Below, in pieces: positions 1 to 64,000 of a stretch of 64,000 nt of DNA (its first letter is position 1; each line of letters opens with the position of its first letter). Made by a program: the position numbers and the translations under genes. The notes under the pieces were generated by a model. The model ran no database searches, was not told where the DNA came from, and saw only the letters and a program-made list of their open reading frames with translations. The stretch comes from Bdellovibrio bacteriovorus. GTDB taxonomy: Bacteria; Bdellovibrionota; Bdellovibrionia; Bdellovibrionales; Bdellovibrionaceae. The stretch lies in contig NZ_LUKF01000001.1 in NCBI RefSeq assembly GCF_001592755.1, positions 222,774 through 286,773 on the forward strand. The letters run 5' to 3'.

Positions 1-2519
1 CGAAGGGCCTCTTTAGAAACGGGCTTCTGCAAATAACCATCAAAGCCTTCGGCAAGACAGCGCTCTTGATCCCCTTTCATTGCATGCGCCGTCACCGCAG
101 CAATGCGCCCCTGGTAATGGCGTTTTTTTAGTTCACGAACGGCTTCAAATCCGTCCATCACAGGCATTTGCACGTCCATCAAGATCAGATCATACGTTTT
201 CTTTGAAGCTTTCTTTACAGCTTCGACGCCGTTTTCAGCGGTTTCAATTCGCGATCGTGGAATTCCAAATTTATAAAGATAGTGACAAAACAACTCGCGA
301 TTATCCACAGCATCGTCCACCACCAACACAGAATTGATCGATCGAAAGTCATGCATTTGCTGAGCCCGCGAATTTTCGGGACTGACATCCTTACTCGAAA
401 CAACGTCACAGGCCACGGTGACTAAGAAAACACTGCCACTTCCGGCGATACTCTTATCTAAAATTACATCACCACCCAAGAGCCTTGCTAGTTTTCGCGA
501 TAAGAAGAGCCCAAGTCCCGTTCCTCCGAATCTTCGTGTGGTCGAACTGTCAGCTTGGACAAAAGGTTGGAAGAGCAAGTTTTTTTGTTCATCAGAAATT
601 CCGATGCCCGTATCAATCACTCGAAATTCAAGAACACAGTGATTTTGATCGTTGGGGTCCGGGCGCTTGTGCACATGCAGTTCAACAGATCCTTGATCGG
701 TGAATTTAATCGCATTACCAATAATATTTATAAGAATCTGTCGAAGCCGAGTGGGGTCCGTGCGAATGTAATCCGGAAGCTCATCATAGAGGATCTTTAA
801 TGACACCCCTTTTTCTTCCGCGCGCAAAGTAAGAAGGTGCTCGACATCCAAAAGAATTTCTTTCAACGAAACCGCCAGCTTTTCGATCTCGATTTTTTGA
901 GACTCCACTTTTGAAATGTCCAAAATCTCATCGACGATCCGCAAAAGTTGCTGGCCATTGCGATAAATTGTTTCGACCGAGTCCTTGAGCTCTGATGTCA
1001 GGCCGTCGGCATCCTGCAGAATTTCTGCAAAACCCAACATCGCTCCTAAAGGAGTGCGAATTTCGTGGCTGACGTTGGCTAGAAATGCGGACTTCGCCTT
1101 ACTCGCCTCCTGAGCTTTGTCATAAAGCCTTGAGTTTTCTATCGCCAAGCCAAGGCGCGAAGAGATTTCCTCAAGCAATGGCAAGTCTGCTTCAGTGTAG
1201 CGCGGACTTTGAGGTTTATTTAAGAAGGTAATAAAACCGATAGGTTTTTCATCACGTATTTTAATAGGGGTAAAGGCTATCGAACCTACTGCGACAGCCT
1301 TTTCGCTTTCACGCGCACCGGTACCATAAGCTTCTTCGACGTGAAAATCTAAGTTTTCACCTAGGATGATGTTAGCCTTACCGGTCTTTAGAACTTTTCC
1401 TGGACCGGTATTTGAATCCCACCTTAAAGGATGACGTTGTCGCCATTGCAGCGCCATACTTTCTTCTATCGGATCTTGGGCCGCACCTTCTGTCAGATTA
1501 ATTTCAAGTCTTTGCTCATCCAAAAGATCGACAATGCAAAGGTCTGCTTTGAACGAAACGACTTTACGACAGAAGGCTTTAATAATTTTATCAAGTTCAA
1601 AGGACTGAGTGATCAAACTAATATCCGACAGAAAACTCATTTCTCTAGCGTGATTTTCAGCTTGGGTTCTAGCGAACTCTGCCTGGAAAAGCGCCATTTT
1701 CTGCTTTTCGAGTTCCTTTTCTTCAGTGATATCTTCGGAAACCCCCAGAAGATACTGGGGCTCTTGGGAATCGCCTAGAACAGGAATTTTTTTTGTGTGC
1801 AAATATCGAACACCGTTCCGCGTGTCGATCACTTCTTCAGGAATGTCGACGACATTTTTCTGATTCAAAACAGCGCGGTCTTTGGAGGTAAAAAAATCAG
1901 CTTGTTCTTTCGGAAAAAAATCGTAGTCATTCTTACCAATAAGTTCATGTCTGGGAACTCCCAATAATTCTTCACCGGCACGATTGAACCGAACAAAGCG
2001 CAAATCACGGGCGTCTTTTACAAAAACCATGTTCGGAATATTTTCAAAAATAGCTTCAAAAAAAGCTTCGGACTGCTGAAGCTGCTGAGTTCGTTGCGCC
2101 ACACTTTCTTGCAGACGCACTTTGGCTTCTTCCAACTCTTTTTCGGCGCGTTTTCTTTCCGTCGCATCCAGAACTAAGGCGATCACGGTACCGTCTTGAA
2201 ATAAGGTCAGCGCCACGGATACGGGAATGCGTGTTCCATTTTTATGTATATACTGCTTTTCAAATCGTTTGACCGTGTGAGTTTCTAGGATTTCGGTGGC
2301 CGCGCGCTCGCTACGTGAAATGTCTTCTGGGGCCGTCAAAGTTCTCCAGTTCAACTCTCCCCTTTGAAGTTCCTTTCGAGAATAGCCGACCATATTCAAA
2401 AAATAATCATTGGCCTCAATAATCTTCCCTTCCACCGTCGTACACATAACACCAATAACGCCCGACTCAACAATCGTGCGATAGCGTAGTGATTCGTCTG
2501 GACTCAACGAGGAAGGCAT
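1..2519 (-). CDS. Hybrid sensor histidine kinase/response regulator with two PAS domains and GAF (3' end beyond window)
   Basis: Open reading frame running off the left edge, 839 codons visible from ATG at 2519 (protein starts MPSSLSPDESLRYRTIVESG). Order seen: PAS (about 10-125), coiled linker, second PAS (about 140-265), GAF (about 290-450), HisKA with phospho-acceptor His about residue 485 in SHEIRTP, GHKL ATPase with DTGIGIS and GGTGLGL motifs, then a receiver domain with Asp about residue 782 in LMDVQMP and the Lys of YLQKP. No transmembrane segment is visible, so it is probably a cytoplasmic phosphorelay kinase. Input signal unknown; the GAF and PAS domains could bind a ligand or cofactor. 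The C-terminus, and any further Hpt domain, lies outside the window. Confidence 0.93.
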   Translation of the reverse strand, partial: MPSSLSPDESLRYRTIVESGVIGVMCTTVEGKIIEANDYFLNMVGYSRKELQRGELNWRTLTAPEDISRSERAATEILETHTVKRFEKQYIHKNGTRIPVSVALTLFQDGTVIALVLDATERKRAEKELEEAKVRLQESVAQRTQQLQQSEAFFEAIFENIPNMVFVKDARDLRFVRFNRAGEELLGVPRHELIGKNDYDFFPKEQADFFTSKDRAVLNQKNVVDIPEEVIDTRNGVRYLHTKKIPVLGDSQEPQYLLGVSEDITEEKELEKQKMALFQAEFARTQAENHAREMSFLSDISLITQSFELDKIIKAFCRKVVSFKADLCIVDLLDEQRLEINLTEGAAQDPIEESMALQWRQRHPLRWDSNTGPGKVLKTGKANIILGENLDFHVEEAYGTGARESEKAVAVGSIAFTPIKIRDEKPIGFITFLNKPQSPRYTEADLPLLEEISSRLGLAIENSRLYDKAQEASKAKSAFLANVSHEIRTPLGAMLGFAEILQDADGLTSELKDSVETIYRNGQQLLRIVDEILDISKVESQKIEIEKLAVSLKEILLDVEHLLTLRAEEKGVSLKILYDELPDYIRTDPTRLRQILINIIGNAIKFTDQGSVELHVHKRPDPNDQNHCVLEFRVIDTGIGISDEQKNLLFQPFVQADSSTTRRFGGTGLGLFLSRKLARLLGGDVILDKSIAGSGSVFLVTVACDVVSSKDVSPENSRAQQMHDFRSINSVLVVDDAVDNRELFCHYLYKFGIPRSRIETAENGVEAVKKASKKTYDLILMDVQMPVMDGFEAVRELKKRHYQGRIAAVTAHAMKGDQERCLAEGFDGYLQKPVSKEAL

Positions 2520-2683
2520 AGCGAATTCTCCAAAGTTAAACGTACGCCGCAGGTGGTATGAGCGACAACGGAATGTGTTTAGGACTGAAGCTCAACATAA
2601 GCCCAGACGAAGCCGGATTGTTGCGGATCAATTCCAGAGAACTGGTCTTATTTGTACAGATACAATCGCTTAGTCTAGGAAGT

Positions 2684-3835
2684 ATGAGTCTTTTAAAAAT
2701 CGTTCTGTTGTCCGTTTCTTTGCACGGCTCTTGGGCCCAAAATTCTACGCAAGCAGTGCTGCCAATTGGTGCTATTCCCAAAGACTCGGCCATTGAACTT
2801 AAAACAGTTCCGACAGGTTCGTTTTTCAATCCCGCCGTCCGCAGTGACAATACTGAAACCGGATTTCAAAAGGTTGATAACTCCGGCTTGCTGCAGGTGA
2901 AATCCATCACCACAAAAGACACCTCTTCAGACACAGCGGATTTGCAAGCCCTCGCCACGAACCAACAACTGGTTGTACAGACCGGGGATCTTACGGCACA
3001 GAATTCGAATTGTTCAAGTTCAGGTGACTCTACGAACTGCACGATCACGCAAGATGTTCCCGTATATAAAACCGGCAACTTTGATTTCGTAAATTGGTTT
3101 TTAAATCTTTTTGGAATGGGAAAACAACCAAGTCTGGTGACTCCGTCTAAGAACATCGAAAAAACACCTCCCAAAGAGGCTATGGCCTTAGCACTAGAGA
3201 AAACGGTGACCGAGACCAATGCGAAACTTGCAAAACCCTTAGAGCCCAGCTGCACCGACAATCTGCCTCAGGATTTAAAAAGAGATAAAACTTTAGTATG
3301 CGGAGTTGAACAGGCCTTAGCCGCTTTCAGAAAAGGCAAAGACGACGGCAAAATCACTCAGGAAATTTTCATCTTCAACGACTTTTCCAATGGCGGCGTC
3401 ATGGGGAAAATGTGGTTCCTCAATGCCGATGGAACGCCAGCAAAAGTCGTTGATAAAAATCCCATCTGGGTTTCTCGCGGTGAAGGTGGATTTGGAAACG
3501 GACGTGGCACGATGAGAACTCCCAATGGTGCTGTCGTGACAAAAGCTTATCGTCCTCCCCGTAACGGAAACATCAAAGACGGTGTTGAACTTATTGGGTT
3601 AGAACCAGAAAACCAAGACATCTTCGGGCGTGGAGTTTTGCTTCACGGATGGGATCCATACACGCCAACTCAAGGCTGTCTTGGTGTTGCGGGAAATTTA
3701 GATACCAGGGCCAAAGGAAATTCCAAGTTAGGGGGAACTCCACCCTACTTGGATATTATGAAAAAGGGACTATTGAAAAACGGCGGAGTGATGATTTACA
3801 ACTTCACTCCCGTTAAAAAGAACAAGTGCTCTTAA
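2684..3835 (+). CDS. Secreted L,D-transpeptidase-like (YkuD_2-type) protein
   Basis: Chosen start ATG 2684 (383 aa) because it opens a clean signal peptide (MSLLKIVLLSVSLHGSWAQ) and has AGGA 5 nt upstream; the frame is open further upstream but lacks these. Middle part is low complexity. The C-terminal domain ends with LLHGWDPYTPTQGCLGV: the His-Gly and Ser/Thr-x-Gly-Cys arrangement of murein L,D-transpeptidases, with the Cys near residue 332. Family knowledge: such enzymes crosslink or edit peptidoglycan, and predatory bacteria encode many. Overlaps the last 4 bases of the convergent HMG-CoA lyase gene. Assignment is by motif only; the exact reaction (transpeptidase, carboxypeptidase or inactive) is open. 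Confidence 0.7.
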   Translation: MSLLKIVLLSVSLHGSWAQNSTQAVLPIGAIPKDSAIELKTVPTGSFFNPAVRSDNTETGFQKVDNSGLLQVKSITTKDTSSDTADLQALATNQQLVVQTGDLTAQNSNCSSSGDSTNCTITQDVPVYKTGNFDFVNWFLNLFGMGKQPSLVTPSKNIEKTPPKEAMALALEKTVTETNAKLAKPLEPSCTDNLPQDLKRDKTLVCGVEQALAAFRKGKDDGKITQEIFIFNDFSNGGVMGKMWFLNADGTPAKVVDKNPIWVSRGEGGFGNGRGTMRTPNGAVVTKAYRPPRNGNIKDGVELIGLEPENQDIFGRGVLLHGWDPYTPTQGCLGVAGNLDTRAKGNSKLGGTPPYLDIMKKGLLKNGGVMIYNFTPVKKNKCS

Positions 3836-4773
3836 GCTTCGCGAGTGACTTTTCCTAAAGGCTTTAATTTGCCGACCTTACCCACTTTCGAAGGCAAAGG
3901 GTGCTGAATCTTTTCAGCCATCCAAGGATCAATCTCTAAAAGCTTATCTAAATTCAAACCTGTCTTCACACCCATGCCATGGAACATGTAAACGACATCT
4001 TCAGTCGCAACATTGCCCGTGGCTCCGGGAGCGTAAGGGCATCCGCCCAAGCCACCCAAACTTGTATCAAAGACCATCACACCCAGCTTATAGGCCGCAA
4101 GAATATTGGCTAAGGCCTGCCCGCGAGTGTCGTGAAAATGCCCCGCAAGTTTTTTTACGGGAACAACCTTCTTCAACTTTTTAAACAATGATTCGACTTG
4201 GCCCGCGTCTGCCACACCAATAGTGTCGCCAATAGAAATTTCGTAGACGCCAAGCTTATGCATGCGTGCTGCAAGTTTTACCACGCGAGCTTCAGGAACT
4301 TTGCCTTCAAACGGACATCCGAAACATGTTGAAAGATAACCGCGCACCTTAATCTTGTGCTTTTTCGCCAAAGCCATCACGGGCTCAAAGCGTTTGAAAC
4401 TTTCATCGATGGAGCAATTGATATTCTTTAAAGAAAAAGATTCCGAACAAGCCGCAAAAATCGCGACTTCTTTCACACCACTGGCGATTGCGTCCTGCAT
4501 TCCGCGTTCGTTGGGAACCAGAACTGAAAACTCCGTCTTCTTTGGAATCGAACCGGACTTCACCAAAGAAAAAGTCTTTGTTAAAACTTCGGCCGTTCCC
4601 GCCATCTGTGGAACCCACTTCGGAGAAACAAAGGCACCAATTTCTACACGCTTCGTACCCGCTTCGATCAGTCGTCTTGCAAACTCCACACGAGTGTCTG
4701 AATCCAAAACGGTTTTTTCGTTTTGCAGACCATCTCTTAATCCCATTTCAACAATCACGACTGACTTTTTCAT
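3832..4773 (-). CDS. mvaB: Hydroxymethylglutaryl-CoA lyase
   Basis: 313 aa, usual length for the family. N-terminal VEMGLRDGLQNEK is the metal/substrate binding start of the HMGL-like TIM barrel (Arg and Asp of RDG), and GLGGCPYAPGATGNVATED is the HMG-CoA lyase signature containing the catalytic Cys. Cleaves HMG-CoA to acetoacetate and acetyl-CoA, the last step of leucine breakdown. It is the last gene of a minus-strand operon starting at 9671 and lies 5 nt behind the biotin carrier gene, which fits the role (liuE position). Stop codon shares bases with the stop of the convergent gene. Confidence 0.93.
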   Translation of the reverse strand: MKKSVVIVEMGLRDGLQNEKTVLDSDTRVEFARRLIEAGTKRVEIGAFVSPKWVPQMAGTAEVLTKTFSLVKSGSIPKKTEFSVLVPNERGMQDAIASGVKEVAIFAACSESFSLKNINCSIDESFKRFEPVMALAKKHKIKVRGYLSTCFGCPFEGKVPEARVVKLAARMHKLGVYEISIGDTIGVADAGQVESLFKKLKKVVPVKKLAGHFHDTRGQALANILAAYKLGVMVFDTSLGGLGGCPYAPGATGNVATEDVVYMFHGMGVKTGLNLDKLLEIDPWMAEKIQHPLPSKVGKVGKLKPLGKVTREA

Positions 4774-4778
4774 AGATC

Positions 4779-5159
4779 CTATTTATCGGAAGCTGGTTTA
4801 ATTTTAATAAGTGCTTTACCTAGCGCCACTTGTTCACCCACCGCACAGGAAATGCTGTCGATGGATCCTGCAATGTCCGCCTTTAAAGTGTACTCCATTT
4901 TCATGGCTTCCATCACTACAACGGCTTGGCCGGCTTCCACGGAAGCACCCGCAGAGACTAAAATTTTAGTCACTTTACCTGGCATGGGGGCCACGACTTG
5001 ATCTGAAGATCCTCCGGCACCCGCTTTTTTGCGAGACTTACGTCCTGTAGACGCATCCATCGTAAAAACACGGCCGTTATGATGCACCCATAAGGTGCCC
5101 TTGATTAATTGTGCGTGAGCTTTATGGTCAACACCGTCGACCCTGACTTTGATTTCCAT
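4779..5159 (-). CDS. Biotin carboxyl carrier protein of an acyl-CoA carboxylase (stand-alone)
   Basis: 126 aa from ATG 5159, which overlaps the stop of the biotin carboxylase as TAATG; the longer frame from 5186 would run into that gene. Residues about 53-126 form a biotinyl/lipoyl domain with VVMEAMKMEY; the biotinylated Lys is residue 87. The first 45 residues resemble the linker region of methylcrotonyl-CoA carboxylase alpha chains. In most bacteria carboxylase and carrier are one LiuD/AccA polypeptide; here they are two translationally coupled genes. Carries CO2 from the biotin carboxylase to the carboxyltransferase. Confidence 0.92.
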   Translation of the reverse strand: MEIKVRVDGVDHKAHAQLIKGTLWVHHNGRVFTMDASTGRKSRKKAGAGGSSDQVVAPMPGKVTKILVSAGASVEAGQAVVVMEAMKMEYTLKADIAGSIDSISCAVGEQVALGKALIKIKPASDK

Positions 5160-6637
5160 TAGATGCCTCTCCAGTAAGATGCCCACGGTGAATTGCTCGC
5201 ACCTTGGTTTTGCATTCCGCCACCACGAAGCTGCAGTAGTGCGCCCTCGGCAATTTTCTTGTCTAGGCTTGTAAGCTCTGGCTCTTTCAATGCTTCAGCA
5301 AAGTATGTTTCGATAAAACGAGTGGTCATCGTTCCCATGACGAATTCTTTGTGCGAAAGAATTTCGATCAAATAAGGAATATTAGTATGAACACCAAACA
5401 CCACAGAGTCTTGCAGCACACGAATCATTTTTTGAATCGCGCGCGAGCGCGTCTCATCCCACACAATGACTTTTGCAATCATGGGATCGTAATAAGGCGT
5501 GATGGTGTCGCCAGCATCAAAACCATACTCATAGCGGCGTCCCGGCCCTTCCGGCCATTCCACATGTCCCAAAAGACCTGTCGAAGGAACTCCACCCATG
5601 AACGGGTTTTCAGCATAGATACGACATTCAATAGAATGACCACGAGGTACGCGCACCTGTTTTGGATCGTGCACGAATTCGCCTTGAGCCGTCAAAATCT
5701 GCATTTTCACCAAGTCGACACCTAGAACTTCTTCCGTCACCGGATGCTCAACTTGCAAACGTGTATTTACTTCTAAAAGATAGAATTCGTTATCTTGAAG
5801 AAGGAATTCAACAGTTCCTGCACCTTTGTACTTACCCAAAGTGGCAATCGCACACGCGGCCTCTCCCATACGGCGGCGAAGATCATCGCTTAATGAGGGA
5901 GACGTCGCTTCTTCAATAATCTTTTGATGACGACGTTGAACTGAACATTCACGATCGAAGAAATGAATCACATTGCCGGTGCTATCGCCGAAGACTTGGA
6001 ATTCGATGTGTTTTGCACGGTCCAAGTATTTTTCTAAAAAGACTTTCGGGGAACCGAAAGCAGATTGAGCTTCACGCTGTGCGGATTCAATCAACTCTTT
6101 TGCTTCGGCTGAAGACTTGATGAGCTTCATCCCACGGCCACCACCACCCGCAGCGGCCTTTACAATGACGGGAAAACCGATTTTTTCAGCTTCCAAAATC
6201 AAATGCGCCACATCTTGGTTTTCACCTTGATAGCCAGGCACCAATGGCAGGCCGGCTTTTTTTGCCAATTCCTTACAGTGAACTTTATCACCTAAAGAGC
6301 GAATAGATTCCGCAGAAGGACCAATGAAAGTGAGTCCTGCTTTTGTCACAGCTTCAGCAAAGTCGGCATTTTCAGATAAGAATCCAAATCCAGGATGGAT
6401 GGCTTGAGCGCCTCCCGCCAAAGCTCCGTCGACATTCGCTTTGATATTCAAATAACTTTCTGCTGTTGGCGCGGGTCCAATACAGATGGTTTTTGTCGCC
6501 ATTCTGTAAGCGCGAGTATTGATATCCGCTTCCGAATGCAAAAGAACGGTTTCAATCCCTAGTTCTTCACAAGCTTTAATAATACGAACAGCCACTTCAC
6601 CGCGATTGGCGATGGCGATTCTAGAGAACTTAGCCAT
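5159..6637 (-). CDS. Biotin carboxylase subunit of methylcrotonyl-CoA (acyl-CoA) carboxylase
   Basis: 492 aa from ATG 6637 (MAKFSRIAIANRGEVAVRII), chosen because it makes a TAATG junction with the upstream hydratase. Shows the N-terminal Rossmann-like domain, ATP-grasp with the glycine loop KAAAGGGGRGMKL, the EVNTRLQVEHPVTE catalytic segment and a C-terminal biotin carboxylase domain with IAKVIVWDETR. ATP-dependent carboxylation of biotin. The operon (hydratase, carboxyltransferase, HMG-CoA lyase) points to methylcrotonyl-CoA rather than acetyl- or propionyl-CoA; the protein alone cannot tell them apart. Ends without a biotin domain, which is the next gene. Confidence 0.92.
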   Translation of the reverse strand: MAKFSRIAIANRGEVAVRIIKACEELGIETVLLHSEADINTRAYRMATKTICIGPAPTAESYLNIKANVDGALAGGAQAIHPGFGFLSENADFAEAVTKAGLTFIGPSAESIRSLGDKVHCKELAKKAGLPLVPGYQGENQDVAHLILEAEKIGFPVIVKAAAGGGGRGMKLIKSSAEAKELIESAQREAQSAFGSPKVFLEKYLDRAKHIEFQVFGDSTGNVIHFFDRECSVQRRHQKIIEEATSPSLSDDLRRRMGEAACAIATLGKYKGAGTVEFLLQDNEFYLLEVNTRLQVEHPVTEEVLGVDLVKMQILTAQGEFVHDPKQVRVPRGHSIECRIYAENPFMGGVPSTGLLGHVEWPEGPGRRYEYGFDAGDTITPYYDPMIAKVIVWDETRSRAIQKMIRVLQDSVVFGVHTNIPYLIEILSHKEFVMGTMTTRFIETYFAEALKEPELTSLDKKIAEGALLQLRGGGMQNQGASNSPWASYWRGI

Positions 6638-7416
6638 TATTGTGATCTCCAAGATGGTTCACGTTTTTCCAAGAAAGACTTCAGTCCTTCTTGTCCTTCA
6701 GTACTCACGCGACGTTCCGCAATCAAAAGCGTCGTCGCATCTTTTTGTTGAGACCAAGACATGAAATTCAAATCATTTAAAAGTTTTTTAGTTTCACGAA
6801 CAGCTTCCGGTCCGCACTGCAAATAGTTATGAACCACTTTTTGCACAGCTGTATGACCCTCACCCGGAGGAACGACTTCCGTGACAAGTCCTGCTTGTTG
6901 CGCCACATGCGCATTAAACACCACGCCTGAAAGCATCAGTGGACGAACTTTACCGGCAACAGCTTTGCGATTTACAAAACTGCTAATAACCGCCGGAGCA
7001 ATTCCTAATTTCACTTCACTGAAACAGAACTGAGTGCCCTCTTCAGCGATCACTTCATCACAAATCGCCACCAAGCCCAAAGCGCCACCAAAGGCCGCGC
7101 CATGAACCATTCCGATCACCGGCAAAAGACACTGAGCCATGGTTTCAAACATATGAAATAGCTTTAAAGAATCTTCGCGATTCTGTTCAAAAGAGAAGTT
7201 CACCATTTCGCGCATCCAGTTAAGATCCGCGCCGGCACAGAAGGCCTTGCCCTCACCTTGCAAAACCACGGCACGCAAATCTTTACGGCCGTTTAAATTT
7301 CTAAAAGTTTGAGTCAGCTCTTCAATCATTTCAGGATTAAAAGCATTGCGCACGTCAGGTCTATGAAGCTTGACGTAGGCGACTTGATTCATCTCGGTCA
7401 CAACAACAAAAGACAT
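6637..7416 (-). CDS. liuC: Enoyl-CoA hydratase, probable methylglutaconyl-CoA hydratase
   Basis: 259 aa crotonase-family protein: N-terminal beta strands, oxyanion-hole segment FCAGADLNWM, GMVHGAAFGGALGL helix and catalytic Glu in FSEVKLGI. Two bases behind the carboxyltransferase stop and overlapping the biotin carboxylase start, so co-transcribed. Within a liu operon the expected reaction is hydration of 3-methylglutaconyl-CoA to HMG-CoA, the substrate of the lyase at 3832. The family assignment is certain, the substrate is inferred from neighbours. Confidence 0.88.
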   Translation of the reverse strand: MSFVVVTEMNQVAYVKLHRPDVRNAFNPEMIEELTQTFRNLNGRKDLRAVVLQGEGKAFCAGADLNWMREMVNFSFEQNREDSLKLFHMFETMAQCLLPVIGMVHGAAFGGALGLVAICDEVIAEEGTQFCFSEVKLGIAPAVISSFVNRKAVAGKVRPLMLSGVVFNAHVAQQAGLVTEVVPPGEGHTAVQKVVHNYLQCGPEAVRETKKLLNDLNFMSWSQQKDATTLLIAERRVSTEGQEGLKSFLEKREPSWRSQ

Positions 7417-7418
7417 AA

Positions 7419-9026
7419 TTACATCCTAAAGACGCCTTGGGATTTTTCTCCCCAAGACTTGTTAAGACTTGCTGCGATTCCCAAAGCCAAAACACGGCGT
7501 GTATCGGCGGGGTCGATAATACCGTCATCCCAAATACGCGCTGACGAATAATAGGCTGAACTTTCACGCTCGTATTTTTCAAGTGTAGGACGTTTAAACT
7601 CGGCTTGTTCTTCAGGCGACATGCTTTGTTTTTTTGCCGCCATCTGATCCATCTTCACCGTCAAAAGAACGTTCGCGGCTTGTTCGCCACCCATCACGCT
7701 GATTTTAGCGTTCGGCCACATCCATAGCTGACGAGGTTGATAAGCTCTTCCACACATACCATAGTTGCCTGCTCCGTAAGAGCCACCAATAACCACGGTG
7801 AATTTTGGAACATGCGCATTAGAAACGGCCATCACCATCTTCGCGCCATGTTTCGCGATGCCTTCATTTTCGTATTTCTTTCCGACCATGAAACCTGTGA
7901 TGTTTTGCAAGAAGATCAAAGGAACTTCGCGCTGTTCGCAAAGTTCAATAAAGTGCGCGGCTTTTTGCGCACTCTCACTGAAAAGAACACCGTTATTCGC
8001 GATAATACCAACAGGCATTCCCCAGATATGAGCAAAGCCCGTCACTAAAGTTTTACCAAAAAGAGGTTTGAACTCATGAAAGCGAGAACCGTCCACGATA
8101 CGCGCAATCACTTCACGCACATCAAAAGGAACGCGGCTGTCTTTAGGGATCACGCCATAGATTTCTTTTGAATCAAAAAGAGGCTCTTCGACCGGCATCA
8201 TTTTCATTTGCACGGCACGCTTGTGATTTAAGTGCGCAACAATCGAACGAGTGATTTCAATCGCATGTTGATCATCTTCCGCGAAGTGATCTGTCACGCC
8301 ACTTGTTTCACAGTGAACTTGAGCACCACCCAATTCTTGGGCATCAACGACTTCACCCGTCGCCGCTTTAACCAAAGGAGGTCCCCCCAAGAAGATGGTT
8401 CCGTTTTCTTTAACGATCACGGTTTCATCACTCATCGCCGGAACATAAGCTCCCCCCGCCGTGCAAGATCCCATGACAACGGCAATTTGTGGGATGTTCG
8501 CTGCAGACATGCGAGCTTGGTTATAAAAAATTCTTCCAAAGTGATCGCGGTCTGGGAAGACATCCGCTTGCATTGGCAAGAACGCGCCCCCAGAATCCAC
8601 AAGATAAATACAAGGAAGACCATTTTCAAAAGCGATCTCTTGCGCACGCAGATGCTTTTTCACGGTCATTGGGAAGTAAGTTCCACCTTTTACAGTTGCA
8701 TCATTCGCTACGATCACGCACTCAGTCCCGTGAATCACGGCGATCCCGGTGATCACACCTGCACCCGGCGCTTGACCTTCATACATATCCCACGCCGCCA
8801 GTGTTGAGAACTCTAGGAAAGCGGTACCGCCATCAACCAGAGCTTCAATGCGTTCACGCGCTGTCAACTTACCACGGGCTTTGTGCTTTTTTGTCGCGTC
8901 TTCACCGCCACCTTGTTTTACCAGGTTCACTTTTTCACGCCATTCATTCACGATGCCTAACATCGCTTCGCGGTTGGCTTTAAAGTCGGCAGAATTTGTA
9001 TCTATGTGACTGTCTAAAATTTCCAT
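7419..9026 (-). CDS. liuB: Methylcrotonyl-CoA carboxylase carboxyltransferase (beta) subunit
   Basis: 535 aa, the usual length for MCC beta subunits. Two crotonase-like carboxyltransferase halves are visible: the N half with [17 protein letters not shown] and [13 protein letters not shown], the C half with [15 protein letters not shown] and [17 protein letters not shown]. Transfers the carboxyl group from carboxybiotin to the acyl-CoA. The FMVG/YGAG motifs and operon position next to a biotin carboxylase, carrier, hydratase and HMG-CoA lyase support methylcrotonyl-CoA over propionyl-CoA. Confidence 0.93.
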
Positions 9027-9038
9027 AAATCCTAAAAA

Positions 9039-9671
9039 CTATTCTTGTCCAGCAAGTGCGGGAGTGTGTTTGAAATTTAACTGCAATCGGACTTCCGCCA
9101 CAGCTTGTTCATTGTCGTCGAAGATTTTGAGTTCCGCTTCGATTTTAGCTTCACGATGATCACGCAAAGCTGAAAGCACCAACTCACGCGTTGTTTCAGG
9201 AAGCTCCATACGAATACGGCAATCTTCGGTTTGGTTTTTAAAGAACTCCGCTTCGATACGAGAAACAGAAATCTCAAAATTTCCGACCGGAGCGTGGCGC
9301 ATCCACAACACTTTCGCCGCTTCGGCGGCCGCCGTTGTCAAAGCTCCTTCGTGCATGTGATTCGTCTCGCTCATATTGCGGGTGCGAGCCGGAATCACCA
9401 TCTCGACTTGCGTGTCAGAAAGGCGAGAAATTCTTAAACCCATGCCAGCTGAAAAAGGTCTCACGATATCCAGCGCATAACTCAAAGCAGCATGCGAGGC
9501 CTTCGGAGAAACCTCCTCTAAAAGGGCGGCAAAATCGGCAGCGCTCATACGAATGCCACGACTTTCCAACTGAGATTTCAGTTCGTCCTTCGCAGTTTGC
9601 AACTGCTGACGCAGGTTTTGCTCCAGCTCAATCCCCTTTGACATTAAGATTGTCAGCCATTGTTGGTTCAT
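9039..9671 (-). CDS. Hotdog-fold (DUF4442-like) putative thioesterase, first gene of the liu operon
   Basis: 210 aa from ATG 9671 (MNQQWLTILMSKGIELEQ), with AGAGG about 8 nt upstream; a longer frame to 9743 has no such site. N-terminal 60 residues are helical/coiled; the rest fits a hotdog domain, with TRNMSETNHMHEGALTTAAAEAAK resembling the central helix and HxGA loop of DUF4442/PaaI-like thioesterases. Probably acts on an acyl-CoA of the branched-chain pathway, or salvages CoA; this is inference from the operon. It sits where other liu operons often carry a regulator or isovaleryl-CoA dehydrogenase, neither of which is present here. Confidence 0.62.
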   Translation of the reverse strand: MNQQWLTILMSKGIELEQNLRQQLQTAKDELKSQLESRGIRMSAADFAALLEEVSPKASHAALSYALDIVRPFSAGMGLRISRLSDTQVEMVIPARTRNMSETNHMHEGALTTAAAEAAKVLWMRHAPVGNFEISVSRIEAEFFKNQTEDCRIRMELPETTRELVLSALRDHREAKIEAELKIFDDNEQAVAEVRLQLNFKHTPALAGQE

Positions 9672-9772
9672 GAGATATCCTCTCTGCACGGTTGTTGAAA
9701 AAAACGGAATATCATGCTCGGATAAGGATGTCAGTTTTATCACACTGAGTAAATGGAGAGAGGACTCTAGGA

Positions 9773-10258
9773 ATGAAGAAAATTGTTAGCCTCATTGTTT
9801 TTCTTGTGGCGTTGGTTTGGACTTGGAATGTAATTCACACTTCTGAAGCTGTGGGTTTTGAGACGCACTCCGGCATCCAGTTGAAATTAGCTGAACTTAT
9901 CGGCAACACGCTAACAACGAAGAAGCCTCAGGCTAAGGACCTTTCTATCATGCGCCTGTGGACAGAATCTTTGGGTGATAACAAAGTTCGTGCTGTGTTC
10001 GCCTACAAATTCATCGAACCTTCTGAAGAGGGCGAAGAGCTTGAACAAATCATCGAAGGCGAAGCCGTTCTTCACCGTGAACCTTCTGAAGATGCAAACA
10101 CGGACAAATGGGTTCTTCAGTCTGTGAAAACGACAAACGACATCGTGGTTTTCACAGAAGGCACGACTTTGACTCCGGGTGAAGCTCCAGAAACAGAAGA
10201 GGCAGCTCCGACGGCAACTCCTGCCGCAACGGCCGCTCCTCAGGAAGCGACTCACTAG
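9773..10258 (+). CDS. Membrane-anchored or secreted protein of unknown function
   Basis: 161 aa. Residues 4-22 (IVSLIVFLVALVWTWNVIH) form a single hydrophobic segment, either an uncleaved anchor or a signal peptide without a clear cleavage site. The body is acidic (EEGEELEQIIEGEAVLH) with a compact alpha/beta pattern, and the last 25 residues are an Ala/Pro/Thr/Glu-rich tail. No known domain recognised. Two bases separate it from the next gene, so the pair is likely co-transcribed, and it is divergent from the liu operon. Function not assigned. Confidence 0.75.
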   Translation: MKKIVSLIVFLVALVWTWNVIHTSEAVGFETHSGIQLKLAELIGNTLTTKKPQAKDLSIMRLWTESLGDNKVRAVFAYKFIEPSEEGEELEQIIEGEAVLHREPSEDANTDKWVLQSVKTTNDIVVFTEGTTLTPGEAPETEEAAPTATPAATAAPQEATH

Positions 10259-10260
10259 TA

Positions 10261-11298
10261 ATGTCCATTCCTACACAATTCATCCAGATTGATGAAGAGG
10301 GTTTTGGACTCAGTCGAGATATTCGCATCCAAGACCCGTTGGTAGGACAAGAACTTCTGCAAAATTTAAAAATTCATGAAGGTGGAACCTTGCTTTCCAC
10401 CATCGGTGAAACTCCCGTCATCGTCGAAGCTTTCGACGAGCCTTACGTAGCCTCGCAAGTTCACTTGAAAGAAGACGGCGTTTGGGAAATCTCTCTTCCC
10501 TACGGCGTTCACTATTCATTTCAATTAGAATGTTTGTCGCTGGATGAGTGGGATCGTTTTCACGGTTATACTTCAAACAACATTCCTTTTGTTTTTTCTC
10601 GCAAAGCTCAAGCCAGTTTCTTTAATTTGCTCGATGAATACGGCGACGATTTCATCGAGTTTCAAGGCAAGACTTACGACATTCCTAACTATTGGCCTTC
10701 GAATGAAAATGTCGAAAAAGAAACTTACTGGAGCAGCATTTACAAGGAAGAAGCCAACCCAGGATGGAATTTGGGTGAACCGGCAGAAGCTTTGAAAGAC
10801 ATGATTCCTCGACTGAAAATCGCCCGCTCCCGCGTTCTGGTTTTAGGTTGTGGTGAAGGTCATGATGCCGCTCTATTTGCAGCCGCTGGACATTTCGTGA
10901 CGGCCGTCGACATTTCCCCGGAAGCCATTGAAAGAGCCAAAAAAAATTACGGCCATCTTTCTAACTTAACATTCGTAGAAGCCGATCTTTTCAAACTTCC
11001 TCGTGACTACGACCAGGCTTTTGACATCGTCTTTGAACACACCTGCTACTGCGCCATCAATCCGGCAAAACGCCAGGAACTCGTCAAAGTTTGGAATCGC
11101 GTTCTAGTCAGCGGAGGCCACCTGATGGGCGTCTTTTTCACTTTCGAAAAACGCCAAGGCCCCCCTTACGGCGGCACCGAATGGGAACTGCGCCAACGCC
11201 TTAAATCCCACTACCACCCCATCTTCTGGGGCCGCTGGCAAAAATCCATTCCCCGACGCCAAGGCAAAGAACTCTTCATCTACACCAAGAAAAACTAA
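10261..11298 (+). CDS. SAM-dependent methyltransferase, TPMT-like, with extra N-terminal domain
   Basis: 345 aa. The N-terminal 140 residues (MSIPTQFIQIDEEGFGLSRD) are of unrecognised type. The C-terminal 200 residues are a class I methyltransferase: VLVLGCGEGHDAALFAAAG binds SAM, followed by acidic VDIS, and CYCAINPAKRQELVKVWNRVL plus the GGTEWEL tail resemble thiopurine/thiol methyltransferases (TPMT family). Substrate unknown, perhaps a small thiol or selenium compound. The last 190 bases are strikingly rich in C on the coding strand, unlike the first part, and end at an inverted repeat. Confidence 0.75.
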   Translation: MSIPTQFIQIDEEGFGLSRDIRIQDPLVGQELLQNLKIHEGGTLLSTIGETPVIVEAFDEPYVASQVHLKEDGVWEISLPYGVHYSFQLECLSLDEWDRFHGYTSNNIPFVFSRKAQASFFNLLDEYGDDFIEFQGKTYDIPNYWPSNENVEKETYWSSIYKEEANPGWNLGEPAEALKDMIPRLKIARSRVLVLGCGEGHDAALFAAAGHFVTAVDISPEAIERAKKNYGHLSNLTFVEADLFKLPRDYDQAFDIVFEHTCYCAINPAKRQELVKVWNRVLVSGGHLMGVFFTFEKRQGPPYGGTEWELRQRLKSHYHPIFWGRWQKSIPRRQGKELFIYTKKN

Positions 11299-11376
11299 AA
11301 GGTGCCTGCTTCTTTTTTGTACTTCACCGCAGCACAAAGTGATGCGTTGAAGTACAAAAAAGAACCTGGCACCTTT
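11298..11376. repeat. 29-bp inverted repeat pair with 21-nt spacer, dispersed repeat family
   Basis: Arms 11298-11326 and 11348-11376 match at 27 of 29 positions as inverted copies. Each arm begins with the AAAGGTGCC end and contains a run of six T followed by GTACTTCA. It begins in the stop codon of the methyltransferase and ends 15 nt before the GNAT start. Its core (GTGCCTGCTTCTTTTTTG) recurs at 28641 and a shorter piece at 11916. Could fold as a long hairpin in RNA or be a non-autonomous repeat of the REP/MITE kind. Confidence 0.85.
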
Positions 11377-11391
11377 GGGTCGGAGGACCTC

Positions 11392-11916
11392 ATGCACATT
11401 GAATTCACCCAAGCCGATGAAAGCCACGTCGATCACCTCGTTGAACTCGTTAATTCCGCTTACCGTGGCGATAGCTCCAAAGAAGGTTGGACAACCGAAG
11501 CAGATCTTCTTGATGGCCAACGCGTTGATGCCGAAGGAATCCGTGAGCTGATCAACAAAGAAGATTCCATCATACTCATTGCTGAAGACGACGACACCGG
11601 CGACCTTTTGGGCTGTGTGCATTTGGAAAGACAAAACACGAAATGTTATTTGGGGATGTTAACCGTCGCTCCGTCATTGCAAAGTCAGGGAATTGGCAAG
11701 ATGTTGTTAGACGAATCAGAAGCACTTGCACAATTCTGGGATTGCACTAGCATCTATATGACGGTGATTACGGTGCGTTCTGAATTGATTGCCTGGTACG
11801 TGAAACACGGTTTCCGCGATACAAAGGAAAAAAAGCCATTTCCATATGGTGACGAACGTTTCGGCATCCCGAAAGTTCAAGGACTGGAGTTCACAGTTCT
11901 TGAAAAGAAAATCTAA
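11392..11916 (+). CDS. GNAT-family N-acetyltransferase
   Basis: 174 aa from ATG 11392 (MHIEFTQADESHVDHLVELV), with GGAGG upstream at 11382-11386; the frame is open through the preceding repeat but that part would encode the repeat itself. Contains the GNAT acetyl-CoA loop in LTVAPSLQSQGIGKMLLDESE (Q-x-x-G-I-G-K) and a C-terminal WYVKHGF segment typical of the family. Substrate unknown. Flanked on both sides by pieces of the same dispersed repeat. Confidence 0.88.
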   Translation: MHIEFTQADESHVDHLVELVNSAYRGDSSKEGWTTEADLLDGQRVDAEGIRELINKEDSIILIAEDDDTGDLLGCVHLERQNTKCYLGMLTVAPSLQSQGIGKMLLDESEALAQFWDCTSIYMTVITVRSELIAWYVKHGFRDTKEKKPFPYGDERFGIPKVQGLEFTVLEKKI

Positions 11917-11929
11917 AAAAAGAAGCAGG
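11916..11929 (-). repeat. Short copy of the dispersed repeat core
   Basis: AAAAAAGAAGCAGG, at the GNAT stop codon, is the reverse complement of CCTGCTTCTTTTTT in the left arm at 11298 and at 28641. It is followed by GGGCTTTTTTT, so it may also act as a weak terminator for the GNAT gene. Confidence 0.45.
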
Positions 11930-11948
11930 GGCTTTTTTTGGGGGATAT

Positions 11949-12737
11949 ATGATGCGGGGATGGATCCTAGCATTCACAGTGCTACTAAGCACTTCGGTAT
12001 ACGCATATGAAATTCCGCGCGACAGCGAAGTGATGACTCACTTCGGGGACTGCAAAGCGGAATTCTTACCTTCTAATTTTTCAATTTTCGTCTGGAATAT
12101 TAAAAAGGCAGAGGCCAAGTCTCGATGGGCTTTGGATTTTGAGCGCTTTGCGCCGAAGTCCGACGTGGTTCTTATTCAAGAGGCCATGCTCGATACTTTC
12201 GTAACCTCCATTGCTCTTCGCCAAAAAAACTTCTGTTGGGATTTCGCCACAAGCTTTATCGACAATGATCCCACTGGCGTGATGAATGGTTCACCAATTA
12301 CAGCTTTAAAAACTCATTTCTTGCGCAGTCCGGGACGCGAGCCTATCGCTCGCACCCCTAAAATGACCTTGGTTGCAGAGTTTGCCATCGCCAATAGCCG
12401 TGAAACCCTGATGGTCGCAAATATTCATGCACTCAACTTCGTACAGGACAAAAACAATCGCGCCCAGATTCAGGCTGTCGCGGACTTCTTAAAAAAGCAT
12501 AAAGGCCCCATCATTTTTGCCGGAGACTTTAATAGCTGGAACGGCAACCGCACCAGTGCGCTGAATGAGATTTTATCTCCGTTAGGGCTTAAAAAAGTTC
12601 CTTTGGACAAGGATGATCGCGGAATGAAACTGGATCATATCTTCGTTCGAGGTCTTTTGACTCACTCATCCACCCTGCATCCGGACGTGAAAAGTTCCGA
12701 TCATGCTCCGATAACCGCAGCATTTCGCCTGAAATAG
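11949..12737 (+). CDS. Secreted endonuclease/exonuclease/phosphatase-family protein
   Basis: 262 aa starting MMRGWILAFTVLLSTSVYA, a signal peptide, so periplasmic or exported. The body has the EEP fold motifs: VWNIKKA at the first strand, catalytic Glu in IQEAML, FAGDFNSWNG (Asp-x-Asn), LDHIFVRG and the C-terminal SSDHAPI with catalytic Asp-His. Family members hydrolyse phosphodiester bonds in nucleic acids or phospholipids. An exported nuclease would suit digestion of prey DNA, but substrate cannot be read from sequence. Start could be at either of the two adjacent ATG codons. Confidence 0.85.
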   Translation: MMRGWILAFTVLLSTSVYAYEIPRDSEVMTHFGDCKAEFLPSNFSIFVWNIKKAEAKSRWALDFERFAPKSDVVLIQEAMLDTFVTSIALRQKNFCWDFATSFIDNDPTGVMNGSPITALKTHFLRSPGREPIARTPKMTLVAEFAIANSRETLMVANIHALNFVQDKNNRAQIQAVADFLKKHKGPIIFAGDFNSWNGNRTSALNEILSPLGLKKVPLDKDDRGMKLDHIFVRGLLTHSSTLHPDVKSSDHAPITAAFRLK

Positions 12738-12851
12738 ACTTTTTAGGTCGCATTCATACTCTTAAGACCCGCTGCCAGAGCGGGTAAGATTCATTTTTCG
12801 TATAATAACATATTGTCTATGTATTAAAATTTTTCTCGTTTTAGGCGCATA

Positions 12852-12871
12852 GTCTCCTTTGTAAAGGAGGC
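12852..12871 (+). promoter_or_regulatory. Palindrome covering the ribosome binding site of the 12876 gene
   Basis: CTCCTTT (12854-12860) and AAAGGAG (12863-12869) are inverted copies 2 bases apart; G12852 and C12871 can extend the stem around a U-G wobble. The right arm is the Shine-Dalgarno sequence of the gene starting at 12876, so a folded transcript would hide it. TATAAT at 12801-12806 is a possible -10 element. Confidence 0.45.
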
Positions 12872-12875
12872 CACT

Positions 12876-13406
12876 ATGTTTTCAAAACTAATCATGTCAG
12901 CACTTTTGGGATTGTGTGCTTCCACGACCGCATTCGCTGATCAAATGGGACCAAACGGAGATAAATTCTACGAAGAGGCTGCTCATTTTGAACATGCTTG
13001 CCGTACGGAGCCTTGTGAAGGGCCTTACAGCCGCGTTCTGGTTTACGATCAAAAAGCAAAGTTCACTAAAATTTCAGCTGAAACTCGCGAAACTTTAAAA
13101 AAGGTCGCCGTAGATCAAGCGCAAATCTGGGGCGACACTATTCTTGAAGGAGACTATTACGCTTCCGGACGCACACGTCTGGATCAAGTAATGGCTTTCT
13201 ATAAAGGACAAGAACTGATCGGCTACAAAATCCAGTATTCTGAAAAAGCTTGGTACACTGGCGATTGCGATTTTGACGGCACTCGCAATTCTTTGAAGGG
13301 CTGCCAAGAAGGTCGCATTGTTGAGGGAAGCTATGTTTCCTCTGACGCTCAGACCTACTTCAGCGACGAAGAACGTTACGCTGAGTTTTCTTTTGTCCAA
13401 GACTAG
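12876..13406 (+). CDS. Secreted protein of unknown function
   Basis: 176 aa with signal peptide MFSKLIMSALLGLCASTTAFA and a predicted mature start DQMGPNG. Mature part has four Cys in two pairs (CRTEPC, CDFDG...CQEG), suggesting disulfides in the periplasm, and a beta-rich C-terminal half (YKIQYSEKAWYTGDCDFDG). No family recognised. Strong AAAGGAGG ribosome site that lies in a palindrome. Downstream ABC transporter begins 17 nt later, so some read-through is possible. Confidence 0.75.
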   Translation: MFSKLIMSALLGLCASTTAFADQMGPNGDKFYEEAAHFEHACRTEPCEGPYSRVLVYDQKAKFTKISAETRETLKKVAVDQAQIWGDTILEGDYYASGRTRLDQVMAFYKGQELIGYKIQYSEKAWYTGDCDFDGTRNSLKGCQEGRIVEGSYVSSDAQTYFSDEERYAEFSFVQD

Positions 13407-13423
13407 TCTATAGTGTCGCCAAC

Positions 13424-14254
13424 ATGGCGATAGCAATCGAAACTGAAAATCTAAAACGCGTCTATCAAACTTATCAAAAGCCCGAAGGATTTCTAAATTC
13501 CCTTCGCGGCTTTGTGAATCGTAAGCACATTGATCGTGTCGCTCTTGATAGTACTTCCATCCAGATTGAATCCGGGCAGATTGTCGGCCTTGTAGGCGCC
13601 AATGGTGCTGGCAAGACGACTCTTTTAAAAATGCTTTCAGGTCTGGTAACACCGACAAGTGGCGACGCTAAAGTTTTAGGTTTCCGACCGTGGGAACGTA
13701 AAAACGAGTTTCTTCGTCAGATCAGCATTCTTTTAGGTCAGAAAAATCAGCTCTGGTGGGATATTTCCCCAGCAGATTCCTATGCATTGCTGGCTCGTAT
13801 TTATGATTTAGATTTAGTGAAAGCACGTAAACGCGTTGAACACTTGGCAGATATGCTTCAGTGCTCACACGTTCTGCACACGCAATTACGTCGTTTAAGC
13901 TTGGGTGAACGCATGAAGATGGAAATCATCGGCGCGCTTTTGCATGAGCCCCAGGTGTTGTTTCTAGATGAGCCTACTATAGGACTTGATATCGTGGCCC
14001 AAGAAACGATTCGCGAATTCTTGGATGAATATGTGAAAGAAAAAAGCCCGACCGTCATTCTGACCAGCCACTACATGGATGACATTGCCAAGCTTGCCGA
14101 CAAGCTTCTTCTGATTAGTAAAGGGCATATCGTCTATCAGGGCACGGTTCCTGATTTCGTGGCAAAATCAAATAGTGAGTTAGCTGAAAATGAAGAGGTC
14201 GATTTTGAAGATGTCATCCGCCGTTTTTTGGAAACGGAATCTCGCGTTCGCTAA
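13424..14254 (+). CDS. ABC-2 transporter ATP-binding protein
   Basis: 276 aa. Walker A GANGAGKTT, Q-loop GQKNQLWWDIS, signature LSLGERMKMEI, Walker B VLFLDEPTIGLD and H-loop TSHYMDD are present. The LSLGER signature and WWDISPADS segment fit the exporter subfamily that pairs with DUF990-type (ABC2_membrane_6) permeases, which are the next two genes. Powers export of an unknown compound across the inner membrane. The last 44 bases overlap the first permease. Confidence 0.92.
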   Translation: MAIAIETENLKRVYQTYQKPEGFLNSLRGFVNRKHIDRVALDSTSIQIESGQIVGLVGANGAGKTTLLKMLSGLVTPTSGDAKVLGFRPWERKNEFLRQISILLGQKNQLWWDISPADSYALLARIYDLDLVKARKRVEHLADMLQCSHVLHTQLRRLSLGERMKMEIIGALLHEPQVLFLDEPTIGLDIVAQETIREFLDEYVKEKSPTVILTSHYMDDIAKLADKLLLISKGHIVYQGTVPDFVAKSNSELAENEEVDFEDVIRRFLETESRVR

Positions 14255-15023
14255 ACTAGCGGTCGTGACAAATCTTGAATATCGCCTCAACTATTTCGTG
14301 GATGCGATTTTGCAACCGACGATCACCACGGGTATCGAGATGCTTTTGTGGTACGCGGTCTTTGTCGGTGCTGGCACAGCCGAAGTTGCCGGTTTCACCC
14401 GCGAGTATTATCTTTCTTATGCTCTCTGGGGCGCTTTCTTTGCGCGCATTTGCACGAGCTGGATGTATGAATACCGAATGATTCAAGAAATCGATACGGG
14501 CACCATCAACAGTCTGCTGGTTCGTCCCATGAGTTTCTATGAATACTATTTTTCGCAGTTGATGGGGTACAAATTCGTCACAACACTTGTTTCGATGTTG
14601 ATTCCTCTTTGTGTCGTGATGATTTTTAAATTACCGACGCAGCTTTCAAGACTTCCCATGGCCTTTGCTTTAGAGTTTTACTATCTCATCCTGGTTCACT
14701 CGATCAGCTTTGTCGTCGCATCCATCGCCTTTTATTTCAATAAGGTCTATTCCTTAACTGGAGCAAAGAATTTAGCTCTGTGGCTTTTCACCGGAGAACT
14801 TTTTCCTTTAGATCTGATGCCAGAACCCTTCAGAACTTGGGCTATCGCTCTGCCATTCAGTGCGGGAGTCTATGTTCCGGTTGGATATATTACGGGTCGC
14901 CTAGAAATAGCGACCGTATGGCAATCATTTATCTCGGTCACGATCGGCATTGTCGTCGTAAATTTAATTGGCATGGTGATGTGGCGTAAGGGAATCAAAA
15001 CTTATGCGGGAACGGGTGCTTAA
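14211..15023 (+). CDS. ABC-2 family permease (DUF990-like), first of two
   Basis: About 270 aa, six predicted membrane segments. Start placed at ATG 14211 (MSSAVFWKRNLAFAKLA) by comparison with the sister gene at 15023; ATG 14190 is the alternative and would give a 65-base overlap with the ATPase. The NLEYRLNYFVDAI segment near the N-terminus is characteristic of ABC2_membrane_6 proteins and recurs in the sister as DLEYRVNFLTRI. Ends in a TAATG junction with the second permease. A heterodimer of the two permeases with two copies of the ATPase is the expected complex. Confidence 0.87.
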   Translation: MSSAVFWKRNLAFAKLAVVTNLEYRLNYFVDAILQPTITTGIEMLLWYAVFVGAGTAEVAGFTREYYLSYALWGAFFARICTSWMYEYRMIQEIDTGTINSLLVRPMSFYEYYFSQLMGYKFVTTLVSMLIPLCVVMIFKLPTQLSRLPMAFALEFYYLILVHSISFVVASIAFYFNKVYSLTGAKNLALWLFTGELFPLDLMPEPFRTWAIALPFSAGVYVPVGYITGRLEIATVWQSFISVTIGIVVVNLIGMVMWRKGIKTYAGTGA

Positions 15024-15817
15024 TGAAGAATATTAAAAAATATCTTCTTTTGTACTTTGCTCTTTTTAGAACCAGCTTCATTGCCGATCTTGAATACCGT
15101 GTGAACTTTCTGACTCGAATCATGACAGATATTTTCTGGTATGCGGCTCAGATTATAACATTTGAAGTTTTATTCCATCACACGCCTCGAATTGGCGACT
15201 GGAATTTAGAGCAGATGCGTGTCTTCCTGGGCATTGTATTTGTGGTCGACGGACTTTATATGATCATCCTTTCGGAGAACTTAGATCAGTTTTCCGAAAA
15301 AGTGCGCAAGGGCGACTTGGATTTGCTTTTAGCAAAGCCCGTGAACTCGCAGTTCATGCTCAGTCTGCAAAAGGCATCGACCGCGATGATTGGAAATCTG
15401 GGTTTGGGACTGGCTTGGTTCATTTACAGTCTCTTGCAGCTTTCTGATTTTAATTGGTTCCGTCTTTTATGGCTTGTAGTTTTGATTCCCTGCGGGTTGG
15501 TCGCACTTTATGCGATGAGATTTTTTATGGCTTCAACGGCCGTTATCTTTGCTCGCTCTGAAAATTTGCAATTCATCTGGTATCAGATTTATAAGCTCGG
15601 GATGCGTCCTGATTCCATTTATGTTCCTTGGTTTAAATGGGTTCTTCTAACAGCCCTGCCTGTGGGCGTGATTGCCAGTGTTCCCGCACGCGCCCTTTTA
15701 GAGCCCCCACAACTAGGCCTTTTTGCCTGGGTTGTAGCCCTAGCCGGCATTTTAATTTATCTTTCAAACAAGTTTTGGAAATTCGCCTTGCGCTTTTATT
15801 CAAGTGCAAGCTCTTAA
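15023..15817 (+). CDS. ABC-2 family permease (DUF990-like), second of two
   Basis: 264 aa, six hydrophobic segments. Shares the LEYR segment and the KGDLDLLLAKPVNSQF loop (compare GTINSLLVRPMSFYEY in the first permease), a cytoplasmic motif common to this family. Start overlaps the stop of the first permease. Forms the membrane part of the exporter with the gene at 14211. Substrate unknown; the family is often annotated as drug or lipid export without direct evidence. Confidence 0.88.
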   Translation: MKNIKKYLLLYFALFRTSFIADLEYRVNFLTRIMTDIFWYAAQIITFEVLFHHTPRIGDWNLEQMRVFLGIVFVVDGLYMIILSENLDQFSEKVRKGDLDLLLAKPVNSQFMLSLQKASTAMIGNLGLGLAWFIYSLLQLSDFNWFRLLWLVVLIPCGLVALYAMRFFMASTAVIFARSENLQFIWYQIYKLGMRPDSIYVPWFKWVLLTALPVGVIASVPARALLEPPQLGLFAWVVALAGILIYLSNKFWKFALRFYSSASS

Positions 15818-15828
15818 GGAAGGTTTTT

Positions 15829-16449
15829 ATGATTAAGATTTACGGTTCTCCGATGTCTAGTGCCGGTCGTTGTTATTGGATGCTTGAAGAATTGGGTGTT
15901 CCTTACGAAGCAATGCCTTTAAACATGAGTGAAAAAGAGCATAAGTCTGAAGCATTTCTTAAGCTCAATCCAAACGGAAAAATTCCGGTGATCGTAGATG
16001 GAGACTTCGTGCTTTGGGAGTCTATGGCCATCACGAACTACCTTGCAAAAAAATTCGAAAGCCCGCTGGCAGCAAAAAATTTACAAGAAGAGTCTTTGAT
16101 TCAACAATGGAGCCTTTGGGGTCTGATCGATTTTCAAGAGCCTGCTGTGAACTGGATGATTCAAGAGCTTTTCGTTCCCGCAGAACACCGAAATCATCAG
16201 ATCATTGAGAACGCCAAAAAAGCTTTACCAAGAGTTTTAGAAGTTCTTAACCGCGGCCTTGAGGGGAAAACTTATCTCGTGGGCAATCGCTTCACTGTGG
16301 CGGACGTGAACGTAGGCGCAGTCACGAATATTCTATTAGGACTTAAGTATGACCTTAAGGCTTATCCAAATGTACAAAAATGGATGGGCGAGTTCCAGCA
16401 GCGAGCCGCTTTCAAGAAAGTCGCAGAAATGCGCCATTTCCCTAAGTAA
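15829..16449 (+). CDS. Glutathione S-transferase family protein
   Basis: 206 aa from ATG 15829, with AAGGAAGG 5-12 nt upstream; the frame is open upstream but lies inside the permease gene. Thioredoxin-like N domain: IYGSPMSSAGRCYWMLEELGVPYE, PNGKIPVIVDGD with cis-Pro, and WESMAITNYLAKKF. Helical C domain from about 85 with YLVGNRFTVADVNVGA, the conserved N-capping/hydrophobic staple region. Conjugates glutathione or a related thiol to electrophiles, or acts as peroxidase; substrate unknown. Confidence 0.9.
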   Translation: MIKIYGSPMSSAGRCYWMLEELGVPYEAMPLNMSEKEHKSEAFLKLNPNGKIPVIVDGDFVLWESMAITNYLAKKFESPLAAKNLQEESLIQQWSLWGLIDFQEPAVNWMIQELFVPAEHRNHQIIENAKKALPRVLEVLNRGLEGKTYLVGNRFTVADVNVGAVTNILLGLKYDLKAYPNVQKWMGEFQQRAAFKKVAEMRHFPK

Positions 16450-16464
16450 AACCTCAAAAATACT

Positions 16465-16496
16465 CAATTACATCGGTGGTTTCGCCGATGTAATTG
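16465..16496 (+). promoter_or_regulatory. Perfect 12-bp stem-loop just before the protease start
   Basis: CAATTACATCGG (16465-16476) pairs perfectly with CCGATGTAATTG (16485-16496) over an 8-nt loop. It begins 16 nt after the GST stop and ends 3 nt before the ATG at 16500. No uridine run follows directly, so it is either a poor terminator for the GST or a translation-control hairpin for the protease. Confidence 0.6.
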
Positions 16497-16499
16497 GAG

Positions 16500-17753
16500 A
16501 TGGTTTTACTTTTCTTTATTCATACCCTTTTGTCTAGTCTTTCGCACGCTCAAGAGTGCAATCGCGAAGCCGTCCGCGAACAAATGAAGTTCATCGTTCA
16601 GAATTATACTTATCGTGATGTCTCTCGATACATCGATATGACCAAAAAAGATCTGCAAGTTTGCAAGATCGACAATCGCAGCATGGGTGTTTCAGATAAT
16701 TTTCTTGAATCACTTAAAACTGCGTCCACCCGTGCCGAGATGGCAAGAATCAAAGACGACATCAAAAACTTCTCGGAAAACGGACGCGTCGAAATGTTTG
16801 AAACAGAGTATCGCCTCTACGCAAAGAGAGTTGGCTTGAGTCAGGCCGAAACCGATGCTTTTCTGAAGCGATACAAAGAAGAAGGTATTAAATCGGCAGC
16901 ACGTGAAAGAAAGACCTGTACGGGCGTGGACATGAGTAAAGAAATGGGCCCGGTACGAAACCAAGACTCTATTGGTTGGTGTTATGCTTTCGCGGGCGCG
17001 GATCTTGTCTCGTACCGACTAAAAAAGAAAGTTTCTGCTGCGGATATGGCTGTCACTTACAATGACGGTGTTATCAGTGACATCCAAAAAACATTTGGAT
17101 CGACGGCCGAAAAATTTCAAGGCGGCTTCACCGCTTCCGCTATCGACGATGCCGCCAAAAAAGGCTTCTGCTTAGAAAAGGACTTTCCGAGCGAAGACAA
17201 CTCTCGATCAAACTTAAAAAACACCTTAAAAGAAATTGATTCTTTGGGAAGACAAAAGCTAGGTATAGCCGGTGCCGATTGCGTGCAACTTCACCAGGCG
17301 TCGCAAGTTCTTTTTCCTAATGTGAAGATGCCGGACCTACAAAAGCTATTAAGAGAAAGTTCGTCACGCAATTTCATTGATAATCTGGCCGACAAAACTT
17401 GCAATCCCCGGATCAAGGCAAATTTAGAAACTGAATCCAATATGTATATCTTTGACAAGAAGGCGATGATTCGTGATCTGGATGAACAACTGAATAAAAG
17501 CAATCCTGTGGCATTAGGCTACGACGCTTCTAATCTTATGGATCGTCGAGATACTGAAAAAACGCAGATGCATGCCAGTGTGATCGTCGGACGTCGCTTT
17601 AATGAAAAATCAGGACAGTGCGAATATCTTCTTAGAAATTCGTGGGGACGTGGTTGCAGTTATGATACTGCCTACGAGTGCAAAGAAGGGAATATCTGGA
17701 TTCCCAAAAACGACATTATGCAAAGAGGGAAATTCTTAGACTATGTTAAGTAA
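16500..17753 (+). CDS. Secreted papain-like (C1 family) cysteine protease
   Basis: 417 aa from ATG 16500 (TTG 16494 in frame is the alternative, inside the hairpin). Signal peptide MVLLFFIHTLLSSLSHAQ. The first 140 residues look like a helical propeptide or spacer. Catalytic motifs: VRNQDSIGWCYAF with Cys about 161, MHASVIVG with His about 358, and LLRNSWGRGC with Asn about 380, the standard Cys-His-Asn order. A Gln (NQD) forms the oxyanion hole. Unusually Cys-rich C-terminus (CSYDTAYECKEG). Probably exported to digest proteins or prey material (inference). Overlaps the next small gene by 11 bases, suggesting coupling. Confidence 0.88.
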   Translation: MVLLFFIHTLLSSLSHAQECNREAVREQMKFIVQNYTYRDVSRYIDMTKKDLQVCKIDNRSMGVSDNFLESLKTASTRAEMARIKDDIKNFSENGRVEMFETEYRLYAKRVGLSQAETDAFLKRYKEEGIKSAARERKTCTGVDMSKEMGPVRNQDSIGWCYAFAGADLVSYRLKKKVSAADMAVTYNDGVISDIQKTFGSTAEKFQGGFTASAIDDAAKKGFCLEKDFPSEDNSRSNLKNTLKEIDSLGRQKLGIAGADCVQLHQASQVLFPNVKMPDLQKLLRESSSRNFIDNLADKTCNPRIKANLETESNMYIFDKKAMIRDLDEQLNKSNPVALGYDASNLMDRRDTEKTQMHASVIVGRRFNEKSGQCEYLLRNSWGRGCSYDTAYECKEGNIWIPKNDIMQRGKFLDYVK

Positions 17754-18144
17754 TATTCTTTTTATTCTTATGAGTTCTTCTTTCGCACAATCGGAGCTTC
17801 ACTGCGTTGATGGTAGTTTTCGTTCAACAACGAACGGAGTCGTATCAACGACCAAAGCTTACTATTGTTATAACTCTGACAAAACCCAGCTTTACTCCAA
17901 AGAGTGCAAGGATCTAAAGTGTCCCGCAGCTTTCAACGATCGAAAGTTTTTTAAGTTTTCAGAACTGCACGACGAAAACAGCAACCCCGCCTTTAACCTC
18001 TGTCGCAAGCTTGACGGCAAACCTGAGCTTTTGGAATTCAAAGCCGGCAACGAATGGTTTGCCCTAGATCGCTGCCAATTCAAAGATGGAAGCTTCGTAA
18101 GCACTTCCGAACTTTTAAAATTCTATCTTCAAAAGAAACGCTAG
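17743..18144 (+). CDS. Small secreted Cys-rich protein, DUF333-like
   Basis: 133 aa with short signal peptide MLSNILFILMSSSFAQ. Mature part contains eight Cys; NPAFNLCRKLDGKPELLEF followed by ALDRCQFKDGSFVS resembles the NPAS-x-x-C-x-x-x-GG pattern and following C-x-F-x-DGS of DUF333 proteins. Overlaps the protease gene by 11 bases and is therefore likely its translationally coupled partner; a role as inhibitor, chaperone or accessory factor of the protease is a guess. Stop codon overlaps that of the convergent peptidase. Confidence 0.6.
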   Translation: MLSNILFILMSSSFAQSELHCVDGSFRSTTNGVVSTTKAYYCYNSDKTQLYSKECKDLKCPAAFNDRKFFKFSELHDENSNPAFNLCRKLDGKPELLEFKAGNEWFALDRCQFKDGSFVSTSELLKFYLQKKR

Positions 18145-19967
18145 CCGAGCGCTAGCTTTTCAAATGCTTTTACTTTGGTATTAATAACATCGATGGACTT
18201 CTGCCAGAACTCAGGACGGCGAATGTCTTCGCCAAGATGTTTCTGTACTAAGTCTTCCGCCGTCATTCTGCCGGTATCACGCAAAATCTCGACGTATTTT
18301 TTCATGAAGTCTTTGCCTAGCTCTTTACGGCGAGCATAGATGCTCATCGCAAACAGGTAACCAAAGGTGTAGGGATAGTTATAAAAACTGGTTCCGGCCA
18401 TTGCGAAATGCAGTTTGGTCGCCCAAAACATTTTATCATTCGATGTCAATGTCGGTCCGTACCACTTCGTCCATGCTTCGTCCGTCAACTGCGAAAGCTC
18501 GTCAGCATTCAAAGAGCGCTTCAAACGCTGTTCATAAAAGTTTTTCTCGAACTCAAAACGTGCCGGAATATTGATCAAGAAGCTTGTCGCTCCTTCCACT
18601 TCTCCCCAGGCAAATTCGATCTTTTCTTCTTTGCTTTGAGCTTCTTCAATCAGAACATCGTGCAAAACTGTTTCTGCGAAAATGCTGGCCGTTTCGGCCA
18701 AAGTCATTGGATAACCTGTTTGTGACCTTGGCAAATCACGCATGGCCCAAGAGTGGAAGGCGTGGCCCAATTCGTGCGCTAATGTAGAAACATCACTGTT
18801 TGAACCCATGTACGTCATAAATACACGTGGCTCGCGACGTTTCGCAAATCCCGTGCAGTAAGCGCCATTGCGTTTGTTCGGAAGAACTCGGCCTTCAATC
18901 CAACGGTTGTCCGCCATCATCTTCACAAAATCACTCATTTGCGGATCAATTTGCGCGAAAGAATCTTGAATCAGCTTTAAGGCTTCATCATAAGAGCGTT
19001 CTTTCTTACCGCCCGAAACCGGGCTTTGCGCCAACAAATCCCACGGATCCAAGGTCTGCTTACCCATCAATTTTGCCATCATCAAAGGAGCTTTGCGAGT
19101 CTCGCTGAGATTGTTATGACAAGCAGTCATCAAAGCATCCAAGGTTTTTCTTTCAATACGATTGTTGTGCAATGACGTATCGAGGAAATGCACAGACTTA
19201 GAATAAGAGCGCTTCTTATTCACCTCATGGCGCCATCCTGCCAACGAATTCAGAATGAACGCCGCTGAATGCTTATGCTCTGCCCAACCATTTTGAATGC
19301 TTTGCCATGCCACCTTGCGCGTATTTTCATCCACGTTGCGAGTTAAAGAGCTCGCCTGTGCCAAGCCGACAGTTTCTGTTTTATCACCCCACTGAAGATG
19401 ACAGCGCATAGAACCGCTGAGCTTAGTGTAGAGTTCTCCCCAGGCTCTTAATCCCGGATTTGATACCGCCTCTAGAAGAGCTTCTTCGGAATCAGCCAGA
19501 AGTGTGTCAGCGTTCTTTCGTTCATTTTTCCAATAAAATTCCGCAGGCTGTAATTCAGGATGAGCCAGAACTTTGCTTAAGAAAGTTTCTGAACAGCGTT
19601 TTAGAAAATTGTTAACCGGAATCGTGGATTGCCAGAAGCGAGAGTTCATGGACTGAAGCTCAGAATACTTTCCTTGAGCGACATCGTCTGCCGAGTTCAC
19701 GGAAAGTGTGCAATTCAAATAAGTACCCATGTTCATCGAAAGAACGATCGCGGCGTCTCTTTCCAAAAGAATTTTTTGTAGCTGCTCACAAGTAGCCGCC
19801 GCCGGATCTGTCTTTGCCTCTAACGATTCCGCCAGTGGCGCTTGAACTGACTTAACAAGTTCTTCCAGCAACGACACTTTGTTGGCAAAGTTAGTAAACT
19901 CCGTTTGAAATTCCGGAGATGTACACGAAGGGTATTCTGATTCGATATTCCAAGCCATTTTTTCCAT
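18141..19967 (-). CDS. M3-family oligoendopeptidase (PepF-like)
   Basis: 608 aa, typical for PepF/M3B enzymes. Zinc site HELGHAFHSW with catalytic Glu, third ligand Glu in ETASIFAETVLHD, and the C-terminal AMAGTSFYNYPYTFGYLFA substrate-binding region with conserved Tyr residues. No signal peptide, so cytoplasmic peptide degradation. Start taken at ATG 19967; ATG 19958 (MAWNIES) is equally possible since neither has a clear ribosome site. Sits downstream of the S33 gene on the same strand but behind a terminator. Confidence 0.9.
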   Translation of the reverse strand: MEKMAWNIESEYPSCTSPEFQTEFTNFANKVSLLEELVKSVQAPLAESLEAKTDPAAATCEQLQKILLERDAAIVLSMNMGTYLNCTLSVNSADDVAQGKYSELQSMNSRFWQSTIPVNNFLKRCSETFLSKVLAHPELQPAEFYWKNERKNADTLLADSEEALLEAVSNPGLRAWGELYTKLSGSMRCHLQWGDKTETVGLAQASSLTRNVDENTRKVAWQSIQNGWAEHKHSAAFILNSLAGWRHEVNKKRSYSKSVHFLDTSLHNNRIERKTLDALMTACHNNLSETRKAPLMMAKLMGKQTLDPWDLLAQSPVSGGKKERSYDEALKLIQDSFAQIDPQMSDFVKMMADNRWIEGRVLPNKRNGAYCTGFAKRREPRVFMTYMGSNSDVSTLAHELGHAFHSWAMRDLPRSQTGYPMTLAETASIFAETVLHDVLIEEAQSKEEKIEFAWGEVEGATSFLINIPARFEFEKNFYEQRLKRSLNADELSQLTDEAWTKWYGPTLTSNDKMFWATKLHFAMAGTSFYNYPYTFGYLFAMSIYARRKELGKDFMKKYVEILRDTGRMTAEDLVQKHLGEDIRRPEFWQKSIDVINTKVKAFEKLALG

Positions 19968-19992
19968 AGAGGAAAGCGTATCTCACGCCCCT

Positions 19993-20023
19993 CAAAAAGA
20001 AAACGCCGAAGATACCTTCGGCG
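19993..20023 (-). terminator. Rho-independent terminator of the S33 peptidase gene
   Basis: On the minus strand an 8-bp stem (20023-20016 with 20011-20004, CGCCGAAG) with a 4-nt loop is followed by TTTTCTTTTT. It lies between the S33 gene and the M3 peptidase gene. Confidence 0.85.
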
Positions 20024-20051
20024 CTGCGCTTATTCCTTATGTATGTCCACA

Positions 20052-21362
20052 TTAATTACTGGTAAAGGCCCAAAATACTTCTTCATTGTCATTAAACTCT
20101 TTAACCAAGGATTTCGGAATTTTCTGTCCCTTAAAAGCAAGGTCGAAGAATTGTGTTTGGCGAACATTTTCGATGTTCACCAACTGCAGATTAGGATTGT
20201 GGCCCCCGCGCACTTGAATCAGAATCTGTTTCGACGCCTTGGGAACAGTTTTATAATGTCTGATCGCTTGCGGTGAAGCTGTCGCACTGTCATCGGCACC
20301 TTGAAAATAAGTCACTGGAACCGTAAGAGGATAACGTTCTGCTTTGTAGGTCGCCTTTGTCGCCGCACGAAGCTGGCGGCAGTTGCCTTGTGATTCGATA
20401 TCCACAACCGGCGTAAGAACTCCGTTTTTATATACATCTGCAGTGCTCATGTTTGGCAGCGCCAATCCGAGCTCCTGACAAGCAATCATAAAATAAGGAA
20501 TATCATTAGAGACAAAAAGCACATGCGGAGTGTAGTTGATGGGCTCAAACATCGAGACCATTTCTTTGATGAACTCCTGATATTTTTTTTCGTCGGTAAA
20601 ACCTAAGAAACGTTCTTTGATTTTGTTCAATCCATCGTCATACATCATCTGCGTGCGCGCATAATTTGAAAGCCAGATCGCAGGAACACCATACTGTGTA
20701 TGAACTTGATCTAATTTCTTAAGAAGATCCGCCGGCAAAGTACCCAACATACGCTGTAAAAGCTTGCGGCGATGAGGCGCATCCCACAATCCCGATTCGC
20801 CATCAAAGACGACACCTTCTAAAATAGTCGCGCGAGTCGCTTGTGGAAAAAGTGAAGAATAAATTGTCGCCGGAACGGTTCCATAAGAAATGCCGTACAC
20901 TGTCCATTTGGAAATTCCTAAATGCTGACGAATTCTTTCCGCGTCACGGGCGACGTTTTCAGATGAGTAAAAGGCAGGATTTAAATATTGAGCCAAAGTC
21001 GCTGGACGAGAACAACCAATCCCTCTTTGTTCCATAATCAGAACATTGTAAGGCATCGCTTGACGGAAAAGTCCCCAGTGCGCTGTGGATCCGGGACCGC
21101 CAGTGAAATACAGAAGTGTTTCTTTACTCGAGTCGTAAACACCACCAACAAAGTACGAATAAATATCTGTAGTCCCTAAAGCAGGGTTGGAATAATCAAA
21201 AGGAACAGTGACGTAGGTTCCCTTTTCATGAGCAATCAAACTGGCGTAAGTCTTTTGACAGAGAGTGCGACCGGATTCGTAATTTGCCAGAGTAGGAAGA
21301 GTCAAAGCCGCTTGGGCAGAAAAACCGAAAAAGAAGAGAGCTAAAAGAATCGTTGATTTCAT
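20052..21362 (-). CDS. Secreted alpha/beta hydrolase, S33 peptidase-like
   Basis: 436 aa from ATG 21362 (MKSTILLALFFFGFSAQA, clear signal peptide); an upstream TTG adds 12 residues without a better ribosome site. LYFTGGPGST is the oxyanion HGGPG-like loop of proline iminopeptidases, MEQRGIGCSRP follows it, GISYGTVPA carries the nucleophile Ser, FQGADDSATA the Asp and RGGHNPNL the His. A helical cap lies between about 200 and 330. Likely periplasmic tripeptidyl or prolyl aminopeptidase. Immediately downstream of rnpB on the same strand. Confidence 0.85.
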   Translation of the reverse strand: MKSTILLALFFFGFSAQAALTLPTLANYESGRTLCQKTYASLIAHEKGTYVTVPFDYSNPALGTTDIYSYFVGGVYDSSKETLLYFTGGPGSTAHWGLFRQAMPYNVLIMEQRGIGCSRPATLAQYLNPAFYSSENVARDAERIRQHLGISKWTVYGISYGTVPATIYSSLFPQATRATILEGVVFDGESGLWDAPHRRKLLQRMLGTLPADLLKKLDQVHTQYGVPAIWLSNYARTQMMYDDGLNKIKERFLGFTDEKKYQEFIKEMVSMFEPINYTPHVLFVSNDIPYFMIACQELGLALPNMSTADVYKNGVLTPVVDIESQGNCRQLRAATKATYKAERYPLTVPVTYFQGADDSATASPQAIRHYKTVPKASKQILIQVRGGHNPNLQLVNIENVRQTQFFDLAFKGQKIPKSLVKEFNDNEEVFWAFTSN

Positions 21363-21462
21363 GAAGAGCTTTTTAAGTGAAAAAGCTCTATTTCCCAAGG
21401 AAAGGCCCGGAAATTAGAAATTTTCTAAAATTTGGTGCCCCTAAGAAGGAAGGCGGGATCAC

Positions 21463-21840
21463 GGTTTTGCTGTAAGCCGGATTCTGTCCCAATCACCAGG
21501 TCCCATAATTTGTCCCGATAATCGTAGATGATCATTCCTCTGGGAGTGCTATTACTAACACCCTCAAGCGATCTTACCCGAAAGCTACGGACTGGCCGTC
21601 CTACTAATGCTTCCCTATTTGATCTTGCTCCGCGCAGAGTTTGGCTGTTTTCACTCCAGCGACTCCCCAGAAGGCTCCCGTTCCCGCCTTTAGGATCATA
21701 GTCCTGGATATTCTTTCTGTTCCACTGTTCCTGACATTACTGTCGAGGGGCGTTACCCCTTGCGCTGCCATTTGGAGTCCGGACTTTCCTCTCTAATTTC
21801 AGCAATTTAGAGTATTACTAGAGCGATCATCCGCAAAACC
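21463..21840 (-). ncRNA. rnpB: RNase P RNA, bacterial type A-like
   Basis: Minus strand contains the conserved GAGGAAAGTCCGGACTCC near the 5' end (about 21785) and ACAGAATCCGGCTTACAG near the 3' end, with the universally conserved ACAGNRA region between. GGTTTTGC at 21840-21833 pairs with GCAAAACC at 21470-21463, forming the closing P1 helix, which sets the ends to within a few bases. Catalytic RNA that matures tRNA 5' ends. About 378 nt, normal size. No protein gene fits this stretch. Confidence 0.95.
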
Positions 21841-21848
21841 GAAGGGGT

Positions 21849-21877
21849 TTTCTAACACCCCCCAGCAAAAAGCGCAA
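21849..21877 (-). promoter_or_regulatory. Sigma-70-type promoter of rnpB
   Basis: On the minus strand TTGCGC (21877-21872) and TAGAAA (21854-21849) are separated by exactly 17 nt. Transcription would start about 7 nt downstream, near 21842, which coincides with the 5' side of the P1 helix. Confidence 0.6.
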
Positions 21878-21940
21878 GAGGGTTTTCATCGCCCCTATTT
21901 TATTTTAATTTCTAAGCATCGTTTACAAAAGGACTTTATC

Positions 21941-22402
21941 ATGAAGATCGCTGTATCTCTATTCGCATTCGCTTTGACTCTAGCTCTTACGTCTCCGTCT
22001 TTGGCGGAAGAAGGCCATGGTGGCGGCGGTCACGGTGGACTGGCTGAAAAAATGAATGCTTTGTTCCCACCGAAACAACCAGTTCCTGCGAAACGTGAAG
22101 TTCCAGCGACTCCGCAAATCGCTTCACCAGCTTATTTCTCTGAAGTGAAAGCGGATAAAGCGGCTTTGCAATGGAAAGCTGTTGAAGGCGCTTCTGAATA
22201 CCACGTGCAATTAGCGACAGATCCAAACTTCAAATGGTTGGTAGCAAACGAATACCACGTTAAAGGCACTTCTTTCGAAGCCACAGGTTTGGAAGCTGGT
22301 AAACACTATTACTGGAGAGTGGCAGCCGTTGCTGATGCAAACTGGTCTACATTCCGTAAGAGTTTCTTTGCGACTTCGATGTTCGCAACTCCAGCGAAAT
22401 AA
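21941..22402 (+). CDS. Secreted fibronectin type III-like domain protein
   Basis: 153 aa. Signal peptide MKIAVSLFAFALTLALTSPSLA, then a His/Gly stretch (EEGHGGGGHGG) that could bind metal, a proline linker, and a single FN3-like beta domain from about 62: ALQWKAVEGASEYHVQLATDPNF ... GLEAGKHYYWRVAAV, with the conserved Trp, Tyr and WRV. Probably a periplasmic or surface interaction module. Strong codon bias suggests good expression. Ends at a terminator shared with the convergent gene. Confidence 0.78.
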   Translation: MKIAVSLFAFALTLALTSPSLAEEGHGGGGHGGLAEKMNALFPPKQPVPAKREVPATPQIASPAYFSEVKADKAALQWKAVEGASEYHVQLATDPNFKWLVANEYHVKGTSFEATGLEAGKHYYWRVAAVADANWSTFRKSFFATSMFATPAK

Positions 22403-22430
22403 TTTTTCGAATAAATTTAGAAAAATAAAA

Positions 22431-22465
22431 AGCCCTTTGTTCCGCAAAGGGCTTTTTTATTTTCA
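22431..22465. terminator. Bidirectional rho-independent terminator
   Basis: AGCCCTTTG (22431-22439) pairs with CAAAGGGCT (22445-22453), followed by TTTTTATTTT; A-rich sequence on the other side allows use by the convergent gene at 22463. Confidence 0.85.
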
Positions 22466-22864
22466 CATACGAGCTTGATTCCCTTCGCTTCTCCCCTGCA
22501 TCGGCATTCGTACGGTCATGCCTGCCATGCCACGACAGGATTCAGCACAGCGACGACACACTTCCGCGCAATTGGCAAAAACCTCGTCGTCCTCGTAGCG
22601 TTCACACTCAATGGCACAAGCATCACAAAGTTCAAAAGAAAGCTCGCACGCCTGATGATGAAATTCCGAGTCCGCGATCATCAACTTAGCCGAGATACTG
22701 CATGCATCCGCACAGAATTGAAGAAGGGCAATATGCTTGCCGGAAAAGGCGGTCCCCTTTTGTTGCAAACAATAATGAAGAGTTTCGGTACATACTCGAA
22801 CACTGGCTAAGCAGTTGTTTATACACTTGGCCGTGTCGCTATCTTGGATTTGATTCATAGCCAT
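22463..22864 (-). CDS. Four-helix bundle copper-binding (Csp/DUF326-like) protein
   Basis: 133 aa with 14 Cys spaced along predicted helices: CINNC, VRVC, FCADAC, ELCDAC, ANCAEVCRRCAESC. This matches cytosolic copper storage proteins (Csp3/DUF326), in which Cys residues line the core of a four-helix bundle and hold many Cu(I) ions. No signal peptide, so cytoplasmic. Met-rich tail (GMAGMTVRMPM) could add copper ligands. GGGAGGT five bases before the ATG at 22864 fixes the start. Likely protects against copper, perhaps released during prey killing (inference). Confidence 0.88.
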   Translation of the reverse strand: MAMNQIQDSDTAKCINNCLASVRVCTETLHYCLQQKGTAFSGKHIALLQFCADACSISAKLMIADSEFHHQACELSFELCDACAIECERYEDDEVFANCAEVCRRCAESCRGMAGMTVRMPMQGRSEGNQARM

Positions 22865-22997
22865 ATCGACCTCCCTTTTTTCTATTTTCCCTCTGATACG
22901 CAGATGAAGAAAGGAATCCGAAGGATTTTGTCAGTTTTCATTCACACCCATCGTCTGTTGTCATTCGGCATGTGCGAGCGCACAGATGAAATTTACG

Positions 22998-23049
22998 AAA
23001 TCGCCAAGTGAAATTACAAAACTTTAATTCCCAGGCGATTTTGTAATTT
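22998..23049 (+). promoter_or_regulatory. Overlapping dyads forming mutually exclusive hairpins or nested operators
   Basis: Four segments in order A, B, A', B': AAATCGCC (22998-23005), AAATTACAAAA (23011-23021), GGCGATTT (23034-23041), TTTTGTAATTT (23039-23049). A pairs perfectly with A' and B with B', but A' and B' share three bases, so both stems cannot form together in RNA. Lies 35 nt before the kinase start at 23084, which lacks an obvious ribosome site. The remaining intergenic stretch 22865-22997 shows nothing else definite. Confidence 0.6.
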
Positions 23050-23083
23050 TATTAAGCAATGTCAAACCAAGTAGACTTGTCAC

Positions 23084-26450
<3,367 letters not shown>

Positions 26451-26525
26451 AACAGATTTTCCCTGTCGAAAGCCGCTCTGAACGCTGCTGAGCGCGCTTC
26501 GTGCTTTAGAGCAGAATATCTAAGT

Positions 26526-26554
26526 TTGACCGACTGAAATTCTCTGAAGAAAAT
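26526..26554 (+). promoter_or_regulatory. Possible sigma-70 promoter of speDE
   Basis: TTGACC (26526-26531), 17-nt spacer, GAAAAT (26549-26554). Start of transcription would fall near 26561, directly at the G-run hairpin. Elements match consensus at four or five of six positions. Confidence 0.4.
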
Positions 26555-26562
26555 TCTTGCAT

Positions 26563-26594
26563 GGGGGGTCAAAAGGACCTAGAACCCCCCTTTT
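26563..26594 (+). promoter_or_regulatory. Leader hairpin with U-tract before the SpeD-SpeE gene
   Basis: GGGGGGT (26563-26569) pairs with ACCCCCC (26584-26590), followed by TTTT. Forms a terminator-like hairpin at or near the 5' end of the predicted transcript, 37 nt before the start codon; it could be an attenuator or an mRNA-stabilising 5' hairpin. Confidence 0.5.
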
Positions 26595-26631
26595 CCAACA
26601 AAATACCAATTTTCCCTGGGAGGGCACGGAA

Positions 26632-27921
26632 TTGAAAGCTTTAGGTCGCCATATTTTAGTTGAGTTCAGTGGTTGTAACGCCGAGGTTTTGAACGATGTA
26701 TCGATCATCGAAAAAAGCATGATTGATGCCGCTCAAATTGCCGGAGCTACGGTTATTAATTCGACCTTTCACCATTTCTCTCCTTGGGGTGTGAGTGGTG
26801 TGGTGGTGATCCAGGAAAGCCATTTGGCCATCCATACATGGCCTGAATACAGATATGCCGCTGTCGATCTTTTCACTTGCGGTGATTCTGTAGATCCTTG
26901 GGTTTCTTTTGAGCATTTGAAAAAAGCTTTCCAAGCCAATTACTCTGCGATCGAAATGAATCGTGGATCTTTGCACGTGATCCAAAAATCTGATTTCCAA
27001 CCAAAGCATTTGCGCACAGAGCCTTCTTTCGATTTGAAGAAAGGTTTCCAAATCGAGCGCAACGTATGGTTTACGGATAAAGATGAAAACCAAGCTTTGT
27101 CTTTGCGCTACACAGGTGACGTGTTGTTCGACGAAACAAATCCGTTCCAACGCGTGCGCGTTTTGGATTCTTATTCTCACGGTAAATTCTTGGCGATCAA
27201 TAACATGGTGATGTGTACAGAGCGTGATGAGTTCCACTATCATGAGATGATTTCTCACCCCGTGATGCAAGCCCACGGAAACGCGAAAAATATTCTAGTC
27301 ATCGGTGGCGGTGACGGCGGTACAATCCGCGAGCTTTTCAAATACGATCACATCGAAAAAGTGACGATGGTCGAAATCGACGAAGCTGTTGTGCGCGCAT
27401 CGAAACAACATCTTCCAAAAATCGCATCTGAATTCGGTAATCCGAAATTGAATCTTATTATCGGTGACGGCATTCAATTCGTGAAAGACGCGGCCGCCAA
27501 CTCTTATGACGTGATCATCGTTGACGGTTCGGACCCCGTAGGTCCAGCAAAAGGTCTTTTCACGGCCGACTTCTACAACAACTGCAAAAACGCATTGAAA
27601 GAAGGCGGTATCATCATCACTCAAGGTGAATCGCCGATGTTCCATGAAGGCACTTTCGTTGAGCTGAACTCTTGCTTAAAAGGCATTTTTGGAAAATCCA
27701 ACGTCCACACGATGCTTTTCCACGCCACAACGTACCCATCAGGAATGTGGAGCTTGCAAGTCGGTGTAAAAGGAAACTATCACCCTGCGAAAGACTTCAA
27801 CAAAGACAAAGCGCGCCAATTCTCTTCAGCCAAAGGTCTGAAGTACTACAACGAAGAGCTGCACTCTGCTGCGTTCACTTTGCCAACCTTCGTCAGAACG
27901 ATGCTTGGCGAAAATGCTTAA
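26632..27921 (+). CDS. Fused S-adenosylmethionine decarboxylase-spermidine synthase
   Basis: 429 aa from TTG 26632 ([15 protein letters not shown]), the standard first residues of class 1B SpeD, with GGGAGGG 10 nt upstream; the longer open frame is leader. Residues 1-120: AdoMet decarboxylase with [20 protein letters not shown], where the Ser becomes the pyruvoyl group after self-cleavage. From about 150: spermidine synthase with [27 protein letters not shown] (decarboxylated-AdoMet binding), and [14 protein letters not shown]. Makes spermidine from putrescine and AdoMet in one chain. No ornithine or arginine decarboxylase nearby, so putrescine may be taken up or made elsewhere. The processed enzyme would keep the synthase on the alpha chain. 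Confidence 0.93.
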
Positions 27922-27930
27922 TTAATAGAC

Positions 27931-27973
27931 CGCCTCCTGTTTTCATTATACTTTCATTAGACAACAGGAGGCG
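27931..27973 (+). promoter_or_regulatory. 11-bp dyad around the sodB -10 region and ribosome site
   Basis: CGCCTCCTGTT (27931-27941) and AACAGGAGGCG (27963-27973) are perfect inverted copies. The right arm contains the Shine-Dalgarno AGGAGG of sodB. TATACT at 27947-27952 between the arms looks like a -10 element. It could be an operator on DNA, or a ribosome-site-hiding hairpin in read-through RNA from speDE. Confidence 0.6.
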
Positions 27974-27978
27974 TAATA

Positions 27979-28599
27979 ATGTTCAAACTTCCAACACTTC
28001 CCTACGCAAAAACTGACTTAGCTCCTTTGTTCAATGAAGAACAAATGAACTATCACTACGACAAACATCACAAAGCTTATTTGGACAACTTGAATAAGAT
28101 GATGGAAACAGACTCATCGTTGAAAGGTAAATCTCTAGAAGAGATCGTACTTTCTTCTTCTGGCGGCGTATTTAACAACGCAGCTCAGGGCTGGAACCAC
28201 ACATTCTATTGGTTCAACATGGCTCCGCAAGGTAAAGGCGGTCAACCTTCTGCAGATCTTGATGCCGCGATCAAACGCGACTTCGGTTCTATGGACGAGT
28301 TGAAAGCAAAATTCGTTGATGGCGGTATGAAGACTTTCGGTTCAGGCTGGATCTGGCTTTGCACAGATGCTTCTGGCAAATTAAGCCTAGTATCAACTTC
28401 AAACGCACAAGTTCCATTCACAAACAACGGCCCAACTCCATTGATGGTTGCTGACGTTTGGGAACACGCGTACTACGTTGATTACCGCAATCTTCGTCAA
28501 AAATACCTTGAGACTTTCTGGAATCAAATCAACTGGAACTTCGTTTCAGAAAACTATGCTTCCAAAAAAGTTCGCGATTTGACGAAATCAATGACGTAG
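27979..28599 (+). CDS. sodB: Superoxide dismutase, Fe/Mn family (Fe-type)
   Basis: 206 aa. Metal ligands: His in YHYDKHHKAYLDNL, His in GWNHTFYW, and Asp/His in VADVWEHAYYVDYRN. FYWFNM and NNAAQGWNH favour the iron-type enzyme. No signal peptide, so cytoplasmic. Dismutates superoxide to peroxide and oxygen. Preceded by a dyad overlapping the ribosome site and followed by a strong terminator, so it can be a single-gene unit though it lies 57 nt behind speDE. Confidence 0.96.
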   Translation: MFKLPTLPYAKTDLAPLFNEEQMNYHYDKHHKAYLDNLNKMMETDSSLKGKSLEEIVLSSSGGVFNNAAQGWNHTFYWFNMAPQGKGGQPSADLDAAIKRDFGSMDELKAKFVDGGMKTFGSGWIWLCTDASGKLSLVSTSNAQVPFTNNGPTPLMVADVWEHAYYVDYRNLRQKYLETFWNQINWNFVSENYASKKVRDLTKSMT

Positions 28600-28611
28600 T
28601 TTCTTAAAAAA

Positions 28612-28636
28612 GGCTGCCTAGCGCAGCCTTTTTTTT
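28612..28636 (+). terminator. Rho-independent terminator of sodB
   Basis: GGCTGC and GCAGCC arms with a short loop (28612-28628), followed by an uninterrupted T run to 28636. Confidence 0.88.
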
Positions 28637-28640
28637 AGAA

Positions 28641-28662
28641 GTGCCTGCTTCTTTTTTGCACT
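28641..28662 (+). repeat. Solo arm of the dispersed repeat
   Basis: GTGCCTGCTTCTTTTTTG is identical over 18 nt to 11302-11319, and the next four bases (CACT against TACT) differ once. Only one arm is present here. It directly follows the sodB terminator and precedes a gene with unusual composition. Confidence 0.7.
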
Positions 28663-28718
28663 GCTAAGCGCAATCAGTAAGACTCCTGCGCTCCTGCGAG
28701 ACAAACATTCTAACAAAT

Positions 28719-29300
28719 CTAATTTTTCATCCAGATCCGACGAGGATCCTTTTTATCGACCGGCCAAGTTTCCCAATCCACGCGATAATCGCAAGCCTTC
28801 ACTAAGTTCGAAAGAATAAGAAGCGCATCTTCCTTTTGCCAAAAGTCATCCCGATGCGAAGACTTCGAACGAAGCGCCACCTCAGAAACCAAAGAATAAA
28901 CCATCCCACTCATAGGCGGAATCAAAAGCCCCATAGTTGATAACACCCCTTGAAGACGAGAAAGCACCGACTTCCCACCCACAGAATGCATCAATACAAA
29001 CACCGCACAAGGCTTCCCCATCAAAGAAGAAGTCCCCTCAAGCTCGGTCATCTCTTCAAGCAACTTCTGCAAAGGACTCCCCCAAGAATCCCAATAAGTC
29101 CCCGTAACAAAAACAAACCCATCCGCCGCCGAAATCTTCTTCTTCAAAGAAGCCCCATAAGAAGCCGCCTTCAAATGCACAACTTCCACAGAACAATCCA
29201 CACCCAATTTCTTAAAACACTTCAAAATCCAAGAAACCCACCGAGCACAATTCCCACCATCCCCAGCCGGACTTCCATTAAAAACCAAAATCTTTTTCAT
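28719..29300 (-). CDS. Flavodoxin-like NADPH-dependent FMN reductase family protein
   Basis: 193 aa. N-terminal KKILVFNGSPAGDGGNCARW is the phosphate loop of flavodoxin-fold reductases; ADGFVFVTGTYWDSWGSPLQKLLEEMT is the P-x-Y-W-x-S-x-x-P/SPLQKLL segment contacting the flavin ring; GKPCAVFVLMHSVGG is the third strand. Probably reduces FMN or a quinone with NAD(P)H. Codons end mostly in G or T (GGG, TTG, TTT, GAT), so the plus strand is C/A-rich and almost free of G, unlike neighbours. Possibly acquired. Confidence 0.82.
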   Translation of the reverse strand: MKKILVFNGSPAGDGGNCARWVSWILKCFKKLGVDCSVEVVHLKAASYGASLKKKISAADGFVFVTGTYWDSWGSPLQKLLEEMTELEGTSSLMGKPCAVFVLMHSVGGKSVLSRLQGVLSTMGLLIPPMSGMVYSLVSEVALRSKSSHRDDFWQKEDALLILSNLVKACDYRVDWETWPVDKKDPRRIWMKN

Positions 29301-29528
29301 ACAAAAAGTATCCCGACTTTAACAACAAACATCAAAAACAAAGCACCATAGCTGAAAAGAAAAATCCACCATAAGAAGCAATCAAAAAGAACCAACCATT
29401 TCAACTCAACTCCCACCGAAAGCCAGCCGCAAGCAGAAAACGCGGCGAAGCCGCCAGAAAACCACAATAACTTTTAAACCAACCCACCAAGCTTCCGTCT
29501 GTAGCCCTTCTTCTTTTCTTCTGTCGAA

Positions 29529-29690
29529 GGAAATTTATTTTTGGAAGCAGAGTTGGGTGCTGATGCGAAGGTCGGCCTTTGCCGGCGCCACGATGGCGCG
29601 AACCGAGGCGCAGCCTCGGCGGCAACCGAGCCCGGAAGGCGTGCCGACCGAAGCGCCAGCACCCAACTCTGCTTCCAAAAATAAATTTCC
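29529..29690. repeat. 34-bp perfect inverted repeat, core of a roughly 230-bp palindromic element
   Basis: 29529-29562 and 29657-29690 are perfect inverted copies of 34 bp (starting GGAAATTTATTTTTGG). Imperfect pairing continues inward to about 29576 and outward to about 29498 and 29726. The GC-rich centre holds smaller hairpins (GCGCCA/TGGCGC at 29585-29599; CCGAGGC/GCCTCGG around 29603-29619). All frames here are by-products of the palindrome. This fills most of the 485-base gap 29301-29785; the rest (29301-29497) is C/A-rich with no gene seen. Confidence 0.9.
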
Positions 29691-29701
29691 GTCTTCGATC
29701 A

Positions 29702-29736
29702 AAGAAAAAAAGAAGGGCGCCACAGAAAGGGCGCCC
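29702..29736 (-). terminator. Rho-independent terminator of the BON-protein gene
   Basis: On the minus strand GGGCGCC (29736-29730) pairs with GGCGCCC (29721-29715) and is followed by TTCTTTTTTTC. It abuts the outer part of the palindromic element. Confidence 0.8.
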
Positions 29737-29785
29737 ATTATGGAGGGATGGGAAAAGGACCGCAATTATGTTGTTTCTCTCGTCA

Positions 29786-30334
29786 TCAAGAAACCTCCTT
29801 CAGAGTTTCCTCAAAATCTGTTCCGGGGTTGTGGAACAGAGGTTGGTATTCATCGGTAGTAAGGGGAACTCGGCGAGGTGGGTCTTTAATTTCGATGAAA
29901 TTAATGACGTCCTTCACCCCGGAGAGTTCCCAAGCTGAGGCATCGGCCATCGCTTTCAGTCGAGGACGGAAGACTTCGCCGTAAAGTTTTACGACTCCGT
30001 TCATCACATCGATTTCAATATGCTCTCCATCGATCTTGATCATTTCCGTCAGCTCCGACATCAGGATTTCCGAAATTTCGCCATCCGTTCTATGAAAATC
30101 TACTGGAACTACTATTCGATCTTCCACGGCCCAAACGCCTTCGGTGTCAGAGATCGCTTCCAGTGCAGCATTCTTTTTGTATGAGGTATCAACGCAGCCA
30201 CTGACAATGACTACACCTCCACGGACGACAATATCGAGGTCAGCTTCACTTACTCTCTTATCCCATTTAATCCGTTCACGTAGTTTTTGAGCTAGTTCGC
30301 AATCTTCATGGTTTTTCTTAAGAAGAGTATTCAT
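29786..30334 (-). CDS. BON-domain protein (two BON domains), cytoplasmic
   Basis: 182 aa, no signal peptide. First BON about 14-80: LRERIKWDKRVSEADLDIVVRGGVVIVSGCVDTSYKKNAALEAISDTEGV; second about 85-150: EIDVMNGVVKLYGEVFRPRLKAMADASAWELSGVKDVIN. BON domains usually bind membranes or ligands in the periplasm; a cytoplasmic two-BON form resembles OsmY/Kbp-like stress proteins. AAGGAGC precedes the ATG. Lies 34 nt behind the hibernation factor gene and probably shares its transcript, which suggests a stress or dormancy role. Confidence 0.83.
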   Translation of the reverse strand: MNTLLKKNHEDCELAQKLRERIKWDKRVSEADLDIVVRGGVVIVSGCVDTSYKKNAALEAISDTEGVWAVEDRIVVPVDFHRTDGEISEILMSELTEMIKIDGEHIEIDVMNGVVKLYGEVFRPRLKAMADASAWELSGVKDVINFIEIKDPPRRVPLTTDEYQPLFHNPGTDFEETLKEVS

Positions 30335-30368
30335 AAGCTGCTCCTTCTGTCTCAGTTCAAATTTTCAA

Positions 30369-30749
30369 TTACGCCACACCGTCTTCCCATGATTCCGGTT
30401 GATAATTCAAAGCCGGATCACGACGGCGGTGCTGAGATTTTAAAGAGGACTGTTTACTTAAGATTACTTTCAAAGCGTCTACGGTGTTAGCTACACATCG
30501 CTTAAAGTTCTCATCCGTCTTACGCACTTTAATGACTTTACGGATGTAGGAAGCTTTAAGAATGACCTCACAGATATAGCTGGGCTTACGAGTCTGCGAT
30601 CGATGGCGATCTGTTTCCACCCGCACTGTGAGATGAGCACCACTATCGTATTTAAAGAAGTCTTCGACTGTACCTTCCACCTTTTCCAACAAATAAGCTT
30701 CTAGGTTTTCAGTCTTAGTGATGTCTCTGTAGTAGATGTCTGTTTGCAT
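30369..30749 (-). CDS. Ribosome hibernation-promoting factor (HPF/RaiA-like)
   Basis: 126 aa. IYYRDITKTENLEAYLLEKVEGTVEDFFKYD ... AHLTVRVETDRHRS ... YICEVILKASYIRKVIKVRKTDENFKRCVANTVDALKVIL fits the beta-alpha-beta-beta-beta-alpha fold of the short HPF/YfiA proteins that sit in the mRNA/tRNA channel of idle ribosomes. Basic tail (KSQHRRRD). Very strong AAGGAGGT ribosome site. Pairing with a BON protein suggests a stationary or attack-phase stress unit. Confidence 0.82.
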   Translation of the reverse strand: MQTDIYYRDITKTENLEAYLLEKVEGTVEDFFKYDSGAHLTVRVETDRHRSQTRKPSYICEVILKASYIRKVIKVRKTDENFKRCVANTVDALKVILSKQSSLKSQHRRRDPALNYQPESWEDGVA

Positions 30750-30838
30750 ATCTACCTCCTTCTGCCTTTATTATCGCTAACAACCATGATTTCTTTAAAT
30801 ATATAATTTGGATGACTTACTTAGTTTAAAACTATATA

Positions 30839-30854
30839 TTTGCAGGGCTGCAAA
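30839..30854. promoter_or_regulatory. Dyad in the NhaR-like/HPF divergent intergenic region
   Basis: TTTGCAG (30839-30845) and CTGCAAA (30848-30854), inverted copies 2 bases apart, in the 203-nt gap between the divergent genes. Plausible operator, perhaps for the adjacent LysR-type protein, which would be expected to bind a partial dyad there. Confidence 0.4.
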
Positions 30855-30952
30855 ATAGAAATTTGAGGGAACTTCAACACTTACAGTGACACGTCGAAAA
30901 ACCAGTTCCAAAAAGGAGCCAAGAAAACGCTGTCATCCGGGGGTCCAGTTTC

Positions 30953-31873
30953 ATGTTCAACTACAACCATCTTTATTACTTTTATGTAACAGCTCGTCTA
31001 GGTGGCGTTAGTAATGCCGCTAAGTACTTACATATCAGTCAGCCGTCGCTCAGCTCGCAGCTGAAAGTTTTTGAATCTGCCATTGATCAAAAGTTATTCG
31101 AAAAAAAAGGTCGCAACTTACAGCTCACTCCCGACGGGGAAAAGGCTTACGCTTATTCTAAAAAGATATTCGACATTGCCAATGAGTTTGCTGAAAGTCT
31201 GCGTTCACCGACTGAAAAACAAAGTCAGAAAATCCGTATCGGTGTCACAGATCAAGTAGAGCGTCCCTTCATCGCCGATTTATTAAGTCCACTGATTCGC
31301 GAAAAACGAAGAAACATTGAAAAAACTTTTTTTGTCAGCTCAGCGCCCTCTGAAGTTTTGGTCAACCAATTGCGCAGTGAAGAAATTGATTTGGTATTAA
31401 CGAATAAACCCATCTATGCAGAAGACGTGAAAGAGTTGGCCTCGGCGAATATGCCGGTCAATCTGATGGTTTCTAGTAAGAACTTGAAAGACATGAAGAT
31501 CCGCACTTCCCGAAACACCTCTGCGGTGGATTTTTTAAATGCGGTTCCTTGGGGTTTAATTATTCCTTCTTACAAAATGAAATTACGCCACGAAACGGAT
31601 CTGTACTTTCAGGAAATCAAAGCGCGAAAAAAAGTAGTGCTTGAAAGCGATATTATTTCTGTCGTCGGAAGAGCCATTGTCGATGGCGCTGGTGTCGGAT
31701 TTATGCCCGTGCCTTATCTTTTAGACGAAGTGAATAACGGCACGATCACTTTACTGGGGCCTAAAACAGGTTACTGGAAACACAGTCTTTATCTTTTAGG
31801 CCGTAAGGATGATCACTACGATGACACCGTGGAAGAAGTGAAAAACAGCATCAAGAGACTTGAAAAATATTAA
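30953..31873 (+). CDS. LysR-family transcriptional regulator, NhaR-like
   Basis: 306 aa. N-terminal winged helix: FNYNHLYYFYVTARLGGVSNAAKYLHISQPSLSSQLKVFESAIDQKLFEKKGRNLQLTPDGE-type sequence, where YNHLYYF is characteristic of NhaR rather than general LysR proteins. C-terminal effector domain from about 90. NhaR proteins answer to sodium/pH; no nhaA antiporter lies nearby, so the target may be the divergent HPF/BON genes or distant. Ends at a bidirectional terminator. Confidence 0.85.
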   Translation: MFNYNHLYYFYVTARLGGVSNAAKYLHISQPSLSSQLKVFESAIDQKLFEKKGRNLQLTPDGEKAYAYSKKIFDIANEFAESLRSPTEKQSQKIRIGVTDQVERPFIADLLSPLIREKRRNIEKTFFVSSAPSEVLVNQLRSEEIDLVLTNKPIYAEDVKELASANMPVNLMVSSKNLKDMKIRTSRNTSAVDFLNAVPWGLIIPSYKMKLRHETDLYFQEIKARKKVVLESDIISVVGRAIVDGAGVGFMPVPYLLDEVNNGTITLLGPKTGYWKHSLYLLGRKDDHYDDTVEEVKNSIKRLEKY

Positions 31874-31900
31874 AGGCACAAAGGAAGCCCTTGTGCCTTT
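31872..31900. terminator. Bidirectional terminator
   Basis: AAAGGCACAA (31872-31881) and TTGTGCCTTT (31891-31900) form a 10-bp stem with A and T flanks, between the convergent regulator and M28 genes. Confidence 0.75.
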
Positions 31901-31927
31901 AATGAATTTAAAATTTCAGAATAATCT

Positions 31928-33157
31928 TTAGTACGGTTGGCGAGCCTGGCTGTTCGCCAAATCCATTGCCATGACCAACGCAATCTTTGTGTAAACCGCA
32001 GAATGCTTGAAGTTCGACGCCGGAGAAATCACATCTTTTGCCGTGTGAATATTCTGATTGCTATTTCTAAATGTTGCTTCAAACGGCATCAAAGCGGGAT
32101 ACCCCTGACGATTCCAAGAGGCGTGGTCACTACAGCCATATCCGCATTTGTCGTCAACAACACGTGCATGCAGATACGTCTCGTTCATCGCCTTAAGATA
32201 GTCGCGAAGCCAAGCACTGGTAAAATCAGTCATGCTTCCGATCACAAGCTCGCCAGAGCCTGGGAACAAAGTCATATCCAGCTGAAGAACAGCCACAACA
32301 TCTTTCTTTTCTGCTTTATACTGTTTTGCAACTTCCGCAGATCCTAGAAGTCCTGACTCTTCACCCGCGTACCAGAAAATCTCGACGGTGCGTTTGGGTT
32401 GCTCCTTATTCATCAAGATACGCAAAGCTTCGATCAAATTCGCTGAACCCGAGGCATTGTCATCCGCTCCCGGTGCTGCTTTATCTCCGCCCCAAGATTG
32501 GTTGATCGAATCAAGGTGACCACCCAGGACAACGATCTCGTTAGGTCTTTCGGAACCAGGCAAACGAACCCGGATCGTATTTTGTTTTGTCGAAGTGTGA
32601 CTGATGATTGAAATCTCGTAGGGAATCGTCGCGTTTCCTAGCATTGCTTCCAGACGTTGTTTCATTTCGTCAACGTGGCGGTTGGGTTGAGGATCGCGAT
32701 TGTTCCTGTTCGGAAAAGAAGAAAGCCAAGTCACATAACTGCGAAGATTGCTTTCACTAACTTCCGTCAATGCCGCTTCGATTTTTGCATCTTTGGTTAA
32801 AGACAGGATTTTAAATGGAGCTCTTTCGTAAAGCTCGTTTTTCTCCTGAATATCGGCCAGACTTTGCAACATTTTATCAAAGCCATTTGAATGCAACATG
32901 ACATCCTGGCTGAGATCTTCAAATCCACCGCACTTCCCTACTTGGTGAGCGCGCTCTTGAATTCTTTGTTGCATGATGGGAGTAACGATCGCGTAACCCA
33001 CCTCGATACGTTCATCTTTAGCTAAAACCGGAATGTTCAAGGCTCTAAGATCTTTGAGATCTGCGAGAATAGGCTTGGTTTCGAAGCTTTCAAGAGGCGC
33101 AACATGGGCCGAAGCCGTCGCTGCGACGAATAAAAGTGCCATCGTGGCAGTTTTCAT
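31928..33157 (-). CDS. Secreted M28-family zinc aminopeptidase
   Basis: 409 aa with signal peptide MKTATMALLFVAATASA. A ~150-residue N-terminal prosequence-like region precedes the catalytic domain: VLGGHLDS (zinc His), APGADDNASG (bridging Asp), FWYAGEESGLLGS (catalytic and binding Glu), VLQLDM (Asp) and CSDHASWNRQG (His). This is the Aeromonas/Vibrio leucine aminopeptidase pattern. Exported peptide degradation, plausible during prey digestion. Confidence 0.92.
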   Translation of the reverse strand: MKTATMALLFVAATASAHVAPLESFETKPILADLKDLRALNIPVLAKDERIEVGYAIVTPIMQQRIQERAHQVGKCGGFEDLSQDVMLHSNGFDKMLQSLADIQEKNELYERAPFKILSLTKDAKIEAALTEVSESNLRSYVTWLSSFPNRNNRDPQPNRHVDEMKQRLEAMLGNATIPYEISIISHTSTKQNTIRVRLPGSERPNEIVVLGGHLDSINQSWGGDKAAPGADDNASGSANLIEALRILMNKEQPKRTVEIFWYAGEESGLLGSAEVAKQYKAEKKDVVAVLQLDMTLFPGSGELVIGSMTDFTSAWLRDYLKAMNETYLHARVVDDKCGYGCSDHASWNRQGYPALMPFEATFRNSNQNIHTAKDVISPASNFKHSAVYTKIALVMAMDLANSQARQPY

Positions 33158-33266
33158 AATTCAATCCTTTGAAAAATAAATTACCGTCACGTAATCGTAT
33201 CGAATTTGTCCTCAGGTTGGCAAAGACAATTCGCTTATTTTTTCAACATGCAGTAAGGTGCGCCCT

Positions 33267-34829
33267 ATGAACAAAGACATTTTGCTGGTTACTCTGAACT
33301 CAAGTTATCCCCATAGTTCCTTTGGATTGCGCTACCTAATGGCCAATCTGGGAGATCTGCAAGAACGCGCTCAGATCATGGAGTTCACCATTCAAAAGGA
33401 TCCCCGCGATATCGCCGAGGCTTTACTGCGTCAAAATGCGAAGATCATCGGCTTAGGCGTTTATATCTGGAACGCCCAAGAGTCTTTAGAACTCGTCTCT
33501 TTACTGAAAAGAATCAGTCCCGACACGATCGTAGTACTGGGGGGACCTGAGGTCAGTCACGAATCGGAAACGCAAAAAATCTGTCAAATAGCGGATTTCA
33601 CCATCAAGGGTGAAGCCGATTTTCTTTTCTATGAATTCTGCAAAAATGCTTTAGATAACGGGATTCTTCCAGAAACAAAGTTTATCTCTGGCGCTCTTCC
33701 AGATATCAAAAAAATCAAATCGCCTTATGAGCTTTATACGGATGAAGACATCCAAAACCGCGTGATCTATGTCGAAGTCTCAAGAGGATGCCCTTACCGT
33801 TGTGAATATTGTCTTTCTTCGCTGGATAAGGCCGTGCGAAGTTTTGAACTTGCCGATTTTTTAACAGAGATGCAAAAGCTCTTAGATCGCGGCGCCCGTC
33901 AATTTAAGTTCATCGACCGAACTTTCAATTTAAGTCCGACAACTTGTACAACCATCCTGCAATTCTTTTTGGATCGTATTGATTTAGGTTTGTTCTTGCA
34001 CTTTGAGATGGTGCCAGATCGTTTGCCTTTGGAAATTCGCGATCTGATTAAAAAATTTCCTGCAGGAGCATTGCAGTTTGAGATCGGAATTCAAACCTGG
34101 AATCCCGAAGTCGCTCGTCTGGTGAGTCGTCGCAATGACTATGAGAAAGTAAAAGACAATTTCCGCTTCCTTGCAGAAGAAACAGGTGTTCACACTCATG
34201 CCGATTTGATTGCGGGCCTTCCCGGAGAAGACCTTGAAAGCTTTGCCAAAGGTTTTGATATTCTAGCGGCTTTACGTCCTCATGAAATTCAGGTGGGAAT
34301 TCTAAAACGCCTTAAAGGGGCGCCGATTGCTCGTCATGATAAAGAATGGCAAATGGTCTATTCGGATCATCCGCCCTTTCAGATCTTACGCACGAAGAGT
34401 ATGAACTTCGATACCTTGCAGGTTATGAATCGCTTTGCAAAGTACTGGGATCTTTACGCTAATAGCGGAAGCTTTAAAAAATTCGTCAACGTCCTTCGTG
34501 AAAAAGCGCAGGCGCGAGAAGATAAGTCCTTCTTCTGGCAATTCTTTGAATTTAATACGTTCCTTACGCAAAGATATGCCCAGTCGTTTGGAATCTCTCA
34601 GCTGAGTTTATTTGAATCGGCCTATGTTTATCTAAAAGAGGAACTGCAATGGCCTGCCGACGAAGCTAAAGCCTTGATTATGGAAGATTATTCTTTAACT
34701 GGTAAAACCGATTTACCGAAATTCTTAAAAGAAAATTTAGTAAAAAAGACAGGCACTAAAGAGGTGACTTCTGCCATTCCGAAGAGACAACAAAGACACC
34801 TTGCGGGGAAGGCAGAGACCGTTTCATAA
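33267..34829 (+). CDS. B12-binding-type radical SAM protein with DUF4080
   Basis: 520 aa from ATG 33267 (MNKDILLVTLNSSYPHSSFG); TAAGG 9-13 nt upstream; GTG 33258 is the alternative. Residues 1-130: Rossmann-like cobalamin-binding domain (VVLGGPEVSHE). Radical SAM cluster: SRGCPYRCEYCLSS (C-x3-C-x2-C) near residue 178. The C-terminal part (QVGILKRLKGAPIARHDKEW, about 350-500) fits DUF4080. Reaction unknown; such proteins often methylate or rearrange unactivated carbons. The last 74 bases overlap the convergent membrane protein gene. Confidence 0.85.
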   Translation: MNKDILLVTLNSSYPHSSFGLRYLMANLGDLQERAQIMEFTIQKDPRDIAEALLRQNAKIIGLGVYIWNAQESLELVSLLKRISPDTIVVLGGPEVSHESETQKICQIADFTIKGEADFLFYEFCKNALDNGILPETKFISGALPDIKKIKSPYELYTDEDIQNRVIYVEVSRGCPYRCEYCLSSLDKAVRSFELADFLTEMQKLLDRGARQFKFIDRTFNLSPTTCTTILQFFLDRIDLGLFLHFEMVPDRLPLEIRDLIKKFPAGALQFEIGIQTWNPEVARLVSRRNDYEKVKDNFRFLAEETGVHTHADLIAGLPGEDLESFAKGFDILAALRPHEIQVGILKRLKGAPIARHDKEWQMVYSDHPPFQILRTKSMNFDTLQVMNRFAKYWDLYANSGSFKKFVNVLREKAQAREDKSFFWQFFEFNTFLTQRYAQSFGISQLSLFESAYVYLKEELQWPADEAKALIMEDYSLTGKTDLPKFLKENLVKKTGTKEVTSAIPKRQQRHLAGKAETVS

Positions 34830-35289
34830 AGAAGCTGGACGCCAGCAGAAGCCCAAAACTAGTTACTAATAGAGCACAGCGAATGTACATAAATCTTAGC
34901 CACTGCGAACGCACCTCCACCCAATCCGTCGGAGGTGCAAGCATCTGCCAAGAATGAACGGCACGGTTTAACGGCAGATTTCCCGTCCACGTCATGAGTA
35001 ATTCATCAATCACACAAATCAGCGCAAATAAAACCAAAAGAAATTCCAAAGACTTCCATTCGTGACGAATGAGATACAAATTAGCAGCAATGGTGACAGT
35101 CACCACGAAATAAAGAAACGGATTCCACGCTGTGAATGCCGGATCCAAGTTTTGATGAAGTTCGATATACGCAGCCGCAGAGAGCTTCTCCATGGCAGGT
35201 CCCATTCCCAGCACGAAAGCAAAAGAGCTTCCTGCCATCAGACCCACCAGCAGAAGACTGGTATATCTCAAAAGTGCCGAAACGTTCAT
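34756..35289 (-). CDS. DUF1772-like integral membrane protein
   Basis: 177 aa with four hydrophobic segments (about 8-30, 55-75, 82-103, 135-158). The pattern ELHQNLDPAFTAWNPFLYF, TWTGNLPLNRAVHSW, and DWVEVRSQWLRFMYIRC resembles DUF1772 (anthrone oxygenase-like) proteins: N-x-P-N and W-x-x-x-R-x-R-W-x-x-x-H/R. Enzyme activity unproven. Its 3' end lies within the radical SAM gene on the other strand. Confidence 0.72.
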   Translation of the reverse strand: MNVSALLRYTSLLLVGLMAGSSFAFVLGMGPAMEKLSAAAYIELHQNLDPAFTAWNPFLYFVVTVTIAANLYLIRHEWKSLEFLLVLFALICVIDELLMTWTGNLPLNRAVHSWQMLAPPTDWVEVRSQWLRFMYIRCALLVTSFGLLLASSFFMKRSLPSPQGVFVVSSEWQKSPL

Positions 35290-35350
35290 GCGACATCTAT
35301 AAACTCCGTGTCAAAGCGTCACAAGTTTCTTTTTTGAAATTAAGAAGTCT

Positions 35351-36121
35351 TTAATGCTCACGCATTTTCTTGGCGTATCCCGTGTATGCGATAAGCGGGA
35401 GCTTTGTAAATTTGAAACGAAAATCTTTCGGGACAACACCCGTGCGAATAAGCTCAAACATCGCTTTCTGCGCGAAGACGGGACGTATTCCGCGAATCTG
35501 CATAACTTCCAATCCGCTTTCATCTGCCCACTCCCTCATTTGTTCTGGATCGATAAATAAAGAATACACGTGGTAATCCTTCGGTGTGTTCTTTACGAAC
35601 CACTCCATCCCTTTGATAACAACCAGCCATGCCAGTGGATTCTTCGCGAAAGTATTAAAAAAGAAGAGTCCCCCGGGACGCAGGACGCGCGTGGCCTCAG
35701 CAATCACGCGACGGGGATCTGATACGTGCTCAAGCAGATCCATCGCACAGACCACATCGAAACTTTCTTTCTCAAAAGGCACTGCATAGACATCACCCTG
35801 TTGGTAGCGAACGGTGTGAGTGACATCGCGGTCTTCCGCAACCTTCAAGCTGGATGTCGATAAATCTATTCCCTGCACTGAATGGCCCGCCAGTGCTAGA
35901 TCGTTTGAAAGAAAGCCGGCACCACAACCCATATCCAAAATCTCGGCGCGATAACCAATGTTGCGGCGGATTTCTTCCAAGATCCAAGGCATCTCCACTT
36001 TGTGTTGATTCCGCAGCAAGGCGATGGGGTCATCCTGCGCTTCATACCAGCGCTCCGCCAAGTGATCATAGGCTTCGTTGTTGACGATCTCTTTATCAAA
36101 TTTTGCGAGATCCATATCCAT
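35351..36121 (-). CDS. UbiG-like SAM-dependent O-methyltransferase
   Basis: 256 aa from ATG 36121, with GAGAGGAGC directly upstream; a longer frame from 36145 lacks this. EIVNNEAYDHLAERWYEAQDDPIALLRNQHKVEMPWI at the start and ILDMGCGAGFLSNDLALAGHSVQGIDLS match UbiG (3-demethylubiquinol methyltransferase). AMDLLEHVSDPRRVIAEATRVLRPGGLFFFNTFAKN follows. These bacteria are thought to use menaquinone, so the true substrate may be another catechol or quinol. Divergent from the small membrane gene at 36243. Confidence 0.82.
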   Translation of the reverse strand: MDMDLAKFDKEIVNNEAYDHLAERWYEAQDDPIALLRNQHKVEMPWILEEIRRNIGYRAEILDMGCGAGFLSNDLALAGHSVQGIDLSTSSLKVAEDRDVTHTVRYQQGDVYAVPFEKESFDVVCAMDLLEHVSDPRRVIAEATRVLRPGGLFFFNTFAKNPLAWLVVIKGMEWFVKNTPKDYHVYSLFIDPEQMREWADESGLEVMQIRGIRPVFAQKAMFELIRTGVVPKDFRFKFTKLPLIAYTGYAKKMREH

Positions 36122-36242
36122 GCAAGCTCCTCTCGTTGCTTTCAAGCTATCAAAGGGCGCAAGTTTCGGGGGAGTATTGGCGAAGTCCAGTGGTAAGAAT
36201 CACAGGGTTGCCCCGGAGCAAAAATCATATAGACTGACATAC

Positions 36243-36617
36243 ATGAGTGAATACTTTGAGATCGCCGTGCGATGGGCTTTCGCTATGCAGATGGTCTTCT
36301 GGGGACTGAACGGATTTTTCCAATGGATTAAAATCCCGCCAGCAAGCCCGGTGATAGATCAGTTTGTTACGGCTTGTATCGAAACAAAATTCATCATGCC
36401 CGCAGTGAAACTGATCGAAATTGTTTTCGGAATTTTTCTTATCATTAATTTTGCTGTTCCACTAAGTTTGGCGGCTTTTGCGCCCTTACTTTTTGTAATT
36501 ACAGGTTTGCACTTGTTTCACAATACCAAGCCTTGGGGAGTTCTTTTCTGCTATACACTTCCTTATTGCCTGCTGGTGACCCTTCATAGCGGCTCACTAT
36601 TACGACTTGTTCACTAA
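36243..36617 (+). CDS. Small DoxX-like membrane protein
   Basis: 124 aa from ATG 36243; frame is open upstream but that part overlaps the divergent methyltransferase. Four hydrophobic segments: FAMQMVFWGLNGFF, IMPAVKLIEIVFGIFLIINF, LSLAAFAPLLFVITGLHLF and GVLFCYTLPYCLLVTLHS. Segment layout is that of DoxX/DUF6041-like quinone-linked membrane proteins. No clear ribosome site. Function unknown. Confidence 0.6.
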   Translation: MSEYFEIAVRWAFAMQMVFWGLNGFFQWIKIPPASPVIDQFVTACIETKFIMPAVKLIEIVFGIFLIINFAVPLSLAAFAPLLFVITGLHLFHNTKPWGVLFCYTLPYCLLVTLHSGSLLRLVH

Positions 36618-36670
36618 ATCTTTCGTAACTTGTGAATGAGTCCACGGCACGGTTAAACCCTTGCCCACTC

Positions 36671-38440
36671 ATGATAAAGCGCACACATTTACTTTCACTC
36701 ATAGGCATAACCGGCATGGTTTTAGGACTGGCGTGGTTCTTTTATCTTTCACCTCGTCCTTACAATGCAAACTTCATTCAACCTGATCTTAAGCTTTACA
36801 ATAAAGCCCCTTCCACTCTCAATCACCGCGGGACGCCGGAAGGTCTGTATTGGTTAAGCTTTACAACACCCGGAAGAATTTTTGCCTTAGATAAGCTTCT
36901 TCTTCGCACCCGCAATTGCGTTCATTCTCTTACAACAACTAAAGGGGATTGGAATATCCCGACCGAGCTTTCAAAAGTTTGTGACAATAAAAAAGGTCTT
37001 TCGCTGACAAAAACGGCGGCCTTTCTTTTTAGCGAAACGCAATGGCATATTGCTGGTAGCACTCGCGGGGACCTTCACGGAGTGATCTTAGATAAAGATT
37101 GGTCTGAGCCAAAACTTGTGGGTGGACTTATTTTTTTCCTTCTGAGTTTAAGTGTACTGCTCTTCGCACTTATTCCCGCCGATGATAATTCAGAACGTAT
37201 CGCCGTTGTTTTTGCTCTTTGCGGAGCCTTCGTTCTGCGCTTTTGGTTTGTGTTTATTACCTATCCACCCGAGTTCAGTCTTTTTTCCGATATGTCGGCT
37301 TATTTTCAAAGAGCATGGGAAATTTCACGGCATTCCTTCAATGCCAATCAACTTTTTCAACCGATTGGATTCACGCTTTGGTCACAATGGATTCGCGATC
37401 TTGGAGGCTTTGAGCTTTTCAATTGGACTCAAGTTTTCTTTTCTTGGGGCATCGTCGTACTGATCTATCTTATGGTGCGAGAACGATTTGGAAGACTGGC
37501 GGGATTCATCAGTCTTTTCTTTGCAGCGATTCATATTCCTCAGGCTGCTATGGCGTCCTTGCATCTGGCTGAAAATGCCTATGCCTTTTTAATCACGCTT
37601 TCCTTGTATTTTATTTTAAAGACTTTAAAGAAAGAAAGATGGACCGGTTACTTTCTTATCGGCGCCCTTTTAATGACGGCTTTTTACTTTAAAGGAAATC
37701 ACGCGTTTTTCTTACCGGCATTTTCTTTGTGGTTACTCTATCGTGATCGCAAAAATCTGCTTCAAGGAATCTCCAAGGTGTTTGCATTAGGATTGGGCTG
37801 TATGCTCATCGCCATTCCCCATCTTGTTTGGACGAAGGCTCATTATGGGAAATCTTACCTAGGACCTACCGCTGGCGCTTTGAACTTTGTTGAAGGAAAA
37901 TGTCCCTCTAAAGACAACCAAGATTCACAAGGCAGTCGTTGGATGTCGCCTCTTTTTACGGTGACGGGCGAAAGAACCTTCAAACAGTGGCCTCGTCCTT
38001 TCACAGATCAGAACTACTTTTGGAACGAGGGCTTCAAATGTATTCAAGAAAATCCCTGGGTACTCGCTGAAAGCTTTCGCTATGTTTACTATTTGTTTGC
38101 CGGAAATATGTTATGGCCTGTAGGTGAAACGCCGATGCGTTCGCTCTTCTTGGACTGGGAAGAGTTCTTTCACTTCTTCCTTCTTCCTTTCACCGTGATC
38201 GGGGCTCTAGCTTACGCAAGAAAGAATGACGACTATTCGAAAGTCGCCGCTTTATTGATGTTAACCCTATTTTTCACTGTGTGGTTTTTCAAATCTGAAA
38301 ACAGGTTTCGCGTCCCTTTCGACGCGGTCCTTATTATCTGGTCGTCGGCCGGTTTAGCATGGGCTTTTGAGAGAGTAAGAGCCTTGCTTCCCACGCGCGA
38401 TCCGGAAATGGAAGAAGCTTACGAAGGTCGCGGAATTTGA
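36671..38440 (+). CDS. Polytopic membrane glycosyltransferase (GT39/PMT-like)
   Basis: 589 aa from ATG 36671 (MIKRTHLLSLIGITG); GTG 36632 is in frame but neither has a good ribosome site. One N-terminal membrane segment, a ~110-residue outside domain, then about nine segments. FSLFSDMSAYFQRAW after the second segment carries the acidic residue typical of GT-C enzymes (D in the first large loop), and PIGFTLW... plus KGNHAFFLPAF support the PMT/ArnT-like family. Probably transfers a sugar from a lipid carrier to a periplasmic acceptor; target unknown. Confidence 0.72.
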   Translation: MIKRTHLLSLIGITGMVLGLAWFFYLSPRPYNANFIQPDLKLYNKAPSTLNHRGTPEGLYWLSFTTPGRIFALDKLLLRTRNCVHSLTTTKGDWNIPTELSKVCDNKKGLSLTKTAAFLFSETQWHIAGSTRGDLHGVILDKDWSEPKLVGGLIFFLLSLSVLLFALIPADDNSERIAVVFALCGAFVLRFWFVFITYPPEFSLFSDMSAYFQRAWEISRHSFNANQLFQPIGFTLWSQWIRDLGGFELFNWTQVFFSWGIVVLIYLMVRERFGRLAGFISLFFAAIHIPQAAMASLHLAENAYAFLITLSLYFILKTLKKERWTGYFLIGALLMTAFYFKGNHAFFLPAFSLWLLYRDRKNLLQGISKVFALGLGCMLIAIPHLVWTKAHYGKSYLGPTAGALNFVEGKCPSKDNQDSQGSRWMSPLFTVTGERTFKQWPRPFTDQNYFWNEGFKCIQENPWVLAESFRYVYYLFAGNMLWPVGETPMRSLFLDWEEFFHFFLLPFTVIGALAYARKNDDYSKVAALLMLTLFFTVWFFKSENRFRVPFDAVLIIWSSAGLAWAFERVRALLPTRDPEMEEAYEGRGI

Positions 38441-39816
38441 CGTTTATTCGGACGCTGCTTTTTATTTCGTTTTAAGTAGCGACCGAATTGTTTCATCACC
38501 CAAAGATGAAAGTAAGCTTGTGTCCATCGATACACATACCAAGGCATGCGTGGAACAAAATCATGGATGGCGGCAATGACGGCTTTACCACCAAGGATCT
38601 CGCGAAACTCCAGTCGGCCCCGCTCCGTTTTTGCCGCTAACAATCCGCCTCGCACATAAAAGAGCTGACGATGAGACCAGCTTCGTTCGGGCGCATATTC
38701 CAACACCAAAAGTTTTGTATCTGGAAAACGCCAACGGAAATAAACCCAACGACCCTCGACATCCACTTTTAAAAAGGCCGGCAGTGTCGGTAAAAAATCC
38801 AAGTAGGCGTGCGCCACCGACTCTGCTGTTTTTCCGGGCGGCAAAGGCAAGCGTTGGACAGAACGCACGACGTGCTTACCGACTTCAGTGCCTTTGAATG
38901 CCAACGGTTTCTTATGCGGATCGTAGTCAATCAACGCTTCTTTTAAGGCCATGTCGACATCGGCAAAATTATGATTGGGAATTACCAAGGCGCGCTTGGG
39001 ATCAATCAATAAATCATATCGCAAACCTTTGACTAAAGGTGACACCAAAGACCAAGGAGCTTGAGTTATCAAACAAACCCACAACGTTGAAAGCTGCGGA
39101 GTTAAAAAGGGAAAGCGAAGCATTGAGCGCTTCAATCCCATTTGATCGGCTATTTTCTGCATCATCTCTCGATAACTAATCGCCGTTCCGCCAATATCGA
39201 AAACTTTATTATAGGTATCACCGTTTTCAGCACAGTAAAGAATGCTTTGAACCACGTCCTTCAAAGCGACGGGCTGACTCAAAGTGTTCGTCCACGAGGG
39301 ACAAATCATCAAGGGCAGTCGAGCTACTAAGCGAGCCATGATTTGAAATGAAGACCCCTCCGGTCCCAGAATAATCGCCGCCCGCAAAACGGTTGCGGGA
39401 ATAGTGCTGTTTTTAAAAACCTCTTCCACTTCCCAGCGACTTCGTAAATGTCGCGATAAATCCGGAGCATTATCCGGGCGCATTCCGCCCAGATAAATGA
39501 TTTGCTTCACATGATTTTTCTCCGCCGCGCGCACGAAGTTATCAGCCACGATCAAATCAAAATCATCAAAGGTTCCTTGAGTCAGGTGCGCGGAAGGACG
39601 CATGGAATGGACTAAATAAATTGCGACGTCCACATCCTTTAAAGCCTTTTCCGCGTCCAGCAAACTAAAAAGATCGCAGGCCCGCCATTCAACTTCACTG
39701 TCAGATTTAGCTTTCTTTGCGGAGCGACTCAGAGCAATCACCTGATGGCTCTTTTTAAGCTCTTGAATAAGAGCTTTCCCCACAAATCCGCTGGCTCCCG
39801 CTACGGCGATTTTCAT
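38419..39816 (-). CDS. Extended SDR/NmrA-like protein with C-terminal DUF2867
   Basis: 465 aa. N-terminal NAD(P) domain: KIAVAGASGFVGKALIQEL with G-x-x-G-x-x-G, YLVHSMRP, YLGGMRPD and VLRAAIILGPEGSS. C-terminal third (about 310-450), LDFLPTLPAFLKVDVEG ... FVPRMPWYVYRWTQAYFHLWVM, is DUF2867-like. Two-domain proteins of this kind occur in many bacteria as YbjT-like membrane-associated oxidoreductases of unknown function. Overlaps the convergent glycosyltransferase by 22 bases. Confidence 0.83.
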   Translation of the reverse strand: MKIAVAGASGFVGKALIQELKKSHQVIALSRSAKKAKSDSEVEWRACDLFSLLDAEKALKDVDVAIYLVHSMRPSAHLTQGTFDDFDLIVADNFVRAAEKNHVKQIIYLGGMRPDNAPDLSRHLRSRWEVEEVFKNSTIPATVLRAAIILGPEGSSFQIMARLVARLPLMICPSWTNTLSQPVALKDVVQSILYCAENGDTYNKVFDIGGTAISYREMMQKIADQMGLKRSMLRFPFLTPQLSTLWVCLITQAPWSLVSPLVKGLRYDLLIDPKRALVIPNHNFADVDMALKEALIDYDPHKKPLAFKGTEVGKHVVRSVQRLPLPPGKTAESVAHAYLDFLPTLPAFLKVDVEGRWVYFRWRFPDTKLLVLEYAPERSWSHRQLFYVRGGLLAAKTERGRLEFREILGGKAVIAAIHDFVPRMPWYVYRWTQAYFHLWVMKQFGRYLKRNKKQRPNKRQIPRPS

Positions 39817-39912
39817 TTAAAAAAACTCCTTCTGACCTAAAGCCAGCACCTTGACAAATTTTTTTTCGAACACATGGGGCTTTACGTTTTTTATTTTAAG
39901 GACTTTCACTGC

Positions 39913-39940
39913 CTTGACAAGAAAATCTCCAATCCCATGT
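39913..39940 (+). promoter_or_regulatory. Sigma-32 (heat-shock)-like promoter for hsp20
   Basis: CTTGACA (39913-39919), 13-nt spacer, TCCCATGT (39933-39940). Matches the E. coli sigma-32 consensus CTTGAAA/CCCCATNT at six of seven -35 and six of seven defined -10 positions with correct spacing. A weaker second copy starts with CTTGACA at 39850. The gene start at 39981 is 41 nt downstream. Confidence 0.65.
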
Positions 39941-39980
39941 TTGAAGTGTAAGAACTCAAAGACTCTTAAAGGAGGTTTTT

Positions 39981-40466
39981 ATGAGAACACTCACACCCTA
40001 TATGACAAATCGCAGACCTTTTGCCACAGATCTTTTTGACGAAGTAGAGCGCATGTTTGAAAGCTTTGCTACGTCTGCAAATACGAATTCTGAGCGTAGT
40101 TTTACACCTGCATTTGAAGTCTCTGAAACAGAAGATCATTACTTGCTAGGTGTCGATCTGCCTGGAATTAAAAAAGAAGATCTTAAAATTGAGCTGAACG
40201 ACAACGTTCTAAGTATCTCAGGCGAAAGAAAACGCGGTAACAGCGCGGAATCTTTCACGAAGAGATTCACTTTGCCAAAAACCGTAGACGTCGAAAAAAT
40301 CGAAGCAAACTACGAGGATGGCGTGCTCAATATGTATTTACCTAAAGCAGCTGCTGCGAAACCTCGCAGCATCGAAATTCAATCTAAATCCGGCGGCTTT
40401 TTTGAAAAGCTGATCGGTTCTAAAAAAGTGGGTGAGGACACATCCTCTACGAACTCAGCTCACTAA
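39981..40466 (+). CDS. Small heat shock protein, Hsp20/alpha-crystallin family
   Basis: 161 aa. N-terminal arm with LFDEVERMFESF, alpha-crystallin domain about 45-135 with YLLGVDLPGIKKEDLKIELNDNVLSISGER and VDVEKIEANYEDGVLNMYLPKA (the conserved A-x-x-x-n-G-v-L motif). ATP-independent holdase that binds unfolding proteins. GGAGG before the ATG. Behind a sigma-32-like promoter and closed by its own terminator, so a separately regulated heat-shock unit. Confidence 0.95.
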   Translation: MRTLTPYMTNRRPFATDLFDEVERMFESFATSANTNSERSFTPAFEVSETEDHYLLGVDLPGIKKEDLKIELNDNVLSISGERKRGNSAESFTKRFTLPKTVDVEKIEANYEDGVLNMYLPKAAAAKPRSIEIQSKSGGFFEKLIGSKKVGEDTSSTNSAH

Positions 40467-40479
40467 TCCCTCTTCCCTA

Positions 40480-40512
40480 GGGCTCGGCTCCCCGCCGAGC
40501 CCTCTCTTTTTT
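40480..40512 (+). terminator. Rho-independent terminator of hsp20
   Basis: GGGCTCGGC (40480-40488), 5-nt loop, GCCGAGCCC (40494-40502), then TCTCTTTTTT. Confidence 0.88.
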
Positions 40513-40545
40513 GACAACCCCTCCCCGCTCCCTTAGACTGAGATT

Positions 40546-41085
40546 ATGAATTACCAAGCCATCATTGATTTTTGGTTCGAGGAAATTGATCCCAGTCTGT
40601 GGTTCATGAAAGATGAACTTTTTGATCAGCAAATCCGCCGCCGCTTTTTCGATGTTTTTAAAGACGTCGTCGCAGGAAAAACTCATGCCTGGCGTGGGAC
40701 ACCTGAAGGTCGTCTTGCTGAAATTATTGTGCTTGATCAATTTTCCAGAAATCTTTTTCGCGATTCTTCGCAGGCTTTCGCACAAGATGAATTAGCCCTG
40801 CATTTAGCGAAAGAAGCTATTCGTGTCGGTGACGATCAACGCCTGCCTGTCGTACAAAGACATTTCTTTTACATGCCCTTTATGCACAGTGAAGACTTGC
40901 AAGCGCACGAAGAGGCAGTGAAACTTTTTTCACAAAAAGGTCTCGAGAACGGTCTTAAATTTGAATTGATGCATAAAAAAATCATCGAAACCTATGGTCG
41001 TTACCCGCACCGAAATAAAGCTCTTGGACGCATTTCAACGCCCGAAGAACTTGAATTTTTAAAGCAGCCCGGTTCTTCATTCTAA
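40546..41085 (+). CDS. DUF924-family protein
   Basis: 179 aa, all-helical. FWFEEIDPSLWFMKDELFDQQIRRRF at the start, GRLAEIIVLDQFSRNLFRDSSQAFAQDELAL in the middle and RYPHRNKALGR at the end are the three conserved blocks of DUF924. Members look like TPR-type repeats; biochemical role unknown. Transcribed alone or with the GreA-like gene 55 nt downstream. Confidence 0.9.
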   Translation: MNYQAIIDFWFEEIDPSLWFMKDELFDQQIRRRFFDVFKDVVAGKTHAWRGTPEGRLAEIIVLDQFSRNLFRDSSQAFAQDELALHLAKEAIRVGDDQRLPVVQRHFFYMPFMHSEDLQAHEEAVKLFSQKGLENGLKFELMHKKIIETYGRYPHRNKALGRISTPEELEFLKQPGSSF

Positions 41086-41140
41086 AAGGCGGTTGCCCTC
41101 TTTCTGGCAAACGGTCATACTGATTTCAGAGAGGTCTGTT

Positions 41141-41620
41141 TTGGATAAAAAGAAACTGGTAGAAGCCATTCGCACACAGCTGGAAAACGATTTGTCCGTT
41201 GCCAAACAGGCCGCACTAGCCACTTACGAAGCCGCGACCCATGAAGAAAGCAAACCTGAAAATGAGTATGACACTCGGGGTTTGGAAGCTTCTTATCTGG
41301 CGGGGGCTCAAGCAAAAAGAATTTCTGAGATTGAAGAGCTTTTGGTCATCCTTAAGCACTTGGATGTTAAGACTTTCGGTCCCGGTGACAAAATCAATTC
41401 TACCGCTCTGGTTGAAGTTGAATTCAACGGAAAACACAGTTTCTTTTTCATCGTCGTCAAAGGCGGTGGCGTGAACGTCAAATTTGAGGGACGTACAGTT
41501 CAAATCGTCACGCCCAGCAGCCCTTTAGGAGAAGCGCTCCAAGATCTTCGCCAAGGAGACATCGCCGTTGTCGAAAATGGCGATCAGGTGCGCGAATACG
41601 AAATCATCAATATTTGGTAG
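41141..41620 (+). CDS. GreA/GreB-like transcription factor
   Basis: 159 aa from TTG 41141 (MDKKKLVEAIRTQLEND), with AGAGAGG 6 nt upstream; a longer frame starts at 41093 without a ribosome site. N-terminal coiled-coil region and C-terminal FKBP-like domain from about 80 with VEVEFNGKHSFFFIVVKGGG and IVTPSSPLGEALQDLRQGDIAVVENGDQVREYEI, the SPLG-x-A-L block of Gre factors. The short N-terminal part keeps acidic residues (ENEYDTRGLEASYL) near the tip. May bind the RNA polymerase secondary channel, like GreA or a Gfh-type inhibitor. Confidence 0.78.
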   Translation: MDKKKLVEAIRTQLENDLSVAKQAALATYEAATHEESKPENEYDTRGLEASYLAGAQAKRISEIEELLVILKHLDVKTFGPGDKINSTALVEVEFNGKHSFFFIVVKGGGVNVKFEGRTVQIVTPSSPLGEALQDLRQGDIAVVENGDQVREYEIINIW

Positions 41621-42260
41621 GGACTGGAATTTTATTTAACTCCGCCATGACGGCTTTTGCTTTTTTTTGACGAAGAGCCTTCCAATCCTTACCGGCTGTA
41701 CCCGCTGATAAATCCGTCAAAAAAGCCCATTCGGGATGAACTTTGTCAGTGCTTGCCGTTTCTTTGAGCCACAATTTCCCGAAAGCGGCAAAACTCATTT
41801 TCTTTCCCTGAATCCAAATTTCCCGAGACAATTCTTGCGCTAAAGCCCCGAAACGGAATTTTCCACCGGTGATTTCTTGGAGCACCTTCAGAACCTTTGC
41901 CTCACGATTTTTATACAAGCCAAATAACAAAGGAGTTTTGCCGTCGATTTTTGCGGGAACTTTTTGAGCGATCATTTTGTTAGCAATAACGGAAGGCCCT
42001 GGAACTTTTCCGGACTTCAAATAAGTGCGGACTCGGTCTAACACCACTCCTTTTCGATCCAGTTCAGAAGTCTTTTTTAGAACGCCTTTTTTATACTCCG
42101 CATGGATGTTTAAGGGAAGATCATGCAAACGACAGAACCTCTTAATCTCTTGCATATTTAGATAGTTGAGGTCTGCTAAAAGTTCTTTTTGCTGCGACTG
42201 TGTCAGATGAGAAATCAATGAGCCCAATGCCGATCCTTGCTGTTTTAAAAATCTTAGCAT
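41607..42260 (-). CDS. Hypothetical protein with possible SAP-like segment
   Basis: 217 aa from ATG 42260 (MLRFLKQQGSALGSL), with TTGGAT 5 nt upstream; ATG 42275 would place the start within the CCATGG shared with the divergent gene. LNMQEIKRFCRLHDLPLNIHAEYKKGVLKKTSELDRKGVVLDRVRTYL resembles the helix-turn of SAP nucleic-acid-binding domains with a longer loop. Basic C-terminus. May bind DNA, but this is weak. Its end overlaps the GreA-like gene by 14 bases. Confidence 0.6.
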   Translation of the reverse strand: MLRFLKQQGSALGSLISHLTQSQQKELLADLNYLNMQEIKRFCRLHDLPLNIHAEYKKGVLKKTSELDRKGVVLDRVRTYLKSGKVPGPSVIANKMIAQKVPAKIDGKTPLLFGLYKNREAKVLKVLQEITGGKFRFGALAQELSREIWIQGKKMSFAAFGKLWLKETASTDKVHPEWAFLTDLSAGTAGKDWKALRQKKAKAVMAELNKIPVPTKY

Positions 42261-42273
42261 AGGATCCAAATCC

Positions 42274-42792
42274 ATGGGAAATGCAATTCAAGACGTCGTT
42301 ATCATCACTACTGGTGGAACCATCGAAAAAACTTACAACGAGTTCGATGGCTCACTTGAAAATCGCGGAACAAGCATCCGCAACCGCATTCTTTCGAAAA
42401 TGCGCCTTCCCTACACGAACATCATGGTTTATCCGCTTTTAAGCAAAGACTCTTTGTACATGACGGATGCCGATCGTGCCTTAATCTCGGCCACCATCAA
42501 AGATCAAATGCAAAGAGGATGTCCGATCGTTATTTTGCATGGCACAGATACTATGAGTGTCACGGCGGAACATTGTTATCAGGTTTTGGGAACACCTGCC
42601 GTACCCGTCGTGTTTACTGGAGCTATGATTCCGATGGGGTTTGAAGACAGCGATGCGGCTCAAAACGTCACGGAAGCTCTGTTGACCGCAAAACTTATGC
42701 AACCTGGTTTTTACATTTCCTTTCACAACCAAGTATTCACGGTTCCTCACGTTCGCAAGAACAGAGAAAAAGGGACTTTCGAAAGTTTCTAG
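42274..42792 (+). CDS. One-domain asparaginase-like protein
   Basis: 172 aa. IITTGGTIEKTYNEF carries the first catalytic Thr of L-asparaginases and VILHGTDTMSVTAEH the second Thr-Asp pair; PVVFTGAMIPMGFEDSDA also matches. Full asparaginases have ~330 residues with a C-terminal domain needed for the dimer active site; here only the N-terminal domain is present and the reading frame ends cleanly without a remnant downstream. Similar short proteins are known as N-terminal asparaginase-domain proteins of unclear activity. AGGA 10-13 nt upstream. Confidence 0.88.
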   Translation: MGNAIQDVVIITTGGTIEKTYNEFDGSLENRGTSIRNRILSKMRLPYTNIMVYPLLSKDSLYMTDADRALISATIKDQMQRGCPIVILHGTDTMSVTAEHCYQVLGTPAVPVVFTGAMIPMGFEDSDAAQNVTEALLTAKLMQPGFYISFHNQVFTVPHVRKNREKGTFESF

Positions 42793-42871
42793 TCTTAAAA
42801 TCTCACTTTGAGTCTCACGGTATCTAAGAAAACTCCGAGAAGAAGTCTTTAGACTTATCGAGGAGTGCAGC

Positions 42872-44614
42872 TTGAAATTCTTTTCCTTAATTTTAGCTTC
42901 CGTTTTTGTTCTGATCTCGTGCACGCACTTCCAGACGAAAGTCCAGCCTCAGGCTTCTTATGACACTTTGGTTCCATTGCAGCTTAACGAGGAACGCATT
43001 CCTGCGGCTGAAGAAATGAACTGGTGGTCGGCGAATGCCTCCCAGGTCGAAAAAGCCACTTGTCGCGTAAAGCTTCCGACAGCAACAAAAGATATTCTGG
43101 ATTATTACGCTAAAAAACCCGCGAGCCCCGGATACGAAGGCGGTCACGTTTACATCAGCGGAATTCTTCTTGAAGATGAACGACCCGAACTTGTTCTGGC
43201 CTTAGCGAAACTTCTTTCGCCGGCGCGCGAACAAACCATTGAGGGAGCACCAAAAAACTTTCAAGAGGCGTTTAACGTAAACCCTCAGTGTAAAAAAGCC
43301 TTGTGTGCGTCTCAGAAAATTTTCGGCGCAGCGGTCGGACCGCAAATGATGTACTTGATGGAGCAGTTTGATGTGAACACCTCTCGCTACTCCTTCAAGA
43401 ACGCCGATGCTTTTAGCAGCTCGGAAATTGCAGACGTCATTCGCGTTTTTGAATTAATCCGTCCCGAGCAAATTCCCTTTCAATCAAATAAGCAGTTGAT
43501 CAAGTTTAAGCGCGGCTACACTCGAGCCGCTTATGGCAGTGATGGAGATACGGTTTTAGCCAATGCCTCGATAGAGCTTTTTGACAGTTGGTCACGTCAG
43601 TCTTCGATCATGCGTCAGTACACACTTTATCATGAAGTGGCTCATAACTATTCTGACAATCATTTTTCCGATTACGACAGATCCAATGCTTGGTTGGCCT
43701 TAAGTAATTGGAAAGAAAATTCTAACGGAGAGTTTGAAGCTCAGAAAAGAAAAGCCCAGCAAGGGCACCCCTTCGTCTCTCGCTATGGGGAAACAAATCC
43801 TTTTGAAGATTTTGCGGAAAGCGTGACAGCTTATCGCTTTAATCCCACACTTCTAAAAAGAACCTCATCAAGCAAATACAACCTGATCAAACTTTTAGTT
43901 TTTGACGGACTGGAGTTTACTTCTAATGCCGCGTGCTCTCAGCCGACACTGAAAACACAGTATCAAAAGCAAGTAGATGCCGGAATTTCATTTTCTCGCG
44001 AGCAAAAAGACGCCATTAAAAACTCGTGTCGCCAAAGCTATTATCAAAGTATCGTGGGACGTTCTCCGGTGAGTTTCTTCGCGAACTGCGTCGACTATGA
44101 AGCCACCCAAGTTTGGCAAAAGCAAAACATCAATAAATTTCCGGGCCTCGTTCCGCAATCGCTTTACGACGAAAAACTGCGTATTAGTAATTTAAAATTT
44201 AAAGGCTTGAAAAAAGAGCTGACTCAAGAGTTGGCACCTGAAGCAGCGGATTGGATTTTAGACGTCGTGAAGATTTATACTTATCGCATGAAGCCCGAGA
44301 TGACGAATAGTGAATACTGCGACGTATGGGCCGAAATAAAAAACCGTGTCTATCCTAGTATCAATACCCAAAGTGAATGGCGTCGCAATAGCTACCTCAT
44401 CGTCAGAGATTATTCTCCGAACGAAGGGGCCGCTCGCGGTCTGTGTCTTGATTTAGTGCAAGGTTTTACGCCAAGATCCAAATCCACTGTAAGTAGCATT
44501 AAATCCTGGGTGAAAGAAAAAGCTCTGATCGAAAGCCAAGAGCCCTTGCAAGAGCGAGGCATCACTCGCGAAACTTTATTAAAATACATTTTAGATCGAA
44601 CGGATTTAAAATAA
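42872..44614 (+). CDS. Metallopeptidase-like lipoprotein
   Basis: 580 aa from TTG 42872, AGGAG 8 nt upstream. Lipoprotein signal MKFFSLILASVFVLISC (lipobox LISC). Around residue 253 LYHEVAHNYSD gives an HExxH zinc site; NPFEDFAESVTAYRFNP about 60 residues later can supply the third ligand (Glu), as in gluzincins. Eight or more Cys in the C-terminal half. Likely sits in the outer membrane or periplasm and degrades protein or peptidoglycan; substrate unknown. Confidence 0.72.
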   Translation: MKFFSLILASVFVLISCTHFQTKVQPQASYDTLVPLQLNEERIPAAEEMNWWSANASQVEKATCRVKLPTATKDILDYYAKKPASPGYEGGHVYISGILLEDERPELVLALAKLLSPAREQTIEGAPKNFQEAFNVNPQCKKALCASQKIFGAAVGPQMMYLMEQFDVNTSRYSFKNADAFSSSEIADVIRVFELIRPEQIPFQSNKQLIKFKRGYTRAAYGSDGDTVLANASIELFDSWSRQSSIMRQYTLYHEVAHNYSDNHFSDYDRSNAWLALSNWKENSNGEFEAQKRKAQQGHPFVSRYGETNPFEDFAESVTAYRFNPTLLKRTSSSKYNLIKLLVFDGLEFTSNAACSQPTLKTQYQKQVDAGISFSREQKDAIKNSCRQSYYQSIVGRSPVSFFANCVDYEATQVWQKQNINKFPGLVPQSLYDEKLRISNLKFKGLKKELTQELAPEAADWILDVVKIYTYRMKPEMTNSEYCDVWAEIKNRVYPSINTQSEWRRNSYLIVRDYSPNEGAARGLCLDLVQGFTPRSKSTVSSIKSWVKEKALIESQEPLQERGITRETLLKYILDRTDLK

Positions 44615-44616
44615 AA

Positions 44617-44643
44617 AAAGGCGTCTTATCCAGACGCCTTTTC
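44617..44643. terminator. Bidirectional terminator
   Basis: AAGGCGTCT and AGACGCCTT arms (44618-44640) with A-run on the left and TTTT on the right, between the convergent metallopeptidase and porin genes. Confidence 0.85.
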
Positions 44644-44644
44644 A

Positions 44645-45922
44645 TTAGAACCAAGCTTCAAACTGGTAACCAAAACTTGTTCCGGCCGTTTTATCTCTAA
44701 AGGCCGAATTTGCTCCGCCAATGATTTCCTTATTCGAGTTCGACCACATAGAGTGACTGACGAAAGCTCTCATTACCGGGCGCCCCCAGATCGTTTTACT
44801 GAAAGACAACTGCGGAGCTAACGACACACGACTCAACTCGCGCGCTCCCACGGGATTTCCGCCTCCATCCACTTCTGATTCGTCTTTGAAGCGAGAATAA
44901 CCTGTTTCAAAAACCCATTGAAAGCGATCCGAGACAAAATAAATCGGACGAATACCGATCTCTTGCCATTCACGGTGATTGTTTTCATCATTTCCGTTGT
45001 CACCGATTTCAGCCGCAAAGCCGAACATCACCGCCCAGCGATCGGTTACATCGTGATTCCAATCTTCCACTAAACGCAACGTCCAGGCTTTGTTCTGACT
45101 GTCGTCTGTTGAAGGAACGGCACTGCTTGCGTAGATATTTAAATCTTTCATCGCGCCTTTACCGTATAAGATTGTCGTATTGTTATTTCCATCAAGCACA
45201 GAACCATTCAAGCGCGCTGAAATCGAATATCCATTCGTATCGATGTACGATGTTGTTCCATCAGAACTTGCTTGGGCCCAAGCGTAAACGCCCCACAAAT
45301 TTAAATTTTGTTCGGCAAAAACGGGAATCGTTTTCCAACGAAGATCCACCGCTTGCAACACGGGACGACCTGCCGTGGTTGCGGAAAGATCATCATTTGC
45401 TTGAATCAAATGCGCGATCGCAAATTTTCCACCGGCATCGACAGGAATATTATCAATCCCCGCTCCAACACCGCTCATATCCGCATAGTAGTACCAGTCA
45501 AAAATGTACAAATCGACGTCACGGTAAAAGCGTTTTCCAACCCAGAATTCTCCAGGAATATCGGTAAATCCACCCGCCGTAACGAAGGCTTCGATTTGAC
45601 TCATGTCCCTATTTGCCGCAGCTTCCCACTGACGTGTCCCTTTGGAATTGAACATCAAACGGACCTGCGTTCTAAAAAATACCGAGTCTTGTTCCTCAGG
45701 TTTTTTATGGTGGAACACCATCGCAAGTTCCGAATAGAAACCGCACTCATTACCTAAACGTAGGAAATTACCAGGGATTCCGGAATTGAAAAAACAATCT
45801 TGTTTTCCACCTTCGAAATTCACTCCCGTTCCGCCACGTAAGTAGCCAATAAAATCCGCGTTCATGGCAAAGCTCACGGACGATGACAACATACAAATTA
45901 CGAACCACTTAATACTTTTCAC
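44645..45922 (-). CDS. Maltoporin-like (LamB family) outer membrane porin
   Basis: 425 aa from GTG 45922 (MKSIKWFVICMLSSSVSFA), with AAGAGGTG upstream; longer frame from 45955 lacks a signal peptide start. Mature N-terminus NADFIGYLRGGTGVNFEGG is the typical first strand of LamB, FRLGNE-like RLGNECGFYSEL and EFWVGKRFYRDVDLYIFDWYY follow, and the C-terminus ends in Phe (YQFEAWF) as outer membrane proteins do. Lets maltodextrins cross the outer membrane. Divergent from the maltodextrin operon starting at 46017. Confidence 0.93.
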   Translation of the reverse strand: MKSIKWFVICMLSSSVSFAMNADFIGYLRGGTGVNFEGGKQDCFFNSGIPGNFLRLGNECGFYSELAMVFHHKKPEEQDSVFFRTQVRLMFNSKGTRQWEAAANRDMSQIEAFVTAGGFTDIPGEFWVGKRFYRDVDLYIFDWYYYADMSGVGAGIDNIPVDAGGKFAIAHLIQANDDLSATTAGRPVLQAVDLRWKTIPVFAEQNLNLWGVYAWAQASSDGTTSYIDTNGYSISARLNGSVLDGNNNTTILYGKGAMKDLNIYASSAVPSTDDSQNKAWTLRLVEDWNHDVTDRWAVMFGFAAEIGDNGNDENNHREWQEIGIRPIYFVSDRFQWVFETGYSRFKDESEVDGGGNPVGARELSRVSLAPQLSFSKTIWGRPVMRAFVSHSMWSNSNKEIIGGANSAFRDKTAGTSFGYQFEAWF

Positions 45923-45959
45923 CCTCACCTCTTGAAAAAGCTGAGGCTTACCCATAAAG

Positions 45960-45986
45960 TCTGCGCCTGACTACACATTACGCAGA
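45960..45986. promoter_or_regulatory. Inverted repeat in the lamB-pullulanase intergenic region
   Basis: TCTGCG (45960-45965) and CGCAGA (45981-45986) flank 15 bases in the 94-nt gap between the divergent genes. Candidate operator controlling both directions; no regulator gene is adjacent. Confidence 0.35.
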
Positions 45987-46016
45987 GAGACTGAAGCTTT
46001 TACTTGAGGGGGATGC

Positions 46017-48668
46017 TTGCGCAAAAAGTCTTGGAGTTTTCTATGCTTAGTTTTCTTCTATTGCTTACCTGCAATCGCTGGCGACGCACGTGCCAAGTGG
46101 ATTGATGCCACTCAATTGAAGCTCAAACTTCCTCCAGGTTTTTATGTCAGTGCAAGCACACAATTCTATTTCGTCGATGGCTCTTTGCCGTTAGCACAGA
46201 ACACTCCCATCAACCTTCCGGTTATTTCCGTACAAGGTGCCTATGCGTGGCTTAGTACGGCTCACATAAAAAAATCGAATATCGACTCTTTGATTCGTAA
46301 GCCTTTGAAGGTCGTGATCACTGCCAACAACCGAACACTTTTAGATTCTACAAGTGTGCAATACGCAGGACTTTTAGATTCTTCTTACTTCTATGAAGGC
46401 GATGATTTAGGAGCTAACTGCGAGTCTCACTGTGACGTGAAACTTTGGGCCCCGACGGCTCAGAACGTGCGATTGCATCTTTTCCGCACGAGCACTGATG
46501 AAGTCCCCGCCGCGATTTTAGAGGGAGACCGCCTTGATCAAGGTGTGTGGCATTTTCCTCTTTCTCGCAGTTACGAAAATTATTTCTACCTTTACGAAGT
46601 GACGAGCTTTCAGCCTTTGACGAATAAGATCGAGACTTATTTAGTCACTGATCCTTACAGCAAATCTCTTTCGATCAACGGTGAAAAGTCTCAACTCGTC
46701 AGCTTGACTTCGTCGAATACGACTCCGCAAGGCTGGGAGTCTTTGCAAAAGCCAGCGCTGAACTCTTTGAATGATTCAATCATTTATGAACTTCACCTTA
46801 GAGATTTCAGCGCCAATGAAAACAGCATCCCCCCGGATTATCGCGGAACATATTTGGCATTCACTTTCGAGCGTGCTTCTGGTGTTCAACATCTGAAGGA
46901 CCTCGCAGATGCAGGTTTAACCCACGTTCATCTTCTACCGTTCAATGATTTTGGCAGCGTGAATGAAAGAAAAAGCGAGTGGGACAACTATCAAGGTCCA
47001 AGCTCAAACTTGCAAGAGCCCCAAAGCCTTATCGGCGGCATGAGAACTTCCGATCCCTTCAACTGGGGTTATGATCCTGTTCATTACCTGACTCCTGAAG
47101 GCAGTTATGCAGTGGATGCGGATGGCGCTTCCCGCGTAAAAGAAGTTCGTGAAATGGTCGCCGCTATCAACAATATCGGTTTGCGCGTTGTTCAAGACGT
47201 CGTTTTGAACCACACCTATCAAGGGGGCGCAGAACCCTATTCTGTCTTCGATAAAATCGTGCCACTTTATTACTATCGCGTCGATGAAGAGGGTCGCACT
47301 TTCAAGAGCTCTTGTTGCAACGACACAGCCAGTGAACATCGCATGATGGAAAAGCTGATGATTGATAGTGTTCTTCACTGGGCGCGCACTTATAAACTCG
47401 ATGGCTTCCGTTTTGATTTAATGTCTTTCCATTCGCGTGGCACTATGGCTCGCATTCGCGATGCGGTTCGTGGCTTGACTCTGCAAAACGATGGCGTCGA
47501 TGGATCTAAGATTCTTCTTTACGGTGAAGGCTGGAGTTTTGGCTCTTTCTTCGACTCAAATCCCAAAGAAGCCATGACGATTGAAAACTCCTACGGCACG
47601 GAGTATGGCTTCTTCAACGATCGCCTGCGTGACGCCGTCCGTGGTGGAACAACTTCAGCCGCTGAAAAATCCGATCAAGGTTTTGCGACCGGTCTTTACT
47701 TCGACTTTAACGAAGAGCCCGCAAATCGCAACACACCGATCTACTTAGAAGATCAAAGAGGCAAACTTCTTCATTTAGGCGATGTGATCAAAGTAGGGCT
47801 TGCGGGAAATATTGCTGAATTTGAATTTAAAGAACACTTGGGCCATACGATTCGCGCTAATGATTTAAAATTCCGTGGCGCCCCGGTCGCCTTTGCGAAC
47901 GAAGCTTTGGAAACTATTAACTATGTTTCCGCGCATGATGGTTATGGATTGTGGGATGCGGTTCAGGCTAAAGCTCCATTTAACAACTACAATCGCACCC
48001 CTTCTATTGCGAGCAGCGAAGAACGTCGTCGCATGCACCAGTTGGCACTATCTATTCCTATGTTAGGCCAGGGTTTACCTTTCATTGAATCCGGCACCGA
48101 GTTGCTACGTTCTAAAAATGGCGACCAAGACAGTTATGATTCGGGCGACTTCTTCAATCGCATTGATTGGAAAGGCACGACAAACTATTGGGGTGCAGGA
48201 CTTCCTCCAGCATGGAAGAATTTAAACGACTGGGCCTTCTGGCAACCACGTCTGATGGCACCAGAAATGAAAGTTTCAGCGGCTCAAATTCAAAGAACAA
48301 AAGAATATTTCAAAGGTCTTTTGCGAGTTCGTCAAAGCAGTCCGTTATTTAAATTAAATACTTCTGAAGCCATTGCTCAGCACTTAAGTTTCATCGATAA
48401 CGAAACATCTGCAGAGCCAGGGCTGATCGCGATGCTTTTGAAAAACGATAGCGAAGCTTTATTGGTCCTTTTCAATGCTTCTCGCGAAGCGCGCACATTT
48501 TCGAATGCAAAACTTCGTTATAACTGGAAACTTCATCCGTTGTTTGATGAAGCAGTCGATCCACTTTTGTCTCAAGTTGTTTTACAACCTTCACAAAGAC
48601 TGGTGCAAATTCCTGGTCGCACGACGGTGATTCTTCAACTCTTGAATAATGCTAATCGGAATTATTAA
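46017..48668 (+). CDS. Secreted type I pullulanase
   Basis: 883 aa from TTG 46017, GAGGGGG 5 nt upstream. Signal peptide MRKKSWSFLCLVFFYCLPAIA. Beta-rich N-terminal modules to about 240, including a CBM48-like stretch (VKLWAPTAQNVRLHLF). GH13 barrel with YELHLRDFSANE, FNWGYDPVHYLTPEGSYA (pullulanase signature), VVLNHTY, GFRFDLMSFH (nucleophile Asp), LYGEGWSFG (acid Glu) and YVSAHDGYGLWDA (Asp). Hydrolyses alpha-1,6 branches in glycogen or limit dextrins. First gene of the operon with the transporter immediately downstream, sharing one base. Confidence 0.94.
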   Translation: MRKKSWSFLCLVFFYCLPAIAGDARAKWIDATQLKLKLPPGFYVSASTQFYFVDGSLPLAQNTPINLPVISVQGAYAWLSTAHIKKSNIDSLIRKPLKVVITANNRTLLDSTSVQYAGLLDSSYFYEGDDLGANCESHCDVKLWAPTAQNVRLHLFRTSTDEVPAAILEGDRLDQGVWHFPLSRSYENYFYLYEVTSFQPLTNKIETYLVTDPYSKSLSINGEKSQLVSLTSSNTTPQGWESLQKPALNSLNDSIIYELHLRDFSANENSIPPDYRGTYLAFTFERASGVQHLKDLADAGLTHVHLLPFNDFGSVNERKSEWDNYQGPSSNLQEPQSLIGGMRTSDPFNWGYDPVHYLTPEGSYAVDADGASRVKEVREMVAAINNIGLRVVQDVVLNHTYQGGAEPYSVFDKIVPLYYYRVDEEGRTFKSSCCNDTASEHRMMEKLMIDSVLHWARTYKLDGFRFDLMSFHSRGTMARIRDAVRGLTLQNDGVDGSKILLYGEGWSFGSFFDSNPKEAMTIENSYGTEYGFFNDRLRDAVRGGTTSAAEKSDQGFATGLYFDFNEEPANRNTPIYLEDQRGKLLHLGDVIKVGLAGNIAEFEFKEHLGHTIRANDLKFRGAPVAFANEALETINYVSAHDGYGLWDAVQAKAPFNNYNRTPSIASSEERRRMHQLALSIPMLGQGLPFIESGTELLRSKNGDQDSYDSGDFFNRIDWKGTTNYWGAGLPPAWKNLNDWAFWQPRLMAPEMKVSAAQIQRTKEYFKGLLRVRQSSPLFKLNTSEAIAQHLSFIDNETSAEPGLIAMLLKNDSEALLVLFNASREARTFSNAKLRYNWKLHPLFDEAVDPLLSQVVLQPSQRLVQIPGRTTVILQLLNNANRNY

Positions 48669-50875
48669 TGAAGTTTGGTAAGTTCGCATTTCTTTGTCTT
48701 TTATTCTTATGCTCTTTCGCCGAGGCCGCAAAACCTTTGCGTGTTCAGCTTTGGCATCAAATGATCTATGGCCACCGCGTGGTCTTATCAGATGCCTTAA
48801 GAGAATTCGAAAAAGAACACCCCGGTATCGTCGTTCAAGAAACTTATCGAGAAACTGAAGAGTTGCGTTCTAGCTATCAAGCAGCCGCCATGGGCGGTTC
48901 GGGTCCAGAACTCGTGTTCGGGCCCAGCGATCAGATCGGGCCTTTTGCGACGATGAATATCATCCGTCCTTTGGATGAAGTTCTTGAACCTGATTACTTC
49001 AAACAATTTGATCCTTTGGCTATTCCCGTTTACCGCGACAAACATTATATGATTGGTGGCGCCGTCGGTAATCATCTGATGCTCATCTATAATAAGAAAT
49101 TAATTTCTAAGCCTCCGCAAAATTCCGATGAATTGATTGCGATTGGTAAAGAGCACACTAAGGACTTAAACGGAGACGGAAAAATCGACCGCTATGGTTT
49201 GGTTTTTAACTACACGGAACCCTTCTTCTTTGCGCCGTTTATCCCTGCCTTCGGCGAAGCCTTCATGACAGACGACGCAAAGCCCAACTTAAACACGCCG
49301 GCTTTGCGCAAGACCTTTGAATTCATTCTGCAACTTCGCGACAAGTACAAGATCATTCCTAAGGAGTGTGACTACGAAACGGCCAATGCTCTGTTTAAAC
49401 AAGGCAAAGCCGCTATGCTCATCAACGGTGATTGGTCTTGGGGCGATTACAAAGACGCCGGAATGGATTTCGGAATCGCTCGCATCCCGATGATTTCTGA
49501 GACTAAAAAGTGGCCAAGTCCTTTGGTGGGAACAGCCGGCTATTCTTTGAACGTCAATATGCAAACTCCGGAACATGAAGAGGCCGCGCTCAAACTTTTG
49601 CGCTACCTGACCTCAGAACGAGTGCAATTGATGTTCATGGAGCGTGTGGGTGTCCTGCCATCAAACTTAAGTCTTCGTGACAATCCTGTCGTCAAAAACA
49701 ATCCCCTGCTTGAAGTGTCTTCAGAAATCATGGAAGTAGGAACTCCCATGCCTGTGGTTCCTGAAATTCGTGGCGTGTGGGACAGTTTACGTATCCAGTA
49801 CCAAAAACTTTTGGCGAACTCATTGATTCCAGACCAGGCAGCGGAAGGCGCACAAAAACTTGCAGAAGCGCAAATCACGGACATGAACGAGATCCTGCAG
49901 CAGGATGCTTCTGCGTTTGTTATTAAAGCGATCATCGTTATTCTTGTACTAGCTCTTGCCTGGATGTCGCGTAAATCTTTTGTTGGATTCTTTCAAGGGT
50001 TCAAAGGCCCGCAAAGATTCGTGTACTACATGATGCTTCCGGCGTTCGTGGGAATTTTTGCCGTTATTATCTATCCGTTTTTCTATAATATCGCGATTTC
50101 CTTTTCGAACTTCAGTCTTCGCACCTTCCAAGATTGGTCGATCGTGGGCCTTCAACACTACGTCAGTGCGTTGAGCGATCCTAAGTTCTATTCTTTGTTC
50201 TTAAAGACAATTATCTGGACGGTCGTGAATGTCTTCTTCCATGTTACGATTGGTGTTTTCTTAGCAGTTATCATCAATCAAGTAATGCCTGCTAAAGGCT
50301 TCTGGAGAACGCTGTTCATTATTCCTTGGGCGGTGCCTCAATACATCACAGCTCTTACGTGGCGCGGGATGTTCAATCAAGAGTACGGACCCATCAATCA
50401 GTTCCTGCAACAGTTCTTGCATCTGTCTCCAGTGCAGTGGTTGAGTCAGCCTTTCACGGCCTTCACGGCGTGTATTATAACGAATGTGTGGTTGGGTTTC
50501 CCATTCATGATGATCGTCGCACTCGGAGGATTGCAGTCCATTCCGCACTCTCTTTATGAAGCCGCTTATTTAGATAAAGCCAATGCATGGCAAAGATTCC
50601 GTCATATCACTTTGCCGCTTCTGATGCCGGTGATGGTTCCAGCGGCCCTTTTAGGCTCTATCTGGACATTTAATAATTTGAACATCGTTTGGCTTGTCAG
50701 CAATGCCGGCGAACCAGGTGATCAAACTCACATTTTAGTAAGTTACGTTTATAAAGCGGCATTTAACTTGTATCGCTACGGATATGCAGCGGCCGTTTCT
50801 GTTCTTATTTTCTTAATTCTTGCTGTATGGAGCTTGGGCTCTTTAGTTGGCCAATACAGAAAGGAGACCAAGTGA
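48668..50875 (+). CDS. Fused maltodextrin-binding protein and MalF-type permease
   Basis: 735 aa. Signal peptide MKFGKFAFLCLLFLCSFAEA; residues ~22-405 are a family 1 sugar-binding protein (LRVQLWHQMIYGHRVVLSDALREFE ... KQGKAAMLINGDWSWGDY). A single hydrophobic segment (~415-433, VIKAIIVILVLALAWMS) is followed by a positive stretch (RKSFVGFFQGFKGPQR), which puts the following six-segment permease in the MalF orientation. EAA loop EAAYLDKANAWQRFRHITLPLL near 630. One uninterrupted frame, no stop or internal start is needed. Overlaps both neighbours, so no separate binding-protein gene exists in this operon. The domain order is SBP, anchor, permease. Confidence 0.93.
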   Translation: MKFGKFAFLCLLFLCSFAEAAKPLRVQLWHQMIYGHRVVLSDALREFEKEHPGIVVQETYRETEELRSSYQAAAMGGSGPELVFGPSDQIGPFATMNIIRPLDEVLEPDYFKQFDPLAIPVYRDKHYMIGGAVGNHLMLIYNKKLISKPPQNSDELIAIGKEHTKDLNGDGKIDRYGLVFNYTEPFFFAPFIPAFGEAFMTDDAKPNLNTPALRKTFEFILQLRDKYKIIPKECDYETANALFKQGKAAMLINGDWSWGDYKDAGMDFGIARIPMISETKKWPSPLVGTAGYSLNVNMQTPEHEEAALKLLRYLTSERVQLMFMERVGVLPSNLSLRDNPVVKNNPLLEVSSEIMEVGTPMPVVPEIRGVWDSLRIQYQKLLANSLIPDQAAEGAQKLAEAQITDMNEILQQDASAFVIKAIIVILVLALAWMSRKSFVGFFQGFKGPQRFVYYMMLPAFVGIFAVIIYPFFYNIAISFSNFSLRTFQDWSIVGLQHYVSALSDPKFYSLFLKTIIWTVVNVFFHVTIGVFLAVIINQVMPAKGFWRTLFIIPWAVPQYITALTWRGMFNQEYGPINQFLQQFLHLSPVQWLSQPFTAFTACIITNVWLGFPFMMIVALGGLQSIPHSLYEAAYLDKANAWQRFRHITLPLLMPVMVPAALLGSIWTFNNLNIVWLVSNAGEPGDQTHILVSYVYKAAFNLYRYGYAAAVSVLIFLILAVWSLGSLVGQYRKETK

Positions 50876-51690
50876 TTAAAAAAACTTTGGCTTGGTTTAG
50901 CATTCTTATTTTTGCGGTGTTTTCGGTCTATCCGATCCTTTACGTACTTTCCGTTTCTTTACGTGGCGACAATGCTTTCCAATCACAATCTTTGGAAATC
51001 ATCACATCGACTTCCACGCTGAAAAACTTTGTGGATCTTTTCACGAAAACAGATTTCTTGCTCTGGATGCGCAATTCTTTGCTAGTGGCGACGATGACGA
51101 CTCTTTTGGGCGTGGCCTTCGCTTCAACCAGCGCCTATGCTCTTTCGCGCTATCGCTTCCGCGGTCGCAACATGATGCTCTTTTCGCTGCTGGCGACCCA
51201 AATGTTCCCGGCGACCATGCTTATTCTTCCTTTTTACATCATTCTTTCAAAATTGCGTTTGATCGATAGCTTTTGGGGACTTTTCCTTATCTATTCCTCG
51301 ACGGCTCTTCCTTTCTGCGTGTGGCAGATGAAGGCTTACTACGACACGATTCCTAAAGAGCTTGAAGAAGCGGCCTTGCTCGACGGTTGTTCGCGCTGGA
51401 TGACTTTTTATAAAATCATTCTGCCTGTCTCTTCGCCGGCTTTAGTGATCACAGCTCTATTTAGTTTTTTAAGCAGTTGGAGTGAATACGTGATTGCGGC
51501 CGTGGTCCTGCAAGATCCACATCTTTATACACTGCCATTGGGGCTTCGCTCTTTCCAAGCGAGCATGGCGACACAGTGGGGTCTTTATGCGGCAGGAGCT
51601 TTGATCGTCAGCGTTCCAGTTTTGATTTTGTTCATTAGTATCTCCCGCTATTTGGTTTCTGGTTTAACTATGGGTAGCGTGAAGGGTTGA
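50872..51690 (+). CDS. malG: MalG-type maltodextrin ABC permease
   Basis: 272 aa from GTG 50872, overlapping the stop of the fusion gene; AAGGAG 5 nt upstream. Six hydrophobic segments. EAA loop ELEEAALLDGCSRWMTFYKIILPV contacts the ATPase. ARYRFRGRN-like SRYRFRGRNMMLF and NSLLVATMTTLLGVAFASTSAYALSRY are CUT1 family features. Forms the channel together with the permease half of the fusion protein. Confidence 0.94.
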   Translation: MIKKTLAWFSILIFAVFSVYPILYVLSVSLRGDNAFQSQSLEIITSTSTLKNFVDLFTKTDFLLWMRNSLLVATMTTLLGVAFASTSAYALSRYRFRGRNMMLFSLLATQMFPATMLILPFYIILSKLRLIDSFWGLFLIYSSTALPFCVWQMKAYYDTIPKELEEAALLDGCSRWMTFYKIILPVSSPALVITALFSFLSSWSEYVIAAVVLQDPHLYTLPLGLRSFQASMATQWGLYAAGALIVSVPVLILFISISRYLVSGLTMGSVKG

Positions 51691-51692
51691 TT

Positions 51693-52733
51693 ATGGCATC
51701 TATTGAATTTTCTAAAGCCTCTAAAAGCTTTGGTGCTTCACAAATTCTAAAAAACATTGATCTTGAAATCACCAGCGGTGAATTCTTGGTTCTTGTCGGT
51801 CCTTCCGGTTGCGGAAAGTCCACTTTGCTAAGAACGCTTGCCGGTCTTGAAAAGTTAGATGGCGGCGACATCAAGGTGAGCGGAAAATCTATTGCCAAGC
51901 GCGAACCTCAAGATCGTGACATCGCCATGGTATTTCAAAACTACGCGCTTTATCCGCACATGAATGTCGCAGAAAACATGGGCTTTGCTTTAAAACTGCA
52001 AAAAAAATCCAAAGACGAAATCAGCAAGCGCGTGCACCAGATCGCTGAACTTCTGCAAATCTCTCATTTACTGGATCGCAAACCTAAAGAACTTTCCGGT
52101 GGTCAACGTCAGCGCGTGGCTTTGGGCCGTGCTTTGGCTCGCCAAACATCGATCGTTCTTTTTGACGAACCTCTTTCAAACTTGGATGCCCATTTGCGCA
52201 GTCAAATGCGTGTTGAGATCAAACGCCTTCACCAAAGCTTGAAATCCACGATGATTTACGTCACCCATGACCAGATGGAAGCAACAACTATGGGCGACCG
52301 TATCGCCGTTCTAAAAGACGGGATCGTGGAACAAGTTGGAACTCCTACGCAAATTTATCACCAGCCTAAAAATCTTTTCATCGCCGGGTTTATTGGTTCT
52401 CCGGAAATGAACTTTATTGAAGGTTCTTTGTTGAAAAAACTTCCTTGGAAAGAAGTCCAAGACGGCGACATTTTAGGTGTGCGCCCTGAGGCCTTTAAAA
52501 TTTCCAACGGGAACTTGGAAAGCAATGAATTAGAGCTGGGAAGCTACCAAATCGAGCTTTCTGAAAATTTGGGAGGCCAACAGATGCTTCATGGCTCTTT
52601 AGAGGGCCAAAGTGTCAGAATTCTTGTGGATTCTTCTTATAATTTTTCTAAAGATGAAAAGGTTCGTTTAAAGATCGACCTGACAAAGTCCCACCTCTTT
52701 GATAAAAAAACGGGACTGAATAAGCGACTTTAA
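51693..52733 (+). CDS. malK: MalK/UgpC-type sugar ABC ATPase
   Basis: 346 aa from ATG 51693 (MASIEFSKASKSFGASQIL), three bases after malG. Walker A GPSGCGKST, Q loop MVFQNYALYPHMNV, signature LSGGQRQRVALGRAL, Walker B VLFDEPLSNLD, H loop VTHDQMEA. C-terminal ~110 residues form the OB-type regulatory domain (IAGFIGSPEMNFIEG, LGVRPEAF). Energises uptake. In other bacteria this domain also answers to inducer exclusion. Confidence 0.95.
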   Translation: MASIEFSKASKSFGASQILKNIDLEITSGEFLVLVGPSGCGKSTLLRTLAGLEKLDGGDIKVSGKSIAKREPQDRDIAMVFQNYALYPHMNVAENMGFALKLQKKSKDEISKRVHQIAELLQISHLLDRKPKELSGGQRQRVALGRALARQTSIVLFDEPLSNLDAHLRSQMRVEIKRLHQSLKSTMIYVTHDQMEATTMGDRIAVLKDGIVEQVGTPTQIYHQPKNLFIAGFIGSPEMNFIEGSLLKKLPWKEVQDGDILGVRPEAFKISNGNLESNELELGSYQIELSENLGGQQMLHGSLEGQSVRILVDSSYNFSKDEKVRLKIDLTKSHLFDKKTGLNKRL

Positions 52734-52742
52734 GGAGACTGC

Positions 52743-54191
52743 ATGTCTTTGAGCCTTTGGGCACGCCTTCTTTGTTTTGCCATCTTTGTGACAAGCCTGC
52801 AGGTGCATGCAGCTCCGCGCACTGTCTTTGTACAACTGTTTGAGTGGTCTTGGGCTGATGTCGCCAATGAATGCGAAAATTACCTGGGGCCCGCTGGTTT
52901 TTCTGCGGTTCAGGTATCTCCTCCCCACGAACACATCATGTGGGAAAACACTCCTTGGTGGGAACGCTATCAAGTTGCAAGCTATAATTTAAATTCTCGT
53001 AGTGGCAATGAGGCTGAATTTGCCGACATGGTTCGTCGCTGTCAGTCTGTCGGGGTCGATGTGTATGCCGATGCTGTGATTAATCACACCACGGGTATTC
53101 CCGGAGGCGTTGGTTTTGGCGGAACGGCGTTCACTCACTACGATTATCCCGGTCTTTATTCGCACAAAGATTTTCACCACTGTGGTCGTAACGGCAATGA
53201 CAACATCGTTGATTATTCAGACCGCTACGAAATTCAAAACTGTGAACTTGTCGACCTTGCAGATCTCGCAACAGAAACAGAATATGTACGAGATCGTCTA
53301 GCGGCTTATTTGAATAAACTTTTGGATTTGGGTGTTGCCGGTTTTCGTATCGATGCTGCCAAACATATTCCAGCTCAAGATCTTGCGGCGATTTACTCGC
53401 GCCTAAAGCGTTCTGCTTATATTTATCACGAAGTCATCTACGATCCCAAAGGCCCTATCCAATACAGCGAGTATCTTCCCTATGGCGACGTGATGGCCTA
53501 TGACTATCCTCGCGCACTGGCAGGTGGGTTGCGCTTTAAAGATGCCGAACGTCTTCACCGTATTGCCGAAGGTTTTCCTGACAGCAAAGACTCTATTGTC
53601 TTTGCAACCAATCACGATCTTGAACGTCACGATGCTAGTTCGGTATTAAGTTACAACGGCACTGAGCAGCGCTTGTACCGTTTGGCTCAGGTTTTCATGT
53701 TGGCGTGGCCCTATGGCTATCCACAACTCTTCTCGGGATTTAAATTTGATAACTTTGATCAAGGTCCTCCCCTGACTTCAGAAATGAAATCCCAGCCCGT
53801 ATTTGATCAGAATGGCAAATGCGTGGCCCCTTGGACTTGTGAACATCGTTTACCTGAAGTCGCCGCGATGGTGGATTTTAGAAACCAAACGGACAAGGCA
53901 TTTTATATTTCTAATTGGTGGTCTAACGGCAAAGACCAATTGTCTTTCAGTCGTGGCAGTTTCGGCTTTGTAGCTATGAATTATTCTGATTCACAGATGC
54001 AACGCGATTTTGCGACGTCACTGACCCCAGGCACTTACTGCAATATAGTAAGCTCGGACTACAATCCGCGCACAAAAACTTGCACTGATTCTTGGACGGT
54101 GACGAATCGTGGATATGTTCATGCGACGATTCCGGCGATGTCTGCTGTCGTACTTTTAAAAACTTCTCCATTTAAAACTAGAAAAAAGTAA
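52743..54191 (+). CDS. Secreted alpha-amylase, GH13 animal-type
   Basis: 482 aa. Signal peptide MSLSLWARLLCFAIFVTSLQVHA. FEWSWADVANECENYLGPAGFSAVQVSPP, RYQVASYNLNSRSGNEAEFADMVRRC and VYADAVINHTTG resemble animal and actinobacterial amylases (GH13_24/32). GFRIDAAKH (nucleophile Asp), YHEVIYD (Glu) and FATNHDLERH (Asp) are the catalytic residues. Hydrolyses alpha-1,4 bonds outside the cell or in the periplasm. Last secreted enzyme of the operon. Confidence 0.94.
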   Translation: MSLSLWARLLCFAIFVTSLQVHAAPRTVFVQLFEWSWADVANECENYLGPAGFSAVQVSPPHEHIMWENTPWWERYQVASYNLNSRSGNEAEFADMVRRCQSVGVDVYADAVINHTTGIPGGVGFGGTAFTHYDYPGLYSHKDFHHCGRNGNDNIVDYSDRYEIQNCELVDLADLATETEYVRDRLAAYLNKLLDLGVAGFRIDAAKHIPAQDLAAIYSRLKRSAYIYHEVIYDPKGPIQYSEYLPYGDVMAYDYPRALAGGLRFKDAERLHRIAEGFPDSKDSIVFATNHDLERHDASSVLSYNGTEQRLYRLAQVFMLAWPYGYPQLFSGFKFDNFDQGPPLTSEMKSQPVFDQNGKCVAPWTCEHRLPEVAAMVDFRNQTDKAFYISNWWSNGKDQLSFSRGSFGFVAMNYSDSQMQRDFATSLTPGTYCNIVSSDYNPRTKTCTDSWTVTNRGYVHATIPAMSAVVLLKTSPFKTRKK

Positions 54192-54195
54192 ATCC

Positions 54196-55158
54196 ATGAA
54201 AAAGACATACACTATCGGCTTTGATCTTGGCGGTACTAAATTAGCAGCAGCCCTTTTAGATAATAGTGGCACGATGCTGGATTTTATTAAAGTACCTGTG
54301 GATATGAAACGTGAAAAGTCGGCGTTACAAACTCAAAAGCGTGTGATCAATCTGATGGCAGATATCGCGATGGATTTTAAAAAACGTTTTCCGAAAGAAA
54401 CAACCGGAAAGCATTTTTTAGGTATCGGATTAGCAAGTGCCGGCCCCCTCAATGCGGAAGAAGGAAAACTGATTCACCCGATGAATTATCCAGGCTGGAA
54501 GATCGTTCCTATCCGGGATCTGGTTGCGAAAGAAATCAATGCTCGTGGTTTTAAGACAAAAGTGCATTTCCAACACGACGGCACAGCCGCGGCGTTAGCG
54601 GAAGGTTGGGTTGGTGGCGGTAAAGGCATGCGCTCTTATGCGGTCGTCACCGTGGGTACGGGTGTGGGATCAGGTGTGATTTTCAATGGCTTCCCCGCAC
54701 AAAGCCGCGGCATGGGTTCTGAATACGGTCACACCATTGTTGATTTCAAAAAACTTCAAGAGTCTCCGGATAAACTTCATCACTGCACAGTAGAAGGTGT
54801 CGCTTCAGGTACCGGACTTCTTCGTCGCGCGAAAGAACTTGGCTTCACCGGGAACTCGGTTGAAGAACTTGTAGAATCCAAAGACGCCAAATACCAAGTG
54901 CTGTTCAAAGAGATGGGCTGGGCGCTGGCTTGTCTGTGCTATGACCTATCGATTGGGTATAACCTGGAAAGAATTTTCTTAAGCGGTGGCCTGATTAAGA
55001 TTAAAGGTCTTTATTTCAATGATCTAAAATCTCACTACAAAAAAATGATTCAACAAATGAATCCTATGTTTGAGTGCAAGATTGAAATTGCGAAAACTAA
55101 AAACCACGCCGGAGTTCTAGGCGCGGGTTATCTTCCTTATCTAGCTCTTAAGAAATAA
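54196..55158 (+). CDS. ROK-family glucokinase
   Basis: 320 aa. IGFDLGGTKLAAAL phosphate 1 motif, HFQHDGTAAALAEGWVGGGKG with catalytic Asp, and VTVGTGVGSGVIF phosphate 2. The usual ROK zinc motif (C-x-C-G-x-x-G-C-x-E) is absent: the equivalent stretch reads HHCTVEGVASGTGL with one Cys. Phosphorylates glucose released by amylase and maltodextrin breakdown, closing the pathway. Four bases behind the amylase gene, so last in the operon. Confidence 0.88.
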   Translation: MKKTYTIGFDLGGTKLAAALLDNSGTMLDFIKVPVDMKREKSALQTQKRVINLMADIAMDFKKRFPKETTGKHFLGIGLASAGPLNAEEGKLIHPMNYPGWKIVPIRDLVAKEINARGFKTKVHFQHDGTAAALAEGWVGGGKGMRSYAVVTVGTGVGSGVIFNGFPAQSRGMGSEYGHTIVDFKKLQESPDKLHHCTVEGVASGTGLLRRAKELGFTGNSVEELVESKDAKYQVLFKEMGWALACLCYDLSIGYNLERIFLSGGLIKIKGLYFNDLKSHYKKMIQQMNPMFECKIEIAKTKNHAGVLGAGYLPYLALKK

Positions 55159-55250
55159 GTCCCTAGGTCGTGATGTCATTTGCGGCCTAGCCTTGCGACA
55201 CTTTTAAAACTCTCGCAAACTTTGCTCAAGCACTCTAGCGGGAGGTGGTC

Positions 55251-55748
55251 GTGGATTTACATCCTCACACAGGCGAAGAATCGCAGATTCGCATTTTGTA
55301 TCACAACCTTTTAAGTGCGTGGAACAAGCGCAGTGCCGCCGACATGGCTCATCTTTTTTCGGAAGATGCGAATATGATCGGTTTTGATGGCAGTCATCTG
55401 ATGGGTCAAGAAGAGATCGGAAAGCATCTGGCTACGATTTTCTTTCATCATCCCACAGGATCTTTCGTAAACATCGTTCGCAACGTGCGCTTTATCGCTC
55501 CAGAAGTCGCTGTGTTAAACGCCGTCGCCGGCATGATTCCGCCTGGTAAGACGGATATTTTACCTGAACTGACGGCCATACAAACGCTTGTCAGTGTGAA
55601 GGACGATGATCACTGGCGAATATCAATATTTCAGAATACTCCGGCCGCCTTCCATGGTCGGCCCGAAGAAATTGACAAATTAGCTTTAGAATTAAGACGC
55701 GAGATGCGTGAATCCTTTCGCTCTGAAAAAAGTGCGCAAGGATTTTAG
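55251..55748 (+). CDS. NTF2-like (SnoaL/DUF4440-type) protein
   Basis: 165 aa from GTG 55251 (VDLHPHTGEESQIRILYHNLLSAWNKRSAADM), with GGGAGG 5 nt upstream; GTG 55245 overlaps the site. LLSAWNKRSAADMAHLFSEDANMIGFDGSHLMGQEEIGKHL and FVNIVRNVRFIAPEVAVLNA match the cone-shaped NTF2-like fold of the SgcJ/DUF4440 group. Role unknown; may bind a small molecule. Separated from glucokinase by 92 nt, so probably not part of that operon. Confidence 0.8.
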   Translation: MDLHPHTGEESQIRILYHNLLSAWNKRSAADMAHLFSEDANMIGFDGSHLMGQEEIGKHLATIFFHHPTGSFVNIVRNVRFIAPEVAVLNAVAGMIPPGKTDILPELTAIQTLVSVKDDDHWRISIFQNTPAAFHGRPEEIDKLALELRREMRESFRSEKSAQGF

Positions 55749-55921
55749 AAAAAAATAAGGAGGCCCCACGACAGGGCCCCCATGCAGGGACTGGAAAAGG
55801 ATTACACTGATTTCTATAAGCAGGATCAGTGCCAGACCTCTATTCTTACGTATTGAATGTGAACGAAATCGCGCTCCCTTTTCTCCTCATCTCTGGGTGA
55901 TTTTGCCCCGTGGATTCTATG

Positions 55922-56824
55922 TCAATTTGCGGACTCGAGGAACTTTGGAAATTCCTGCACCAAAGTGTCCATCAACGCCCGCACCCGTCGAGACATATAA
56001 CGGTTGGATGGGGTCACGATGTAAGCGTCATGTCCGCTTTCCAGTCGATCATTGAGTACAACTTCAACGACCTCTTTTTTCTTCAAGAGATCAGCCACAT
56101 CCCAGTGAGATCGAACGGCAATCCCCGCTCCGAGCTTCATAAGCTCCGTAAGGAACAAACCGTTATTGGAATGAGTGGTGGGTTCTTTGCTGATTTCACC
56201 CAGACTTAGCCCTGACTTCATAAACTTTCTTTGGCGATGAATTGAAAGAAAGAACAGACGATGCTTCAAAAGATCTTTCACCGTCTTGGGGGTACCGTGT
56301 TTTTTTAAGTATGAGGGCGAGGCAACAATCTTTAGATAGTTCGGGCCTAAACGGCGGGCAATCAAAGAAGAATCTTCAAGCGTTGAAAAGCGAATCGCCA
56401 AATCAAAACCTGACTCCACCAGCTTTTCGAGTTTATCACTGAAGTGCACGCTGACTTCCACTTTCGGATGGTTCTTTGAAAAGTCCGCCAGGATTTTAGC
56501 AATCGGTCCTTGAGCTAATGTTAATGGCAAAGTCAAACGAACAGGGCCTTTCAATTCATTCGTGTCGGCAAACTGTTCTTCGACTTCCTTGATATCACCT
56601 AAGATTCGCTGCGCTTGCGGTACTAAAATCTTTCCTTCTTCAGTGAGATTCACCGCACGCGTACTGCGCTGAAAAAGTCGCAAGCCCAACACGTCTTCTA
56701 ATCTTGCGATGCGCTTACTTAGAACAGAGACAGGGACGGAAAGAGTTTTGGCCGCTTGAGAGAAACTTTTAAGCTCTGCCACCTGCAAAAAAGCAACGAG
56801 ATCCTCTAAATTCTGAATTTTCAT
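55922..56824 (-). CDS. LysR-family transcriptional regulator
   Basis: 300 aa from ATG 56824 (MKIQNLEDLVAFLQVAELKS), with GGA 5-7 nt upstream; upstream ATG 56833 and 56860 are possible. HTH: SFSQAAKTLSVPVSVLSKRIARLEDVLGLRLFQRSTR. Effector domain from about 90 with the FDLAIRFS block common to CrgA/AaeR-type regulators. Divergent from the SDR gene at 56920, which it probably controls, as is common for LysR pairs. The 173-base stretch 55749-55921 shows no gene. Confidence 0.9.
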   Translation of the reverse strand: MKIQNLEDLVAFLQVAELKSFSQAAKTLSVPVSVLSKRIARLEDVLGLRLFQRSTRAVNLTEEGKILVPQAQRILGDIKEVEEQFADTNELKGPVRLTLPLTLAQGPIAKILADFSKNHPKVEVSVHFSDKLEKLVESGFDLAIRFSTLEDSSLIARRLGPNYLKIVASPSYLKKHGTPKTVKDLLKHRLFFLSIHRQRKFMKSGLSLGEISKEPTTHSNNGLFLTELMKLGAGIAVRSHWDVADLLKKKEVVEVVLNDRLESGHDAYIVTPSNRYMSRRVRALMDTLVQEFPKFLESAN

Positions 56825-56919
56825 ATTTTCCATAATAGAAAAAATGTTTCTCTGGTTCAATGTATTATCAGTGAATCAGAAATAGCGTAAAGTGAGATGG
56901 AATTAAAATCGGAGGCCTT

Positions 56920-57708
56920 ATGAAGAAAAAACGCATAGCCTTAGTCACAGGTTCCACAGCCGGCATTGGCTTTGCCATTGCAGAAAAAATGATTCAGCAA
57001 GGCTTTGACGTGATTATCAATGGGCGCAGTGAAGCCCGTGTGAACCACGCGATCAATCAGCTAATCGAAAATGGGGCTGCCAAAAACTCTTTGCAGGGTG
57101 TGGCGGCGGATTTAACTACCATTGACGGCATTAATACCATCACCGATCTTTTTGCCGATGTGGATGTTCTTGTGAATAACTTCGGAATCTTTGAACCCAA
57201 AGATTTTGTCGATATCACGGATGAAGATTGGAACAAAATGTGGAATGCCAATTTTCTTTCCGGCGCACGTTTAGCAAGACACTATTTCCCGCGCATGTTG
57301 AAAAAGAATTATGGTCGTATCATTTTTGTTTCCAGCGAGTCCGCTTTGCAAATCCCCATAGAGATGATTCACTACGGTGTTTCTAAAACGGCACAGCTTT
57401 CTTTAGCGCGGGGTTTGGCAGAAGCCGCCGCTCAAACAAACGTCACCGTGAATTCCGTGTTGGTGGGTCCTACCAAATCTGAAGGAGTGGGCACATTCCT
57501 GAAACAGTTAGCTGAAAAAGCAAAGATGTCCGAAGAAGAGATTGAAAAAGATTTCTTTAAAAATGCACGTCCCACATCCCTTTTAAAACGTTTTATTCGT
57601 CCTGAAGAGATCGGTTCTTTCGTCAGCTATTTAAGCAGTGAAGAAGCTTCCGCAATTACGGGGTCTGCGCTTCGCGTTGATGGTGGTTTGTTAAAAACAA
57701 TCGTTTAA
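56920..57708 (+). CDS. SDR-family oxidoreductase
   Basis: 262 aa classical short-chain dehydrogenase. Cofactor loop VTGSTAGIGFAIAEKM, NGRSEAR (Arg favouring NADPH), NNFGIFEPKDF, catalytic Ser in FVSSESALQ and Tyr/Lys in HYGVSKTAQLSLARGLA, plus Asn. The end (YLSSEEASAITGSALRVDGGLLKTI) is the usual C-terminal block. Substrate unknown. Divergent partner of the LysR gene. Confidence 0.92.
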   Translation: MKKKRIALVTGSTAGIGFAIAEKMIQQGFDVIINGRSEARVNHAINQLIENGAAKNSLQGVAADLTTIDGINTITDLFADVDVLVNNFGIFEPKDFVDITDEDWNKMWNANFLSGARLARHYFPRMLKKNYGRIIFVSSESALQIPIEMIHYGVSKTAQLSLARGLAEAAAQTNVTVNSVLVGPTKSEGVGTFLKQLAEKAKMSEEEIEKDFFKNARPTSLLKRFIRPEEIGSFVSYLSSEEASAITGSALRVDGGLLKTIV

Positions 57709-57741
57709 GAATAAGTCGGACTCATCACCGAGGAGAAAGAA

Positions 57742-58248
57742 ATGATCTTTGACCTAACTGTTCCCCAGTTTATTAAAATGCTTCGTAATTTGGATGGCCT
57801 ATTAGATAAAGCAGCCCAGCATGCTGACGCGAAAAAGTTTTCAACAGATGTTTTGGTTCAGTCTCGCTTGGCTCCGGACCAATTTCCATTGGCTCGCCAA
57901 ATTCAGATCGCTTGCGATACGGCGAAGCTTTGCGGTTTTCGTTTAACAGGAAAAACAGCACCTTCTAATGAAGACACAGAAAAGACTTTCCCGGAATTGA
58001 AAGCACGAATTGCAGGTACTATTGGATATTTAGAGGGTTTGACATCTAAAGATTATTCCGAGGCTTCGGCAAAACAAGTGACTCAACCTCGTTGGGAAGG
58101 CAAATGGATGAAAGGCGATGACTACGTCGTCAACCACGCTATTCCGAATTTCTATTTTCATGTGACGACGGCTTACGCGATCCTACGTCATAATGGTGTG
58201 GATGTAGGTAAAAACGATTACCTAGGAAAACTTCCTTTTAATCATTAA
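57742..58248 (+). CDS. DUF1993-family protein
   Basis: 168 aa. VPQFIKMLRNLDGLLDKAAQHADAKKFSTDVLVQSRLAPDQFPLARQIQIACDTAKL and PNFYFHVTTAYAILRHNGVDVGKNDYLG are the two conserved blocks of DUF1993, a DinB-like four-helix fold with possible metal site. Function unknown. 34 nt behind the SDR gene, with a GAGGAG site, so likely in the same LysR-controlled unit. Confidence 0.9.
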   Translation: MIFDLTVPQFIKMLRNLDGLLDKAAQHADAKKFSTDVLVQSRLAPDQFPLARQIQIACDTAKLCGFRLTGKTAPSNEDTEKTFPELKARIAGTIGYLEGLTSKDYSEASAKQVTQPRWEGKWMKGDDYVVNHAIPNFYFHVTTAYAILRHNGVDVGKNDYLGKLPFNH

Positions 58249-58257
58249 TCGAATTTA

Positions 58258-58281
58258 AACCCCTTAAGAAGTTAAGGGGTT
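58258..58281. terminator. Bidirectional terminator
   Basis: AACCCCTTAA (58258-58267), GAAG loop, TTAAGGGGTT (58272-58281), then TCTTCTTT. The right arm overlaps the last codons of the minus-strand gene. Confidence 0.8.
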
Positions 58282-59414
58282 TCTTCTTTAGCCAGCTGAA
58301 ATTTTTCAAAGCGATGAAGTTCTTCTTCAATACGCTCTTTATTCTTCTTTGACTTGTGTTTTCCTAACCACGTCCACTTTTGCACCAGAAGTTCTTTATT
58401 GGCCCGATCGGTTTTTAAGTCTACAGCCGCAACAATTTCATCATCCAGCAAAACGGGTAAAGCAAAATATCCGAAGACTCGTTTCTCTTTCGGGATATAA
58501 GCTTCGAAACGATGTTCATAATCAAAAATAGCTTGCAGTCTTTTTCTTTGAATAATCAAAGGATCAAAAGGAGATAGAATGTGTGCGATCGGCTGCGATT
58601 CTAAGTTTGTGTCCAGATCTTCAGGCCGAATCCACAACTGGTACTTTGAAATACCTTCCACTTCGACTTCTAAAAGTTCTTTCTTCTTAAGTCTTTGATC
58701 GATCAGGCGACGAATTTCTGGTTTGCGACTAGGATATAAGTGACAGACAGAATCTAAGCTGACAAAAGATTGCGAACGAAGAGCGCGATCTAAAAGATAA
58801 TTATAAACTTCTTTCGTGGAAGCTGCTTTTGGTTTTTTCTTCCAGCCAAAATGACGGTCTAAAAGTTCATACTTCTTCAGCATACCCAATCGCTCAGACA
58901 CAGTTAAAAGACCGCCATTAAAAGCCAGTTGGAGGGCTTTCTTTGAAGGCTTCCGACTGACCCATGGATGGTCTTTTTCAATTAAGACATCATCTTCGAT
59001 GTCACGAATAGAAATTGCGCCGTCTTTTTTAATTAACTTAAGGACTTTTTGCAGATCTTCTTTTTTTACACTCTTGTACCAATTTGAAGGTTCTAGACGT
59101 CGTCTTTTCATATCATTCATGAAATATCGAAAGTCTTTGGTTGGAACATAGGCTAGCGCATGGGTCCAATACTCAAACACCGACTTTTCTGTCGTCTGTG
59201 CTGAATGTAGATCCTGTCTTCGATATTTCGGAATGCGTGAATACAAAATGTGGTGATGACAACGTTCGATGACATGAATGGTATCGATTTGCACGTACCC
59301 TAAGTGATCCACGGCGGCCGTCGTCGCTTTCGGGCCTGCTCCAAAAGGCGCAGAAGAGTCCAGCCTTTGTGCATGAATCCACAAACGTCGAGCCTGCGCT
59401 TTGGTTAACTTCAT
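58272..59414 (-). CDS. YcaQ/AlkX-like DNA glycosylase (winged-helix)
   Basis: 380 aa. KLTKAQARRLWIHAQRLD at the start, LGYVQIDTIHVIERCHHHILYSRIP and SVFEYWTHALAYVPTKDFRYF (with the Q-x-D active-site motif in QIDTI) are conserved in YcaQ. LLSPFDPLIIQRKR-like ILSPFDPLIIQRKRLQAIFDYEHRFEAYIPKEKRVFGYFALPVLLDDEIVAAVDLKTDR forms the C-terminal block. Excises interstrand crosslinks and alkylated bases. The preceding Cys-rich gene overlaps by 4 bases. Confidence 0.9.
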   Translation of the reverse strand: MKLTKAQARRLWIHAQRLDSSAPFGAGPKATTAAVDHLGYVQIDTIHVIERCHHHILYSRIPKYRRQDLHSAQTTEKSVFEYWTHALAYVPTKDFRYFMNDMKRRRLEPSNWYKSVKKEDLQKVLKLIKKDGAISIRDIEDDVLIEKDHPWVSRKPSKKALQLAFNGGLLTVSERLGMLKKYELLDRHFGWKKKPKAASTKEVYNYLLDRALRSQSFVSLDSVCHLYPSRKPEIRRLIDQRLKKKELLEVEVEGISKYQLWIRPEDLDTNLESQPIAHILSPFDPLIIQRKRLQAIFDYEHRFEAYIPKEKRVFGYFALPVLLDDEIVAAVDLKTDRANKELLVQKWTWLGKHKSKKNKERIEEELHRFEKFQLAKEETP

Positions 59415-59905
59415 TTTGGTAAAAGCCTTTTTGATTCAAGTTGAACGGGAATACCCGTGCCACTCCACTTCGTACTTTGATAACGACCTTGCAAGACTTT
59501 TTCCGACTGGATATCCACATCAATCAGGCCGTTAAATTTCGCCTTGGCAGCTAAAAATGCCAATCTTAACAAAGTCTCTTCGCGATCAGGACAATCTTTC
59601 ACTTTGAAAGGCTTTTCTTTGCGCTTTAAAAGTCGAGTTTCCTTTGTCTGCGTTTTGAAAAACACAGCCACGTTCTTCGCTTCTTCCATCGTCTCGCTGT
59701 AGTCCGCCAGCTGCGGAGCCACGTGATTATCGTAACAAGCCCCACAGTAAGTGCTGTGAGACAGCTCTTCAGACAGAACCTGCAAGAAAGAGAAAGTGTC
59801 TTTTTCTAAGAACTGCGCGCAGTTCTTACAGACGGCGCTCTTGCAGTGACCGCATTCCAGGGTCGCTTTCGGTTTTTGGCATGAACAGCAGACATTATTT
59901 TCCAT
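59411..59905 (-). CDS. Cys-rich putative zinc-binding protein
   Basis: 164 aa from ATG 59905 (MENNVCCSCQKPKATLECGHCKSAVCKNCAQF); a frame from 59965 exists without start signals. Cys pairs C-x2-C, C-x2-C, C-x2-C in the first 30 residues plus a distal YCGACYDNH look like a B-box or treble-clef zinc finger. The C-terminal 100 residues have no recognised family. Its stop overlaps the ATG of the YcaQ-like gene, suggesting a role with the glycosylase. Confidence 0.68.
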   Translation of the reverse strand: MENNVCCSCQKPKATLECGHCKSAVCKNCAQFLEKDTFSFLQVLSEELSHSTYCGACYDNHVAPQLADYSETMEEAKNVAVFFKTQTKETRLLKRKEKPFKVKDCPDREETLLRLAFLAAKAKFNGLIDVDIQSEKVLQGRYQSTKWSGTGIPVQLESKRLLPK

Positions 59906-60114
59906 ATGTTTAAGACATCTAACATAGATTTCTGACAAATACAGCCTCCCGACTTCGGTGCGCAAATGTTTCTTAAGAACCAGAAATCGGGCTCTGCAGA
60001 AGGCTGAAATCTCACGAATTGCATGTCAGGCGTCTTAAGACGGCCCTCCCGTGTTGTACCGGAGCAGTAACATTGAACTCGGAACTATCAACAACACAAA
60101 CACAGGAGGTGTTT

Positions 60115-60765
60115 ATGAAAACAGGGCTGAAGATAACAACCTTCGTTTTCTCACTACTTTTTGGCATAAATTTCCAAGCCAACGCACAAACTGCAGAAGC
60201 CTTGGCGGAAGACGAACGCATTCCCAACATGATTGAGGAACTCGACCCCTTCGATCCGAACATCGAAGAAACCTTAGAGTACTACGATAAAATTTATGAA
60301 GAAGAAACAGGTAAACCTGCGCATCTTCCCGATGCCTTTATTAACGACATCATTGGCTTAGATACCTGTCGAAGAGCAAACTGCGCCGTCTGGGCACAAG
60401 TTGTAAAAGATACTCAGAGAATGTACTTGTATGTGAATGGAAGTCTAAGAGGTTCTTGGGCTGTTTCTACTGGAGTTAGCGGACATGGAACACCCAACTT
60501 CGACAAACATCCAGATGGACGTATCTATGACAGATACACCTCTAGCAAATTCCCTGGAGGAGACTATAATGGGTTAGGTAATATGCCTTATGCCGTATTT
60601 ATTCGAGGTGGTTTTGCCCTCCACGGGACTCCACGATCGAATTGGCCTAAGCTAGGAACCCGGGCATCGCACGGATGTATCCGCATGCATCCCGACAACG
60701 CATATACGTTCAATCGCCTGGTGCGAGCGAACGGAGTACGCAATGTATGGATTACCGTGCAGTGA
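60115..60765 (+). CDS. Secreted L,D-transpeptidase (YkuD)
   Basis: 216 aa from ATG 60115 behind a strong GGAGG. Signal peptide MKTGLKITTFVFSLLFGINFQANA, then an acidic linker and the YkuD domain with GGFALHGT (His) and RASHGCIRMHPDNA, catalytic Cys about 188. Forms 3-3 crosslinks or exchanges the fourth residue in peptidoglycan, a common set of enzymes in predators that remodel their own and the prey wall. Own terminator. Confidence 0.92.
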   Translation: MKTGLKITTFVFSLLFGINFQANAQTAEALAEDERIPNMIEELDPFDPNIEETLEYYDKIYEEETGKPAHLPDAFINDIIGLDTCRRANCAVWAQVVKDTQRMYLYVNGSLRGSWAVSTGVSGHGTPNFDKHPDGRIYDRYTSSKFPGGDYNGLGNMPYAVFIRGGFALHGTPRSNWPKLGTRASHGCIRMHPDNAYTFNRLVRANGVRNVWITVQ

Positions 60766-60781
60766 TCTAGGTTTTTCAGTG

Positions 60782-60818
60782 GAATATCCCCGATAGTCTC
60801 GGGGATATTCTTTTTTTT
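60782..60818. terminator. Strong terminator, shared by convergent genes
   Basis: GAATATCCCCGA (60782-60793) and TCGGGGATATTC (60799-60810), 5-nt loop, followed by eight T. Confidence 0.9.
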
Positions 60819-61257
60819 ACTTCTGACAATATTGTTCAACCGAGAATTTAAATTCTTTCCCCGCCTTCTGACATTTCGGCTTCATATCACCCAACTGTCT
60901 GGCATCCGCCATCGTAGAAAGCTTGTTAAAAGAATCCGCATCAGTTTCACGCACTAAGACCGTGATGTATTTTCCGTCGTCAGATAATTTTGCTGACTGC
61001 GGTTTCACATCACAGACTGATTCTGAATCTGCCACTTGCACTGTTTGCCAGTTCGGAGCTGCGGCTCCACAGCTGACTTTGAGTTCCACGGCATAAGGTC
61101 GTCCCAGTTTTTCTTCTACGATACGCGAAGAAACCAAAGCCTGACCTTTTCCATTAGGCAAAGTGACGGTTTTTTCACCGACAACATCATTCGCTGCAAA
61201 AGCGTTTGCTGAAAGGATGAATGTCGAAAGAGCTAATAAATTTTTAAAGTTTTTCAT
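60817..61257 (-). CDS. Secreted protein of unknown function
   Basis: 146 aa from ATG 61257 (MKNFKNLLALSTFILSANAFA), a signal peptide. Mature region has Cys in three places (VSCGAAAP, ESVCDVKP, KPKCQKAG) plus a C-terminal YCQK, suggesting two disulfides. Begins 2 bases after the stop of the lipoprotein at 61260 and so is co-transcribed with it. No family recognised. Confidence 0.72.
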   Translation of the reverse strand: MKNFKNLLALSTFILSANAFAANDVVGEKTVTLPNGKGQALVSSRIVEEKLGRPYAVELKVSCGAAAPNWQTVQVADSESVCDVKPQSAKLSDDGKYITVLVRETDADSFNKLSTMADARQLGDMKPKCQKAGKEFKFSVEQYCQK

Positions 61258-61259
61258 AG

Positions 61260-62042
61260 TTACCCCGCACACAATGGGAATGAAAGATGGATATGGTCAT
61301 TGTGAAGATCATTACCGCCTAAAGCCGAACCCGGAATTCCAATGGACCCCGCGTATTCGCGCTGACCCGGTCTACACTTTGTAGGCATCGTGTCTTTCCA
61401 GCACTGCCGGAAGGCATTGTAAAACGTCTTCGTTGTACCTTTAAAGTCACGAACATGAGTACTTACTGAAGTCACTCCACCCGTTCTATCGTAAATAAGA
61501 AATTTGACGATGTCGATGGCGCGCGCATAAGCATGCATACTTAAACTCGAAGAGTTTCTGGCATTTCGATTCACATAAGTTCCCCAGTGACGAATGAAAA
61601 CTCTTTCAGGTTGCGGATAGTTGGCTGCTAACGCCGCCGTTTCTACACAGCCAAAGAAGTGTTTATTCAAGTGAGTCGCATAGTTCGGATGAATAGTTCC
61701 GTTACCGCATTTTGTATCGCTGTCATAACCGCCGCGAACAATCGCTGCCGAATCACAACCATTCCAAGTTTTACCTGGACCATAAGCAAGCTGTGTCGTT
61801 CCTGGTTTAAAAGAAAAATACAATCCAGCGATAGGTGGCTCTGTCGGAGTAGTTACTGTGCCTGAGCCGGTATCGTTACCACCGCCGTCTGAGATTCCTT
61901 GTGAGGTGTCGTCGGGCTCTCCTGATGCCCATTCACCATCTCCTGAAGCCTGCGCACATCCTAGACCTAGAAGTGCGGAAGAGATTAATAAAATTGAAAG
62001 ACCGCCTTTAATTTTGTTTGTCAGTGTCTTGTGTTTTTGCAT
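61260..62042 (-). CDS. Lipoprotein with extensin/M15-like peptidase domain
   Basis: 260 aa. Lipobox LLGLGC at about 29, then a Gly/Asp/Thr-rich linker. SSLSMHAYARAIDI (His and Asp) and NDLHNDHIHLSF (H-x-H) match the zinc-binding pattern of D-Ala-D-Ala carboxypeptidase-type M15 and extensin-like proteins. Probably trims peptidoglycan peptides from the outer-membrane side. Three Cys pairs possible. Followed directly by the small secreted protein at 61257. Confidence 0.75.
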   Translation of the reverse strand: MQKHKTLTNKIKGGLSILLISSALLGLGCAQASGDGEWASGEPDDTSQGISDGGGNDTGSGTVTTPTEPPIAGLYFSFKPGTTQLAYGPGKTWNGCDSAAIVRGGYDSDTKCGNGTIHPNYATHLNKHFFGCVETAALAANYPQPERVFIRHWGTYVNRNARNSSSLSMHAYARAIDIVKFLIYDRTGGVTSVSTHVRDFKGTTKTFYNAFRQCWKDTMPTKCRPGQREYAGSIGIPGSALGGNDLHNDHIHLSFPLCAG

Positions 62043-62095
62043 TGGTTAAGTCTTAAGTTACAAGCCTGTCACTTAAAACCCCGATGGCCTAGCTC

Positions 62096-62113
62096 TGGAC
62101 CATATATGGACCA
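62096..62113. promoter_or_regulatory. Palindromic/direct-repeat site upstream of the M15-like lipoprotein
   Basis: TGGACCA, TATA, TGGACCA: a 7-base direct repeat that is also nearly self-complementary, with CCATATATGG as a perfect 10-bp palindrome at 62100-62109. Located 54 nt upstream of the minus-strand start at 62042. Candidate operator. Confidence 0.4.
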
Positions 62114-62180
62114 AGGGCTCCCGCTAAAACCGCTGTGGTCGCAGGTTTCCTAGGATTATACGAGAATTCTCAGAATAGAC

Positions 62181-62546
62181 TCACTCTGAAAACATACGTG
62201 GTGAACGAGCTGATTTGCTTTTTTTTGGCTCTTTTTTCCACTGAAATTTTTTGAGATCAATTTTATTTTTCTCTGTGAAAATCACGCCTTCTTTTAAAAG
62301 CAGTGATTTTTGTTTTTTGAAGAACGAAGAATCTTCAGGAAAAGATATTTTACCTTGCGAGTTGATCACTCTTTGCCAAGGTAGCTTATAAGCTTTCGAG
62401 GAAGAATGTAATATCCAAGCCACTCCCCGCGAACCTTGAGGTTTCCCTGCAAGCTTCGCGATTTGTCCATACGTTGCGACGTTTCCCTTAGGGATTTGCT
62501 GAATAAGCTTGATCACATTTTTTGAAAACTCATTCAGCTCTTCCAA
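62181..62546 (-). CDS. Alkyltransferase-like (ATL) protein
   Basis: 121 aa from TTG 62546, with AGGAAG 6 nt upstream. GNVATYGQIAKLAGKPQGSRGVAWIL and LPWQRVINSQGKISFP follow the MGMT DNA-binding domain, but the reactive Cys of PCHRV is Trp (PWQRV). ATL proteins bind O6-alkylguanine without removing it and hand it to nucleotide excision repair. Ten bases behind the OPT gene. Confidence 0.9.
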   Translation of the reverse strand: MEELNEFSKNVIKLIQQIPKGNVATYGQIAKLAGKPQGSRGVAWILHSSSKAYKLPWQRVINSQGKISFPEDSSFFKKQKSLLLKEGVIFTEKNKIDLKKFQWKKEPKKSKSARSPRMFSE

Positions 62547-62555
62547 AGTAACTTC

Positions 62556-64000
62556 CTATCCGACCGCATTTTCTAAAAGAATCAAAATGATCCCGATGAT
62601 AGAACCACCAGCAATCACGCCGGCAGCCAATGTTTCTTGGTTTTCTACAAACGCACGATAGCCAAAGCTGGTCTGATCTTTGTAACGCTTTTTTGCGATC
62701 CAGAATAACAATGTTCCTAAGGCCATCGACCACGCATCCACGAAACGAAGAACGAATCCTAAACCCAAACCCACGCCCGAAAGTGGAAAGCGGCCTTTGG
62801 TTTTCTTATTTAAAATTTCAATGACAATACCCGCAACCGCGCCAATGCCCGCGGCTAGCTGCGCGGTAGGATGAAGATTGCTAAGACCTTTTGTTAAAAC
62901 TTCGGCGACACCTTTCCAGATCGAAGCGCCCGGAAGTGGCAAAGTTTCCGAAGTGAAAAGCGAAACATCACCGTGGAATAAAGAATAAAAAACAGGAACA
63001 GCCACTAGACCGCCGGCAAAAATTCCCAGAACATGCCCGACAGCTTGATGACGAGGTTTCCCGCCCAACATATAAGCGGGTTTAATATCCATCAAAAGAT
63101 TGCTGGCATTTAAAGACACTTCCGAAGTGATACCGGCAGTCATTAGATTCGTGGTCACATTACCAGGAGCCGCCACGCCATATGTGATCTGAGTCAACTT
63201 ACCCAAAGCTCCACCAGGAGTGATACCTGTTAACCCTGTCGAAGTAACGGCAATCAATGTAAAGACGAAGACTAGCGGAATCGCCAACAGACCTAACCAA
63301 TAGTGAATTCCAAACCACACATGACCTAGATAGATGGTGATGGCTCCTACAATAGGAATACCCACCGCAAAAATCCACATGGGCAATTCGATCTTTTCCA
63401 ATGGGTCGGCTTTCTTATCTTTCTTTTTGGCAAAACCTTTACGGAAAGTTTCAATCAAGATTTGTGGTTTAGAAAAGAATGAATATAGCGAAGATGTTGT
63501 CATAATCGCAGCCCCACCCCACAATGCCCACATTGTGATGGCTTTGAACTTGGCTTCTGGAATCACCCCATTACTAATCATGATCGGTGCAAGAACAAAG
63601 TAATTTAAAAATCCACCCAGCAGGATCGACATTGCTGTCTTCATGCTCATCAAACCGCCGGTTCCCATCATCACAATTGAAGTATCAAACTGGATAGTAA
63701 GATCTTTAAGAGGACTGCCTAAGATTTTTGGTGTCGCAAATTTATAAACGAACTCATCCCAATAGTGAGGAAGAGCCAGAAATGGCATTTTAATCGCCGT
63801 CAGTATCGCGTCCGCCCTTAAGATCTCAATGAGGGCGGAAATTCCCGCGCCACTCATAAGAAGCTTCGCTTTAAACATTCCCTGTTTACCGTCTTCGGAG
63901 TGAAGACTGTCTAAGACAACGCCCGCTGCGTAGCCTTCAGGAAAGGGCATCTGCTCTTCATTGATAAAACGTTTTTTTAAAGGAAACGCGAACAACACAC
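62556..64000 (-). CDS. OPT-family oligopeptide transporter (5' end beyond window)
   Basis: About 481 codons visible, N-terminal part cut by the right edge. FPLKKRFINEEQMPFPEGYAAGVVLDSL is the OPT family cytoplasmic motif after the first segments; about 11 further hydrophobic segments follow, e.g. GLLAIPLVFVFTLIAVTSTGLTGITPGGALGKLTQ with the NPG/TG-x-T region. Takes up oligopeptides or metal-siderophore conjugates with protons. Would suit uptake of prey peptides. Confidence 0.9.
   Translation of the reverse strand, partial: VLFAFPLKKRFINEEQMPFPEGYAAGVVLDSLHSEDGKQGMFKAKLLMSGAGISALIEILRADAILTAIKMPFLALPHYWDEFVYKFATPKILGSPLKDLTIQFDTSIVMMGTGGLMSMKTAMSILLGGFLNYFVLAPIMISNGVIPEAKFKAITMWALWGGAAIMTTSSLYSFFSKPQILIETFRKGFAKKKDKKADPLEKIELPMWIFAVGIPIVGAITIYLGHVWFGIHYWLGLLAIPLVFVFTLIAVTSTGLTGITPGGALGKLTQITYGVAAPGNVTTNLMTAGITSEVSLNASNLLMDIKPAYMLGGKPRHQAVGHVLGIFAGGLVAVPVFYSLFHGDVSLFTSETLPLPGASIWKGVAEVLTKGLSNLHPTAQLAAGIGAVAGIVIEILNKKTKGRFPLSGVGLGLGFVLRFVDAWSMALGTLLFWIAKKRYKDQTSFGYRAFVENQETLAAGVIAGGSIIGIILILLENAVG

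Follow-up and report, generated by a model that had tools for sequence, protein, structure and literature searches.

Free and tethered receptors in ABC importers

In the family of importers to which the maltose transporters belong, the permeases MalF and MalG form a heterodimer. The Escherichia coli system MalE/MalFGK2 relies on a free MalE receptor and on an eight-helix MalF, whose P2 loop of approximately 180 residues contacts MalE. A different design is seen in OpuA and GlnPQ, where receptor and permease are joined via a short linker and an anchor helix; the OpuA linker is 11 residues long (PMC11065425). The fused permeases of these importers form homodimers, and each complex carries at least two receptors.

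The closest described system comes from Bdellovibrio bacteriovorus. Licht et al. (2019, Res Microbiol 170:1-12), represented here by its title and by its citations in PMC7756565 and PMC9045158, concerns a maltodextrin transporter in which a single MalE domain is fused to MalF. In addition, the maltose/maltodextrin-binding domain MalE of B. bacteriovorus has been crystallized with bound maltotriose (6ffl, as titled in the Foldseek output).

The malEF locus

The DNA analyzed here is a stretch of 64,000 nucleotides, referred to as the window. An unbroken frame of 735 codons runs from ATG to stop at positions 48668-50875 (plus strand) in the ORF listing, and its product, with a calculated mass of 83.4 kDa, joins a maltodextrin-binding domain, an anchor helix, and a MalF permease in one chain of 735 amino acids. 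With a probability of roughly 0.95, this frame, called malEF below, encodes the subunit that combines receptor and permease in a CUT1 importer for maltose/maltodextrin, an ortholog of the characterized B. bacteriovorus transporter.

The genes on either side fit such a role. A LamB maltoporin (44645-45955, minus strand) is recognized by profile match, as is a pullulanase-type alpha-1,6-glucosidase (46017-48668, plus strand), which is also in the ORF list. The partner permease MalG (50854-51690, plus strand; 278 amino acids from this start, with an alternative ATG upstream at 50827) and a MalK/UgpC-type ATPase (51687-52733, plus strand; 348 amino acids) lie in one operon with malEF, and the ATPase passes the NF008653 cut-off (436.9 versus 432 bits). 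Profile matches further identify an alpha-amylase (52743-54191, plus strand) and a ROK-family sugar kinase (54196-55158, plus strand), the latter a probable glucokinase. The order LamB-PulA-MalEF-MalG-MalK-amylase-ROK is conserved in several other Bdellovibrionota, while the loci of Fidelibacterota mostly retain MalEF-MalG, often together with MalK. At the junction of the pullulanase and malEF genes, the stop and start codons overlap by one base in the string TAATG (48660-48670), an arrangement that suggests translational coupling.

Domain architecture and membrane topology

Pfam places PF13416 (SBP_bac_8, 7e-37) on residues 44-349 and PF00528 (BPD_transp_1, 1e-16) on residues 526-721 of the same chain. 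The receptor half matches only PF13416 and PF01547 among Pfam families, and thus not the receptor families of GlnPQ or OpuA; the permease families of those importers likewise differ from that of MalEF. The hydropathy profile contains a signal peptide, a strong and isolated segment at 415-433, and permease segments from 451 onward. An AlphaFold2 model built from 30 aligned sequences (mean pLDDT 84.6, pTM 0.78) agrees with this partition.

The chain begins with a Sec-type signal peptide (48668-48730, plus strand; approximately residues 1-21), indicated by hydropathy and by a model helix at 2-15, with a predicted A-x-A cleavage site. The MalE-like domain follows (48737-49891, plus strand; residues 24-408) and closes in the model with a helix at 388-407. 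After a six-residue gap comes the anchor helix at 414-433, which together with the linker at 409-413 occupies 49892-49966 (plus strand) and is supported by hydropathy, alignment, and model. The loop between the anchor and the first permease helix (49967-50017, plus strand; residues 434-450) contains four lysine or arginine residues and no aspartate or glutamate. The MalF core (50018-50872, plus strand) has an EAA loop and six helices, modeled at 450-478, 505-539, 544-569, 595-623, 640-678, and 704-734. Because the N-terminus of the mature chain would be periplasmic, an odd number of helices is required, and the anchor supplies it; under this topology the EAA loop (624-645) and the C-terminus are predicted to lie on the cytoplasmic side. 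The preliminary description had read the same order of signal peptide, binding protein, anchor, and six-segment permease in a single frame, and had proposed that the anchor, with its positive-inside stretch, orients the permease. Pfam, hydropathy, and the AlphaFold2 model bear out the first point, and the helix at 414-433 and the charges of the 434-450 loop bear out the second.

The permease core belongs to the short type without a P2 loop rather than to the eight-helix type of E. coli, and it scores well below the cut-off of the E. coli MalF equivalog model NF008232 (178.5 versus 392 bits). Compared with E. coli MalE/MalFGK2, identity is approximately 22% for MalE and 34% for MalF; the two systems share the EAA loop and some of the sugar-site residues, whereas here MalE is tethered and the P2 loop is absent.

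The assembly, stoichiometry, and substrate that we infer for this copy are as follows. The signal peptide would direct the MalE domain to the periplasm, the single anchor helix would return the chain to the cytoplasm, and the six-helix MalF core could then insert in its normal orientation. MalEF, MalG, and two MalK subunits would form a complex with one permanently tethered receptor, as the preliminary description had also proposed, since a MalF-MalG heterodimer contains only one fused chain, in contrast to the homodimers of OpuA and GlnPQ; Licht et al. (2019) likewise name a single receptor per complex in their title. LamB, together with the alpha-glucan hydrolases encoded nearby, would supply the importer, and the ROK kinase would probably phosphorylate the glucose released.

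It is conceivable that the fused frame is genuine and that a free permease or receptor is nevertheless made as well, either from an internal start codon or through proteolysis of the linker. In-frame ATG codons are present at residues 406, 433, 455, and 456, and M406 is near-invariant across the MalEF family. None of the four is preceded by a recognizable Shine-Dalgarno sequence, but this is weak counter-evidence because the true start of malEF itself has only a weak one. Every member of the clade also keeps the anchor, a segment for which a cleaved product would have no use, and production of separate chains seems improbable.

Conservation and relation to the characterized transporter

Full-length fused matches without an internal stop were found in 17 of the 24 genomes of the genus, and further families within the order and the phylum have the fused protein too. 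When GTDB genomes were scanned, the fused chain was recovered from Bdellovibrionota, Fidelibacterota (Neomarinimicrobiota), Calditrichota, and unclassified bacteria, and the linker and anchor align with almost no gaps across the fused set. Among the seven genomes of the genus that do not carry a full-length MalEF (G005, G010, G017, G019, G020, G021, and G024), several are fragmented drafts and others are complete; some species of the genus seem to do without the system.

Residues 24-408 match 6ffl_A at 1.3e-199 in a phmmer search of the PDB, and Foldseek superimposes the model on it with a TM score of 0.98 at 75% identity. The 6ffl sequence agrees at 386 of 386 positions with the receptor half of a fused frame from the same genus (L023), which extends 327 residues further into MalF. 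Over the whole chain, malEF and this congener are approximately 77% identical. By these comparisons malEF can be taken as an ortholog of the crystallized domain. Domain order, anchor, and length are all like those of the B. bacteriovorus MalEF-MalG-MalK system, and the sole difference is that this is the copy of another species. The gene is thus a further copy of a published system, and fused MalEF is already known.

A sequencing or assembly error that merged two genes could in principle yield such a frame, particularly because malE and malF of the nearest split relatives are adjacent and sometimes lie only a few bases apart or overlap. Errors would not recreate an identical anchor helix each time, and the frame recurs intact in the 17 congeneric genomes as well as in several further phyla, with scarcely any gaps in the aligned linker; the donor of 6ffl is fused as well. 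This explanation has next to no credibility. The preliminary description was therefore right to reject a frameshift artefact, and its two-domain architecture, which it suggested seeking elsewhere, was found in other Bdellovibrionota, Fidelibacterota, and Calditrichota. Its statement that few tethered receptors are known in CUT1 importers, with the implication of a rare or new arrangement, is wrong for this lineage in view of the 6ffl structure and Licht et al. (2019).

A single tethered receptor provides a natural test of whether such an importer needs free binding protein in excess. The B. bacteriovorus ortholog has already been used to address this question, to which the copy described here adds little by itself. 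Licht and colleagues are said to have studied the B. bacteriovorus system and to have observed activity comparable to that of E. coli MalFGK2 when MalE is present in a 1:1 ratio.

The sugar site and the likely substrate

Binding and transport of maltose and maltodextrins by the malEF system are predicted by analogy with the maltotriose-bound 6ffl domain and from the neighboring genes. Among the sugar-site residues of E. coli MBP, alignment places D65, E153, W230, M330, W340, and R344 as conserved in the MalEF family, whereas three contacts are altered (W62 to G, R66 to Q, and E111 to N). Because these contacts are replaced, the exact substrate range of malEF may differ from that of the E. coli system. 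The same replacements could be taken to mean that the importer handles another oligosaccharide and that maltodextrin is taken up elsewhere. Against this stand the maltotriose bound by a domain 75% identical to that of malEF, the proximity of LamB and starch-degrading enzymes, and the fact that no second MalE-like receptor was identified in the genome. No free MalE was found among its four other SBP_bac_1/8-type proteins, of which three resemble PotD, PhnS, or ThiB and the fourth is a weak match without an assigned type (C20:205096, 28.6 bits). A role in importing some other sugar is thus very unlikely, and maltodextrin is the preferred substrate assignment.

Origin of the fusion

Separate malE and malF genes occur in relatives from Chlorobiota, Calditrichota, Eiseniibacteriota, Fermentibacterota, Gemmatimonadota, and KSB1. 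In these split relatives, the binding protein ceases to match the query at residue 405-408. The gene that follows encodes MalF, which matches from approximately residue 443-469 onward. The anchor helix is absent from them, and these boundaries indicate that it was added in the fused clade. In a tree of the MalF core, the 44 fused members cluster together (SH-aLRT 93), and split ones surround this group. As malE and malF are separate genes in the nearest relatives, the fused clade probably derives from one fusion event. The MalF of one split relative (L070) also has no P2 loop, and for this reason the P2-less form probably predates the fusion. Horizontal transfer of MalEF is likely, because Calditrichota hold both the fused and the split forms and Fidelibacterota include one split copy (L068).

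Other receptor-permease fusions among CUT1 importers

Five genomes from a different family within the phylum (L098-L101 and L113), and one further genome (L114), also encode chains of 725-755 amino acids with the order receptor, anchor, and permease. These fusions are only 25-29% identical to malEF. Those of the five genomes share its domain order and length but differ in the linker and do not form one clade with it. The AU test rejected one common origin for all of the CUT1 fusions (p 1.1e-5, or 8.8e-6 without L114), with p values that should be read in light of the long branches and the quick tree. At both loci checked (L113 and L100), a GH94 phosphorylase is among the neighbors, and the second fusion is therefore probably an importer of beta-glucan oligosaccharides.

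On balance, we consider it probable that receptor tethering evolved at least twice independently in CUT1 sugar importers. Both cases would be represented in Bdellovibrionota: the maltodextrin family, also present in Fidelibacterota and Calditrichota and transferred between phyla, and the GH94-linked family, which probably acts on beta-glucan oligosaccharides. While the malEF gene restates a published system, this probable repeated evolution of the tethered design is the more interesting part. How tethering evolves could be studied by comparison, using the split sister genes together with the second, unrelated fusion. A limited literature search returned no relevant paper on the second fusion or on other CUT1 fusions.

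Several additional sequences resemble these fusions. The frame at L113:4100-6277 (plus strand) is an example of the second, non-orthologous type. Plasmid matches from Cetobacterium (H1) and Nonomuraea (H3) appeared fused by tblastn and proved to be two separate genes each. An unclassified bacterium encodes a fused MalEF-like protein (L086:7932-10148, plus strand) that is 32% identical and has its own proline-rich linker; it is possibly an independent fusion, although its placement in one clade with the main MalEF family is not rejected by the tree test (p 0.52). The divergent fused CUT1 protein at L114:6024-8249 (plus strand; 755 amino acids) has MalG- and MalK-like neighbors, and its genome (G238) also carries a free MalE and a P2-type MalF (L102).
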